This document shows, piece after piece, positions 1-64,000 of a DNA stretch of 64,000 nt. Source of the DNA: Tessaracoccus coleopterorum. Its GTDB lineage: Bacteria > Actinomycetota > Actinomycetes > Propionibacteriales > Propionibacteriaceae. The stretch spans positions 3,038,001-3,102,000 of the forward strand of contig NZ_JAANIJ010000001.1 of the NCBI RefSeq assembly GCF_011174705.1. Reading direction: 5' to 3'. Numbering within the stretch: position 1 is the first letter of the stretch; each line of letters begins with the position of its first letter. The notes beneath the pieces were generated by a model. It worked only from the letters and a program-made list of their open reading frames with translations. It was not told where the DNA came from and did not search any database. A program made the translations under genes and the position numbers.

Positions 1-417
1 GCGTGCCCGGGCCTGGCGACGCGCCTTCGGCATGCCCTGGAAGGCGAGTGGGAGGGCCACGTTGTCGAGGGCGGTCATGGACGGGAGGAGGTTGAAGGAC
101 TGGAAGATGAACCCCACCTGGTTGCGGCGGTAGGCCACCAACTGCGACTCGCTGAAGGCGTGCACTGGCTGGCCCGCCACGTAGATCTCGCCCGCGGTCG
201 GCCGTTCGAGCCCTGCCAGCATGTTCAGGAGCGTCGACTTCCCGGAGCCGGAGGTTCCGACGATGGCGGTGAACGAGCCCCGCGGGACCGTGAGGTTGAC
301 GTGGTTGAGCGCGGCGATGCGCGAGGACCCGACCCTGAAGAGCTTGCTCAGGTCGCGCGTCACCACCAACGGTTCGCCCAGTTCGGGAAGCGCCGTGGCC
401 GGGCGGGTCAGCGTCAC
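1..417 (-). CDS. ABC transporter ATP-binding protein, MacB/LolD-like (partial)
   Basis: N-terminal 139 residues of an ABC ATPase; the rest lies beyond the window's left edge. The Walker A motif GTSGSGKST is at about residues 56-64 and the Q-loop region reads FIFQSFNLLPSMTALDNV, the pattern of the MacB/LolD/FtsE class that pairs with FtsX-like permeases. I chose GTG at 417 because GAGAGG lies about 8 nt upstream and the reading begins MTLTRPATALPELGEP before the usual beta-strand (VVTRDLSKLF). The Walker B and signature motifs are not in the window. Substrate unknown; the permease partner is expected further left. Confidence 0.85.
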   Translation of the reverse strand, partial: MTLTRPATALPELGEPLVVTRDLSKLFRVGSSRIAALNHVNLTVPRGSFTAIVGTSGSGKSTLLNMLAGLERPTAGEIYVAGQPVHAFSESQLVAYRRNQVGFIFQSFNLLPSMTALDNVALPLAFQGMPKARRQARAR

Positions 418-672
418 CTCTGTCGCCTCTCGATCCTGCCCACGACCGGGAATGGGTGAGCCTGCCGCGAACACTATTGCCTCCGGGGCCCGATGTGGGG
501 ACCACAGGCCCGTTCGCGTCACATATCGGGACCGGGGCACTACGGGGCAGTGGAGCCGCATGCGACCACGGTCCCGGGTGGCAGGTGTGTTCCGCGTGCG
601 CGGGGCCGGTTCCGGCAGTAGCTTCTCCTCAGATCCACAGCCACAGAGCCGTAGCCCCGGTGAGGAGCCCAC

Positions 673-3669
673 ATGCATGAGAACCAGGACCTGACGCTCG
701 CACGCGCGCGACGCGTGCTCGAGGAGCGGCTGCGGCCCGCGATCCACTCCGATCCGCACCCGCTCTCTCTGGCGGCGCACGTGGTCGGGGCGAGCCGATC
801 CCGGTGGCGGAGGGGCTGCGCGCCGACTACTCGCCCGTGTCGGTCGGGGCCCGTTGGGGCCGCGCCTGGGACACCACCTGGTTCCGGATCTCGGGCCGGG
901 TGCCGGAGGCCTTCGCGGGCCGCCGGGTCGAGATCGTCGCCGACCTCGGCTTCGACACCGGGATGCCGGGCTTCCAGTGCGAGGGCCTCGTCCACCTCGC
1001 GGACGGCACCCCCGTCCGGTCGCTCAACCCGCGCGCCCAGTGGATCCCCGTCAGCCGCGACGCGCGGGGCGGCGAGGAGATCGGGTTCTTCGTCGAGGCC
1101 GCCTCGAACCCCGTCCTGCTCGGGCACCGGCCCTTCCTGCCCACCGCCGAGGGGACGTTCTCACCTCGGGTGATGAGGAGCTGTACCGCATCGGGCGCGT
1201 CGACGTCTGTGTCTTTGAAGGGGAGGTGTTCGAGCTGGTCCACGACGTCGAGGTGCTGGTGGAGCTGGCCGCGGAACTCCCGGCCGAATCGGGCCGCAGG
1301 GCCCGGATCCTGCATGCCCTCGACGCCTGCCTCAACCTGGTCGACCTGCAGGATGTGGCGGGCTCCGCGGCCGGGGCCCGCGCGCAACTGGTCGACGTCC
1401 TGGCCAGCCCCGCCGAGCCGAGCGCGCACCGGCTGACCGCCGTCGGTCACGCGCACATCGACTCGGCCTGGCTGTGGCCGTTGCGGGAGACCGTACGGAA
1501 GGTGGCGCGCACCTGTTCCTCGATGGTTGCGCTGCTGGAGGAGGACGACGGGTTCGTCTACGCCATGTCGAGCGCCCAGCAGTACGACTGGCTGAAGCGG
1601 GAGCGACCCGAGGTGTTCGCCCGCGTGCGCGACGCCGTCGCGAGCGGGCGGTTCGTGCCGATCGGCGGTATGTGGGTGGAGCCCGACGCGGTGCTGCCGT
1701 CGGGTGAGAGCTTCATCCGGCAGATCTCCCAGGGCCAACGGTTCTTCCGCGAGGAGTTCGGGGTCGAGTGCAGGGGCGCCTGGCTGCCCGACAGTTTCGG
1801 CTACTCCCCGGCGCTGCCGCAGCTGCTCGTCGGATCGGGCTTCGAGTGGTTCCTGACCCAGAAGATCTCCTGGAACCAGGTCAACCGTTTCCCCCACCAC
1901 ACGTTCTGGTGGGAAGGCATCGACGGGTCGCGCGTGTTCACGCACTTCCCGCCGATGGACACCTACAACGCGCAACTGAGCGGCGAGGAGGTGGCCCGCG
2001 CGGCGCGCCAGTTCAAGGAGAAGGCCGTCGCCTCCAACTCGCTGGCCCGACCGGCTGGGGCGACGGTGGCGGTGGCACCACCAGGGAGATGCTGGCGCGT
2101 GCCCGGCGGCTCGCCGACCTCGAGGGAAGCCCCAGGGTCGTGCCCGGATCGCCGGACGACTTCTTCGAGCGCGCCATGCGGGAGCTGCCCGACCCTGACA
2201 CCTGGCGCGGCGAGTTGTACCTGGAGCTGCACCGGGCCACATTCACGACGCAGCACCACACCAAGCAGGGCAACCGGCGCAATCAGAGGCTGCTCGCGGA
2301 GGCCGAGTTGTGGGCCTCTGTCGCCGCCGTCAGGGCCGGGTTCGGCTACCCGTACGAGGAACTGGACGAGATCTGGCGGGAGGTGCTGCTCCTGCAGTTC
2401 CACGACATTCTGCCCGGCACCTCCATCGCCTGGGTGCACCGCGAGGCCGAGGAGGCCCACGCGAGGCTGACGGTGCGGCTGGAGGTGATCATCGGGCAGG
2501 CCCTCACGGCGCTGGGCGTCACCCTGACCGACCGGGGAGAGCTGCTCGTCAACGCCGCCCCGGTCGCCCGGCTCGGGATTCCCGCCTGCTCGGTGGCGCC
2601 GTCCGACGCACCCGCGGGCGTGACCGCTTCGGCGGAGGCTGACGGGTTCGTCCTCGAGAGCGACCAGGTGCGGGCCGTCATCGACCGGGCAGGCCTCGTC
2701 GTGTCGCTCGTCGACCGGCGGAGCGGACGCGAGGCCATCGCGGAGGGAGGCCGGGGCAACCTGCTCCAGTTGCACCAGGACTTCCCCAACGCCTGGGATG
2801 CCTGGGATGTCGACTCCCACTACCGGGACATGCGTGAGGATCTCGACGGCCCCGCCGACGTCAGGCTCGATGGTGACGCCGTCGTCGTGCGCAGGAGCTT
2901 CGGTGCCTCGTCGGTGACCCAGCGTCTCACCCTCGACCCGGCGGGCCGGATCCTCACGATCGACTGCGACATCGACTGGCACGAGGACGAGAAGTTCCTC
3001 AAGCTGGCGTTCCCGGTCGACGCGTTCTCCGATGAGGTGCTGGCCGAGACGCAGTTCGGCTACCAGCGGCGCGCCAACCACACCAACACGTCGTGGGAGG
3101 CGGCCCGCTTCGAGACGCACGCGCAGCACTGGTTCCTGGTGCGGGAGCCGGGCTTCGGCGTCGCGTTCCTCAACGAGTCGAGCCACGGGTTTGACGTGAC
3201 CCGCGTGCACGAGGGGGGACGGGTCACGAACCTGGCCAGGTTCTCGGTGCTGCGGGCCCCCCGGTTCCCCGACCCGCAGGCCGACAGGGGCAGGCACCAC
3301 CTCCGGTTCGGCGTCCTCGTCGGCGCCGACATCCCCGACGCGACCGGGGCGGGTTGGGCGTTCGAGCATCCGGGTAGGACGGCCGAGGGGGCAACGGTCG
3401 CTCCCCTCGTCGTCTCGAGCGGGCCGGGGGTGGTCGTCTGCGCCGTCAAGCTCGCCGATGACCGTTCGGGCGACCTGATCGTGCGCGTCTACGAGTCCCT
3501 GGGGGCCAGGGGGGCGACGACGCTGTCGTTCGATCTGCCGGGGATCGCCTCCGTGGCCCGCACCGACCTCATCGAAAGGACCGCCCCGGGTGACCTGCCG
3601 CTCGATGACGGGTCGGTGGAACTGACGCTCAGACCATTCGAGGTGGTGACCCTGCGCGTCAGGCGCTGA
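673..3669 (+). CDS. Alpha-mannosidase, glycoside hydrolase family 38 (frameshifted)
   Basis: About 1000 residues once three frameshifts are corrected (near 795, 1160 and 2050), the normal GH38 length. Visible motifs: AHIDSAWLWPLRE (zinc-binding His/Asp), WLPDSFGYSPALPQLL with the catalytic nucleophile Asp in DSFGYS, the glycine-rich GWGDGGGG motif recovered after the third correction, and LQFHDILPGTSIAWVH. A C-terminal beta-sandwich region follows, ending at TGA 3669. The family releases alpha-mannose from oligosaccharides; no signal peptide is visible, so a cytoplasmic role in mannoside catabolism is likely. Start ATG 673 follows GTGAGGAGCCC. The neighbouring ABC ATPase is divergent and not obviously linked. 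Confidence 0.88.
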
Positions 3670-3684
3670 ACCCGGCTCCGCGCG

Positions 3685-4061
3685 TCAGCCGTGGCTCGCG
3701 GCCAGGTGCACGGCCTCGATCTGGGCGACCACGACGGAGTTCAGCGCGGCGAGGTGCTCATAGTCGCGGGGCGGGGTGCCCGGTACAGGGGGCGCACAGT
3801 GGTGAGGACCTCGAACAGGTCCTCACGGGTGAACTGCTTGTTCCTGGTGAGGAGTCGGAGGCCGCCGCGGGCGTCGCGCAGGTCGCGCAGCCGGCCGCGC
3901 CAGCCGGGGTTCGACAGCGGGGCCTCATCCTGATCCATCGCGTCGGTGAGCTGGCCGAGGGCGTCGATCAGCGCGTCGATCGCGGGCCGCACCTGCTCCG
4001 GATCGAACGCACTGACGGTGACCTCGTCCTCGCGGCCGAAGAGTCTTGCAATAAATCCCAT
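3685..4061 (-). CDS. Uncharacterised small protein (one frameshift)
   Basis: About 125 residues starting MGFIARLFGREDEVTV, with a GGGAGGGAAA ribosome-binding site in front of the ATG at 4061. One lost base near 3785 sends the reading into an artificial end; restoring it gives a C-terminus ending in EAVHLAASHG and a stop 15 bp from the convergent mannosidase stop. Soluble, charged and helical, with a central stretch NPGWRGRLRDLRDARGG. I do not recognise a family. Confidence 0.6.
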
Positions 4062-4311
4062 GGTCGTTTCCCTCCCTGGTCACACCGTACCGGGGTGCAC
4101 CCACCGCCGTAACCGGTACCCGGTTGGTACGCTCGCGCTGAGGATCCAGGGAGGTGGGAGCCGGTGCCGGAACATGAGGAGGGCGCGCTCATGCCCGTCG
4201 ACGGCGTCCCGGGACACGCGACCGGGGCGAGGTGGTCGCGGCCCGACCGGCGCCCGTCTACCGTGCCTCTGCCGGGCCGAATCCCAGGCGGAGGCGCCGG
4301 GGATCGGCGAC
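4062..4311. other. Divergent intergenic region
   Basis: 250 bp between divergent genes. It has TACGGT about 25 nt before the minus-strand start and GGTACC/GTTGGTACG repeats, but no clear -35/-10 pair or coding signal. Confidence 0.4.
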
Positions 4312-5550
4312 ATGGTCGACACGATCTTCATCGTGCTCGCGCTGATCTTCTCCGGCTGGCTTGCGGGGCGGCTGCTGCTGGCAAGCTTCCACCTCTCGCC
4401 GCTGAGCATCCTTCCGGTCATCGGGTTCTATGCCGTGGTGGCCTACCTGCTGCTTCCACGGATGCACCAGGTGTTCACGGATCTGTACGTGCCGAACTAC
4501 TTCATCGGCCGCACCCGCACCGGTGACGGCCTCTTGGGCGACCCGATCAACCTCGCGCTGGACGGTTCGGAGGCCGACGTGCACGCCGCGATGCAGCGCG
4601 CCGGCTGGACGCTGGCCGATGAGGTGACCATCGCGTCCAGCATGAGGATCATCGCGTCGACGCTGCTGCGGCGAACCTACAAGGAGGCTCCCGTCTCCGA
4701 CCTCATGTTGTTTGGCAGGCGGCAGGACTTCGCCTATCAGCAGGAGGTGGGCGGTGACGCGTCCAAGCGGCACCACGTCCGGTTCTGGAAGGCGCCCGAC
4801 GGGTGGCTGCTGCCCGGCGGCGAGAAGGTCGACTGGCTCGCGGCCGGCACCTACGACCGTCGGGTCGGGTTGTCGCTGTTCACGATGCAGGTGACCCACA
4901 AGATCGACCCGGACACCGACGCGGAGCGCGACTACATCATCGCGACCCTCGAGCATGCCGACCCCGAGATCTACATCCGCGTCATCCATGACTTCTCCAC
5001 CGCGTACCACGCGCGCAACGGCGGGGGCGACGCGATCCGCACCGACGGCGACCTGCCCATCGCAGATGTTGGCGGCGCGGTGGGTCGCTCCCATCGACGT
5101 GAACTGCCCATCAGGGCTGAGGAGGCGTCGATCACCGAACACCACATTCCGCCCGTCGGCCTGCTGTTTGCGGGGCTGCTGGTGCTGCTGCGGTCGATCC
5201 AGATGGGCTTCATCGTCCCGGAGGTGATGCGGATGGCGGATGTGCTCGGTGCCACCGAGGGGCAGACGGTGCTCGCGGCGGTGGCGTTCGGATCCGTTGC
5301 CGTGGTCTACCTGGCGCTGTGGCTGCTCACCCTGGCGCGTCGCAGTTGGGCCCGCACGCTGTTCATGCTGATGCTGAGCCTCGACGCCTTCCTCTCCCTG
5401 TCGCAGGTGCTGCCGGTGGGTGGTGGGGCACGCCTCCTCGTGCTGGCCGGCGCCGCGCTGTCGGTCCTGACGCTGCTCGCCGTCACCGGCCCCGACGCGT
5501 CGGCCTGGGTCCGCGAACGGCGGGGACGCGGCCGACCCGTCAGGGAATGA
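4312..5550 (+). CDS. LssY C-terminal domain membrane protein
   Basis: 412-residue reading with no frameshift. Two membrane segments at the N-terminus (TIFIVLALIFSGWLAG; ILPVIGFYAVVAYLLL) are followed by a soluble central domain of about 200 residues resembling the LssY C-terminal family (LFGRRQDFAYQQEVGG, HHVRFWKAPDG, VTHKIDPDTDAERDYI). Four further hydrophobic helices follow from about residue 285 to the end. ATG 4312 is chosen because it opens directly into the first membrane helix; the ribosome-binding site is weak. The biochemical function of this domain is not established. It stands alone as a transcription unit. Confidence 0.6.
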   Translation: MVDTIFIVLALIFSGWLAGRLLLASFHLSPLSILPVIGFYAVVAYLLLPRMHQVFTDLYVPNYFIGRTRTGDGLLGDPINLALDGSEADVHAAMQRAGWTLADEVTIASSMRIIASTLLRRTYKEAPVSDLMLFGRRQDFAYQQEVGGDASKRHHVRFWKAPDGWLLPGGEKVDWLAAGTYDRRVGLSLFTMQVTHKIDPDTDAERDYIIATLEHADPEIYIRVIHDFSTAYHARNGGGDAIRTDGDLPIADVGGAVGRSHRRELPIRAEEASITEHHIPPVGLLFAGLLVLLRSIQMGFIVPEVMRMADVLGATEGQTVLAAVAFGSVAVVYLALWLLTLARRSWARTLFMLMLSLDAFLSLSQVLPVGGGARLLVLAGAALSVLTLLAVTGPDASAWVRERRGRGRPVRE

Positions 5551-5801
5551 GTGATGCACGCCCCGAACTCTCACGGTGGTGGCTGGGTCATTCATGGCTG
5601 GTTTCCTGGGATCGATGCTTCATGGCACACATCAACACCGCGAGCGGGACGTGCCCCGCGTACAGATTCGGCCGGCCGTGGCGCGGACGACGGAGCCTCC
5701 TTCCGCGTCGCGGCAGCGGCTCCCATGCCGTCCGGTAGGTTCGTTGGACGGGGCCCGGCGCAGACAGGGACGGGGACCCGTCACCGATCAGAAGGAAGAT
5801 C
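5551..5801. other. Intergenic region, no gene seen
   Basis: 251 bp between the LssY-like gene and the kinase-like gene. Short open readings here have no family signal. Only the ribosome-binding site AAGGAAG before 5802 is recognisable. Confidence 0.4.
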
Positions 5802-6458
5802 ATGGGCAGCATCACCATCTCCCGCCAGCTCGGAAGCCACGGCGCACGCGTCGCCAGAGGCGTGGCGAGGAAGCTTGGCTGGCCGCTGGCGGACAAGGCC
5901 ACGATCAACACTGTCATCCGGGAATACGGCCTGACGCAGCTCGATGACATCTACGGGCCGAAGCCCCCGCGGTTCTGGGACCTCTTCGAGAACAACAAGG
6001 TCTGGACCATCGAGTGGATGAACAAGACGATCCAGGCGATTGCGGCCCAGGAGGATGCCGTGATTCTGGGGCGTGGCGGGTTCGCCGTCCTCGGAGGCTA
6101 CGCGGACGTGCTCAACGTGTTCATCAAGGCGTCCGACGACGTCCGGGCGCACCGCATCGGGCTCCGTGACGACATCAGCCAGGCGGATGCGGCGGAGAAG
6201 GTCGCCGCCGATGACAAGGCGCGGGCCAAGTTCACCAGGCTGTTCTACTCGTTGGACTGGGCCGATGAGAGCAACTTCGACCTGGTCCTCGACACCGGCG
6301 AGGTCACCGATGAGGTCGCGATGGACCGGATCATTGAGGCCTACCGCGCGAAGATCTCGGCTGCGCCCGCCGGGCCGTCCATCGCGGAACTGGTGCCGGA
6401 CGCGCTCCTCGCCGAGAGCGTCCGCGGGCGCTTCGGGAAGACCAGCCAGACGCATTGA
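5802..6458 (+). CDS. Cytidylate kinase-like family protein
   Basis: 218 residues, intact, with AGAAGGAAG well spaced before ATG 5802. It opens ITISRQLGSHGARVARGVA, the degenerate P-loop of the cytidylate-kinase-like family (Cytidylate_kin2), and has the internal VILGRGGFAVL and VFIKASDDVRAHRI segments of P-loop nucleoside kinases. Predicted cytoplasmic nucleotide or small-molecule kinase; the substrate is not known for this family. True cmk in actinobacteria normally follows rluB, so this is probably a paralogue and not the housekeeping CMP kinase. Confidence 0.7.
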   Translation: MGSITISRQLGSHGARVARGVARKLGWPLADKATINTVIREYGLTQLDDIYGPKPPRFWDLFENNKVWTIEWMNKTIQAIAAQEDAVILGRGGFAVLGGYADVLNVFIKASDDVRAHRIGLRDDISQADAAEKVAADDKARAKFTRLFYSLDWADESNFDLVLDTGEVTDEVAMDRIIEAYRAKISAAPAGPSIAELVPDALLAESVRGRFGKTSQTH

Positions 6459-6599
6459 GCCCAGGTGGGGGCCTGGATGGTGGTGTTGGCCCCGGCTTCG
6501 ATCCGCTCGGCTCCGGCCGCTGCTTCTGCCATTGCGGTGACGTGGAGTGTGATTGCGTCGGCAGTCGCAACGATCCCGCTGGGGCGTTCCAGGATCCGT

Positions 6600-6960
6600 A
6601 GGGGATGAAGTCGACTCCGAAGCCGTCGACCAGGAACGTACTGCCACCGCCACTCCGCCCCCAGGTTCCTGCTGTGTGCCTCCAGTTCTCCTCCCACCAC
6701 CGCGGTTCAGGTCCTGCCAGCTCCAGCCGCCGCAGTCGAGGTGCCGGGACGCGCACGTACCCGTCGACCCGGTCGCGCGCCAACCGGTCAGGGTCGATGA
6801 GCTTTCGTCGGGTGCCCTGTATGAAGATGTGGCCTCGCCCGCGGAGGTCGGCGATGGTGTTGGAGACGGTGCCCTTGGACAACCCGACAGTGCCGTCAGC
6901 TGTTCGTAGCGCAGTGGACGTGCAGCGAAGGTGCCCCAAACCGGCGACAGCTGGCGGAAG
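6600..6960 (-). pseudogene. Decayed AbiEi-family antitoxin-like gene
   Basis: Fragments on the minus strand match the layout of type IV AbiEi antitoxins: AARPLRYEQLTALSG, then (after one shift) LSKGTVSNTIADLRGRGHIF as a winged-helix recognition segment, then KLIDPDRLARDRVDGYVR, and PEPRWWEE followed in another frame by LEAHSRNLGAEW. No start codon precedes the first fragment, whose reading runs into the tRNA terminator, and the C-terminal domain is not recognisable. Unlike neighbouring genes it cannot be restored to full length by single-base repair, so I call it a remnant. No AbiEii toxin gene is nearby. Confidence 0.45.
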
Positions 6961-6981
6961 GTGGCGGAAGGTGAAATGAGA

Positions 6982-7027
6982 AGAACCCCTGGTCAACTCG
7001 GCTTGCGCCTTGTCGACCAGGGGTTCT
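6982..7027 (-). terminator. Terminator of tRNA-Leu
   Basis: A 13-bp perfect inverted repeat (AGAACCCCTGGTC at 6982-6994 with its complement at 7015-7027) lies 7 nt beyond the 3' end of the minus-strand tRNA gene, followed by a T-rich stretch in the direction of transcription. Confidence 0.7.
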
Positions 7028-7033
7028 GATCTG

Positions 7034-7118
7034 TGTCCGAGAGAGGACTTGAACCTCCACGCCCTTTACGGGCACTAGCACCTCAAGCTAGCGCGTCTAC
7101 CAATTCCGCCACCCGGAC
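7034..7118 (-). tRNA. tRNA-Leu (anticodon GAG)
   Basis: 85-nt gene with a 7-bp acceptor stem (GTCCGGG with CTCGGAC, one G-T pair), discriminator A at 7034, D-arm GGTAGACGCGC, anticodon stem-loop CTAGC-TTGAGGT-GCTAG with anticodon GAG, a long variable arm as expected for a class II tRNA, and the T-arm GGTTCAAGTCC. CCA is not encoded. Decodes CUC/CUU leucine codons. Confidence 0.95.
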
Positions 7119-7148
7119 GAGTGACCTTCCCCTTGGGAAGCGTCGGTA

Positions 7149-7179
7149 ACTCTAGCAGCAACCTGCGGGAGTAATGCAA
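7149..7179 (-). promoter_or_regulatory. Promoter of tRNA-Leu
   Basis: On the minus strand TTGCAT (7174-7179) and TAGAGT (7149-7154) are separated by 19 nt, about 30 nt upstream of the tRNA. The spacing is slightly long for a sigma-70-type promoter. Confidence 0.5.
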
Positions 7180-7213
7180 ATCGGTGGACCGCTCCCCGGG
7201 CTCCGCCCCGGCG

Positions 7214-7219
7214 TAGGCT
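7214..7219 (+). promoter_or_regulatory. -10 hexamer TAGGCT for the DUF3224 gene
   Basis: TAGGCT 29 nt before ATG 7249, leaving a short leader that contains GAAGAGGAG as ribosome-binding site. This is a leadered contrast to the leaderless starts elsewhere in the window. Confidence 0.45.
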
Positions 7220-7248
7220 GTGGGGCAACCGCGAAGAGGAGTACCCAG

Positions 7249-7633
7249 ATGGCCATCCGAGCGACGTTTGACGTGAGCATCACCCCGGGCGATTCGCTCC
7301 TGCCCGGGACCGGACGCTTCGACTTCGAGAAGGAGTGGAGGGGCGACATCGCGGGCGTCAGCCGCGGTGTGATGCTCTCCTGCGGTGACCCGGCCGCCGG
7401 CACTGCGGGCTACGTGGCCATGGAGGCGTTCGAGGGGTCATCGCCGACCTCAGGGGCACCATCGCCTTCCAGCAGCTCGGGACCATGGACCACGGCAACC
7501 AGGGCGTGCGTTACCTCGTGGTCCCCGGCTCCGGCACCGGCGAACTCGAGGGGCGACGGGGGTGCTGCACCTCACCGTCGACCAGGACTCCGGGGTCCAC
7601 TCCGTGGCGATGGAGCTCACCTCCGGCCGATAG
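7249..7633 (+). CDS. DUF3224 domain protein (frameshifted)
   Basis: About 128 residues after two single-base corrections (near 7440 and 7555). The reading MAIRATFDVSITPGD, SAGYVAMEAFEG-like centre, AFQQLGTMDHGNQG and the C-terminal VVPGSGTGELEG are the landmarks of DUF3224, a small beta-barrel family of unknown function. Start ATG 7249 is preceded by GAAGAGGAG. The stop lies in a hairpin shared with the convergent aldo/keto reductase gene. Confidence 0.75.
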
Positions 7634-7645
7634 GGCCTCAGGCCC
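7633..7645. repeat. Inverted repeat holding convergent stop codons
   Basis: GGGCC-TCA-GGCCC: a 5-bp inverted repeat whose 3-nt loop is the stop codon of the minus-strand gene; the plus-strand stop TAG ends at its first base. Possibly a minimal bidirectional terminator. Confidence 0.35.
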
Positions 7646-8606
7646 TGCGCGCAGCGCGTTCGGCCCGCCCGAGATGTCGTCGAGCGCGGAGACGATGGGG
7701 CGACCAACTCCTTGCTCTCGGCGTCGATCAGCTCGGACAGCTGCGCCACGGTGCGGGGACCGACCAGCGCGGAGGCCACCTGCGGCGCGTCACGCACCCA
7801 CATCAGCGCCACCTGCGGCGGAGTCAGGCCGAGGCCCTGCGCGGCGTGTGCGACGGCGTCGACGATCGCCTGCGAGCGCGGCTGCAGGTACGGCTCCAGG
7901 AACCAGCCGAAGTGATCGGACGCGGCCCGCGAGTCGCGCGGCACCCGGCCGCCGCCGTAGCGCCCGCTGAGCGCGCCCCGTCCGAGGCTCGACCAGGCGA
8001 GCAGCCCGAGCCCGTGGTAGGCGGCGGCGCCGACGACCTCGACCTCGGCGCGGCGGGCCAGCAGCGAGTACTCCACCTGCACGCTCGAGAGCCGGATCCG
8101 CGAGCGGTCGGCCTCCTGCCAGGTGGCGGCGGTCGCCGTCTGCCAACCCACGAAGTTGGAGACGCCGACGTAGCGGGCCATGCCGCGCGCGACGGCCGTG
8201 TCGAGGGCGGAAAGGGTCTCGTCGATCGGCGCAGACCCCCACGCATGGACCTGCCACAGGTCCACGTGGTCGGTCTTGAGCCTGCGCAGCGACGCCTCGA
8301 GGTCGTCGAGCAGCGCGCCCCTGGACGTGTCGATGGTGCGTCGCGCGTCGCGCACCACGAAGCCGGCCTTGGTGGCGATCGCAAGCGCCTCGCGGGGAGG
8401 CCCGCGGCCAGCGCCTTGCCGATCATCCGTTCCGCGACGCCGCCGCCGTAGGCGGGTGACGTGTCCACGAGGTTGCCCCCCGCGGAGGCGAACTCGTGCA
8501 GCAGGTCACGGGCGGCGGGCCACTCCACGTCACGGCCCCATGAGATGGTGCCGAGGCCGAGGCGGGAGACCCGGAGGCCGGATGAACCGAGCGGTCGAAG
8601 CTGCAT
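7638..8606 (-). CDS. Aldo/keto reductase family protein (frameshifted)
   Basis: About 323 residues after correction, normal for the family. Starts MQLRPLGSSGLRVSRLGLGT with the catalytic Asp/Tyr region LVDTSPAYGGGVAERMIGKAL, then TKAGFVVRDARR, HVDLWQVHAW (active-site His), GVSNFVGWQ and the C-terminal cofactor-binding segment ASALVGPRTVAQLSE. A shift near 8400 separates the first 70 residues from the rest and others fall near 7700 and 7640. Predicted cytoplasmic NADPH-dependent oxidoreductase, substrate unknown. It lies 11 bp downstream of uppP on the same strand, so co-transcription is likely. Confidence 0.85.
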
Positions 8607-8617
8607 GGCAGGTGATG

Positions 8618-9442
8618 TTAGGCGACGAGGACGCCGGCGAGGATCAACGCGGCCACGACCGCCGCGATCACGAGGCGGTAGATGACGAAGATGCGGAAGT
8701 TGTGCGTCGAGATGTAGCGCAGCAGCCACGAGATGACGGCGTAGCCGACCACGAACGCGATGACGGTTGCGACGATCGTCGGACCCCAGGCCGTCGAGGC
8801 GTCGCCGCCGATGTCCTTCAACTTGTACAGGCCCGACCCGAACACGGCGGGGATGGCCAGCAGGAACGCGTACCGGGTCGCCGCCTCGCGGGTGTAGCCG
8901 AGGAAGAGGCCGCCGGAGATCGTCGCGCCGGAGCGGGAGACCCCGGGGATCAGCGCCGCGGCCTGGAACAGGCCGAACAGGATGCCGTCGCGCCAGGAGA
9001 GGTCCTTCAGTTCCTTGGTGTTGCGCTCGCCGTAGCGGTCGGCCAACGCCAGGATGACCGCCACGCCCGCCAGCATGGCGACGGTGATCCACAGGTTGCG
9101 CAGCGAGGTGTCGATGGCGTCCTGGAACAGGAGGCCGAGCAGCACGATCGGCACCGAGCCGACGATCACGAGCCAGCCCATCCGGGCGTCCGGGTCGCTC
9201 TTCTCGACGCGCCCCGTGAAGCTGCCGAACCAGTGCGAGATGATCCGCGCGATGTCTTTTCGGAAGTAGACCAGCACCGCAGTCTCGGTGCCGAGTTGGG
9301 TGACCGCCGTGAACGCGGCACCCGGGTCCCTTCCCTCGAAGAACAACTGTCCGACGATGGACACGTGGGCGCTCGATGAGATCGGGAGGAACTCGGTCAG
9401 CCCCTGCACGATCCCGAGCACGATGGCCTGCAGCCAGTCCAT
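8618..9442 (-). CDS. uppP: Undecaprenyl-diphosphatase
   Basis: 274 residues, intact. Polytopic membrane enzyme that dephosphorylates undecaprenyl diphosphate to recycle the cell-wall lipid carrier. Signature regions are GLTEFLPISSSAHV near residue 15 and PGVSRSGATISGGLF near residue 165, the two conserved active-site loops of the BacA/UppP family. Start ATG 9442 has AGAGGAACAAGAGG upstream. In actinobacteria uppP frequently neighbours the phosphatase/DUF3090/SCO1664/mshC set, as here (divergent). Confidence 0.95.
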   Translation of the reverse strand: MDWLQAIVLGIVQGLTEFLPISSSAHVSIVGQLFFEGRDPGAAFTAVTQLGTETAVLVYFRKDIARIISHWFGSFTGRVEKSDPDARMGWLVIVGSVPIVLLGLLFQDAIDTSLRNLWITVAMLAGVAVILALADRYGERNTKELKDLSWRDGILFGLFQAAALIPGVSRSGATISGGLFLGYTREAATRYAFLLAIPAVFGSGLYKLKDIGGDASTAWGPTIVATVIAFVVGYAVISWLLRYISTHNFRIFVIYRLVIAAVVAALILAGVLVA

Positions 9443-9536
9443 GCCTCTTGTTCCTCTCGTAGGCGAAATCCTGCGCCACTGTACTCCGGGGCCGCGCGGG
9501 CCGTCGCCTGTGGAGCGGTGGTGCGGGGGCCCGCGT

Positions 9537-9542
9537 TAGGCT
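9537..9542 (+). promoter_or_regulatory. -10 hexamer TAGGCT, leaderless phosphatase start
   Basis: Seven bases separate this hexamer from ATG 9550, so the transcript would begin at the start codon. No ribosome-binding site is present. Confidence 0.55.
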
Positions 9543-9549
9543 GTGGCCC

Positions 9550-10209
9550 ATGACCAAGGTCGTCCTGATCCGCCACGGCCGTTCCACCGCGAACGCAGAG
9601 GGGATCCTCGCGGGTCGCGCACCCGGGGTGCCGCTCGACGAGACGGGACGCGCCCAGGCCGTGCGGCTCGGTGAACTCCTGGCGGGGACCGCGATCGCCG
9701 GCGCCTTCACCTCACCGGTCCAGCGCTGCAGGGAGACGGCGACCCTCGCCGGGTTCGCGTCGGCCGAGGTCGTCGAGGGGCTCAGCGAGTGCGACTACGG
9801 AGCGTGGACCGGGCCCGCCTCGAGGCGCTGCGCGGCGAGGAGGTCTGGGGCGACATCCAGGTCGCCCCTCGAAGGTGACGTTCCCCGGGGTGAGTCCATG
9901 GTTGAGATGTTCACGCGCGCGTCGACGGCCGTCCGCGACCTCGCAGGCCGACACGGTGACGGCGACACCATCGTCGTGTTCTCCCACGGCGACCCGATCA
10001 AGGCGATCCTCGCCGATGCCTTCGGGATGCGGCTGGACGACTTCCAGCGCCTGCACGTCAGCCCCGCGGGCGTCAGCATCATCGAGTTCCACCATGACCG
10101 GCCGCTGGTGGTGTGCATCAACGCAGGCGGCGACCTGGGGAGCCTTCTCGCCGCACGATCCGCCCCGACGGTCGGCGGGGAGACGTCCCCGAATCCGCGT
10201 AGGCTCTGA
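9550..10209 (+). CDS. Histidine phosphatase family protein (MSMEG_4193-like)
   Basis: Phosphoglycerate-mutase-like phosphatase, first gene of the mshC-linked set. It opens VVLIRHGRSTANAEG, the RHG motif with the phosphorylated His; the second catalytic His is in VVFSHGDPIKAILAD. The frame is open throughout, but about residues 95-117 do not look like the family. Restoring one base at three places (about 9815, 9867 and 9888) gives a normal GRLEALRGEEVWGDIQ-type segment, so three losses happen to sum to one codon. Substrate unknown. DUF3090 starts 4 bp downstream. Confidence 0.85.
   Translation: MTKVVLIRHGRSTANAEGILAGRAPGVPLDETGRAQAVRLGELLAGTAIAGAFTSPVQRCRETATLAGFASAEVVEGLSECDYGAWTGPASRRCAARRSGATSRSPLEGDVPRGESMVEMFTRASTAVRDLAGRHGDGDTIVVFSHGDPIKAILADAFGMRLDDFQRLHVSPAGVSIIEFHHDRPLVVCINAGGDLGSLLAARSAPTVGGETSPNPRRL
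10200..10205 (+). promoter_or_regulatory. -10 hexamer TAGGCT, leaderless DUF3090 start
   Basis: Overlaps the 3' end of the phosphatase gene; eight bases separate it from ATG 10214. Confidence 0.5.
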
Positions 10210-10213
10210 TTCC

Positions 10214-10732
10214 ATGATGCTGGAGTTCGACCGACCCGACCGGTGCGTCGTCGGGACCGTTGGTCAGCCGGGAAACCGCCTGTTCCTCATCCAGGTCGCC
10301 CAGGGGGTCAACTGGCCGCCGTCGCCCTCGAGAAGCAGCAGGCCCAACTCCTCGGGTCCGGGTCGGCGAGGTGCTCGACCAACTCGCAGAGCTCGGCCAC
10401 GACGTACCGCCGCGCGCCGTCCCCGCCGACATGGGGCCGCTGGACGCCCCGTCAACGTCGACTTCCGCGCGGCAGCGATCGGGCTCGCCTGGGACGCGGA
10501 CACCGGGCGACTCGTCCTCGAACTCTTCTCCATCGAGGCCGAGGACGACTCCGGGGAGAACTCGCTGCTCCAGGTCCGCCTGACGCCGGCCATGGCCCGC
10601 GAGTTCTCGGGTCGCGCCGAGCGGGTGGTCGCGTCCGGCCGCCCGGCCTGCCCCGCCTGCGGGCAGCCGCTCGACCCGGGCGGCCACATCTGTCCGCGCG
10701 CCAACGGGTACCGGGGCGACCTGTTCTCATGA
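10214..10732 (+). CDS. DUF3090 family protein (frameshifted)
   Basis: About 174 residues after correcting shifts near 10310, 10365 and 10450. It begins MMLEFDRPDRCVVGTVGQPG, continues AVALEKQQAQLL and DFRAAAIGLAWD, and ends with a zinc-ribbon-like PACPACGQPLDPGGHICPR, all typical of DUF3090. Found across actinobacteria beside mshC; function unknown, and the C-terminal Cys pairs suggest metal binding. The stop overlaps the next ATG by ATGA. Confidence 0.85.
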   Translation: MMLEFDRPDRCVVGTVGQPGNRLFLIQVAQGVNWPPSPSRSSRPNSSGPGRRGARPTRRARPRRTAARRPRRHGAAGRPVNVDFRAAAIGLAWDADTGRLVLELFSIEAEDDSGENSLLQVRLTPAMAREFSGRAERVVASGRPACPACGQPLDPGGHICPRANGYRGDLFS

Positions 10733-11460
10733 CCGCACCCGTGGGCGCCCTCACCCTTCTCGGCCGCCTGGCCGACGCCTCCAACGCGACCTTCCTGGGC
10801 GCCGACGAGGCGGGAGCGACCTGGGTCTACAAGCCCGTCGCGGGGAGAGGCCCCTGTGGGACTTCCCGACCGGCACCCTGAGCCGGCGGGAGGTGGCCGC
10901 CTTCGCCGTGTCCGAGGCGCTGGGGCTCGGAGTCGTGCCGACGACGGTGTGGATCGACGGCCCGCTCGGTGAAGGGTCCGCCCAGACCTGGATCGACGGC
11001 GGCCCGACCGACCTGATCGACCTGCTCGACCCGGCGACCGTCACCGGAAGCTGGCTTCCCATCCTTGCCGCCACCGCCGACGACAGGCCCGTGGTCCTCG
11101 CGCACCGCGACGATGCGCGGCTCCGCGAGGTCGCGCTGTTCGACGCGCTCGTGAACAACGCCGACCGCAAGGCGAGCCACCTCATCGCCGACGGCGAACG
11201 CCTCCGCGGCGTGGACCACGGCGTCAGCCTGCACGTCGAGGACAAACTCCGCACGGTCCTGTGGGGCTGGGCCGGGGACCCGCTGACCGAGGGTGAGGCC
11301 AGTGTCCTGGCGCTGGCTACTGCATTCGGGAGCCGCTCGCGCCCGGGCTGGACGACGACGAATGGGAGGCGCTCCGCGTGAGGGCCGGCACGATCCTGTC
11401 CGAGGGACCCTGCCGCGCCCGTCTGGCAGATGGCCCGCGATCCCCTGGCCGCCGCTGTAG
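10729..11460 (+). CDS. SCO1664 family protein (frameshifted)
   Basis: About 245 residues after three corrections (10841, about 11328 and 11408). Reads TLLGRLADASNATFLGADE, VYKPVAGERPLWDFPTG, ALFDALVNNADRKASH and GVDHGVSLH, an arrangement recalling the phosphatidylinositol 3/4-kinase-like fold reported for this family: a Lys in VYKP and the NNADRK-GVDHG pair resemble nucleotide and metal sites (inference). Function unestablished. Overlaps DUF3090 by 4 nt and lies just before mshC. Confidence 0.8.
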
Positions 11461-11463
11461 CGC

Positions 11464-11469
11464 TAAGTT
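11464..11469 (+). promoter_or_regulatory. -10 hexamer TAAGTT, leaderless mshC start
   Basis: Seven bases before ATG 11477; no ribosome-binding site lies between. Confidence 0.45.
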
Positions 11470-11476
11470 TGGGCGC

Positions 11477-12742
11477 ATGTACTCGTGGGCCCCAGTCGCC
11501 GTTCCGACCCTTGAACCATCGACGAGCCCGCGGCGGCTCAGCGTGCACGACTCCCGCACGCGCGGGAGCCTCGAGGTCGGCCCGGCCGGCGGCGGCAGCG
11601 CCCGCATGTACGTCTGCGGTATCACCCCTACGACGCGACGCACCTCGGCCACGCCAACACGTACCTGACGTTCGACCTCATAAACCGCGTGTGGCGCGAC
11701 CTGGGCGCCGAGGTCAACTACACGCAGAACGTCACCGACGTCGACGACCCGCTGCTGGAGCGCGCGGCCCAGACGGGCCAGGAGTGGGAGGAACTGGCGG
11801 AGGACCAGATCGAGCTGTTCCGCAGCGACATGCAGGACCTGCGCGTCATCCCGCCGGAGCACTACATCGGCGCTGTCGAGTCGATCGCCATGGTGGTCGA
11901 ACTGATCGAGTCGATGCTGCCGAGCGGGCTGGTCTACCAGATCGACGACGCGGAGCATCCCGACTGGTACTTCAACACGGTTGCGGCCCCGGGTTCGGTG
12001 AGGTCAGCGGGCTTGACGAGGCCGCCATGATCGAGCGCTTCCGCGACAACGGTGGCGACCCGAGCGGGCGGGCAAGCGGCACCCCCTCGACTGCCTCGTG
12101 TGGCGCTTCGCGCGCCCCGACGAGCCGAACTGGTCGTCGTCGCTCGGCGCAGGCAGGCCCGGCTGGCACATCGAGTGCACGGCCATCGCGCTGAGGTTCC
12201 TCGGCGAGGAGTTCGACATCCAGGGCGGCGGCTCCGACCTGGTGTTCCCCCACCACGAGATGTGCGCGGCCGAGGCCATCGTCGCCTCGGGCCGCCCCCT
12301 TGCGAAGGCTTACGTCCATTCGGGGATGGTGGCGCTGCACGGCCAGAAGATGAGCAAGTCGAAGGGCAACCTCGAACTGGTCAGCCGCCTGCGCCACGGC
12401 GGGGCCGATCCGATGGCCATCCGCCTCGCGCTGATCAACCACCACTACCGCGAGGACTGGGAGTGGACGCCCGACCAACTCGCGGCCGCGGAGGAGAGGC
12501 TCGCGCTCTGGCGCTCGACACTCGACCTTCCGGGAGCTGCACCCGCAGAGGAGACCGTCGAGGCCGTCCGCGCCGCGCTGCGCCACGATCTGGACACCCC
12601 GACGGCGCTCGCGGCGGTCGACGAGTGGGCCAGGGCCTCGCAGGCCGATGATCAGGTCGATCCCGACGCCGTCTCGCGGATGACCACCGCCGTCGATGCG
12701 CTGCTGGGCATCGACCTCCAGCGGGTAGGCTTCCAGGCGTGA
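11477..12742 (+). CDS. mshC: Cysteine:GlcN-Ins ligase, mycothiol biosynthesis (frameshifted)
   Basis: About 422 residues after three corrections (11625, 11990 and 12060). A class I aminoacyl-tRNA-synthetase-like enzyme: THLGHANTY is the HIGH-type motif, [11 protein letters not shown] the KMSKS motif, and the CGITPYDATH and [13 protein letters not shown] segments carry the Cys/His zinc-site residues. The MYSW start, the length and the preceding phosphatase/DUF3090/SCO1664 genes identify MshC and not CysS. It ligates Cys to GlcN-inositol in mycothiol synthesis. Overlaps hisE by GTGA. Confidence 0.9.
12726..12731 (+). promoter_or_regulatory. -10 hexamer TAGGCT, leaderless hisE start
   Basis: Lies inside the last codons of mshC, seven bases before GTG 12739. 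It would give hisE-hisG a promoter of their own. Confidence 0.5.
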
Positions 12743-13002
12743 AAACGTTCGAGGAACTCTTCCAGCAACTCAGCGAGACCAGACGCACCAGGCCGGAAGG
12801 GTCCGGCACCGTGGCGCGACTCGACGCCGGAGTCCATGAGATCGGCAAGAAGGTCGTCGAGGAGGCCGCCGAGGTCTGGATGGCGGCCGAGTACGAGACG
12901 AAGGAGCAGGCGGCCGAGGAGATCAGCCAACTGCTCTACCACGCCCAGGTGATGATGCTCGCGCTCGACCTGGACCTCGAAGACGTCTACCGCTACCTCT
13001 GA
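12739..13002 (+). CDS. hisE: Phosphoribosyl-ATP pyrophosphatase
   Basis: 87 residues, intact, the usual size for stand-alone HisE. The helix [20 protein letters not shown] and the later E-rich [20 protein letters not shown] hold the acidic metal-binding residues of the MazG-like all-alpha fold. Catalyses the second step of histidine synthesis, phosphoribosyl-ATP to phosphoribosyl-AMP. Followed after 24 bp by hisG. Confidence 0.95.
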
Positions 13003-13026
13003 CCAGAACCTAAGGACCGGCCCACA

Positions 13027-13889
13027 GTGACCTCCGAACGCCTGCTTCGCATCGCCGTCCCCAACAAGGGGGCTCTCGCGGAGCCCGCCGCCGCCATGCT
13101 GCGCGCCGCGGGCTACCGGCAACGCACCGACGCCAAGGACCTGACGCTGATCGACAGCGACCACAGCGTCGAGTTCTACTACCTGCGCCCCCGCGACATC
13201 GCCGTCTACATCGGCCGCGGCCACCTCGACCTCGGCATCACCGGCCGCGACATGCTGCTCGACTCCGGTGCCGACGCCACCGAGATCATGCAACTCGGCT
13301 TCGGTGGCTCCAGGTTCCGCTTCGCCGCCCGCGGCGGTTCGGACATGAGCGTCGACGACCTCGCAGGTCGCCGCATCGCCACGTCGTACCCGGGGCTCCT
13401 CAAGGCCTACCTCGACGAGCAGGGCATCGAGGCCGAGCTTGTCAAGCTCGACGGCGCCGTCGAATCGGCCATCCGGCTCGGCGTGGCCGACGTCGTGGCC
13501 GACGTCGTCGACACCGGCACCACCCTGCGCCGGGCGGGCCTCGAGCTGTTCGGTGACTCGATCTGCACCTCCGAGTCGGTGCTCATCCAGCGCAACGGCG
13601 GTGACGAACTCCCGCCGCAGGCCGAGGCCCTCCGCACCCGTCTCACCTCGGTGCTCGTGGCTCAGAACTACCTGATGATGGACTACAACGTCGAGCGCGC
13701 CCACCTGGACGCCGTGACCGCGCTGGCCCCGGGGTCAACGGCCCGACCGTCTCCAACCTGGCCAAGGACGGCTGGTGCGCCGTCCGGGTGCTGGTGCCCC
13801 GCGACGGTGCCCACCTGCTCATGGACCAGCTCTACGCGGAGGGCGCCCGCGGCATCCTGCTCACCGAACTTGCGGCGTGCCGGCTGTGA
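13027..13889 (+). CDS. hisG: ATP phosphoribosyltransferase (frameshifted)
   Basis: Long-form HisG of about 288 residues after one G is restored at 13731-13734. Landmarks: RIAVPNKGALAEPAAAML at the start, VYIGRGHLDLGITGRDM, VKLDGAVESAIRLGVAD, the phosphoribosyl-binding VVDTGTTLRRAGLELF, and a C-terminal ACT-like regulatory domain (LAKDGWCAVRVLVPRDGAH) that mediates histidine feedback in this class. First committed step of histidine synthesis. The stop overlaps the next GTG. Confidence 0.93.
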
Positions 13890-14433
13890 CCGACGACATC
13901 CACGACGACGCCACCCCTGCCGGCACCGCGGTACCGGAGCGGCTCGCCTACACGAGCCCGCCGGCGCTGATGACCGCGGTCGTGCTCTCGATCGTGCTGC
14001 TGTCGTTCGCGATGTTCGGCTGGTACGCGCTCGGCAAGGAGATCCGCGACCAGATCACCTGGGTCCAGGCCGGCACCCTGGTGTTCTTCATGCTGTTCAT
14101 GATCGGCGTGATGCTCTCGGTCGGTTACTCCCGGCTGTGGGCCGATGAGAACGGCGTCACCGTGCGTAACGGACCGGTCCTGCGCCGCTACCCGATCGAG
14201 CGGATCGCAGGCGTGCGGCTCCGCAAGGGCGACGCATGGAGCTCGCTGCTGCTGAAGGGCGAGACCGAGCTGAAGCGCACGCCCGTGCTGGCCATCCAGT
14301 CGCTCGAGGGTGAGGCGGCGCAGCGCAAGCTGATCGAGCTGCGCCGCTGGCTGGTGGCCAACGGTGCCACGTCCCGTGATGCCGTCGTCGGGCCCGAGGA
14401 CGAACCCCGGCGGTGGAGACCTACGAGCCCTGA
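13886..14433 (+). CDS. PH domain-containing membrane protein (one frameshift)
   Basis: About 183 residues starting at GTG 13886 within the hisG stop. Two membrane segments (LMTAVVLSIVLLSFAMFGWYA; VFFMLFMIGVMLSVGY) precede a bacterial PH-like domain reading GVTVRNGPVLRRYPIERI and RKGDAWSSLLLKG. Restoring one C near 14407 gives the C-terminus EDEPPAVETYEP and a stop inside a hairpin shared with the opposing gene. Commonly found after hisG in actinobacteria; function unknown. Confidence 0.75.
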
Positions 14434-14439
14434 GGGCTC
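14425..14439. repeat. Inverted repeat holding convergent stop codons
   Basis: GAGCCC-TGA-GGGCTC: a 6-bp inverted repeat with the plus-strand stop in the loop and the minus-strand stop overlapping its right arm. Same design as 7633-7645. Confidence 0.4.
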
Positions 14440-14947
14440 ACATAATTCCGCGCTTGCGCAGCAGGGCCTCGATCTCCGCATCCTCGGGATCGAGGCCCTT
14501 CTGCGCCGGCCTTCCCTTGGTGGGCTGCGCGGTGGGCGTGGCCGTGGGAGCCGCCGCCGGCTGCTGAGGCTTCCCGCCGGGATCGACGGCTGCGTCCCGG
14601 GGTGCGACCCTTCTTCACCTCGGGCTTCCGGGGGCCTCGACCGCGGCAGGTCCCCTGCCTTTCGGAAGGAAGACGCCGATCGTCAGAGCAAGGATGCCAC
14701 CGACGCCGAGCCCGATGCCCCACGCGGTGAACGTGGTGAATGGGGTGCGCTGGAACCAGTCGATCAGGCTCAGGACGCCATTGATCGTGAGGTCGGTCAA
14801 TCCGGTGAGGTACAGCCCGACCGGGATGGCCGCCAGCCCGAGGCCCATCACGAGGGCCCGGATGCTGCGGTGCCGCGCGGTGAGGCCTGCCGCGACCGCG
14901 AGGATGATGATCGCGAGGGCGACGGTGACGATGAGCGAGACTGGCAT
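14438..14947 (-). CDS. Small membrane protein with charged tail (frameshifted)
   Basis: About 170 residues. Three hydrophobic segments (MPVSLIVTVALAIIILAVAA; LVMGLGLAAIPVGLYLTGL; GIGLGVGGILALTIGVFL) are followed by a basic, Pro/Ala-rich linker and a terminal acidic helix ending LDPEDAEIEALLRKRGIM. At least two lost bases (about 14580-14640) split the membrane part from the tail. Not recognised; topology suggests a membrane anchor with a cytoplasmic tail. Confidence 0.6.
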
Positions 14948-14954
14948 GCTTTCC

Positions 14955-14960
14955 AGTCTG
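14955..14960 (-). promoter_or_regulatory. -10-like hexamer CAGACT before the 14947 start
   Basis: Seven bases separate this hexamer from the minus-strand ATG at 14947. Confidence 0.35.
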
Positions 14961-14990
14961 TCACATGGCGGTGGGTGGACCGGGGTCCGA

Positions 14991-14996
14991 TAGTCT
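14991..14996 (+). promoter_or_regulatory. -10 hexamer TAGTCT, leaderless sseB-like start
   Basis: Seven bases before ATG 15004; no ribosome-binding site intervenes. Confidence 0.5.
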
Positions 14997-15003
14997 CTGG
15001 CCC

Positions 15004-15506
15004 ATGGCAGAGCTCCGTTCCCTCGCCCAGCCCAGCTCCCGTTTCGCGGGAGACGACGGCTCGGCCGATCCGCTCACCCGGGAGGCACTCGCCGGGGTGC
15101 GCGACCACACGAGCTACATCCGGGCCATCGTCGCCCTCTGCACCAGTCGGCTCCTGATGCCGATCGTCGCCACCGGCGACGAGTCCATGGACGGCCCGGA
15201 CCCCGACCGGCACGCCGAGATGGCGGCCGTCACGCTCAAGGACGACACCGGCAACTACCTCCTCGCGTTCACGGGTGCCGACTCGATGAGGCAGTGGTCG
15301 CCGGAGGCCCGCCCCGTCCTGTGTCTCCTCGACGAGCTGTGCGCCACCGTCGCGGCGGCCGGCGCCGACCAGTTGCTGATCGACGTCGCCGGCCCGGTTC
15401 CGTTCGTGATCGCGGGGAGGCGCTGCAGCTGCTCGCCGAGGGTAACCGGCTCGTCGAGTTCGAGGGCGCGGAGTTCGCGTGGGTCAGGTACGCCGAGGCG
15501 CCGTGA
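15004..15506 (+). CDS. SseB-like N-terminal domain protein (one frameshift)
   Basis: About 168 residues after one G is restored near 15417. The pattern SRLLMPIVATGDE, YLLAFTGADSMRQWSPEARP and QLLIDVAGPVPFVIAGEALQ fits the SseB N-terminal domain family. In many actinobacteria a gene of this family sits immediately upstream of infC, as here. Molecular function unknown. Confidence 0.75.
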
Positions 15507-15514
15507 ACCGCTTT

Positions 15515-15544
15515 TTGGAAGAACGGGCCTCGACCCCCTAGACT
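15515..15544 (+). promoter_or_regulatory. Promoter of infC-rpmI-rplT
   Basis: TTGGAA (15515-15520) and TAGACT (15539-15544) are 18 nt apart, just after the sseB-like stop. This gives a leader of roughly 185 nt before infC. Confidence 0.55.
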
Positions 15545-15668
15545 GTCGAGAGTTCAATCGGCGGCTCCGGCTGCCCTGCAAGCGGAGTCACCTCCCACCC
15601 GAGCGGCCTTGAGGTTGCCGGGTCACCGAACCGGATGCGGCCCGAGGCCGCGCTCTCCGGTGGTGTCG

Positions 15669-15702
15669 AGGCCTCCGCATGCGCGGGGCCTTTCGTCGTT
15701 TG
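15669..15702 (+). terminator. Terminator-like hairpin in the infC leader (possible attenuator)
   Basis: A 9-bp G/C-rich stem (15669-15673 with 15687-15691 and 15675-15678 with 15683-15686, T15674 bulged) closes a 4-nt loop and is followed by TTCGTCGTTT, 35 nt before the infC start. The position in the leader suggests attenuation or ribosomal-protein feedback on the IF3-L35-L20 operon; no alternative pairing was worked out. Confidence 0.4.
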
Positions 15703-15736
15703 AACGGCACATGACACTCACACGGAGGACACAACC

Positions 15737-16426
15737 ATCAGCACTGAACCGCGGATCAACGATCGCATCCGAGTACCCGAAGTCCGGCTCGTCGGCCCCA
15801 ACGGCGAGCAGGTCGGCATCGTGCGCGTCGAGGACGCCCTGCGTCTGGCGGCGGAGAACGATCTGGATCTTGTCGAAGTTGCGCCGATGGCCCGTCCCCC
15901 GGTCGCAAAGCTCATGGACTACGGCAAGTTCAAGTTCGAGGCGGCCCAGAAGGAGCGCGACGCGCGACGTAACCAGTCGAACGTCAGCACCAAGGAAATG
16001 AAGCTGCGTCTCAAGATCGACAAGCACGATTACGAGACGAAGAAGGGCCATGTCGTCCGGTTCCTCAAGGCCGGCGACAAGGTGAAGATCACCATCATGT
16101 TCCGCGGTCGCGAGCAGTCCCGCCCCGAGTTGGGCATGGAACTGCTGCGTCGGCTCGCCGCCGACGTCGCCGAGTTCGGCTTCGTCGAGTCCTCTCCCAA
16201 GCAGGACGGGCGCAACATGCTGATGGTGCTCGGCCCGACCAAGAAGAAGACAGAGGCCCGTGCCGACCAGGAGGCCGATCGCGATCGCCGCATGGCCGAG
16301 CGCAGGACCAACGCCGAGGCGGAGCGGGCGGCCGAGGCCGAGTTGCGCGCCGCGGCGGCCGCGGAAACCGCAGCCAAGAAGAGGCGCGGTCCTGCAGACA
16401 ACATGGACCCAGACATCGATCTCTGA
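15737..16426 (+). CDS. infC: Translation initiation factor IF-3 (AUC start)
   Basis: 229 residues, intact. The conserved N-terminus (I)[19 protein letters not shown] begins at ATC 15737; GGAGGA ends 7 nt upstream, and no ATG/GTG/TTG in frame fits the conserved start. The N-domain is followed by the linker and the C-domain signature [35 protein letters not shown]-like region and [13 protein letters not shown], then a charged Lys/Ala/Glu-rich extension typical of actinobacteria. A rare AUU/AUC start on infC is the known basis of IF3 self-regulation in enterobacteria. Confidence 0.92.
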
Positions 16427-16461
16427 CGAGATCGGGCATACAGAAGAAAGCGAGCCAAACA

Positions 16462-16668
16462 ATGCCGAAGATGAAGTCGCACTCCGGCGCGAAGAAGCGG
16501 TTCAAGACCACCGGTACGGGCAAGCTCGTGCGTCGTCAGGCCAACCTCGGCCACCTCAACGAGCACAAGTCGTCACGTCGCATCCGCAGCCTGCAGAGCT
16601 CCGAGGTTGTGGCCCCCGCCGATGCCAAGAAGATGCGCAAGCTCCTTGGCAAGCACAAGGGCCGCTGA
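16462..16668 (+). CDS. rpmI: 50S ribosomal protein L35
   Basis: 68 residues, intact, strongly basic. MPKMKSHSGAKKRFKTTGTG and LGHLNEHKSSRRIRSL are the family landmarks. Structural protein of the large subunit, in the invariant infC-rpmI-rplT order. Confidence 0.97.
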   Translation: MPKMKSHSGAKKRFKTTGTGKLVRRQANLGHLNEHKSSRRIRSLQSSEVVAPADAKKMRKLLGKHKGR

Positions 16669-16730
16669 GCCTACCCCGTCCCCCTGATCAACCCCGTCGG
16701 CAACCGTCGGCACACCCCAAGGAGTAACCC

Positions 16731-17099
16731 ATGGCACGCGTGAAGCGTTCTGTGAATGCGAAGAAGAAGCGTCGCGAAGTTCTCGAGCTGGCTTCCGGCT
16801 ACCGCGGCCAGCGGTCCCGCCTGTACCGCAAGGCCAAGGAGCAGATGCTCCACTCGGCCACCTACAGCTACCGTGACCGTCGCGCCAAGAAGGCCGACTT
16901 CCGCGGCCTGTGGATCCAGCGCATCAACGCGGCCGCCCGCGCCGAGGGCATGACCTACAACCGCTTCATCAGCGGTCTGAAGAACGCGGGCGTCGAGGTG
17001 GACCGCAAGATCCTCGCCGAGCTCGCCGTCAACGACGTTGCCACCTTCAACGCCCTGGTCGCCGTCGCCAAGGACAACCAGCCCGCCGTTGCCGCCTGA
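16731..17099 (+). CDS. rplT: 50S ribosomal protein L20
   Basis: 122 residues, intact. Starts [19 protein letters not shown], then [16 protein letters not shown] and [20 protein letters not shown], the conserved 23S-binding segments. AAGGAG precedes the ATG. L20 organises early 23S folding and in some bacteria represses its own operon, which is relevant to the leader hairpin upstream of infC. Confidence 0.97.
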
Positions 17100-17110
17100 A
17101 GGGCGCGACT

Positions 17111-17909
17111 GTGACTGACGAACCGAACGCCGCCCTTGGCCTCTCCGCCTCGGTGCTGCGTTCGGTTCGTCGTTTGACGCAGCGCAGGGGCAGGGATGTC
17201 ACCGGCAAGTTCCTCGCCGAGGGCCGTCAGGCCGTCCGGGAGGCACTCGCCACCGACAGCCTCGTCGAGGAGCTGATCGTCCTCGATCCCGCCCGGCACG
17301 CCGACCTGCTCGACGACGTCGACGTGCCCGTCTGGCAGGCCTCCGAGCACCAGATGCGGCAGCTGAGCGACACCGTGACCCCGCAGGGGATCATCGCGGT
17401 GTGCCGCCAGCTCCGCTACGACTGGGACGCGCTCGACGGTGCCCGCCTCGTGGTGATCTGCGCCCAGGTGCGCGACCCCGGCAATGCGGGCACCGTGATC
17501 CGCTGCGCCGACGCCTTCGGCGCCGACGCCGTGATCCTCACGGCAGGCAGCGTCGAGATCTACAACCCCAAGACGGTGCGCTCCACCGTCGGGAGCCTGT
17601 TCCACATGCCCATCCTCACCGGGATCCCGCTCACCGAGGCGGTCGACCGGGTCAAGGCCATGGGCATGACGGTGCTGGCCGCCGACGGCGATGGGGCCCC
17701 CTCGACCTGCTCGCGGCGGACGGCGGCCTCGGAGGCCCGTCGCCTGGATCATGGGCAACGAGGCATGGGGTCTGCCCGACGAGGACGCCGAACTGGCGGA
17801 CAAGGTCGTGGCCGTCCCGATGTGGGGCAAGGCGGAGAGCCTCAATCTCTCCAGCGCCGCGGCGGTGTGCCTGTACGCCACCGCCTCGGCCCAACGACGA
17901 CACAGGTGA
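17111..17909 (+). CDS. TrmH-family RNA methyltransferase (frameshifted)
   Basis: About 266 residues starting at GTG 17111 with GAAGGG upstream. SPOUT-class 2'-O-methyltransferase: an N-terminal substrate-binding segment (GKFLAEGRQAVREAL), then motif 1 VRDPGNAGTVIRCADAFGAD, motif 2 AWIMGNEAWGLP and motif 3 LNLSSAAAVCLYA forming the knotted SAM site. A shift at about 17695 interrupts the middle. The exact C-terminus is uncertain. Methylates a tRNA or rRNA ribose, target unknown; it lies between rplT and pheS, a frequent actinobacterial arrangement. Confidence 0.85.
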
Positions 17910-17923
17910 AGAGGGAGGGTCCC

Positions 17924-21511
<3,588 letters not shown>

Positions 21512-21518
21512 CCCGGCA

Positions 21519-21568
21519 CGAACGGGAACCGCCCCTCGCCCGATCGGGCGAGGGGCGGTTCCCGTTCG
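21519..21568. terminator. 50-bp perfect palindrome, bidirectional terminator
   Basis: Two 25-bp arms with no mismatch and no spacer (centre CGATCG), lying between the convergent stops of pheT (21511) and the rhomboid-like gene (21576). Very stable G/C-rich stem without a T-run, as is common for actinobacterial terminators. Confidence 0.75.
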
Positions 21569-21575
21569 CGGCGGT

Positions 21576-22378
21576 TCAGCGGCGGCGCTGGCGCAGCTTC
21601 TCGAGTTCGGCGCGCTCCGATTTCGTCAGCGAATGGATCCCGGAGGCGTTGATCTTGTCCAGCAGTTCGTCGATGCGCTCCTCATCGGAGCGGTGCCGCT
21701 GCGCCTGACGGTGCTGGGTGCGCGTGGGCTGCTGACGGGGCTGCCGTGCGGCGCCCCGCACCCGGAGCGCCGACCTCCCGGCAGCCACTGGTACTGCGAG
21801 AGCAGGCCGACCCGCCGCGCCGCGATGGCGACGAGCGCGAGCGAGAGGATCAGGCCCAGCAGGGCACCCCACTCGCGGAAGGCGAGCATCGGCAGCACCT
21901 GCAGGGCGAGGATGACCAGCCCGAACACCCAGGCCGGGATGTTGAAGAAGAAGCGGCGGGTGGGCCACTCCGCGATCCAGATCAGCAGCAGGCTGAATTC
22001 GACCATGCGCAGGCCCGCGAGCCCGGTGCCGGAGACCAGCAGCCCGACAAGCGTGGTGGTCAACGTCAGCGCCGCCAGATGCCGACGAACAGGTAGATCA
22101 TCGGGCCCGCCCGATGCGCGCCTCGAGGTCGCGGCCGAACAGCCAGATCAGCGCCAGGTCGACGATGCCCACAGACTGATGCCCTCGGCCAACGGCCAGG
22201 TGAACAGCCGCCACACCTCTCCACCGAGCACCTCGGGTGGCGTCAGCCACAGATATGTGGGGATCGAGGGCGCGAAGACCCACGCCAGCATGCCGACGGC
22301 GCCGATGAGCACCACCGCCACCGTCGTGGTGACATGGACGCGTCCGAGCCGGAACCAGGGGTCGTAACTCACACTCAC
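21576..22378 (-). CDS. Rhomboid-like membrane protein, probably inactive (frameshifted)
   Basis: About 269 residues after three corrections (about 22165, 22110 and 22080) plus one or more near 21770. A rhomboid-type layout is seen: WRLFTWPLAEG, IWLFGRDLEARIG, then several helices and a soluble tail DELLDKINASGIHSLTKSER that resembles tails of bacterial rhomboids. The serine motif GxSG is replaced by a GLAG-like stretch and the helix that should hold the catalytic His reads FREWGALLGLILSL. I infer a rhomboid pseudoprotease. GTG 22378 or GTG 22372 may be the start. Confidence 0.6.
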
Positions 22379-22424
22379 CCCCTAGCCTGCCAGATCCCCA
22401 AAGGGGTCAGCCAGATCCATGCCC

Positions 22425-22430
22425 TAGGCT
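22425..22430 (+). promoter_or_regulatory. -10 hexamer TAGGCT, leaderless sugar kinase start
   Basis: Six bases before ATG 22437, in the 58-bp gap to the divergent rhomboid-like gene. Confidence 0.5.
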
Positions 22431-22436
22431 CGGCGC

Positions 22437-23350
22437 ATGCCACGCGTCATCCACACAGGTCAGGCACTCGTCGACGCCACCGCCCAGGTCCCGGGGCTGC
22501 CCGCGCGGGGGCAGAACGTGATGGCGGAAGCCTGGGGCCAGGCCGCGGGCGGGGCCGTCAACATCCTCGCCGCGGCCGCCCGCTCGGGGCCGACTGCGTC
22601 CACGCCGGGGCCGTGGGGACCGGCCCGAACGGTGACCTCATCCGCGAGGTCCTCGCCGGGAGGGCGTGACCTGTGCCGCCGATCCGGTGGAGGACCGCGA
22701 CACGGCGCTGTGCGTCGTGCTGGTCGAACCCAACGGCGAGCGGACCTTCGTCACGATGCAGGGCGCCGAGCGTGAGCTCACCGTCGCGACCCTCGCCAGC
22801 TCGCACCCCGAACCGGGAGACCTGGTCTGCGTGACCGGCTACACGCTGGCCGTCGGGTCGACGAGGGTCCCGCTGGAGGCCTGGCTCTCCGCCCTGCCGA
22901 GGGTGTCCTCGTGGTGCTCGACCCGGAGCAGCCTTCGCCGACCTGCCCGGAGGGGTCCGCGACCGGATGCTGGAGCGCACCGATGTGTGGACATCGAACC
23001 AGGAGGAGGCCGAGGCCCTGGCAGGGGTCCCACCATGGTCGGGGCGGCTGCGGCGGTCGCCGCGCGGCTGCGGCCGGGCGCCGTCGCCATCGTCCGGGAC
23101 GGTCCCGCAGGCTGCGCGGTCCACGTCGACGGCACCACCACCGAGGTGCCGGGATTCCCGCAGACGCCCGTCGACACCAACGGTGCCGGCGATGCCCACA
23201 CCGGCGTGCTGGTCGCCGAGATCGCGGCCGGCTCCGATTGGGTGATGGCATGCCGACGCGCCAACATCGCAGGCGCCATCAAGGTGACGAGGAGGGCCCG
23301 GCGACGGCCCCACCCGCCGCGAGATCGACGCGTTCACACCCGGGGCCTGA
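22437..23350 (+). CDS. PfkB-family carbohydrate kinase (frameshifted)
   Basis: About 305 residues after at least five single-base corrections between 22585 and 23310. The ribokinase-like fold is marked by GQALVDATAQVPGLPARGQN at the N-terminus, AGGAVNILAAAARSG, TDVWTSNQEEAEAL and the C-terminal catalytic DTNGAGDAHTGVLVAEIAAG, whose Asp is the proton abstractor. Predicted ATP-dependent sugar or nucleoside kinase, substrate not deducible. The isochorismatase-like gene starts 23 bp downstream. Confidence 0.85.
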
Positions 23351-23361
23351 CCCCGCCCTGC

Positions 23362-23367
23362 CAGACT
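23362..23367 (+). promoter_or_regulatory. -10-like hexamer CAGACT before 23374
   Basis: Six bases before ATG 23374; no ribosome-binding site is present. Confidence 0.35.
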
Positions 23368-23373
23368 GTCGTC

Positions 23374-23924
23374 ATGGACGACAACGCGTGGCTCGTGGTG
23401 ATCGACGGGCAGCGGATCTTCGCGGATCCGCAGAGTGACTGGGGCTCACCCATGTGGCCCGGCGTGATGGGGACCGTCGCGACGCTGCTGCCGCACTTCG
23501 CGGGCAGGACGATCCTCACCCGCTGGATCCCGCCGACGGCGGCGGAGCGGGTCGGGTCATGGCGCGACTACATGGAGGCCTGGCCGTTCGCCGACCGGCC
23601 GCGCGACGACGCCTACTTCGCGCTCGTCGACGACCTGGCGGGCGTCGACGCACACGTGATCGACGCGCCGACCTTCGGGAAGTGGGACGCGATCCGGCCG
23701 CTGGTCGGCGAGGCGCCGAGCCTCGTGGTCGCCGGCGTGTCGACCGACTGCTGTGTGGTCTCGACGGTGCTGCCCGCGGCCGACGCGGGGGCGAGGGTGA
23801 CGGTGGTGACCGATGCCTGCGCGGGCTCCACCCTCGACAACCATGCGGCCGCCCTCACCGTGATGGGCCTCTACCCGCCGCAGGTGCGGCTCACCGACGC
23901 CGCAGGGGTGCTGGGGGAAGCTGA
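23374..23924 (+). CDS. Isochorismatase-like cysteine hydrolase (one frameshift)
   Basis: About 184 residues. The catalytic triad of the family is visible: Asp in WLVVIDGQRIF, Lys in TFGKWDAIRPL and Cys in VVAGVSTDCCVVSTVL. One G missing near 23912 makes the reading run on; restoring it gives VLGGS and TGA at 23922-23924. The family hydrolyses amides and isochorismate-like substrates such as nicotinamide; the specificity here is unknown. Confidence 0.85.
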
Positions 23925-24026
23925 GTGCCGGACCGCGGAACGCCTCTCGGCGCGTGGCCGCTCTGGGCGGCAAATAGTGGAGCCCGGGTTACCGCGGTCC
24001 GACACTGGTGAGTTTAGCCGGTCGGG

Positions 24027-24643
24027 TCAATGGAGTTCGCCTTCGCGCCAGAGGCGCGCCGCGGTGGTCAGTTCGACGGTGAGGCCCTGGTACCCCTCGA
24101 GCCGCCTCCGCTCCGCGGCGAGCCGGGCGTCGTCGCCGCCGCTGGTGATGAGTTCCCGCGACCCTTCGGCCATCACCCTCGCGAAGGCCGCCGCGCGCTC
24201 GAGCGCAACGGCGAAGTCACCCGTGAAGGCGCCGCGCAGGATCTCGGTGGCGAGCTCCACGACCCGTCGGGGGTGGGCGCGGCCGGTGAGCCCGCGATGG
24301 CCTGGCCGACCGTATCGACCTCGATGCCTCGGGTGAAGCGGTAGGCGGCCGCCGACGGCGACTCGCGGACGGCGTGCCGCAGCAGGTACAGGCGCCACAG
24401 GGTACCGGGCAGGGTGTCCGGCCGTGAGGCGGCCCACATCTCGGCGAGATCCTCGATGCCCTCGCCGTCGGCGAACGCGATGACCCGCTCGACGACACCG
24501 GGGTCGGGAGCCTTGCGAACCCGGTGCAGCAGCGCGGCCGCCGTGTCGTGGGCGAGCCCGCTCAGCTCGGCGGGATCACCCGAACCCGCCATGAGTTCGA
24601 TGATGTCACCGGGGCGTTTGACCGGCCTGTGGAAGTCGCTCAC
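24027..24643 (-). CDS. Uncharacterised soluble protein (one frameshift)
   Basis: About 206 residues from GTG 24643, ending GLTVELTTAARLWREGELH. All-helical in appearance, with VVERVIAFADGEGIEDLAEMW, TLPGTLWRLYLLRHAVRESP and RVVELATEILRGAFTGDFA. One shift near 24290. I recall similar actinobacterial proteins only as hypothetical and assign no function. Opposed to the GNAT gene, each with its own closely spaced -10-like site. Confidence 0.6.
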
Positions 24644-24650
24644 GGCTCCG

Positions 24651-24656
24651 ATCCTA
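24651..24656 (-). promoter_or_regulatory. -10 hexamer TAGGAT, leaderless start at 24643
   Basis: Seven bases separate this minus-strand hexamer from GTG 24643. Confidence 0.45.
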
Positions 24657-24685
24657 CGTGCTTCGGCCAGCCGGCCGGCCGACGT

Positions 24686-24691
24686 TAGGCT
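24686..24691 (+). promoter_or_regulatory. -10 hexamer TAGGCT, leaderless GNAT start
   Basis: Six bases before GTG 24698. With the site at 24651 it makes a divergent pair 30 bp apart. Confidence 0.5.
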
Positions 24692-24697
24692 GGCCTG

Positions 24698-25774
24698 GTG
24701 AAGATCTCGCGCGAGCGGCCCGCCGACGCACCCGGAGGGCCGGGCTATGACCTGTATGAGCTCGACGCCGCGCTCTGGGACGGGGTCCTGATGGAGCTCT
24801 TCGGGAATACGGACCTCGGGCAGTCACCGCTGCGTCGATGGGCCGAGAGCAGGGATGATCGGGTCACCCGGCAGGAGCTCGTCGTGGTACGCGACGCAGG
24901 GGTTCCGGTGGGGCTGGCCGTCCTCGAGCTGCCGCAGCTCGACAACCGCCACGTCGCCTTCGTCTCGATCGCCGTGCGCCCCGAACACCGTCGCAGGGGA
25001 TCGGGGCGATGCTCTTCGAGGAGGCCAGGAAGGTGGCCGCCGGCCAGCAACGGTGCGACCTCCAGTGCTGGACCTGGGACCGGCTCGTCGAGCCGGGGCC
25101 CCACACCATCGGTGCCGCCGAGGGCGACGGCGTCGTGGACGCGTCCGCGCCGGGGCCGCCTTCCTGCGCGCCCAGGGGTTCAGGCTCGCCCAGGTCGATG
25201 TCATGTCCGGCCTCACGTTGGCGCCGCAGCCCGAACTCGAAGCGGCCGCCGGACGCGCCAGGGTGGAGTCCCCGTCGGGCTACCGGCTCATCCAGTGGAG
25301 GGGCGACACTCCCGAGCGGTGGATCGAGGACGCCGTACGACTCCAGGTCGCCATGAGCACCGACATCCCCACCGGTGAGGCCGATCTGCGGCCCGAGGTC
25401 GTCGACGCCGACCGCATCCGTTCCGGGGATCGGACCCGTCGTCAGGGAGGGCTCGACGAGCTGGTCACCGCCATCGAACACACGGGCCGGCTGGTCGGCT
25501 TCTCGCGGGTCGTCCACGACCCGACGCGCCCGAGGTCGCAGACCAGTGGGACACCCTCGTGCTGCGCGCCCACCGTGGCAACGGGCTCGGTTGGTTGATG
25601 AAGACGGCGAGTCACGCGGCGATGCGGAGCACGTGGCCACAGGTGCAGAGGCTCGTCACGGGCAACGCGTCGGAGAACGTCTGGATGCTCGCCATCAACC
25701 GTCGCCTCGGCTACCGGCCCATCGCCGCCTCCGGTTGGTACACCCGTAGGGAGCCGGACCTTGGCGCTGAGTAA
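24698..25774 (+). CDS. Tandem GNAT-domain acetyltransferase (frameshifted)
   Basis: About 360 residues with two GNAT halves. The first has the acetyl-CoA motif AFVSIAVRPEHRRRGIG (after one G is restored near 25002) and a degenerate tail; the second reads DTLVLRAHRGNGLGWLMK and NASENVWMLAINRRLGYRPI. Further shifts lie near 25150 and 25525. Twin GNAT architecture also occurs in mycothiol synthase MshD, but the flanking genes and sequence do not show that identity here. The stop overlaps the next gene. Confidence 0.8.
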
Positions 25775-26335
25775 GGGGGCGATCATCGGGGCGGGCCTCA
25801 GCATCCTCGACGCCTACGGGCTCGGCGACCTCAGCATGCGGCGGGTCGCGGAGACCCTCGGGGTGCAGGCAGGCGCGCTGTACTACCACGTGCCCAACAA
25901 GCAGTCGCTACTCGCGGCCCTCTCGGACGAGATCGTGCGGGCCGCGCTGCCCCGGCCGACGGGGTGCCGTGCGACGAATGGCTGACCATGTGGGCCGTCA
26001 ACCTCCGCGCGGCGCTGCTCGGGAGGCGCGACGGTGCCGAACTGGTCGCGGCCTCGCTGGCCATGGGGTTGGGGAGGAGCAGCCAGTCGACCGGGCGGCG
26101 GACATGCTCGCGGCGGCGGGCGCAGAGGAACCGGAGGCCACCGCCGCCACCCTCCTGCACTTCGTGCTCGGCCACGCCGTCGAGGAGCAGACCCGCTTCC
26201 AGTTGAGTGAGCTGGGGGTCGTGACGGGCTTCGATCCGGCCCTGGCCGAGCACCGTTTCGCCTGGGGGTGCGACTCATCGTGCGGGGGCCGGGCCCGTGG
26301 GCGGCGCCATGTCCGACGACGCTCCGGTGGGCTAG
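25761..26335 (+). CDS. TetR-family transcriptional regulator (frameshifted)
   Basis: About 192 residues from TTG 25761, inside the end of the GNAT gene. The N-terminal helix-turn-helix reads LSMRRVAETLGVQAGALYYHVPNKQSLL, typical of TetR/AcrR proteins. The C-terminal ligand domain is broken by shifts near 25955, 26075, 26265 and 26285; repair places the stop TAG at 26333-26335. The overlap suggests it is translationally coupled to, and may regulate, the acetyltransferase gene (inference). Confidence 0.8.
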
Positions 26336-26338
26336 GCT
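26333..26338 (+). promoter_or_regulatory. -10 hexamer TAGGCT, leaderless lipoprotein start
   Basis: The hexamer begins with the TAG stop of the TetR gene; seven bases separate it from ATG 26346. Confidence 0.5.
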
Positions 26339-26345
26339 GGGCGCC

Positions 26346-26709
26346 ATGAATCGGCAGTGTCGTCGGTTGGTCGCAATCGTGGCGACCGCGTTGCTCGCGG
26401 TCGGGGCGGTCGGCTGTGGAGCCAGAACGGTGAGTCCCTCGAGTTACGTCGGGGAACCCGACTCCGCCCATCTCACCTTGTCCGTGCAGAGTGAGGGGAC
26501 GAGCGCATCGTCGTGGCCCGGGTGGCCGAGCAGGACGATGAGAAGGTCGTCATCGAGGTCAAGGTGGAGCCGGCCGACCAGGGACAGGGTGAGGCCGGCG
26601 CGTCGATGAAGGCCGCGGACGACGTGCTCGAGGCGGAGGTGCTGCTGGCAAGCCCGCTCGGTGGCCGTCAGGTCGTCGACACGATGGGGCGCGCGGTCCC
26701 CAGAGCTGA
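26346..26709 (+). CDS. Small lipoprotein (frameshifted)
   Basis: About 122 residues. The signal peptide RRLVAIVATALLAVGAVGC ends in a lipobox (AVGC) at about residue 24. The mature part reads SYVGEPDSAHLTLSVQSEG and, after a shift near 26500, RIVVARVAEQDDEKVVIEVK, a small beta-rich domain. Restoring one C near 26701 gives a stop at 26707-26709, 7 bp from the convergent gene's stop. Unknown function; predicted to be anchored on the outer face of the membrane. Confidence 0.65.
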
Positions 26710-26716
26710 GGCCCGG

Positions 26717-28766
<2,050 letters not shown>

Positions 28767-28770
<4 letters not shown>

Positions 28771-29918
28771 GCGTCACCACCCCCAAGGGATTCGAAGCAG
28801 CCGGCGTCACCGCGGGCCTCAAGGCCAGCGGTCGTCCCGACCTCGCCGTCGTCGTCAACCTCGGCCCCGACCAGGCGGCCGCCGCGGTGTTCACCACCAA
28901 CCGCGTCTACGCCGCCCCGGTGAAGTGGTCCCGGGGCGCCGTCGCCGACGGCCAGCTCCAGGCGGTCGTCCTCAACTCGGGCGGCGCCAACGCCTGCACC
29001 GGGCCTGAGGGCTACGCCGACTCGGCGGCCACCGCCTCCCGGGTCGCCGCCCGGCTGGGGCTCATCATCGACAACGTCGCCGTTTGCTCCACGGGCCTGA
29101 TCGGCGTCCGGCTTCCGATGGACAAGCTGCTGCCCGGCGTCGACGCGGCCTGCGATGCGCTCTCCGCCGAGGGCGGCCCGGCCGCGGCCGAGGCGATCAT
29201 GACCACCGACACCGTCGCGAAGCAGTCGATCACCACCGGAGAGGGTTGGTCCGTCGGCGGCATGGCCAAGGGAGCAGGCATGCTCGCGCCCGGGCTCGCG
29301 ACCATGCTCGTGGTGCTCACCACCGACGCGGTCGTCGACGCGGCCACCCTGGACGGCGCGCTGCGCGCGGCCACCGCCGTCAGCTTCGACCGGGCCGACT
29401 CCGACGGCTGCATGTCGACCAACGACACCGTCATCGCGATGTCGTCTGGCGCGAGCGGCGTCACGCCCGCCGTGGCCGACCTCCGTGCGGCCCTCACCGA
29501 GGTGTGCGTCGACCTGGCCCGCCAGCTGATCGCCGACGCCGAGGGCGCATCGCACGAGATCGCGATCGAGGTCGTCGGGGCCGCCTCCGTCCGCGATGCC
29601 GAGGTCGTCGGCCGGGAGATCGCCCGCTCCAACCTGTTCAAGTGCGCCGTGTTCGGCAACGACCCCAACTGGGGCCGGGTGCTTTCGGCCATCGGCGTCA
29701 CCGACGCCGAGTTCCATCCCGACGAGCTCGACGTCTCGTTCAACGGTGTGACCGTGTGCCGCGGCGGCCAGATCGGCGAGGACCGCGCGCTCGTCGACAT
29801 GACCGGCCGCCACGTGCTGGTCACGGTCGACCTCCACGCAGGCGCCGAGACCGCCACCATCCTGACCAACGACCTCACGTACGACTACGTGAAGGAGAAC
29901 GCGGAGTATTCGTCGTGA
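28767..29918 (+). CDS. argJ: Bifunctional ornithine acetyltransferase / N-acetylglutamate synthase
   Basis: 383 residues, intact. The self-cleaving precursor is recognised by [20 protein letters not shown], in which cleavage before the Thr of LATML makes alpha and beta chains and frees the nucleophile. [10 protein letters not shown] and [13 protein letters not shown] are further landmarks. It transfers acetyl from acetylornithine to glutamate, making the pathway cyclic. Translationally coupled to argC and argB. Confidence 0.97.
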
Positions 29919-30820
29919 GCCCCAGGACCATCACCCAGAGGCACCCCGAGCTGATCGCCAAGGCGAACACGCTCATCGAGGCGCTGCCCTGGCTCGCCGA
30001 GTACGCGGGTGAGACCGTCGTCATCAAGTACGGCGGCAACGCCATGACCGACGACGCCCTGAAGCGCGCCTTCGCCGAGGATGTGGTGTTCCTGCGCCGC
30101 GTCGGGCTGAAGCCCGTCGTCGTGCACGGCGGCGGCCCGCAGATCTCCTCCATGCTCGACAAGCTCGGCATCGACTCCGAGTTCCGCGGCGGCCTCCGCG
30201 TCACCACACCTGAGGCCATGGACGTCGTGCGGATGGTGCTCGTCGGCCAGGTCGGCCGGGAACTCGTCAACCTCATCAACCAGCACGGCCCGTTCGCCGT
30301 CGGGATGAGCGGCGAGGACGGCGGCCTGTTCACCGCGGAGCGGCGCGGACTCGTCGTCGACGACGAGGAGGTCGATCTGGGGCTGGTGGGCGACGTCCGG
30401 TCCGTCGATCCCCGTTCGCTGAACGACCTGATCGACGCGGGCCGCATTCCGGTCGTCGCGACGGTCGCTCCCGACACCAACGGCCTCGTGCACAACGTCA
30501 ACGGGGACACGGCGGCCGCAGCGCTTGCCGTCGCGCTGAACGCCCGGCGCCTCGTGATGCTCACCAACGTCGCGGGCGTCTACGCCAACTATCCCGACGA
30601 GGAGTCGATCATCACGCAGATCTCGACCGGCGAGGTGCGGGAACTGCTGCCGAGCCTCGACGCCGGGATGATCCCGAAGATGGAGGCCTGCCTCAGCGCG
30701 GTCGAGGGCGGGGTCGCCTCGGCCACCGTCATCGACGGGCGGGTGCCGCACTGCCTGCTGCTCGAGATCTTCACCAACGAGGGTGTCGGCACCATGGTCA
30801 CGAACGAGGAGGACGCATGA
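29915..30820 (+). CDS. argB: Acetylglutamate kinase
   Basis: 301 residues, intact. Amino-acid kinase fold: [51 protein letters not shown] and [18 protein letters not shown]. The N-terminal helix ([21 protein letters not shown]) is that of the arginine-sensitive hexameric class, so feedback inhibition is likely. Start GTG 29915 overlaps argJ; the stop overlaps argD. Confidence 0.97.
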
Positions 30821-31980
30821 GCCAGGCCGATTTCCGGGCGCGCTACGACGCAGTCATGATGAACGCGTTCGGGGCCCCGAAGCGCGTCTTCGCCCGCGCT
30901 GAGGGCGTCCACCTCTGGGACGCCGACGGCAACCGCTACACCGACCTGCTCTCCGGGCTCGCCGTCACGGGGCTCGGACATGCCCACCCCGGCGTGACCG
31001 CCGCCATCACGGCGCAGCTGGGCGAACTGGGCCACGTTTCCAACTTCTTCGCGAGCATCCCCCAGATCCGGCTCGCCGAGCGGCTCGCCTCCTACACGGG
31101 CACGGCCGACGCGCGCGTCTTCTTCACCAACTCGGGCACCGAGGCCAATGAGGCCGCGTTCAAGCTCACCCGCCTCACCGGCCGCACCAGGGTCGTCGTG
31201 ATGGACGGCTCGTTCCACGGCCGCACGATGGGTGCGCTGGCACTGACGTCGAACCCGAAGTACCGGGAGCCGTTCGAGCCGCTGCCCGGCGAGGTCGTGT
31301 TCGTGCCGTTCGGGGATGAGGCCGCGCTGCGGGCCGCCGTCGACACGACCACCGCGGCCATCCTGATCGAGACCGTGCAGGGCGAGAACGGCGTGGTGCC
31401 GGTGCCCCCGGCTTCCTCACCGCGGCGCGGGGCATCGCCGACGAGGCGGGGTCCCTGCTCTGGATAGACGAGGTACAGACCGGGCTCGGTCGCTGCGGCG
31501 AGTTCCTGGCGCACCGTGCCGATGGCGTGACCGCCGACCTCATCACGCTCGCGAAGGGTCTCGGCAACGGGTTCCCGGTCGGGGCCTGCATCGCGACGGG
31601 CCGGGCCGCAGGGCTCCTGCAGCCGGGCCAGCACGGCACCACCTTCGGCGGGAACCCGGTCGCTGCCGCCGCGGGCAACGCCGTCCTCGACGCCCTCGAG
31701 GGAGGCGTGCTGGACAATGCCCGCGCCACCGGCGCCTGGCTGGTCGACGCGCTCGTCGCGCTGGGACATCCGCAGATCGCCGAGGTGCGGGGGCGCGGCA
31801 TGCTGCTCGGCGTGGTGCTGCGCGACGGGATCGCGGCGCCCGTGGCCGACGCGGCGCTGGACGCTGGCTGGGTGATCAATGCTCCGAGGCCCTCGGTGCT
31901 GCGCCTGGCGCCCCCACTCATCGCCACGCCCGCCGATCTCGAGGGCTTCGTGGCGGCGCTGCCCTCACTGCTGGACGCGC

Positions 31981-31988
<8 letters not shown>
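30817..31988 (+). CDS. argD: Acetylornithine aminotransferase (one frameshift)
   Basis: About 391 residues. PLP-dependent class III aminotransferase: [69 protein letters not shown] and the PLP-Lys in [16 protein letters not shown]. One base is missing near 31412. Converts acetylglutamate semialdehyde to acetylornithine. The last codons overlap the argR start. Confidence 0.96.
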
Positions 31989-33898
<1,910 letters not shown>

Positions 33899-33903
33899 AC
33901 GGC

Positions 33904-35156
33904 GTGAACGCACTCCTTGAAGACCTCCAGTGGCGTGGGCTGATCGCCCACTCGACCGATCTTGACGCCCTCGGGCGCACCTGGACGAGGGGTCCGTCAA
34001 GTTCTATGTGGGCTTCGACCCGACGGCGCAGAGCGTCCACACCGGCAACCTCGTCCAGATCCTGCTCGCCAGGCGGCTGCAGGAGGCGGGCCACCAGCCG
34101 TTCCTGCTGGTCGGCGGTGCGACCGGCCTGATCGGCGATCCGAAGGAGTCGGGCGAGCGCGTCATGAACTCCAGGGAACTGGTGCACCAGTGGGTCGACA
34201 AGATCCGCTCGCAGGTCGGCGGCTACGTGTCCTTCGAGGGCGACAACGCCGCCACCATGGTCAACAACTACGACTGGACGTCACAGATCTCGGTCCTCGA
34301 TTTCCTGCGCGATGTCGGCAAGCACTTCCCGGTCAACAGGATGCTGGCCCGCGACGTCGTGGCGCGCCGCCTCGAGGCGGGCATCTCCTACACCGAGTTC
34401 TCCTACGTGCTGCTCCAGTCGATGGACTACCGCGAGCTGAATCGCCGCCACGGCGTGACGATGCAGACCGGCGGCTCCGACCAGTGGGGCAACATCGCGG
34501 CCGGCGTCGAGCTGATCCGCCGCAGCGACCAGCGCAAGGTGCACGCCATGGCGACGCCGCTGCTGACGAAGGCTGACGGCACGAAGTTCGGGAAGACCGA
34601 GTCCGGTACGGTCTGGCTCGACCCGAGCCTCACCTCGCCCTACGCCATGTACCAGTTCTTCCTGAACGCCGAGGACGCGAAGGTCGTCGACTACCTGAAG
34701 GTGTTCTCGTTCCGCGGCCGTGAGGAGATCGAGGCCCTCGAGCAGGCGACCCTGGATGCCCCGTTCAAGCGTGAGGCGCAGCGGGCGTTGGCCGACGACG
34801 TGACCGAACTGGTGCACGGGGCGGCCGAACGCGATGCGGCCGTGGCGGCGGCCGGGGCCCTGTTCGGTCGCGGCGAGCTCGCCGAGCTGAGCGAGCAGAC
34901 GCTCGCGGCCGTGGCGCGTGAGGTCGGCGGTGGCACGTTCGCCGCCGACTCGAGCGTCGTCGACGTCCTGGTTGCCGGCGGCGTCGTCGACTCGAAGGGG
35001 GCGGCACGACGCGCCGTCACCGAGGGTGGCGCCTACCTCAACAACCAGCGGGTCGAGGATCCTGACGCCGTGGTCGGCGCCGAGGATCTCCTGCACGGAC
35101 GCTTCGCGGTCGTGCGGCGTGGACGCAGGACGGTCGGCGTCGCAGAGCGCGCCTGA
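33904..35156 (+). CDS. tyrS: Tyrosine--tRNA ligase (one frameshift)
   Basis: About 418 residues. Class I synthetase: VKFYVGFDPTAQSVHTGNLV (tyrosine site and HIGH-like HTGN), QTGGSDQWGNIAAGVELI, LLTKADGTKFGKTESG (KMSKS-type KFGKT), and a C-terminal S4 RNA-binding domain (VLVAGGVVDSKGAARRAVTE). One base is missing near 33985. The stop is 2 bp from the convergent CapA-like gene. Confidence 0.96.
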
Positions 35157-35158
35157 CG

Positions 35159-36330
35159 TCACCCGCGCTCGGTGAGCCCCTCCACCCGAGGGCGTTCACC
35201 GTGGCGCGCGTGCGGGCGGCCGATGCCCGCAGCTGGGCCTCGATGGGGAGCCGGCCCGCAGCTCGTCCGGGATCAGGTGGACCCGGGAGGGCAACCCTCC
35301 GCGTAGGGGCGTGATCATCGTCGGCGCGTACTCGGCCGCCGTCGCAGCGAAGGTGCCGTCCGGTTTCTCCGTGAACGTCACCTGCGCCATGAAGCCGTCG
35401 TAGGTCAGGGGCTTGGGCGGACCGCTCGCGCCGATCAGGTTGCCGGTGCCGTAGATCACCCACTTGCCGTTGACCCGGTCAACGGGCTGCACCACGTGGG
35501 CGTGCTGCCCGAAGACGAGGTCGACATCGGGGAGGCGGTCACCGCGGCGGCGAAGTCGCGCTGCTGGGCATTCAGACTGCTGGAGTACTCGACACCGGCG
35601 TGCATGTGCACCGCCACGATGTCGGCACCGGCCGCGCGGGCGCGTGCCGCGTCCGCGATGGCGTGATCGGCATCGAGCAGGTTGACCGCCCAGTCCCGCC
35701 CCTTCGGCTTCGGGAGACCGTTGAGCCCGAAGGTCTGGCTGATCACCGCGATCCGCACGCCCTGGTCGGTGGTGAAGATGACGGGGGTCGAGGCCGCCTC
35801 CTCGGAGGCGAAGCTACCGCTGGTGAGGATGCCGTTGGCGTGGTGCACCTCGATGGTCCTCACCAGGCCCTCCCAGCCGGCGTCCATCGTGTGGTTGGAG
35901 GCGGTCGTGCACAGGTCGAAGCCGGTCGCGGCGATGGCGGGCGCGATCTCCTGCGGCACCTGGAACAACGGATAGTTCCGGTACGGGCCGCCCTCCGGTG
36001 CGAACGGCAGCTCCGAGTGGCACACCCCGAGGTCCGCCGCGCTCACGTAGTCGCGGAGTCCCGCCAGCTGGGGAGCGAAGTCCATGTCGCCCTTCCCGTC
36101 GATCTTCGCCGACTGCCACAAGGTGTTGTGCCAGAGCAGGTCACCGCTCACGTTGATGGAGGCGGTACGTGGGACGAACGGCGAGGGTGTGGCGGTGGAC
36201 GTGGGGGACGGCGCCGGCGCAGGGCTCGAGGCGGAGGAGGGAGCCTTCGAGGGCGGGCCGGTCGTCGGGCCGGCACATCCCCGGCGACCAGCGCCAGCAG
36301 GCCCACGCACAGGGGAACGACTCGTCTCAT
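35159..36330 (-). CDS. CapA-family lipoprotein, metallophosphatase-like (frameshifted)
   Basis: About 391 residues after four corrections. RRVVPLCVGLLALVAGGC is a lipoprotein signal (lipobox restored by one G near 36278), followed by a Pro/Ser/Ala/Thr-rich linker. The CapA/PGA_cap domain has SINVSGDLLWHNTLW, DLCTTASNHTMDAGWEG, DIVAVHMHAGVEYSS and FGQHAHVVQPVDRVNGKWV, the His/Asp/Asn metal ligands of the calcineurin-like fold. The family is named for poly-gamma-glutamate synthesis, but isolated copies like this one have no proven role. Confidence 0.85.
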
Positions 36331-36338
36331 GAAAGACA

Positions 36339-36344
36339 ACACTA
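36339..36344 (-). promoter_or_regulatory. -10 hexamer TAGTGT, leaderless CapA-like start
   Basis: Eight bases separate this minus-strand hexamer from ATG 36330. Confidence 0.45.
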
Positions 36345-36414
36345 GAGCGGCACGCGTGAGGGACCCGGTCGTGGCGCGTCGGCCGGGCGATCGCCGAGCG
36401 AGCTGGAGCCGCTT

Positions 36415-36443
36415 TTGCGCGATCGGTGAAGTGTGTGTAATGT
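36415..36443 (+). promoter_or_regulatory. rRNA operon promoter P1
   Basis: TTGCGC and TAATGT with a 17-nt spacer. The start region reads TCTCCGAGCTGCC and can form a GCTGCC...GGCGAGC hairpin, as in the other four copies. Confidence 0.6.
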
Positions 36444-36584
36444 TCTCCGAGCTGCCACGGCGAGCCGGACGAGAGATCGGACGGGCCTGGCGCCACCACC
36501 CATCTCAGAATCACGGACGAGTGTGTGTTCGACACGAACCCACTCAAGGCCCGTGAACGACGAGCATGGCCTGGAACAGCCGAG

Positions 36585-36613
36585 TTGATCGGCAGGGACG
36601 GGTTCGGTAGTGT
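36585..36613 (+). promoter_or_regulatory. rRNA operon promoter P2
   Basis: TTGATC and TAGTGT, 17-nt spacer; followed by TGATCGGGCCGCTTCGGCGGCC, whose GGCCGC-TTCG-GCGGCC part is a perfect tetraloop hairpin. Confidence 0.7.
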
Positions 36614-36672
36614 TGATCGGGCCGCTTCGGCGGCCACCAACAACTCAACAGCGGACGGCCAGATCGGTCGGT

Positions 36673-36702
36673 TTGACAAGCCGAGAACGAACTGAGTACT
36701 GT
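36673..36702 (+). promoter_or_regulatory. rRNA operon promoter P3
   Basis: Consensus TTGACA and TACTGT, 18-nt spacer; downstream TTGGTCAGGTTGCGCC with a GGTTGCGCC/AGCGCC hairpin. Confidence 0.7.
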
Positions 36703-36798
36703 TGGTCAGGTTGCGCCAAGCGCCTCCCCAACAGCGAAACACCTAGTCAACTAGGGTTTCGTAGCTACTCCGGGAAGTCTCAGCCACGTCGAAACGAT

Positions 36799-36827
36799 TT
36801 GACAGGCCGGACGCCGGCAAGTAAGGT
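36799..36827 (+). promoter_or_regulatory. rRNA operon promoter P4
   Basis: Consensus TTGACA and TAAGGT, 17-nt spacer; downstream TTGGACGAGTCGCCACGGCGAC with a perfect GTCGCC/GGCGAC hairpin. Confidence 0.7.
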
Positions 36828-36881
36828 TGGACGAGTCGCCACGGCGACAACGCCAGCGAAACCCACGAGGAAAGCCCGGAT

Positions 36882-36910
36882 TTGACCGGGACGGAACAAC
36901 CGGGTAGAGT
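36882..36910 (+). promoter_or_regulatory. rRNA operon promoter P5
   Basis: TTGACC and TAGAGT, 17-nt spacer; downstream TTGGTCGAGCTGCCCCGAGC. It is the promoter nearest the 16S gene. Confidence 0.7.
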
Positions 36911-37211
36911 TGGTCGAGCTGCCCCGAGCGGAGAACGAGCGAGTAAGTCGCTGGTTGGATGTGAGGTGTGCACCCGAAACTTGAGAACTCAACAGCGTGC
37001 TTAAAGTCAATGCCAATTTATAATGCACATTTGCAGGCAGACGGTCTTTTGATTGTTTGTTTGTTGTGCGTCCCGTCCGCATGGATCCTTTCGGGGTTTG
37101 TGTGGCGGATTTCTTTGAGATTATTGATTGAAGTCCAGTTTTGGACTTTGTCAGTGGTCAGACTTGTTGACAGTTATTCGGCCTGGTTTTCTGGGTCGTG
37201 CTGATAATTTT
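36911..37211 (+). other. rRNA leader region
   Basis: About 300 nt between the last promoter and 16S. It contains CTTGAGAACTCAACAGCGTGC near 36980, echoed by CTTGAGAACTTCACAGTGGAC before 23S, of the type seen in actinobacterial rRNA leaders (antitermination and processing). The rest, 37010-37210, is clearly richer in A/T than the surroundings. No coding signal. Confidence 0.55.
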
Positions 37212-42152
<4,941 letters not shown>

Positions 42153-42187
42153 TACTACAAAGATGCTACGCGTCCACTGTGAAGTTC
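42153..42187 (+). repeat. 3' arm of the 23S processing stalk
   Basis: Complement of 39032-39065, beginning TACTACAAAGATGCT right after 23S. Confidence 0.75.
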
Positions 42188-42261
42188 CCGAGGTACGGTC
42201 GGGAGCACGCTTCATAATTGAAGAATGATTGAAGTTTGTGCCCTGACGCTATCTCTATAGT

Positions 42262-42380
42262 GTTTCGGTGGCCATAGCGAGAGGGAAACACCCGGTCCCA
42301 TCCCGAACCCGGAAGTTAAGCCTCTCAGCGCCGATGGTACTGCAGCGGGGACGCTGTGGGAGACTAGGACGCCGCCGGAC
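42262..42380 (+). rRNA. rrf: 5S ribosomal RNA
   Basis: About 119 nt. The conserved core CACCCGGTCCCATCCCGAAC and GGAAGTTAAGCC, with GTTTCGGTGGCC and GCCGCCGGAC as the pairing ends. Third gene of the operon, 110 nt after 23S. Confidence 0.95.
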
Positions 42381-42388
42381 TTCTTTTG

Positions 42389-42416
42389 AAAACCCCCGAA
42401 CTTGTTCGGGGGTTTT
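42389..42416 (+). terminator. Intrinsic terminator of the rRNA operon
   Basis: AAAACCCCCGAAC-TT-GTTCGGGGGTTTT: a 13-bp perfect hairpin ending in a T-run, 8 nt after 5S. Confidence 0.93.
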
Positions 42417-42573
42417 CGTATTTTCAGGGGCTTTTCTTCCCTTTCGAGACGGTGCTGCGGTGTGGATGTCAACCATGGGGCGCCGCGGAGAGCCTGGGGC
42501 ATCGGCGGCGGGCCGGCGCCGGGGGCCCTGCTGGGTTAGGTGAATGAGGCACGTGGCTGGGATGATGGGGTCT

Positions 42574-44876
42574 ATGTCTACTGAGAATCGGTCGTCTGGC
42601 TCCTACGAGGGTGGAGAGCGTCCCGGCGTGATGGTGGCGACAACCGTCGCGGTGACGACAAGCGTGGCAGTGCCGGGAGCGAGCGCCGCTCCTACGGCCC
42701 GCGCAACGATGACCGGAAGCCCTACAACAGGGACAGCCGTGATGACCGCGGTGACAGGAAGCCGTACAACAAGGACGGCCGGGACGACCGCGGCGGTTAC
42801 CAGCGTCGCGACGACGACCGGAAGCCCTACAACCGGGACGACCGCGGTGGTTACCAGCGTCGCGATGACGACAGGAAGCCGTACAACAGGGACGACCGTG
42901 GGGATCGGAAGCCGTACAACCGGGACGACCGCGGTGGTTATCAGCGTCGCGACGACGACCGGAAGCCCTACAACCGGGACGACCGCGGTGGTTACCAGCG
43001 TCGTGACGACGACAGGAAGCCGTACAACAGGGACGACCGTGGGGATCGGAAGCCGTACAACCGCGACGACCGCGGTGGTTACCAGCGTCGTGACGACGAC
43101 CGGAAGCCCTACAACAGGGATGACCGCGGCGGATATCAGCGTCGGGACGACGACAGGAAGCCGTACAACCGCGACGACCGCGGTGGTTATCAGCGTCGTG
43201 ACGACGACCGGAAGCCCTACAACAGGGATGACCGCGGCGGATATCAGCGTCGCGACGACGACCGGAAGCCCTATAGCAAGGACCGCCGGGACGACCGCGG
43301 CGGATATCAGCGTCGCGACGACGACAGGAAGCCGTACAACCGCGACGACCGCGGCGGTTATCAGCGTCGCGATGACGACAGGAAGCCCTATAACAAGGAC
43401 GACCGCGGTGGTTACCAGCGTCGCGACGACGACAGGAAGCCCTACAACAAGGACCGCCGGGACGACCGCGGTGGTTACCAGCGTCGCGACGACGACAGGA
43501 AGCCCTACAACAGGGATGACCGCGGGGACCGCGGCGGGTACCAGCGCCGCGACGACGACAGGAAGCCGTACAACCGCGACGATCGCGGCGGTTATCAGCG
43601 TCGCGACGACGACAGGAAGCCCTACAACAGGGATGACCGCGGGGACCGCGGCGGGTACCAGCGTCGCGACGACGACAGGAAGCCGTACAACCGCGACGAT
43701 CGCGGCGGTTATCAGCGTCGCGATGACGACCGGAAGCCCTACAACAAGGACCGCCGGGACGACCGTGGCGGCTATCAGGGCCGCCGGGACGACCGCGGCG
43801 GCTACCAGGGCCGCGACGACGACCGCAGGTCGTTCGATCGCGAGGATCGCGGGCCACGCCGTGAGGACGAGTTGGAGAGGCGCTCACATCCCGGCACCGA
43901 GGCCCGGGCCGATGAACCGGAGACCCCAGTCGACTTCCCGCAGCACGAACTGCCCTTCGGTGTGCGTGCCGAGATGAAGAGCCTGCCCAAGGACCTGGCC
44001 ACGATCGTCGGCGCCCACATCTGGGCCGCAGGTCAGCTGATCGACGTCGACCCGGAGCTCGCCTTCCGGCACGCCGAGGCAGCACGCCGACGCGCCGGTC
44101 GCCTGCCGATCGTGCGCGAGGCAGCCGCCGAGACGGCCTACGCCGCCGGTGAGTACGCCGTTGCCCTGCGCGAGTTCCGGGCCATCCGTCGGATGAGCGG
44201 CGGCGACTCGTTGCTGCCGGTGATCGCCGACTGTGAGCGGGCACTGGGCCGCCACCGGGAGGCCCTTGCGGTCCTCGCCGAGCTGGACCCGAACACCCGC
44301 GACATCGACCTCCGCATCGAATGCCTCCTGGTTGAGGCCGGCATCCGCAACGACCTCGGTCAGCGTTCCGAGTCCGTCCGCCTGCTGAAGGCCGCGATCA
44401 GCCGTCGTATCGGCTCTCCGGCCGCCCAGGCGCGCCTGCGCTACGCCTACGCAGAGCTGCTCGAGACGGAGGGCGATACCGAGGGGGCCCGTGAGTGGTT
44501 CACGTCAGCCGCCGCGCTCGACCGGAATGCCGATCTCGACATCGCAGACCGCATTGCCGAGATCGATGGCGTTGTGCTGCCCGATTCCTTCTCCGACTTC
44601 GATGATGACGACGATGAGGACGAGGTCGACGACGAGGACGAGGCCGACGATGAGGACGAGGCCGACGACGAGGACGAGGTCGACGACGACGACCAGGTTG
44701 AGGACGACGACGAGTCGGACGAGCCCGATGAGCCTGAGGACGACCAGGAGCTGCCGAGGATGCTTCCGAGGGGCTATCGAGTCGGGCGAGGACATCGACA
44801 CGGATGACGACGAGGACGCCGCACCGGTCGACGCGCAGAAGTCCGTGATCGCGGAGACGGACGGGGAGACAAGTGA
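42574..44876 (+). CDS. Repeat-rich protein with TPR-like core and acidic tail (frameshifted)
   Basis: About 768 residues in the corrected frame. ATG 42574 (MSTENRSSGSYEGGERPG) is followed by one missing base near 42620; after it the frame is open to 44807. Layout: a 45-residue lead; about residues 45-420 with some 20 copies of RKPYNRDDRGGYQRRDDD; a linker; about residues 470-670 a TPR-like helical core (AAETAYAAGEYAVALREFRA, AALDRNADLDIADRIAEIDG); then a long Asp/Glu run. Lost bases near 44755, 44770 and 44866 delay a stop that, when repaired, overlaps the next GTG. Position matches Rv1691 of M. tuberculosis, a TPR protein of unknown function. Confidence 0.7.
42705..43840 (+). repeat. About 20 tandem repeats within the TPR gene
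   Basis: Mostly 54-nt units (18 codons) coding RKPYNRDDRGGYQRRDDD, with variant units of 11 and 21 codons. The copies are near-identical, with synonymous changes such as AAGCCC/AAGCCG and AACAGG/AACCGC, so this is protein-level conservation and not a fresh DNA duplication. Copy number may be mis-assembled. Confidence 0.85.
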
Positions 44877-45865
44877 CGGGTGCGCTGGCGCAGAGCTACG
44901 ATTCGGCCCTGTTCGATCTGGACGGCGTGATCTACCTCGGTCCACAGGCGGTCGACGGGATCCCGGAGGCGCTGGAGGAGCTCCGCTCCCGTGGAACGCG
45001 CCTCGGGTTCGTCACCAACAACGCCGCCCGCACCCCGGCCACCGTCGCGGAACACCTGACGGAGCTCGGCATCACCGCAGTGGAGGCCGACGTGGTGAAC
45101 TCCACCATGGCGACGCTGCGCATGCTTGGTGACGACCTCGGTGCCGACGCACGCGTGCTCGCGGTGGGTACCGATGCGCTGAGCCAGCAGCTGACCGGCG
45201 CAGGACTCACCCTGGTGCACTCCCTCGATGACAAGCCCACTGTCGTGGTGCAGGGCTACAGTCCCGACATCGCGTGGCAGAGGCTGGAGGAGGCCGCGCT
45301 GGCCGTCCAGCGGGGTGCGACCTGGTACGCCACCAACCCCGACCTGACGCGGCCCTCGGACCGCGGCATCGTGCCGGGGCTCGGGACCCAGATCGCCGTG
45401 ATCCGGGCATGCGTCGATGTTGAACCGCAGATCGCGGGCAAGCCCTACCGGCCGCTGCTGGACGAGACTGTCCTGCGCATGCAGGCCGAGCGTCCGATCT
45501 TCGTCGGCGACCGGACGGACACCGACGTCCTCGGCGCGAACAACGTCGGTATGGACTCGCTGTTCGTGTTCACCGGGGCCCACGGGAAGCAGGACCTGGC
45601 TGACGCGGCACCGGCCTACCGACCGACGTACATCGGCTACGACGCCGCCGCGCTCCTCGAGCCGCCGCGCGTCGCCGAGTTCCACACCGACCGCTATGTC
45701 TGCGGCTACCAGGAGGTCGACCTGACCGACTCGGCCGCCTTCCTGTCGACGCGACCGGTGACCCGTGACGAGCAGCTCGACGCGCTCTGGGCCGGGCTCC
45801 AGGCCGCCTGGCGCTTCGAGCTCGACATCAGCGCGGTGCTGAACTCGCTGGACACCCTGCGGTGA
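44873..45865 (+). CDS. HAD-IIA family phosphatase (NagD-like)
   Basis: 330 residues, intact. Motif I SALFDLDGVIYLGPQAV with the nucleophile and acid Asp, motif II RLGFVTNNAARTPA, KPYRPLLDETV with the motif III Lys, and motif IV IFVGDRTDTDVLGA. C2-capped HAD phosphatase of the NagD/PGP group acting on small phosphoesters. Equivalent position to Rv1692 of M. tuberculosis, described as a glycerol-3-phosphate phosphatase. Coupled to the genes on both sides by 4-nt overlaps. Confidence 0.92.
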   Translation: MTGALAQSYDSALFDLDGVIYLGPQAVDGIPEALEELRSRGTRLGFVTNNAARTPATVAEHLTELGITAVEADVVNSTMATLRMLGDDLGADARVLAVGTDALSQQLTGAGLTLVHSLDDKPTVVVQGYSPDIAWQRLEEAALAVQRGATWYATNPDLTRPSDRGIVPGLGTQIAVIRACVDVEPQIAGKPYRPLLDETVLRMQAERPIFVGDRTDTDVLGANNVGMDSLFVFTGAHGKQDLADAAPAYRPTYIGYDAAALLEPPRVAEFHTDRYVCGYQEVDLTDSAAFLSTRPVTRDEQLDALWAGLQAAWRFELDISAVLNSLDTLR

Positions 45866-46075
45866 CGGCCCGACGCCCCGCTCCGCGGCCCGGGCGACCT
45901 GCGCAGGCAGGAGCTCGTGGCGGAGCTGGTGGCGAGCCTCGACGGCGTCGAGGAACTTCCCCTTCCCGGGCAGACGGCGCGCCTCACGGAGGCGCAGCGG
46001 ATCCTCGCAGGCGTGCTGAACAACGATCCGATGGTCACCCAGCTGGGCCTCCCGGGTGTGACCGGTGAGGCTTGA
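45862..46075 (+). CDS. Small conserved protein between HAD and tlyA (one frameshift)
   Basis: About 71 residues from GTG 45862 in the HAD stop. After one base is restored near 45890 it reads DLRRQELVAELVASLDGVEE and LTEAQRILAGVLNNDPMVTQ, one short helical domain, ending at TGA 46073-46075, 11 nt inside tlyA. The place corresponds to Rv1693 of M. tuberculosis. Function unknown. Confidence 0.65.
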
Positions 46076-46781
46076 TCTCGCCCTCGTCGACCGCGGTATC
46101 GCCCGGTCGCGCAACCACGCGGCGGGGTTGATCGGCGAGGGTCGGGTCGCCGTCGACGGCGTCCGCGTGACCAAGCCGTCGCAGCAGGTGGGCGACGACG
46201 CCGTTCTCACCGCGGACGTGGACCGGTGGGTCTCCCGCGCCGCCCACAAGCTGCTCGGAGCGCTCGACGACACCGGGCTGCTCGTCGCCGGACGCGTCCT
46301 CGACGCCGGCGCCTCCACGGGCGGCTTCACCCAGGTGTGCCTCGAGCGGGGAGCCGAGGTCGTCTACGCCGTCGACGTCGGCCACGGTCAGCTCGTCGAC
46401 GAACTCCGCAACGACCCCCGCGTCCGCGTGTCCGAGGGCCTGAACCTGCGTGACCTCTCGCTCGACGATCTGGACGCCCTCCCGGTCGACCTGATCGTCG
46501 GCGATGTCTCCTTCATCTCCCTGACGCTGATCCTCCCGCAACTGCTCGGCGTCCTCGCCGCAGGTGGGGAAGCGTTGCTGCTCGTCAAGCCCCAGTTCGA
46601 GGTGGGAAGGGAGCGGCTCGGCAGTGGCGGAGTGGTGCGCGACCCGGTGCTGCGCCGGGCGGCCGTCGACGGCGTCGTGGCCGCCGCGGAGGGCCTCGGC
46701 TGGCGCGAGGCGTGGCGCGGCGAGAGCAGGCTGCCCGGCTCCGCGGGCAACGTGGAGTTCTTTGTCAGGCTTACTCGGTAG
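46065..46781 (+). CDS. tlyA: TlyA family rRNA 2'-O-methyltransferase
   Basis: 238 residues, intact. S4 RNA-binding domain at the start (RLDLALVDRGIARSRNHAAG) and an FtsJ-like methyltransferase domain with the SAM motif RVLDAGASTGGFTQVCLERG, then DLIVGDVSFISLTLILP and LLVKPQFEVGRE. TlyA methylates C1409 of 16S and C1920 of 23S, which is needed for capreomycin sensitivity; some members methylate only 23S. Start GTG 46065. Confidence 0.95.
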   Translation: MRLDLALVDRGIARSRNHAAGLIGEGRVAVDGVRVTKPSQQVGDDAVLTADVDRWVSRAAHKLLGALDDTGLLVAGRVLDAGASTGGFTQVCLERGAEVVYAVDVGHGQLVDELRNDPRVRVSEGLNLRDLSLDDLDALPVDLIVGDVSFISLTLILPQLLGVLAAGGEALLLVKPQFEVGRERLGSGGVVRDPVLRRAAVDGVVAAAEGLGWREAWRGESRLPGSAGNVEFFVRLTR

Positions 46782-46784
46782 GCT
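46779..46784 (+). promoter_or_regulatory. -10 hexamer TAGGCT, leaderless nadK start
   Basis: Begins with the tlyA stop codon; six bases before GTG 46791. Confidence 0.5.
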
Positions 46785-46790
46785 GGGCCC

Positions 46791-47687
46791 GTGAAACAGC
46801 GAACCGTGGCCGTTCTGGTGCATCCGGAACGCGAAGAGGCCATCGTGCAGGCTGTCCGCTTCATGGAGGCCCTCGCGCAGATGGGCTTCGATTTCCTCGC
46901 GTTCGAGAGCGACCTCGAGCGCCTCGCCGAGCGCGTCCCCACTGCCCACGTTGCGGGCCTCGACCACCGCTCCGCCGAGATCGCGGTCATCTTCGGCGGT
47001 GACGGCACGATCCTGCGCGCAGCGGAGTGGGCCCTGCCGCTCGGCGTGCCGCTGCTCGGTGTGAACCTCGGCCACGTGGGATTCCTCGCCGAGATGGAAC
47101 CCTCCGACCTCGAGGAACTCCCGTCGGTGGTGGCGGAGCGCCGCTACGACGTGGAGGAACGCACCACCCTCAAGGTCGAGGTGAGGGACCAGGACGGCGC
47201 GCTCACATGGGCCTCTCCTGCGGTCAACGAGGTGTCGCTCGAGAAGCTGGCGCGCGAGCGGATGCTGACTGTCCTGGTGAGCGTCGATGATCGCCCCCTC
47301 TCCCGATGGGGCTGCGACGGCGTCCTCGTCTCGACCCCGACCGGCTCCACCGCCTACGGCTTCTCCGCGGGCGGCCCGGTGGTCTGGCCCGACGTGAAGG
47401 CCATCCTGCTCGTGCCGCTTGCGGCGCACGCCCTCTTCAACCGCCCCATGGTGCTCAGCCCGTCGTCGAAGGTCACCTTCGACCTGCCCGAGGACGCCGC
47501 AGCGGGCGGCATCCTGTGGTGCGACGGCCGCCGCAGCCACGAGATCGTCTTCGGCGAGTCGGTGACCGTCACGTCGAACGACCAGAGGGTCAAGATCGCC
47601 CGCCTCGGCGAGCAGCCGTTCACCACACGGCTCGTGAAGAAGTTCGCCCTTCCGGTCGAGGGTTGGCGCAAGAGGAGCGAACACTGA
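46791..47687 (+). CDS. nadK: NAD kinase
   Basis: 298 residues, intact. The GGDGT motif is in IAVIFGGDGTILRAAEW, the NE motif in PAVNEVSLEKLARERM, and GVLVSTPTGSTAYGFSAGGP is the conserved glycine-rich region. Phosphorylates NAD to NADP. Stands in the tlyA-nadK-recN order typical of actinobacteria; the stop overlaps the recN ATG by one base. Confidence 0.96.
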   Translation: MKQRTVAVLVHPEREEAIVQAVRFMEALAQMGFDFLAFESDLERLAERVPTAHVAGLDHRSAEIAVIFGGDGTILRAAEWALPLGVPLLGVNLGHVGFLAEMEPSDLEELPSVVAERRYDVEERTTLKVEVRDQDGALTWASPAVNEVSLEKLARERMLTVLVSVDDRPLSRWGCDGVLVSTPTGSTAYGFSAGGPVVWPDVKAILLVPLAAHALFNRPMVLSPSSKVTFDLPEDAAAGGILWCDGRRSHEIVFGESVTVTSNDQRVKIARLGEQPFTTRLVKKFALPVEGWRKRSEH

Positions 47688-49358
47688 TGCTGACGACGCT
47701 GCGGCTCACGGCGTTCGGCGTCGTCGAGGAGGCCGAGCTCGAACTCGGCGCCGGGCTCACCGCACTGACCGGCGAGACGGGCGCAGGCAAGACCATGATC
47801 GTCTCCGGCCTCGGCCATCTCCTGGGCGCGCGTGCCGACGCGGGTGTCGTCAGACGGGGCTCGGACAAGGCCGTGGTGGAGGGCCGCTGGGAGTTGCCCA
47901 CCGAGCTCGCCGACCGCGTCACCGGGCTCGGCGGCACGGTGGAGGAGGGCGAGGTGGTGGCGCTGCGCCAGGTCGCGGCCACGGGTCGCTCCCGCGCCGT
48001 TGTCGGAGGGGCGGGCGTGCCGGTCTCCACCCTCGGAGACCTCCTCAGCGAACTCGCCACCATCCACGGCCAGTCGGGCCAGATCCGCCTCTCCACACAG
48101 GAGCGGCAGCGCGAACTGCTGGACGCGAAGGCCGCCCCGCAGAACTGCCGCGCTACCTCGCCGATTTTGCGGAGCGCCGCGCCGCGGCAGCGGAGCTCGC
48201 GCAGCTCGAGGCGGAGGCGCAGGCCAGGGCCCGCGAGGCAGACATGCTCCGCTACGGCCTCGGCGAGATCGAGGCCGTGGCGCCGCAGCCGGGCGAGGAC
48301 GAGGCGCTCGCCTCCGAGCAGTCCAGGCTGATGGATCTCGACGAGCTGCGCCGCCTGGCGGGAGGGGCGCACGAGGCGCTGAGTGGCAGCGAGACGGACT
48401 ACGACGCGCCGAGCGTGGTGTCGCTCGTCGGCTCGACCCGCAAGCTCCTGAACGACCTCGCCCACCGCGACCCCGCAGCCAACGACCTCGCCTCGCGTGC
48501 CACCGAACTCGGCATGCTCGCCACCGACCTCGCCGCGGAGGTCGCCGGCTACGTGGACGATCTCGTCGCCGACCCGCTGCGGCTCGAGGCGGTGGGTGAG
48601 CGCCGCCAGCAACTCGCCGGCCTGACCCGCAAGTACGGCCCCACCATCGACGAGGTCCTCGCCTGGGCCGAGTCATCGGCGTCGCGTCTCGCCACCCTCG
48701 TCGGAAGCGATGAACGGATCGCGGGGCTGCGTGGGCGGATCGCCGAGCTCGACGCCTCCCTCGCCTCCGACGCGGCCGCCATCTCCGCTGCCCGTCACCG
48801 GGCCGCCGACGAGTTGGCCCGCGCCGTGAAGGTCGAGCTGGCTGCCCTCGCCATGCCGCACGCCGAGCTCCATTTCGACGTCACTGACGCGCCGCTCGGC
48901 CCCATGGCGCCGACCGGATCGACCTGCTCTTCGCCGCGAATCCCGGCTCGCAGCCCGCCCCGCTCGGCAGGGTCGCCTCCGGCGGTGAGCTCTCCCGCGT
49001 CCGGCTCGCGCTCGAGGTCGTCCTCGCAGAGGGGGAACGGGGGCACACCTTCGTGTTCGACGAGGTCGATGCGGGTGTCGGCGGCGCCGTCGGATTGGAG
49101 ATCGGCCGCCGCCTCCAGCGCCTGGCGACCACCAGCCAGGTGATCGTCGTCACGCACCTGGCCCAGGTCGCCGCGTTCGCCGACGCACACTTCGTCGTCG
49201 CAAAGGCCAGCGACGGGCACGTCACCACATCCGGGGTGCGCAGGCTCACCGACGGGGAGCGGGGCGTGGAGCTGGCCCGCATGATGGGCGGGAGCACCGA
49301 TTCGAGGGCCGGGCTCGAACACGCAGCGGAGTTGCTGGCCGCGGCTCGCCGATCGTGA
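47687..49358 (+). CDS. recN: DNA repair protein RecN (frameshifted)
   Basis: About 558 residues after corrections near 48140 and 48910. SMC-like ATPase: Walker A in [16 protein letters not shown], a long coiled-coil middle, the signature [18 protein letters not shown] and Walker B in [15 protein letters not shown], then [16 protein letters not shown]. Acts in double-strand break repair. ATG 47687 shares its A with the nadK stop. Confidence 0.95.
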
Positions 49359-49391
49359 CGTCGCCGTAACACAACGGCAATGCGGGCAGCC

Positions 49392-49397
49392 TAGGTT
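49392..49397 (+). promoter_or_regulatory. -10 hexamer TAGGTT before pyrG
   Basis: Eight bases before GTG 49406; GGAGG lies between, so either leaderless or very short-leader initiation is possible. Confidence 0.45.
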
Positions 49398-49405
49398 GGA
49401 GGTCC

Positions 49406-51035
<1,630 letters not shown>

Positions 51036-51065
51036 GCCGGGCGGCCCGACCGAAGGAGCGACCCG

Positions 51066-51687
51066 ATGCCTGCCGACCGACCGATGAGCTGGCCCGTGCT
51101 GCGGCGGGAGGTGCTGGGCGTCGGCCACGTGTCGTCGTTCGTGAACGACACGATCGCAACGCCGTCCGGCGACGAGATCCGGCGCCAGTACCTCACCCAC
51201 CCCGGCGCCGTCGCGGTGGTCGCCTGGCGGGAGGACACCGACGACATCGCGGTGCTGCGCCAGTACCGGCACCCGGTGCGCGCCGAACTCGTCGAGATCC
51301 CGGCCGGCCTCCTCGACCTCGCCGACGAGCCCTACGTCGACGCGGCCCGCCGCGAACTCGCCGAGGAGGTCGAACTCGCGGCCGCCCGCTGGGACGTCCT
51401 GGTCGACATCTGCACCACCCCGGGCCTGTGAGGAGACACTTCGGATCTTCCTCGCCCGCGAACTGAGCGCCACCGAGCGACCCGAGGGCTTCGTCCTCGA
51501 GGGCGAGGAGGCCGAGATGACGTGGGGCTGGGTGCCCCGGACTGACCTGGTCGAGTCGGTCCTCGCGGGAGAGGTGGCTTCCCCGTCGTTGTGCACCGGC
51601 ATCCTCGCCCTCGAGACGGCGCGGCTGACCGGCCGCCTCGACGGCCTGCGCCCCGCCGACGCGCCGTGGCCGATCCGCGGGCGGTGA
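51066..51687 (+). CDS. NUDIX hydrolase, ADP-ribose pyrophosphatase-like (one frameshift)
   Basis: About 207 residues. The Nudix box reads [24 protein letters not shown], preceded by [17 protein letters not shown] as in ADP-ribose pyrophosphatases. One missing base near 51427 splits off the C-terminus ([20 protein letters not shown]). Same position as Rv1700. CGAAGGAGCGACC is a good ribosome-binding site. The stop overlaps the xerD GTG. Confidence 0.9.
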
Positions 51688-52597
51688 TCGGACACCTGCC
51701 CGCCGCCGTCGCCGACTACCTCAACCACGTCCGCGCCGAACGGGGGCTCGCAACCAACACGGTCTCCGCATACCGTCGCGACCTCACCCGCTACATGGCC
51801 TTTCTGCAGTCGCGGGGATCACCGACCTCGACGGCGTCAGCACGGTCGACATCACCGAGTTCGTCCGTGAACTCGCGGCCGGTCAGGCCGCGGCGTCGGT
51901 GGCGCGCCACGTCGTGAGTGTGCGGAACCTGCACGCCTTCGCCGAGGAGGAGGGTTGGCATCGCAGAACCCCGCCGCCGACGTGTCGCCCCGCGGCTCAC
52001 ACAGCGACTCCCGAAGGCGCTGGGTGTGGACGAGGTGACGCGGCTCCTCGAGGCACCCGACCGCGGCACACCCGTCGGGCTGCGCGACGCGGCGCTACTG
52101 GAGTTGTTGTACGGCACCGGGGCGCGGGTCTCGGAGGTGTGTGCCCTCGACGTCGACGAGGTCCGCGCCGCGATGGCCGACCCGGACTCCGGGCTCCGGC
52201 TGGTCGGTAAGGGCGGCAGGGAGAGGATGGTGCCTCTGGGCAGCTACGCGCTCGGTGCGGTCGACGACTACCTCGTGCGCGCCCGGCCCGCGCTCGCGTC
52301 GGCCTCCCCCGTCCTGACCCCGCGCTGCTGCTCAACCTGCGCGGCAGACGGCTGAGCAGGCAGTCGGCCTGGGCCGTGCTGCAGCAGGCGGCCGGGGCCG
52401 CGGGCCTCACGGTGGAGGTGTCGCCGCACTCGCTGCGACACTCGTTCGCCACCCACCTGCTCGACGGCGGCGCTGACCTCAGGGTGGTGCAGGAACTCCT
52501 CGGCCACTCGTCGGTTGCCACCACCCAGATCTACACGCTCGTCACCATCGAGCACCTCCGCGAGGTGCACGCGGCCGCCCACCCGCGGGCGCGGTGA
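51684..52597 (+). CDS. xerD: Tyrosine recombinase XerD (frameshifted)
   Basis: About 306 residues after three corrections (about 51815, 51960 and 52315). An N-terminal SAM-like DNA-binding domain ([20 protein letters not shown]) and a catalytic domain with all key residues: Arg in [16 protein letters not shown], Lys in [43 protein letters not shown] with the final His and Tyr. Resolves chromosome dimers with XerC at dif. Lies upstream of parA-scpAB as in related genomes. Confidence 0.95.
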
Positions 52598-52600
52598 GGC

Positions 52601-53862
52601 TCAGAACCAGCTGAGGTTCGCGGCGGGCTCGTCCCACCGCAGCAGCCTGCCCAGTGTGCGGATGCCGTCCGCTGAGCCGGAGACGAGCCCGGCGCGGGCC
52701 ACCTCCTGCGCGCCCCGGTCGCCGTGCCAGAGCAACGCGAGGGTGTCGACGTCGAGCCGGACGGCGGGTTCGGCGTCGCTCCGTTCGCAGATGCCGACGC
52801 CGTCGGTGACGCTGAGCAGCCACGTGCCGTCGGCGTAACCCATGGCGTCGTCGACGCGGATCACGAGCCGACCGTCGGCATCGAACGCGCGCCCCGCCAC
52901 CGCGGTCGGAAGGTTGAGCAGCCGGAGCCACACCCAGTCGCCGACGCCCTTGACCTTGACGGCACGCGCATCGGCGAGGGAGAGCGGGAGCGGGTCGCCG
53001 GTGCTGCCCTCATGCGTGAGCGTCCTGATCAGGTCCATTCCGGCGAGGGCCCGCCACAGCGCCCGCTCGACCGTGACGTCCGGGGCGCACATCTTCTGGA
53101 CCTCAGCCCTGGGTGCCTCGTCCCAGCCCTTGAACTTGAACAGCGCAAAGCCGTCCACCACGCCGTCCGTGTCGAAGTGGGCCACGGCCCGCAGGTCCTT
53201 CGACGGCCCGGCCGCGGCCGGGTCCCATGCGCCGGTGTCGACGAGGCGGTGGGCCTCCAGGTGCCCGATGGCGCCGCGGTGGCGGGCCTGGTGGGCCGTG
53301 GTGACCCGTGCCCAGTGGGCGGCCAGGAACGACGGGTGCACGAACTCGACCGGGCCCTCCGCCACCTCGACCCCGTCGCGGAACGCGAACCGGCCGGTGT
53401 CGATCTCGAACTCCTGCGCCCGCGATGCCGGGGCGAAGCCGAACCGGCCGTAGATGGTGGCCTCGCTGGCCGTCAGCACGGCGATCGACTCGCCCCGCTC
53501 CGCGGCCAGGTCGAGCTGGCGGCGCATCATCTCCTTCAGCAGGCCACGCCGACGGTGGCTCGGCAGGACACCGACCGTGTTGATGATGACGGCTGGGTGG
53601 GGGCCGCGCCCCTCGTTGATACTGCTCGGGTCACGTTGAACGCGGCGACCGGCTGCCTGCCCTCGAGCCCGGGCCCCTCCGTGGTGGCCATCCCGAGCAC
53701 CGCATGGTCGACCCGACGGTGGGTGCGGAACGTGGCCACACCCTCGGGCGCGGCCCGGGCGTCCAGGAACACCGTGCGGAAGATGTTGACGTAGCTCTCC
53801 CAGCGCGGGTCGTCGTCGGGCGTGTCGAGCGGCAGGATCTCGTACCGGTAGCGCTGGTCCAT
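52601..53862 (-). CDS. Eis-family GNAT acetyltransferase (one frameshift)
   Basis: About 421 residues. Eis layout: an N-terminal GNAT domain with acetyl-CoA motif TVGVLPSHRRRGLLKEMMRR, the ASEATIYGRFGFAPASRAQE segment, a second GNAT-like domain, and a sterol-carrier-like C-terminal domain ending in ANLSWF whose last residue supplies the catalytic carboxylate in Eis. One base is missing near 53625. Eis enzymes acetylate aminoglycosides and other amines; the physiological substrate is uncertain. It interrupts the xerD-parA block on the opposite strand. Confidence 0.85.
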
Positions 53863-53870
53863 GGCAACCG

Positions 53871-53876
53871 AACCTA
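53871..53876 (-). promoter_or_regulatory. -10 hexamer TAGGTT, leaderless Eis-like start
   Basis: Eight bases before the minus-strand ATG at 53862. Confidence 0.45.
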
Positions 53877-53981
53877 CTGCCATCCGGGCCTCCGCGCACG
53901 CGTGCCGGGCCGGGATCCCCCGTGGGCACTCCTGCGCCCGGCATACTAGGGTGGTTACACGCATCGATGAAGGGGTGGAAC

Positions 53982-54900
53982 GTGGCTGAAGAGGGTCTGT
54001 TCGACGGGCCGCAGTTCGGGGTGCCGGATGCGCCGGCGACCTCCACGCTTGTCGACACCGGAGTGATCGGCCCCACCGGGCGTCCCTCCCGGACTTTCCC
54101 GAGCTGCGGGCCCCCGACCCGGCCCCGCAAGGCCAGGATCGTCTCGATGTGCAACCAGAAGGGGGCGTGGGGAAGACCACCACGACCATCAACCTGGGGC
54201 CGCGCTCGCAGAGCTCGGCTACAAGGTGCTGCTGGTCGACTTCGACCCCCAGGGGTCGCTCTCGGTGGGCCTGGGCGTGAACCCGCACACCCTCGACGTC
54301 AGCATCTACAACCTGCTGCTCTCCCGCGACGTGACCGCGGACGAGGTGATCACGGCCTCCACAGTGGAAGGCCTCGACATCCTTCCCAGCAACATCGATC
54401 TGTCCGCCGCGGAGGTGCAACTCGTCAGCGAGGTCGCCCGCGAGCAGACCCTGACCAGGGTGCTGCGACCGCTGCGCCCCAGGTACGACTTCATCCTCGT
54501 CGACTGCGCGCCCAGCCTCGGCCTGCTGACCATCAACGCGCTGACGGCGAGCGACTACGTCGTCATGCCCCTGGAGTGTGAGTTCTTCGCGCTGCGGGGC
54601 ATCGCGCTGCTCACCGACACCATCTCGAAGGTGCAGGACCGCCTCAACCCCGACCTCGAGGTGCTCGGCATCCTCGGCACCATGTACGACGCCCGCACGC
54701 TGCACACCCGTGAGGTGCTGGAGCGCGTGGTGCAGGCCTTCGGTGACGACGTGTTCCACACCGTCATCCGGCGCACCATCAAGTTCCCCGAGACGACCGT
54801 CGCAGGCGAGCCCATCACCACGTACGCCTCCGCATCGCCCGGCGCCGACGCCTACCGGCAGCTTGCCCGCGAGGTGCTGCAGAGGACGGGCGAACGGTGA
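53982..54900 (+). CDS. ParA-family ATPase (frameshifted)
   Basis: About 307 residues. GTG 53982 is preferred over ATG 53967 because AAGGGG lies 7 nt upstream. After an N-terminal extension of about 60 residues come the deviant Walker A NQKGGVGKTTTTINLG (restored near 54170), VLLVDFDPQGSLSVGLGV and FILVDCAPSLGLLTINALTA. Shifts near 54090, 54165 and 54205. No parB or parS is near, so this is the scpAB-linked ParA (Rv1708 position) and not the origin partition ATPase. Overlaps the next gene by GTGA. Confidence 0.9.
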
Positions 54901-55265
54901 GCCGGCGCGCATCCCTCCCCGGTGCCTCCGAGCTCTTCCGGCCGACGCGCAGGGTGCCCGAGCCGCAGCAGCCCCAGCCCACGGAGGCACCCGCCGCCGG
55001 GAGTCCGGTCGCGACCCCTGAGACATCCCCGGCCGAGGCGCAGCCTGCCGCCTCCGGCCGGGTCAGGCACGACCACAAGATCACCGTCTACTTCAGCGAG
55101 GACGAGCTCCTCGCGCTCGAGGACGCCAACCTCGAGCTGCGCCGCAGCCACGGCATCCGCGTCGACCGCGGCCGCATCGTGCGGGTCGCGGTCGCCCAGG
55201 CCCTCGCCGACCTGGACGCACAGGGCCCCGAGTCCGCGCTGGTGAACGAGCTCAGATCCCAGTGA
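54897..55265 (+). CDS. Small protein between parA and scpA
   Basis: 122 residues, intact. The first 55 are Pro/Ala-rich and probably disordered; the remainder HDHKITVYFSEDELLALEDA and GRIVRVAVAQALADLDAQG resembles a ribbon-helix-helix-type dimer (a beta strand then two helices). Overlapping both neighbours by GTGA, it is a candidate DNA-binding partner of the ParA-like ATPase (inference). Confidence 0.65.
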   Translation: MSRRASLPGASELFRPTRRVPEPQQPQPTEAPAAGSPVATPETSPAEAQPAASGRVRHDHKITVYFSEDELLALEDANLELRRSHGIRVDRGRIVRVAVAQALADLDAQGPESALVNELRSQ

Positions 55266-56096
55266 GCCGGTCGAAGGCCGCGCCGAGGGAGCAACGCGAC
55301 ACCGTCGCAGGCTTCGAGGTGCGGCTGACCAACTTCGAGGGGCCCTTCGACCTGCTCCTCGACCTGATCTCCCGGCGCGAGCTTGACGTCACGGAGGTCG
55401 CACTCAGCCAGGTCACCGACGAGTTCATCGCCCACGTCAGGGCTGTGGGCGACGCATGGGACCTCGAGCGGACCAGCTCGTTCCTCGTGGTCGCCTCGAC
55501 GCTGCTCGACCTCAAGGCGGCCCGTCTCCTGCCGGGAGGGAGGTCTCCGACCCGGAGGACATCGCCGCGCTCGAGGCCCGCGACCTGCTGTTCGCCCGGC
55601 TCCTGCAGTACCGGGCCTTCAAGCGACTCGCTGAGTGGATCGCGGCCACCATCACCGGCGCGGAGGCCACCCACTGGCGCCCCGGAGGGCTGGAGGACCG
55701 CTTCCGTGGCCTGCTGCCCGAGGTGGAGCTCGGGCTGACCCTCGACGATGTGGCCCGGCTCGCGGCCGGGCAATGACCCCACGCCCCGAGCCGCACGTCG
55801 AGCTCTCACACCTCCACGGTGGCACCGTCTCGCTGAGCGGGCAGGTCGCGCTCGTCGCGGAGCAGCTCCGCAGGGACGGCGTCTGCACCTTCCGCGGGCT
55901 CGTCCACGGCTGCGACCGGCTCACCACCGTCGTGCGCTTCCTCGCCGTGCTCGAGCTGTTCCGCGCGGGCCAGGTGGCGCTCGAGCAGCTGACCCCGCTG
56001 GGCGAGCTCACCCTCCGGTGGACGGCGGGCGGCGACGAGGCCGTCAGCGTCATCGATGACTACGGACCCGCACCCGACCCCCAGGAGGAACCATGA
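55262..56096 (+). CDS. scpA: Segregation and condensation protein A (frameshifted)
   Basis: About 279 residues after two corrections (about 55543 and 55769). The kleisin N-domain reads VRLTNFEGPFDLLLDLISRR, LDVTEVALSQVTDEFIAHV; the C-terminal winged-helix part reads CTFRGLVHGCDRLTTVVRFL and LELFRAGQVALEQLTPLGEL. Closes the SMC ring with ScpB. An apparent stop at 55776 comes from the second lost base. Stop overlaps scpB by ATGA. Confidence 0.93.
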
Positions 56097-56681
56097 GCCT
56101 CGGCCCCGCCCTCGAGGCGATGCTGCTGATGGCCACCGAACCGTCGCGCGTCGAAGAACTGGCCGCTGCGCTCGGCGCCCCGCCGACGCCGTCACCGTCG
56201 AGTTGGAGGCGATCGCGGTCTTCTACGAGGCCAACGGCCGCGGGATCAGGCTGCGCAGGGTGGCCGGGGCTGGCGGTTCGCCACCGACCCGGCCGTCTCG
56301 GATGCGATCGAGGCGTGGCTCGTGGCCGATCAACGCACCCGCCTCAGCCAGGCGGCGCTCGAGACCCTTGCCGTGATCGCCTACCTGCAGCCCGTCTCCC
56401 GGTCGCGGGTTGCGGCGGTGCGCGGCGTCAACGTCGACGGCGTCGTGCGTACGCTGCTCGTGCGCAACCTCATCGTCGAGGACGGCGAGGACCAGGTGAC
56501 AGGGGCCATGACGTTCGTCACGACACCACTTTTCCTGCAGAAACTCGGCCTCGACTCGCTCGATGAACTGCCCGACTTGGCGCCGCTGCTGCCGGACGCC
56601 GTAGCCTTGGAGGCTGAACTGGGACAGTTGGCGGCCACGGAGTCGAGCGGCATCCCGGCAGAGGAGGACACCCATGAGTGA
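56093..56681 (+). CDS. scpB: Segregation and condensation protein B (frameshifted)
   Basis: About 197 residues after corrections near 56180 and 56270. Two winged-helix domains: ALEAMLLMATEPSRVEELAA and, near the centre, TRLSQAALETLAVIAYLQPV, SRSRVAAVRGVNVDGVVRTL, typical of ScpB. Dimeric partner of ScpA in the SMC complex. Overlaps rluB by 8 nt. Confidence 0.93.
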
Positions 56682-57408
56682 AGACGTCGAGGGCATTCGG
56701 CTGCAGAAGGTGCTCGCGGCCGCGGGCATCGCGTCGCGCCGCGCCAGCGAGATCATGATCGAGGAGGGCAGGGTCGAGGTCAACGGCAAGGTCGTCACCG
56801 AGCAGGGGAGGCGGGTCAACCCGGACACGGACCACATCCGCGTCGACGGTGCCCGCATCCCCCGCCCCGCCGCCACATGTACCTCGTGCTGAACAAGCCC
56901 CGCGGTGTCGTGTCCACCATGGACGACCCTGAGGGCCGCCCGACCCTGGCCGACTACCTGCCCCGCACGAAGGAGAGGCTGTTCCACGTCGGACGCCTCG
57001 ACACGGAGACCGAGGGCTCATCATCCTCACCAACGACGGCGAGTTCGCCCACCGTCTGGCCCACCCGAGCTACGAGGTGCCGAAGACCTACCATGTGCAG
57101 GCCGCGGGAGCCATGGAAAACCGCACCCTGAAGCGGCTGGAGAAGGGCGTCACGCTGGAAGACGGCGCAGTGAAGCCGGACAAGGTCAAGCTCATCTCAC
57201 GCAGTGGCAACAAGACGCTGCTGGAGATCACGCTCCACGAGGGCCGCAACCGCATCGTGCGCAGGATGCTGGAAGCCGTCGGCCACCCCGTCGACCGGCT
57301 GGCACGCACCAGGATCGGCCCCGTCCGGCTGGGTGTACTGCCGGTGGGGAGACCCGTGAGCTCACCCGCGAGGAGCTGGGGTCGCTGCTCGACCTCATCC
57401 GGATGTGA
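56674..57408 (+). CDS. rluB: Ribosomal large subunit pseudouridine synthase B (frameshifted)
   Basis: About 246 residues after three corrections (about 56865, 57018 and 57348). An S4 domain (RLQKVLAAAGIASRRASEIM) and an RsuA/RluB catalytic core with the nucleophile Asp in VGRLDTETEGLIILTNDGE and LHEGRNRIVRRMLEAVGHPV. Makes pseudouridine 2605 (E. coli numbering) in 23S. In many relatives cmk and der follow; here an FKBP gene does. Confidence 0.93.
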
Positions 57409-57427
57409 GCCGGTTGGGCGCCTCGGA

Positions 57428-57433
57428 TACCAT
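57428..57433 (+). promoter_or_regulatory. -10-like hexamer TACCAT before the FKBP gene
   Basis: Seven bases before GTG 57441. Confidence 0.4.
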
Positions 57434-57440
57434 TTCACGC

Positions 57441-58431
57441 GTGATCTACTCCTCCAACGCCCTCCGCCTGGTCCTGACGGGAGCCGCGGCCGCGGCGCTG
57501 CTCACCGTCACGGCGTGCGGGTCATCGACCGAGCCCACCGCGTCACCGTCGGCTCAGCCGTCGGCCAGCGCGACGCCGTCGGCCAGCGCGAGCCCCACGC
57601 CGACCGCCACGCCCTCGATCGACCTGAGTGCCATCTCCGTCAGCGATGCGGACACCCCCGTCGTGACGTTCACGGCGCCGTGGGCCATCACCGCGACGCA
57701 GACGAAGGTGCTGCGCGAGGCGACGGGCACGCAGCTCGTCACCGAGGAGTCCTCCGTCACGCTCAACAACCTGGGCATCAACGGCACCACGGGTGAGACC
57801 TTCGACTCCTCCTACAAGGCGGGTGAGCCCGCGACCTTCACCCTCGACCGCGTCATCACCGGCATGCGGGAGGGACTCGTCGGGCAGAAGGTCGGCTCCC
57901 GCGTCCTGATCGGCATCCCGGCGGCGGATGCCTACCCGCAGGGCTCCGGCGACGGCACCATCAACCCCGGTGACTCGATCCTCTTCGTCGCCGACATCAT
58001 CTCGGCCCGTGAGCCCGAGGCCGTCACCCCGGAGGCAGGCCTGCCGACCGTCACCATGGCCGACGACAAGCCGGAGATCGCCATCCCCGCCGGCGTCGCC
58101 GCCCCACCGAACTGGTCATCCAGCCGCTCGTCAAGGGCGTCGGAGACGCGGTCGCGGCCGACTCGACCGTGCAGATCAGGTACCGCAGCTGGACCTACGC
58201 CGACGGGAAGCTCTTCCAGGACGCCTGGCAGCCGCAGGCCGGCAAGCTGTCCACCCTGATCCAGGGATGGCAGCAGGGGCTGGTCGGGCAGACCGTCGGG
58301 TCCCGGGTGCTGCTCGTGGTGCCCCGGCACTGGCCTACCCCGACGGTCAGCCGTCGGCGACCCCGGCGCTGGCCGCGAACCAGACGCTGGTCTACGTCAT
58401 CGAGATCGTGGACGCGGTCGCCGGGTCCTGA
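57441..58431 (+). CDS. Lipoprotein with two FKBP-type peptidyl-prolyl isomerase domains (frameshifted)
   Basis: About 331 residues. Signal peptide with lipobox LLTVTACGSS, a Ser/Pro/Ala/Thr-rich linker, then two FKBP-like domains: SSYKAGEPATFTLDRVITGM, REGLVGQKVGSRVLIGIPAA and the second DGKLFQDAWQPQAGK, QQGLVGQTVGSRVLLVVP. Corrections near 58108 and 58322. Predicted extracytoplasmic foldase. The reading ends at TGA 58431, overlapping the tail of the convergent gluQ. Confidence 0.9.
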
Positions 58432-59295
58432 GCGAACGCGACACCCGAGAAGAAGCGCTGATCGCCGGGCATGGCGGCCAGCGCTTCTTCCGTCGAACGG
58501 CACGGACCGAGCCCGAGTGAGCCGCACAGGAGGGCGAACACCTCGCCCGCCGGGAGCCCGAGTTCACGAAGCGTGACGGCGCCGTCCCGCTTGGCGAGCC
58601 GGTCGCCCCGCCCGTTGACCACGAGCCCGATGTGCGCGTACGTCGGGGCCACCCTCCGAGCCGCTCCGTCAGCCAGGCCTGGCGGGGAGCCGAGGTCAAC
58701 AGGTCGGTGCCCCTGGTGATGTGGGTCACCCCCATCGCCAGGTCGTCGACCACGACGGCAAGGTTGTACGCGAACTGCCCGTCGCCGCGCACCAGCACGA
58801 AGTCGTCGACCACTGCCGTCACCTCGCCCGCATGGTCGTCTGTGACGGTGAATCCGGCCCCACGCGCGTCGACCCGGATCGCGGGCGGCCGCGTCCGTCG
58901 CTTCGCCTCCCTCTCCGTCGCCGTGAGGTCGCGGCAGGTGCCAGCGTAGGCGCGGTACCCGTCGTGCGGGGCGGACGCGGCCTCCGCGATCTCGCGTCGC
59001 GTGCAGAAACACTCGTAGGTCGGGAGCCGGGCGACCGCGTCGCGGTAGAGGTCGAGTCGCTCAGACTGACGCACCGGGTCACCGTCCCAGTGGAGGCCCA
59101 GCGCGCGCAGATCGGCGAGTTGGCGCTCCTCGACGCCGTCTGCGGCGCGCACCCGGTCGCGGTCCAGATCCTCGATGCGCATCAGCCAGCGGCCGCCCGC
59201 CGCCCGGGTCAGCAGCCAGCCGGCAAGGGCCGTGCGCAGGTTCCCCAGGTGCAGGTCGGAGGTGGGGCTCGGGCGAACCGGTCGACGAAAGACAT
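58392..59295 (-). CDS. gluQ: Glutamyl-Q tRNA(Asp) synthetase (frameshifted)
   Basis: About 301 residues, the short form without an anticodon-binding domain. HIGH-type motif FAPSPTSDLHLGNLRTALAG (restored near 59272), zinc-site Cys residues in TYECFCTRREI and YAGTCRDLTA, DDFVLVRGDGQFAYNLAVVV and the KMSKS equivalent RLAKRDGAVTLRELG. A second shift lies near 58655. Glutamylates queuosine in tRNA-Asp. The C-terminus is the least certain part and overlaps the FKBP gene by 40 nt. Confidence 0.92.
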
Positions 59296-59356
59296 GGGTC
59301 CATCTTGGCCGACCGGGCCACCGGAGAGCCGCGGCGACCCACCGAGGCCCATCCAG

Positions 59357-59362
59357 TAGCCT
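59357..59362 (+). promoter_or_regulatory. -10 hexamer TAGCCT, leaderless pafB start
   Basis: Six bases before ATG 59369. Confidence 0.45.
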
Positions 59363-59368
59363 GACGCC

Positions 59369-60294
59369 ATGACCCAGCGCAAGTCGGAGCGGTTGATCAA
59401 CCTCCTGATCGCCCTTCTCAGCACGCGTCGGTTCCTCACCAAGCAGGAGTTGCGCCACATCGTGGAGGGCTACCGCGACTCGTCCGAGGCCGCCTTCGAG
59501 CGTCAGTTCGAGCGCGACAAGGAGGAACTGCGCGGGCTCGGCATCGACGTCCAGACCGGATCCAACGACATCCTCTTCGACGACGAGGAGGGCTACCGGA
59601 TCAACCGGGTGAGCTTCGAGCTGCCCGAGATCGCCTTCACGGCGGCCGAGCTCTCGGCCCTCGCCCTGGCGGGACAGGTGTGGCAGGACAGTGTCGCCGC
59701 CGACCACACCGCCCAGGCCTTCGAAGCCCTCAGCGCGGGAGGCGCAGCGCCCGACCCCGCGCTCGTGCCAACGGTGCGCCCGCACCTGAGCGTCGTCGAG
59801 CCCGACTTCGACGTCCTCTACGACGCCGTGCTGCGTCGCGTCGAGGTCGAGTTCGGCTACGGAGGCCGGCCGCGCCGCGTCCAGCCGTGGCGGATGCTGC
59901 AGCGCCGCGGACGCTGGTACGTGTTCGGGTTCGACCCCGTGCGGGTGCCGACCGCTTCTTCAAGCTTGCGCGCTTCTCCTCGCCTGCGAGGCAGGTCGGA
60001 AGGCGGGTGCCTTCCTCGTGCCCGATGACGTCGCCGAACTCGCGGCCCGGCTCGAACCCACCAACGACGCCGTCGCCCTGATCGCGCTGCGGGAGGGGTG
60101 GCCCATTCGTTCGGCCGGGTCGTTCCCGACGAATGGCCCGACCTGCCTGCCGGTTACGCGGCCTACCGGGTGGCATTGGCCACCCCGGAGGCAATCGTCC
60201 ACGAGGTCGCAGCGGCCGGCCCTGACGCGATCCTGCTGGACCCGCCGGAGCTGCGCGAACGCGTCATCGCCCACCTGCGTGGGTCGCATCATGA
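59369..60294 (+). CDS. pafB: WYL-domain regulator PafB (frameshifted)
   Basis: About 309 residues after corrections near 59955, 60095 and 60280. An N-terminal helix-turn-helix (RRFLTKQELRHIVEGY) followed by a WYL domain (VQPWRMLQRRGRWYVFGFD) and a WCX-like C-terminus. With PafC it forms the heterodimeric activator of the RecA-independent DNA-damage response in mycobacteria. Restoring one G at 60280 yields a stop whose TGA overlaps the pafC ATG. Confidence 0.9.
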
Positions 60295-61220
60295 GGTCCG
60301 ACGCACAGCTCACCCGCCTGCTCCGGCTGGTGCCCTACCTGTCCACCCGTCCCGGGTGGAGGTGTCGAGCGTCGCCTCCGCCTTCGGGGTCAGCGACCGG
60401 CAGATCATCCGTGACCTCGAGGTGCTCCAGTTCTGCGGTTTGCCCGGCGGCTACATCGACGACCTGTTCGACGTCGACATCGAGGCGGTGCGGGATGAGG
60501 GCGCATCGACTTCCGCAACGCGGAGGTGCTGAGCCGCCCGCTGCGGCTACGGACGGCCGAGGCCGCGAGCCTGCTCGCCGCACTGAGGCTCGTCGTCGAC
60601 GTGGCCGGGCAGTCGGAGGCCGCGGCCAGCGCCCTCGCCAAGCTCGAGGCGGCCGTCGGAGTCGATGACGACAAGCTCCAGGTGGCGGTCGAACCGAGTG
60701 ACCCGGGCCACCGCGCCGCGCTGGACGGCGCAGTCAGCGCCCGCAACGTCGTGCGCCTGCGGTACCGGAAACCCGGATGACGGAGGAGTCGACCGCAGAC
60801 GTCGAACCCGCGGGGCTCCGACTCGTCGACGGGTACACCTACCTCGACGCGTGGAGCAGACCCCGCCAAGCGTGGCGCAGCTTCCGGCTCGACCGGATCG
60901 TCTCCGTCGAGGTGCTGCCCGAGACATTCGAGCCGCGGGGTGAGCCCACCACCGGATGGTTCGACGATGTGCCCCGTCGCCTCGGCGTCACGGTCACCAG
61001 GCAGGCGGCCTGGATCGTCGAGTACTACCCGACGAGCGAGGTCGTCAACCACGGTGACCGGCTGGAGGTGACGTTCCCCGTTGCGAGCGAGGAATGGGCG
61101 GTCGGCCTGCTGCTGCGGCTGGGTGACCAGCTGCTCGCGGTGTCCGATCCCGCCCTGCGTGAGACCGCCCGCGTCCGGGCCGCCGCCGCGCTTGCGCACT
61201 ATCGCGCCCGAGTGAAGTAG
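60291..61220 (+). CDS. pafC: WYL-domain regulator PafC (frameshifted)
   Basis: About 311 residues after corrections near 60355, 60505 and 60769. Begins MRSDAQLTRLLRLVPYLSTR, then a winged helix (VSDRQIIRDLEVLQFCGLPG), a WYL domain (GYTYLDAWSRPRQAWRSFRL) and a C-terminal WCX region (DRLEVTFPVASEEWAVGLLL). Partner of PafB. pafBC lies upstream of tatAC as in most actinobacteria. Confidence 0.9.
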
Positions 61221-61223
61221 CAT
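61218..61223 (+). promoter_or_regulatory. -10 hexamer TAGCAT, leaderless start at 61231
   Basis: Begins with the pafC stop codon; seven bases before GTG 61231. Confidence 0.45.
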
Positions 61224-61230
61224 CACCCGG

Positions 61231-61416
61231 GTGATCTGGATCGTGGTGTTGGGCGCTCTCGCGCTTGCCGGGGCGGTGGCGCTCGTGGTGTACGGGGTCG
61301 GCCTCGTACACAGGGCCGCCGACGTCCGCCATGAGGCCGACGTCGTCGTCGGCAGGCTCACCGAGGTGCGCTCCCTCCTGGGACGCCTCGATTGGTCGTC
61401 GCTGCGGCGCGACTAG
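61231..61416 (+). CDS. Small single-pass membrane protein
   Basis: 61 residues, intact. One membrane segment (VVLGALALAGAVALVVYGVG) and a short charged cytoplasmic tail (RHEADVVVGRLTEVRSLLGR). Lies between pafC and tatA; genes of this kind occur there in relatives and have no assigned function. Confidence 0.65.
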   Translation: MIWIVVLGALALAGAVALVVYGVGLVHRAADVRHEADVVVGRLTEVRSLLGRLDWSSLRRD

Positions 61417-61468
61417 ACTGAAGCAATCGCACGCGGCGGAACTCTCGCCGCAGAAGAAGGGAAATGCC

Positions 61469-61683
61469 ATGCCACTTGGTGGTTGGGAACTGGCCATCGT
61501 GCTCGTCGTGGCCATGCTGCTGTTCGGCGGCTCGCGGATCGCCGGTATCGGCAAGGCCGCCGGACGCTCGATCCGTGAGTTCAAGGACGAGGTCAAGACC
61601 GTGGACGGGAGAAGGCCAAGGATGAGGTCGTCGAGGCCGAGATCGTCCAGCCCGAGATCGATCGCAACAAGCCCGAGAGCTGA
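61469..61683 (+). CDS. tatA: Sec-independent translocase subunit TatA (one frameshift)
   Basis: 72 residues once one G is restored at 61607-61609. A short N-terminal helix with GGWELAIVLVVAMLLFGGSR, the hinge and amphipathic helix IAGIGKAAGRSIREFKDEV, then an acidic tail ending RNKPES. AGAAGAAGGG precedes ATG 61469. Forms the pore-like oligomer of the twin-arginine export system with TatC downstream. Confidence 0.92.
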
Positions 61684-61688
61684 TCGAC

Positions 61689-62554
61689 TTGTCCGCCGCA
61701 ACAGCTGAGCCGGCCGAGAAGCCTCGCCGGTTCGGGTGGCTGCGGCCCCGGAGGGTGGCCCCGACGGCACCATGAGCCTGTACGACCACCTGCGGGAGCT
61801 GCGCTACCGCATCACGGTGTCGGCCGCGGCGATCCTGCTCGGTGCCATCGGCTGCATCTTCATCTACAAGCAGCTGATCGAACTGATCCTCGCCCCGTGG
61901 AAGAGCGCCCAGGAGGTGCTCAACACCCGGCTCGACACCGAGACCATGCTCGTCAACACCGGCGTCACCCAGGCGTTCACGCTCGCGGTGCTCGTCTGTG
62001 TACTGGGAGGTGTCGCGCTGGCGGCCCGGTATGGCTGTGGCAGATCTGGTCGTTCGTCGCGCCCGGCCTCGTGGCGAAGGAGAAGAAGTACGCCCTCGGG
62101 TTCGTGGCCGTCTCGCTCCCGCTGTTCTTCGCCGGTGCCCTGCTGGGCTACACCGTGTGGCCGAAGGGCATCGAGGTGCTCCTGGGATTCACACCCGAGA
62201 ACCAGCAGATCACCAACCTCCTCGACATGGCCAACTTCCTCGGTATGGAGGTCAAGGTCATGCTCGTCTTCGGGCTGAGCTTCCTGCTTCCGGTCGTCGT
62301 GGTGGGCCTCAACATGGCTGGCGTGGTGCGCGGCTACCAACTGAAGAAGGCGCGCAAGGGCGTCATCTTCGGGCCGTCATCCTGGCCGCGGTCGCCACGC
62401 CGACCACCGACCCGTTCTCCATGCTCGCCCTTTTCGTCCCCATCACCGCCATGTTCTTCATCGCAGAGGTGATCTGCCGGGCCGCGGACAAGAGGCGGGC
62501 ATCACCGAGGAGGAGGCCACGCAGTTCGTGATCGACATCGAGGATGGTAAGTGA
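61689..62554 (+). CDS. tatC: Sec-independent translocase subunit TatC (frameshifted)
   Basis: About 290 residues after corrections near 61748, 62025, 62380 and 62497. Conserved MSLYDHLRELRYRITVSAAA, then six membrane segments, WQIWSFVAPGLVAKEKKYAL and ATPTTDPFSMLALFVPITAM. TTG 61689 is a tentative start; initiation at ATG 61771 would remove a 28-residue extension. Receptor for twin-arginine signal peptides. Overlaps the next gene by GTGA. Confidence 0.92.
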
Positions 62555-63463
62555 GCCGCGAGCTCGCCAAGCCCCGCCTCGTCAGCGTCATCTGCAACGA
62601 GCGCTCGGGCGGTGGCAGGGCGGGGAGGGTGCTGCCGAAGGTGGCGACCCGGCTCCATGAGGGCCTCCCCAATGCCGAACTCCACATCGTGAAGTCCACC
62701 TCCTACGAACAGGCCCGCGACCACACCCGCTCCGTCGCGCTCTCCGCCAGGCCCGGCGACATCGTCGCCGTAATGGGCGGCGACGGGATGGCCCACCTCG
62801 GCCTCAACGCCTGCGCGGGCACCGATGCGACGCTCGCGGTGATCCCGGCTGGCACCGGAAACGACCTCGCACGCGGCGCAGGCATCCCCGGCAACGTGCA
62901 CGACGCCGTCGAGGCTCTGGTGCGGGCAGGACCCGGGTGATGGACCTGTCGCTGCTGCGCAATTCCAGCGGCAGCCGGTATGTCGGTGCCGTCGTTTCCA
63001 GCGGCTACGACGCGCGGGTCAACCGCGCCACCAACGACATCCGGTTGCGGTTCGGCGCGCTCAGCTACGGCTACATCGCCCTGCGGGAACTCGCAGCCTT
63101 CTCCCCGCTGCACTACCGGCTCACCGTCGATGGCGTCGAGCGGGAGGTCGACGCCATGATGGTCGCGATCGCCAACACCGGCGTCTTCGGGGGAGGCATG
63201 CAGATCGCCCCGACGCCGACCCCACCGACGGGTTGCTCGACGTCACCATCATCCACGAGGCGACGCGCGGCCAACTGCTGCGCCTGCTCCCGTCGGTCTA
63301 CAGCGGCAAATTCGTCACCAACCCCGTCGTCGAGCGGTTCCGGGCACGCGTCGTGTCGTTCGAGGGCGACGGCCTGTTCGTGATGGGCGACGGCGAGGAG
63401 ATGGGCGAGGTGCCCGCCACCGTCCAGAGCGTGCCTGGGATCCTCAAACTGATCGTCGGGTAG
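62551..63463 (+). CDS. Diacylglycerol kinase family protein (frameshifted)
   Basis: About 305 residues after corrections near 62930 and 63220. Lipid-kinase fold: VICNERSGGGRAGRVLPKVA, the nucleotide motif VAVMGGDGMAHLGLNA and VIPAGTGNDLARG, then VFGGGMQIAPDADPTDGLLD. Predicted membrane-associated kinase of diacylglycerol or a related lipid. Coupled to tatC and followed by the helicase gene. Confidence 0.9.
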
Positions 63464-63466
63464 TTT
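63461..63466 (+). promoter_or_regulatory. -10 hexamer TAGTTT, leaderless helicase start
   Basis: Begins with the stop of the lipid kinase gene; seven bases (TGGAGGC) before GTG 63474. Confidence 0.45.
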
Positions 63467-63473
63467 TGGAGGC

Positions 63474-64000
63474 GTGCCGCTCGACGACTTCACCTCGCTC
63501 TACCCCTACACCCTCGACGACTACCAGCTGACGGCCTGCCGTGAGCTCGGGCGGGCGCCGGCGTGCTCGTCGCGGCCCCCACAGGTGCGGGGAAGACGGT
63601 CATCGGCGAGTTCGCCGTGCACCTCGCTGTCGAGAGCTCCCGCAAGTGCTTCTACACCACCCCATCAAGGCCCTGTCGAACCAGAAGTACCACGACCTGG
63701 TCGAGCGGTACGGCCCCGACCGTGTCGGGCTCCTGACCGGTGACTCGTCGGTCAACCCCGAGGCGCAGATCGTGGTGATGACCACCGAGGTGCTGCGCAA
63801 CATGATCTACGCGGGCTCCCCGACCCTGAGCAACCTGGGCTACGTCGTGATGGACGAGGTGCACTACCTGGCCGACCGTTTCCGGGCGCGGTGTGGGAGG
63901 AGGTCATCCTCTCGCTCGCGGAGTCGGTGCAGATCGTCGCGCTGTCGGCCACCGTGAGCAACGTCGAGGACTTCGGCGACTGGCTGCGCACCGTGCGGGC
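63474..64000 (+). CDS. helY: DEAD/DEAH-box helicase, HelY/Ski2-like (partial, frameshifted)
   Basis: First 175 or so residues of a long helicase running off the window. Q-motif region YPYTLDDYQLTACRELGRG, Walker A in VLVAAPTGAGKTVIGEFAVH, KCFYTTPIKALSNQKYHDL (motif Ia), MTTEVLRNMIY, VVMDEVHYLADRFRG (DEVH box) and ALSATVSNVEDFGDW (motif III). Corrections near 63555, 63660 and 63885. Family members are about 900 residues; probable RNA helicase. Confidence 0.9.

Follow-up and report, generated by a model that had tools for sequence, protein, structure and literature searches.

An arginine-rich repeat tail on a class-wide actinobacterial TPR protein encoded behind the rRNA operon of Tessaracoccus coleopterorum

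The closest described counterparts of the gene considered here are mycobacterial. Rv1691 has its place in the published gene order lprJ-Rv1691-Rv1692-Rv1693-tlyA-ppnK-recN (PMC3072309), and its orthologue in M. smegmatis, MSMEG_3754, which is annotated as a TPR protein, was found together with RNA polymerase that had been cross-linked with formaldehyde (PMC7092591). No DNA was recovered with the tagged protein, and the authors of the latter report consider that the DNA was perhaps too little to be seen or that MSMEG_3754 is simply associated with RNA. The protein also appears in a table of the ClpC1 interactome (PMC10433963), and therefore, the pull-downs may be unspecific. With Rv1691 and MSMEG_3754 the gene described below has the gene order and the TPR annotation in common, and loci of the family f7 match both its core profile and the order. 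We take f7 to be the Mycobacteriaceae, and it is by gene order and by this family that Rv1691 is equated with the gene of the window, as we call the whole stretch of 64,000 nucleotides that was analysed. The N-terminal tails differ, however, with an estimated 40 to 78 aa in f7 loci compared to about 440 aa in the window.

Low-complexity tails of the RG/RGG or Arg/Tyr type bind RNA in eukaryotic proteins of the FUS, nucleolin, and GAR1 class. The tail of the window protein is likewise Arg-rich, repetitive, and Gly/Tyr-containing, a likeness of composition only, but it is a polyampholyte, is carried by a TPR core, and belongs to a bacterium. RNA polymerase clusters of the E. coli type have been reviewed as the bacterial counterpart of the nucleolus (PMC9312465). 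The scaffold proposed below has with them the conceptual likeness that sites of rRNA transcription are seen as assemblies, but the passages of that review on E. coli-type clusters mention no actinobacterial scaffold of this kind. The TPR family appears to be known as the uncharacterised Rv1691/MSMEG_3754, and its Arg-rich tail and its linkage to rRNA genes appear to be undescribed; a search of titles and the starts of abstracts, with most subscription journals outside its reach, returned no publication on the rRNA-operon linkage, and three repeat strings, looked for in the literature, matched an unrelated paper only.

The window comes from the assembly G000 of Tessaracoccus coleopterorum (3.59 Mb, two contigs, completeness 60.9%) and contains the following features.

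34008..35156, plus strand: TyrS-type tRNA synthetase (Pfam), upstream flank of the order tyrS-rrn-TPR-HAD-tlyA-nadK
37212..38726, plus strand: 16S rRNA (Rfam RF00177), in the operon that directly precedes the TPR gene
39070..42152, plus strand: 23S rRNA (Rfam RF02541)
42264..42380, plus strand: 5S rRNA (Rfam RF00001), with which the operon ends
42387..42418, plus strand: terminator-like hairpin of 14 pairs in the gap between 5S rRNA and TPR gene
42574..44876, plus strand: whole TPR-family gene with the extent that relatives suggest, from ATG 42574 to a stop that overlaps the HAD start
42574..43904, plus strand: N-terminal Arg-rich low-complexity tail, presumed disordered, net charge about +28
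42714..43784, plus strand: tandem array of 20 RKPY-anchored units, main unit RKPYNRDDRGGYQRRDDD
43905..44600, plus strand: TPR solenoid core with 12 predicted helices (Pfam, AlphaFold, Foldseek)
44595..44876, plus strand: poly-D/E acidic tail at the C terminus; a frame break lies near its end
44873..45865, plus strand: HAD-family hydrolase (Pfam)
46065..46781, plus strand: methyltransferase with S4 and FtsJ domains (Pfam), presumably TlyA
46791..47687, plus strand: ORF within the conserved block, presumably NadK-like

The rRNA operon is complete in the window (37212-42380 by Rfam), and the order TPR-HAD-tlyA-nadK-recN is present as judged by Pfam and ORFs, with recN recognized by eye. A preliminary description of this DNA had named the rRNA operon and tlyA as neighbours of the gene, both of which are borne out by the Rfam operon and the S4-FtsJ gene at 46065; the TPR-HAD-tlyA-nadK order that it gave was found here and in other loci. 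A PGA_cap-type protein is encoded on the minus strand at 35459-36742, with tyrS on one side and the rRNA operon on the other.

A single frame, 42627-44807, encodes the charged repeats, the TPR core, and the acidic tail, the last of which had been noted before and was read again in the corrected frame. The 20 RKPY anchors span 42714 to 43731 and the array reaches a tandem-repeat score of up to 930, but the units are 11, 14, 18, or 21 aa long, so that the earlier count of about 20 near-identical copies is right for the anchor and not for the full unit. Ten of the eleven 18-aa units are exactly RKPYNRDDRGGYQRRDDD. At the DNA level, 13 of their 54 columns vary, ten of them at codon position 3, two at position 1 (both synonymous Arg codons), and one at position 2. 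Between these units, only 10 of 278 codon differences in the repeat frame change the residue, compared to 242/296, 291/293, 242/278, 130/293, and 291/296 in the five other frames. A lag-based codon test gave 22/88 for the true frame of the window and 52/92 to 90/96 for the others. The same test was applied to those of the 65 loci described below that have a tail of at least 150 aa, with minima of 50% for self-identity and 10 for codon changes, which five other species passed; pooled, they gave 64/279 in the true frame, 89/282 in the best other frame, and 266/279, 270/293, 271/282, and 274/293 in the remaining ones. The true frame was the lowest in each of the five, all of which have different repeat units.

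These tests bear on whether the repeat is translated as read. It might instead be a DNA repeat, or belong to an antisense gene (a minus-strand ORF of 591 aa) or to a 477-aa ORF in the frame of the ATG, and the long ORFs in other frames as well as the position of ATG 42574 outside the repeat frame in this assembly would fit. Against this, the changes are mostly synonymous in the repeat frame alone, five other species behave likewise, and tail and core share one open frame in relatives, where open frames as long as 986 aa contain the core. It would be most surprising if the repeat were untranslated, and non-coding and other-frame readings were rejected on the codon-level tests. The gene is coding and selected at the protein level, and the preliminary description was right to see coding in the corrected frame and to read synonymous variation as protein-level selection (10/278 against 130/293 to 291/293). 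Arg-rich composition alone is weak evidence, because GC-rich genes that are read out of frame yield Arg-rich strings too; when 40 stretches of 20 kb were scanned in all six frames, Arg-rich stretches turned up 94 times, of which 59 lay outside the N-terminal zone of the TPR protein. A search of the own genome for a second copy of the repeat found none at E ≤ 1, all three matches being the same gene, a search that low-complexity relatives may escape.

ATG 42574 (MSTENRSSGSYEGGERP) and the repeats, which start at 42627, are in different frames, and in relatives both parts are joined in one open frame, for example in L003 (MANEDRSSGSHEGEQRRRRDGGG...). At the other end, the repeat/TPR frame stops at 44807 in the window, compared to a HAD start at 44873-44876. 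All eight relatives inspected here, seven from the genus and one from the same family, have the end of the TPR gene overlapping the beginning of the HAD gene, and therefore, a minimum of one more break is expected in the acidic tail. The gene would thus have at least two frame breaks, in the interval 42574-42627 and in the last part of the acidic tail, and the one frameshift counted earlier is an undercount. Sequencing error, already suspected as the cause, fits well: the simple reading is that the breaks are assembly errors, because other genes are split, the completeness is 60.9%, and the gene is unbroken in relatives. A programmed frameshift is not favoured, given the single frame in relatives and the splits in argH, recN, pyrG, an RsuA/RluB-type gene, and the helicase. 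The DEAD-box helicase of the same assembly is split into three frames. Within the window, recN (47684-49358), pyrG (49569-51466), and argH (about 32172-33870), names that we assigned by eye from the ORFs, appear split between frames, and the RsuA/RluB-type gene (about 56880-57277) is in two pieces; the assembly is rich in frame errors.

The core was matched by Pfam TPR_19 (E 9e-7), and an AlphaFold prediction on 43 aligned cores returned an all-helical solenoid with a mean pLDDT of 93 and a pTM of 0.86, in agreement with the TPR-like helical core described earlier. Foldseek against the PDB yielded at least 15 TPR matches with E ≤ 0.001 (best 2.9e-4) among the 50 matches listed, and these matches show the generic TPR fold only and include no RNA-specific structure. 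A PPR RNA-binding solenoid was considered upon a profile match to the designer PPR protein dPPR10 (2.6e-9) and was set aside, as both Pfam and Foldseek give TPR. No NCBIfam family scored above its cut-off for the window core. The core is present in 60/60 genomes of the genus and order (the own genome included), in 187 of the 197 class genomes, with a single match in all but six of the 187, and in 63 of 148 phylum genomes; the gene was absent from G280, G306, and G377, single-contig genomes of the class sample that stand outside the 61-genome set used below. Among the Actinomycetes sampled, the TPR core is near-universal, and the gene of the window is the Tessaracoccus/Arachnia-group member of a class-wide actinobacterial TPR family. 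Members of this family combine a TPR solenoid with a low-complexity, Arg-rich tail at the N terminus, to which many lineages add an acidic tail at the C terminus.

Over 65 loci the estimated length of the N-terminal tail ranges from 40 to 763 aa (about 440 aa in the window), and its net charge is positive in 65/65, from +6 to +66 with a median of +23. In 57 of the 65, the tail exceeds the core in R/(R+K); in f67, a family whose core GC is about 50%, the values are 0.92 in the tail versus 0.61 in the core, and the ratio is not raised in f7 (0.96 against 0.97) and f74 (0.87 against 0.90). The tail of the window protein has R and D/E in about equal parts (0.27 each), which makes it a polyampholyte. 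By composition, Arg/Gly-rich low-complexity repeats are present, whose units vary by species while their composition persists among the loci listed. In a mixed set of 110 related loci there are exceptions, namely, two Actinophytocola loci (L079 and L093) with net negative tails of 900 aa or more and one truncated locus at zero tail charge. Length and unit of the tail change, and its chemistry is retained, with a net positive charge, few aliphatic residues, and, in most loci, a preference for Arg over Lys. A repeat domain of this kind had been thought unusual among the equivalent proteins, a view that found no support, an Arg-rich low-complexity N-terminus being the norm in the loci examined; a check for its absence from close relatives found the domain there. 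A long tail is not essential to the function of the core, because f7 manages with 40 to 78 aa. The acidic C-terminal tail is found in some families and missing from others. The lengths of the two tails are modestly linked over 14 family medians (rho 0.62, p 0.019). Charge compensation between them was weak over the 110 related loci (rho −0.21, p 0.027) and not significant over the 14 family medians (rho −0.45, p 0.10), and this idea was set aside.

A chemistry that outlives its units raises the question of whether bulk properties are all that is maintained. In that case, the tail would be an entropic, hydrating device for solubility or osmoprotection, expanded by recombination and selected for disorder and charge balance only, on a core unrelated to RNA whose place next to the rRNA operon was inherited. 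The change of units between species under a persistent composition is what such a tail should show; net charge per residue falls with tail length (rho −0.80, p 0.0006, 14 family medians), as expected of a near-neutral polyampholyte, and the generic TPR fold among the Foldseek matches listed would suit it as well. On the other hand, Arg is preferred over Lys even at about 50% GC, for which solubility has no need, and aromatics increase with tail length (rho 0.75, p 0.002, 14 family medians). We consider a purely entropic tail unlikely, though well worth reckoning with, and the two following sets of observations also speak against it.

The first is the genomic position. The upstream stretch was searched for 23S rRNA in a set of 61 genomes from 14 families, which comprises every gene-bearing single-contig genome of the genus/order and class samples. 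In 52 of them, counted without regard to kinship, the estimated gene start is on the same strand and at most 700 bp from the 3′ end of the 23S gene, distances that are approximate, because a composition rule served to estimate where the genes start. The operon lies 0.8 to 4.3 kb upstream in seven more (G015, G020, G033, G360, G262, G285, and G283), and in the fetched upstream stretch of two (G279 and G184) no 23S gene was found. Two draft genomes outside this count, G019 and G378, both have the adjacency. The position after the 5S gene was checked with Rfam on 13 stretches. In G279 (L181/L269), 5S and 16S matches lie upstream with no detectable 23S, perhaps a decayed rRNA operon.

For 40 of the 61 genomes, stretches of 20 kb were taken (14 kb upstream, 6 kb downstream), 39 of which were readable (G266 had no TPR match). 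Over the 14 kb upstream, 23S was found in 37/39 and TyrS in 27/39, and all 12 stretches without a TyrS match retain 23S. The rRNA adjacency thus outlasts the proximity to TyrS, contrary to what a merely inherited neighbourhood under an entropic tail leads one to expect. Nevertheless, the adjacency could be a retained ancestral gene order, a remnant of an old tyrS-rrn-TPR-HAD-tlyA block. Within 6 kb downstream, the 39 stretches gave HAD in 33, TlyA in 26, and NadK in 22; the TlyA and NadK counts are lower bounds, because only 6 kb were searched, and some HAD matches are on the other strand. The claim that adjacency to rRNA outlasts adjacency to tlyA was dropped, given the 6 kb searched downstream versus 14 kb upstream. 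A terminator-like hairpin after the 5S gene was found in 43 of the 57 loci scanned, compared to about two in shuffles, and therefore, co-transcription with the rRNA is probably not the link; no sigma-70-like promoter match was seen in 42300-42700 of the window. Two genomes hold the block twice. In G037 (L054/L055), the 23S/5S-TPR block is duplicated over 3544 bp at 100% identity, with different sequence downstream, and the duplicate ends within the last TPR codons; a similar pair in G052 (L059/L189) aligns over 3592 columns at 98.4%. In these duplicated blocks, the TPR protein gene travels with the rRNA genes.

The second set of observations concerns a DEAD-box helicase. In seven of the nine same-genus genomes examined (of 35), this helicase has an N-terminal tail of RDDR-type repeats, the unit of which differs between species (L291, L292, L293, and L318-L321), and Pfam confirmed the DEAD and Helicase_C domains for three of these. 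A search with Helicase_C, for which 30 of the 53 listed places were examined as loci, found in each of three same-genus genomes one DEAD-box helicase bearing a long tail of this type. The helicase tail is non-repetitive and R/D-rich in G005 and K/P-rich in G001. Outside the genus, the helicase of G322, which we take to be a Streptomyces, has RDDRGG repeats at its C terminus, and RDDR repeats were absent from the helicases picked as putative counterparts in G333, G124, G316, and G300. Helicase and TPR protein of the same genomes thus have a similar repeat vocabulary, but the helicase has a catalytic core, and the units of the two proteins differ, by eye, in G028, G003, and G020. That such repeats sit on an RNA helicase counts against a tail that serves solubility only. 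The tail lengths of the two proteins are correlated over nine same-genus genomes (rho 0.71, p 0.03), a value not used as evidence, because three helicase tails are cut by the edge of the locus and the species are related. Pseudouridine synthases were considered as further carriers of the tail and set aside, as the same-genus RluB-type loci with a correctly picked ORF, L221, L223, and L225, have none, the automatic choice of ORF having been wrong for several others; the RluB-type locus of G322 has an R/G-rich N terminus.

Taken together, adjacency, helicase repeats, the preference for Arg over Lys, and the RNA polymerase pull-down give circumstantial support to the ribosome link that the preliminary description had offered as speculation. 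We tentatively favour, at somewhat less than an even chance, an RNP scaffold or chaperone linked to rRNA. Such a protein would work in rRNA and ribosome biogenesis. The TPR core might dock on another protein, for which RNA polymerase and an assembly factor are candidates, and the arginine/aromatic polyampholyte tail might make weak multivalent contacts with nascent rRNA; the acidic tail could compete with RNA for this Arg-rich tail. In long-tailed lineages, the similar tail of the helicase may allow helicase and TPR protein to share an RNP assembly.

Protein binding is common among TPR folds, and it is imaginable that the protein is a general protein-protein hub or proteostasis adaptor, whose core brings clients to RNA polymerase, ClpC1, and others, with the tail as a flexible tether. 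The presence of MSMEG_3754 in both the RNA polymerase pull-down (PMC7092591) and the ClpC1 interactome (PMC10433963) is in line with a hub, but the portions of these two reports that concern the protein show no function for it. Furthermore, a hub leaves the adjacency to the rRNA operon and the Arg-specific tail unexplained, and we regard it as improbable. A more far-reaching version of the rRNA-linked scaffold, to which we likewise give a low probability, is that of a nucleolus-like compartment beside the rRNA genes, in which the core would sit on the transcription machinery and the tail would condense nascent rRNA. The DEAD-box helicase would enter by way of its similar tail, the acidic tail would tune the assembly, and lineages might set its strength by gain and loss of tandem repeats, with tails that range from about 40 to more than 700 aa.

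In any case, a near-universal actinobacterial protein, usually encoded right behind the rRNA operon, has seemingly not been studied as such. If the link to rRNA is functional, it would be a missing ribosome-assembly or nascent-rRNA factor of a class that includes Streptomyces and the mycobacteria. The natural series of tail lengths, from about 40 to 763 aa, allows one to ask whether bulk chemistry or sequence is selected in bacterial low-complexity tails. In family f74, outside the order of the window (L243 and L245), units of the KPYQKRDGDR- and GGYQRRDGDRPS types are similar to the units of the window, a likeness that suggests convergence or a vocabulary in common.
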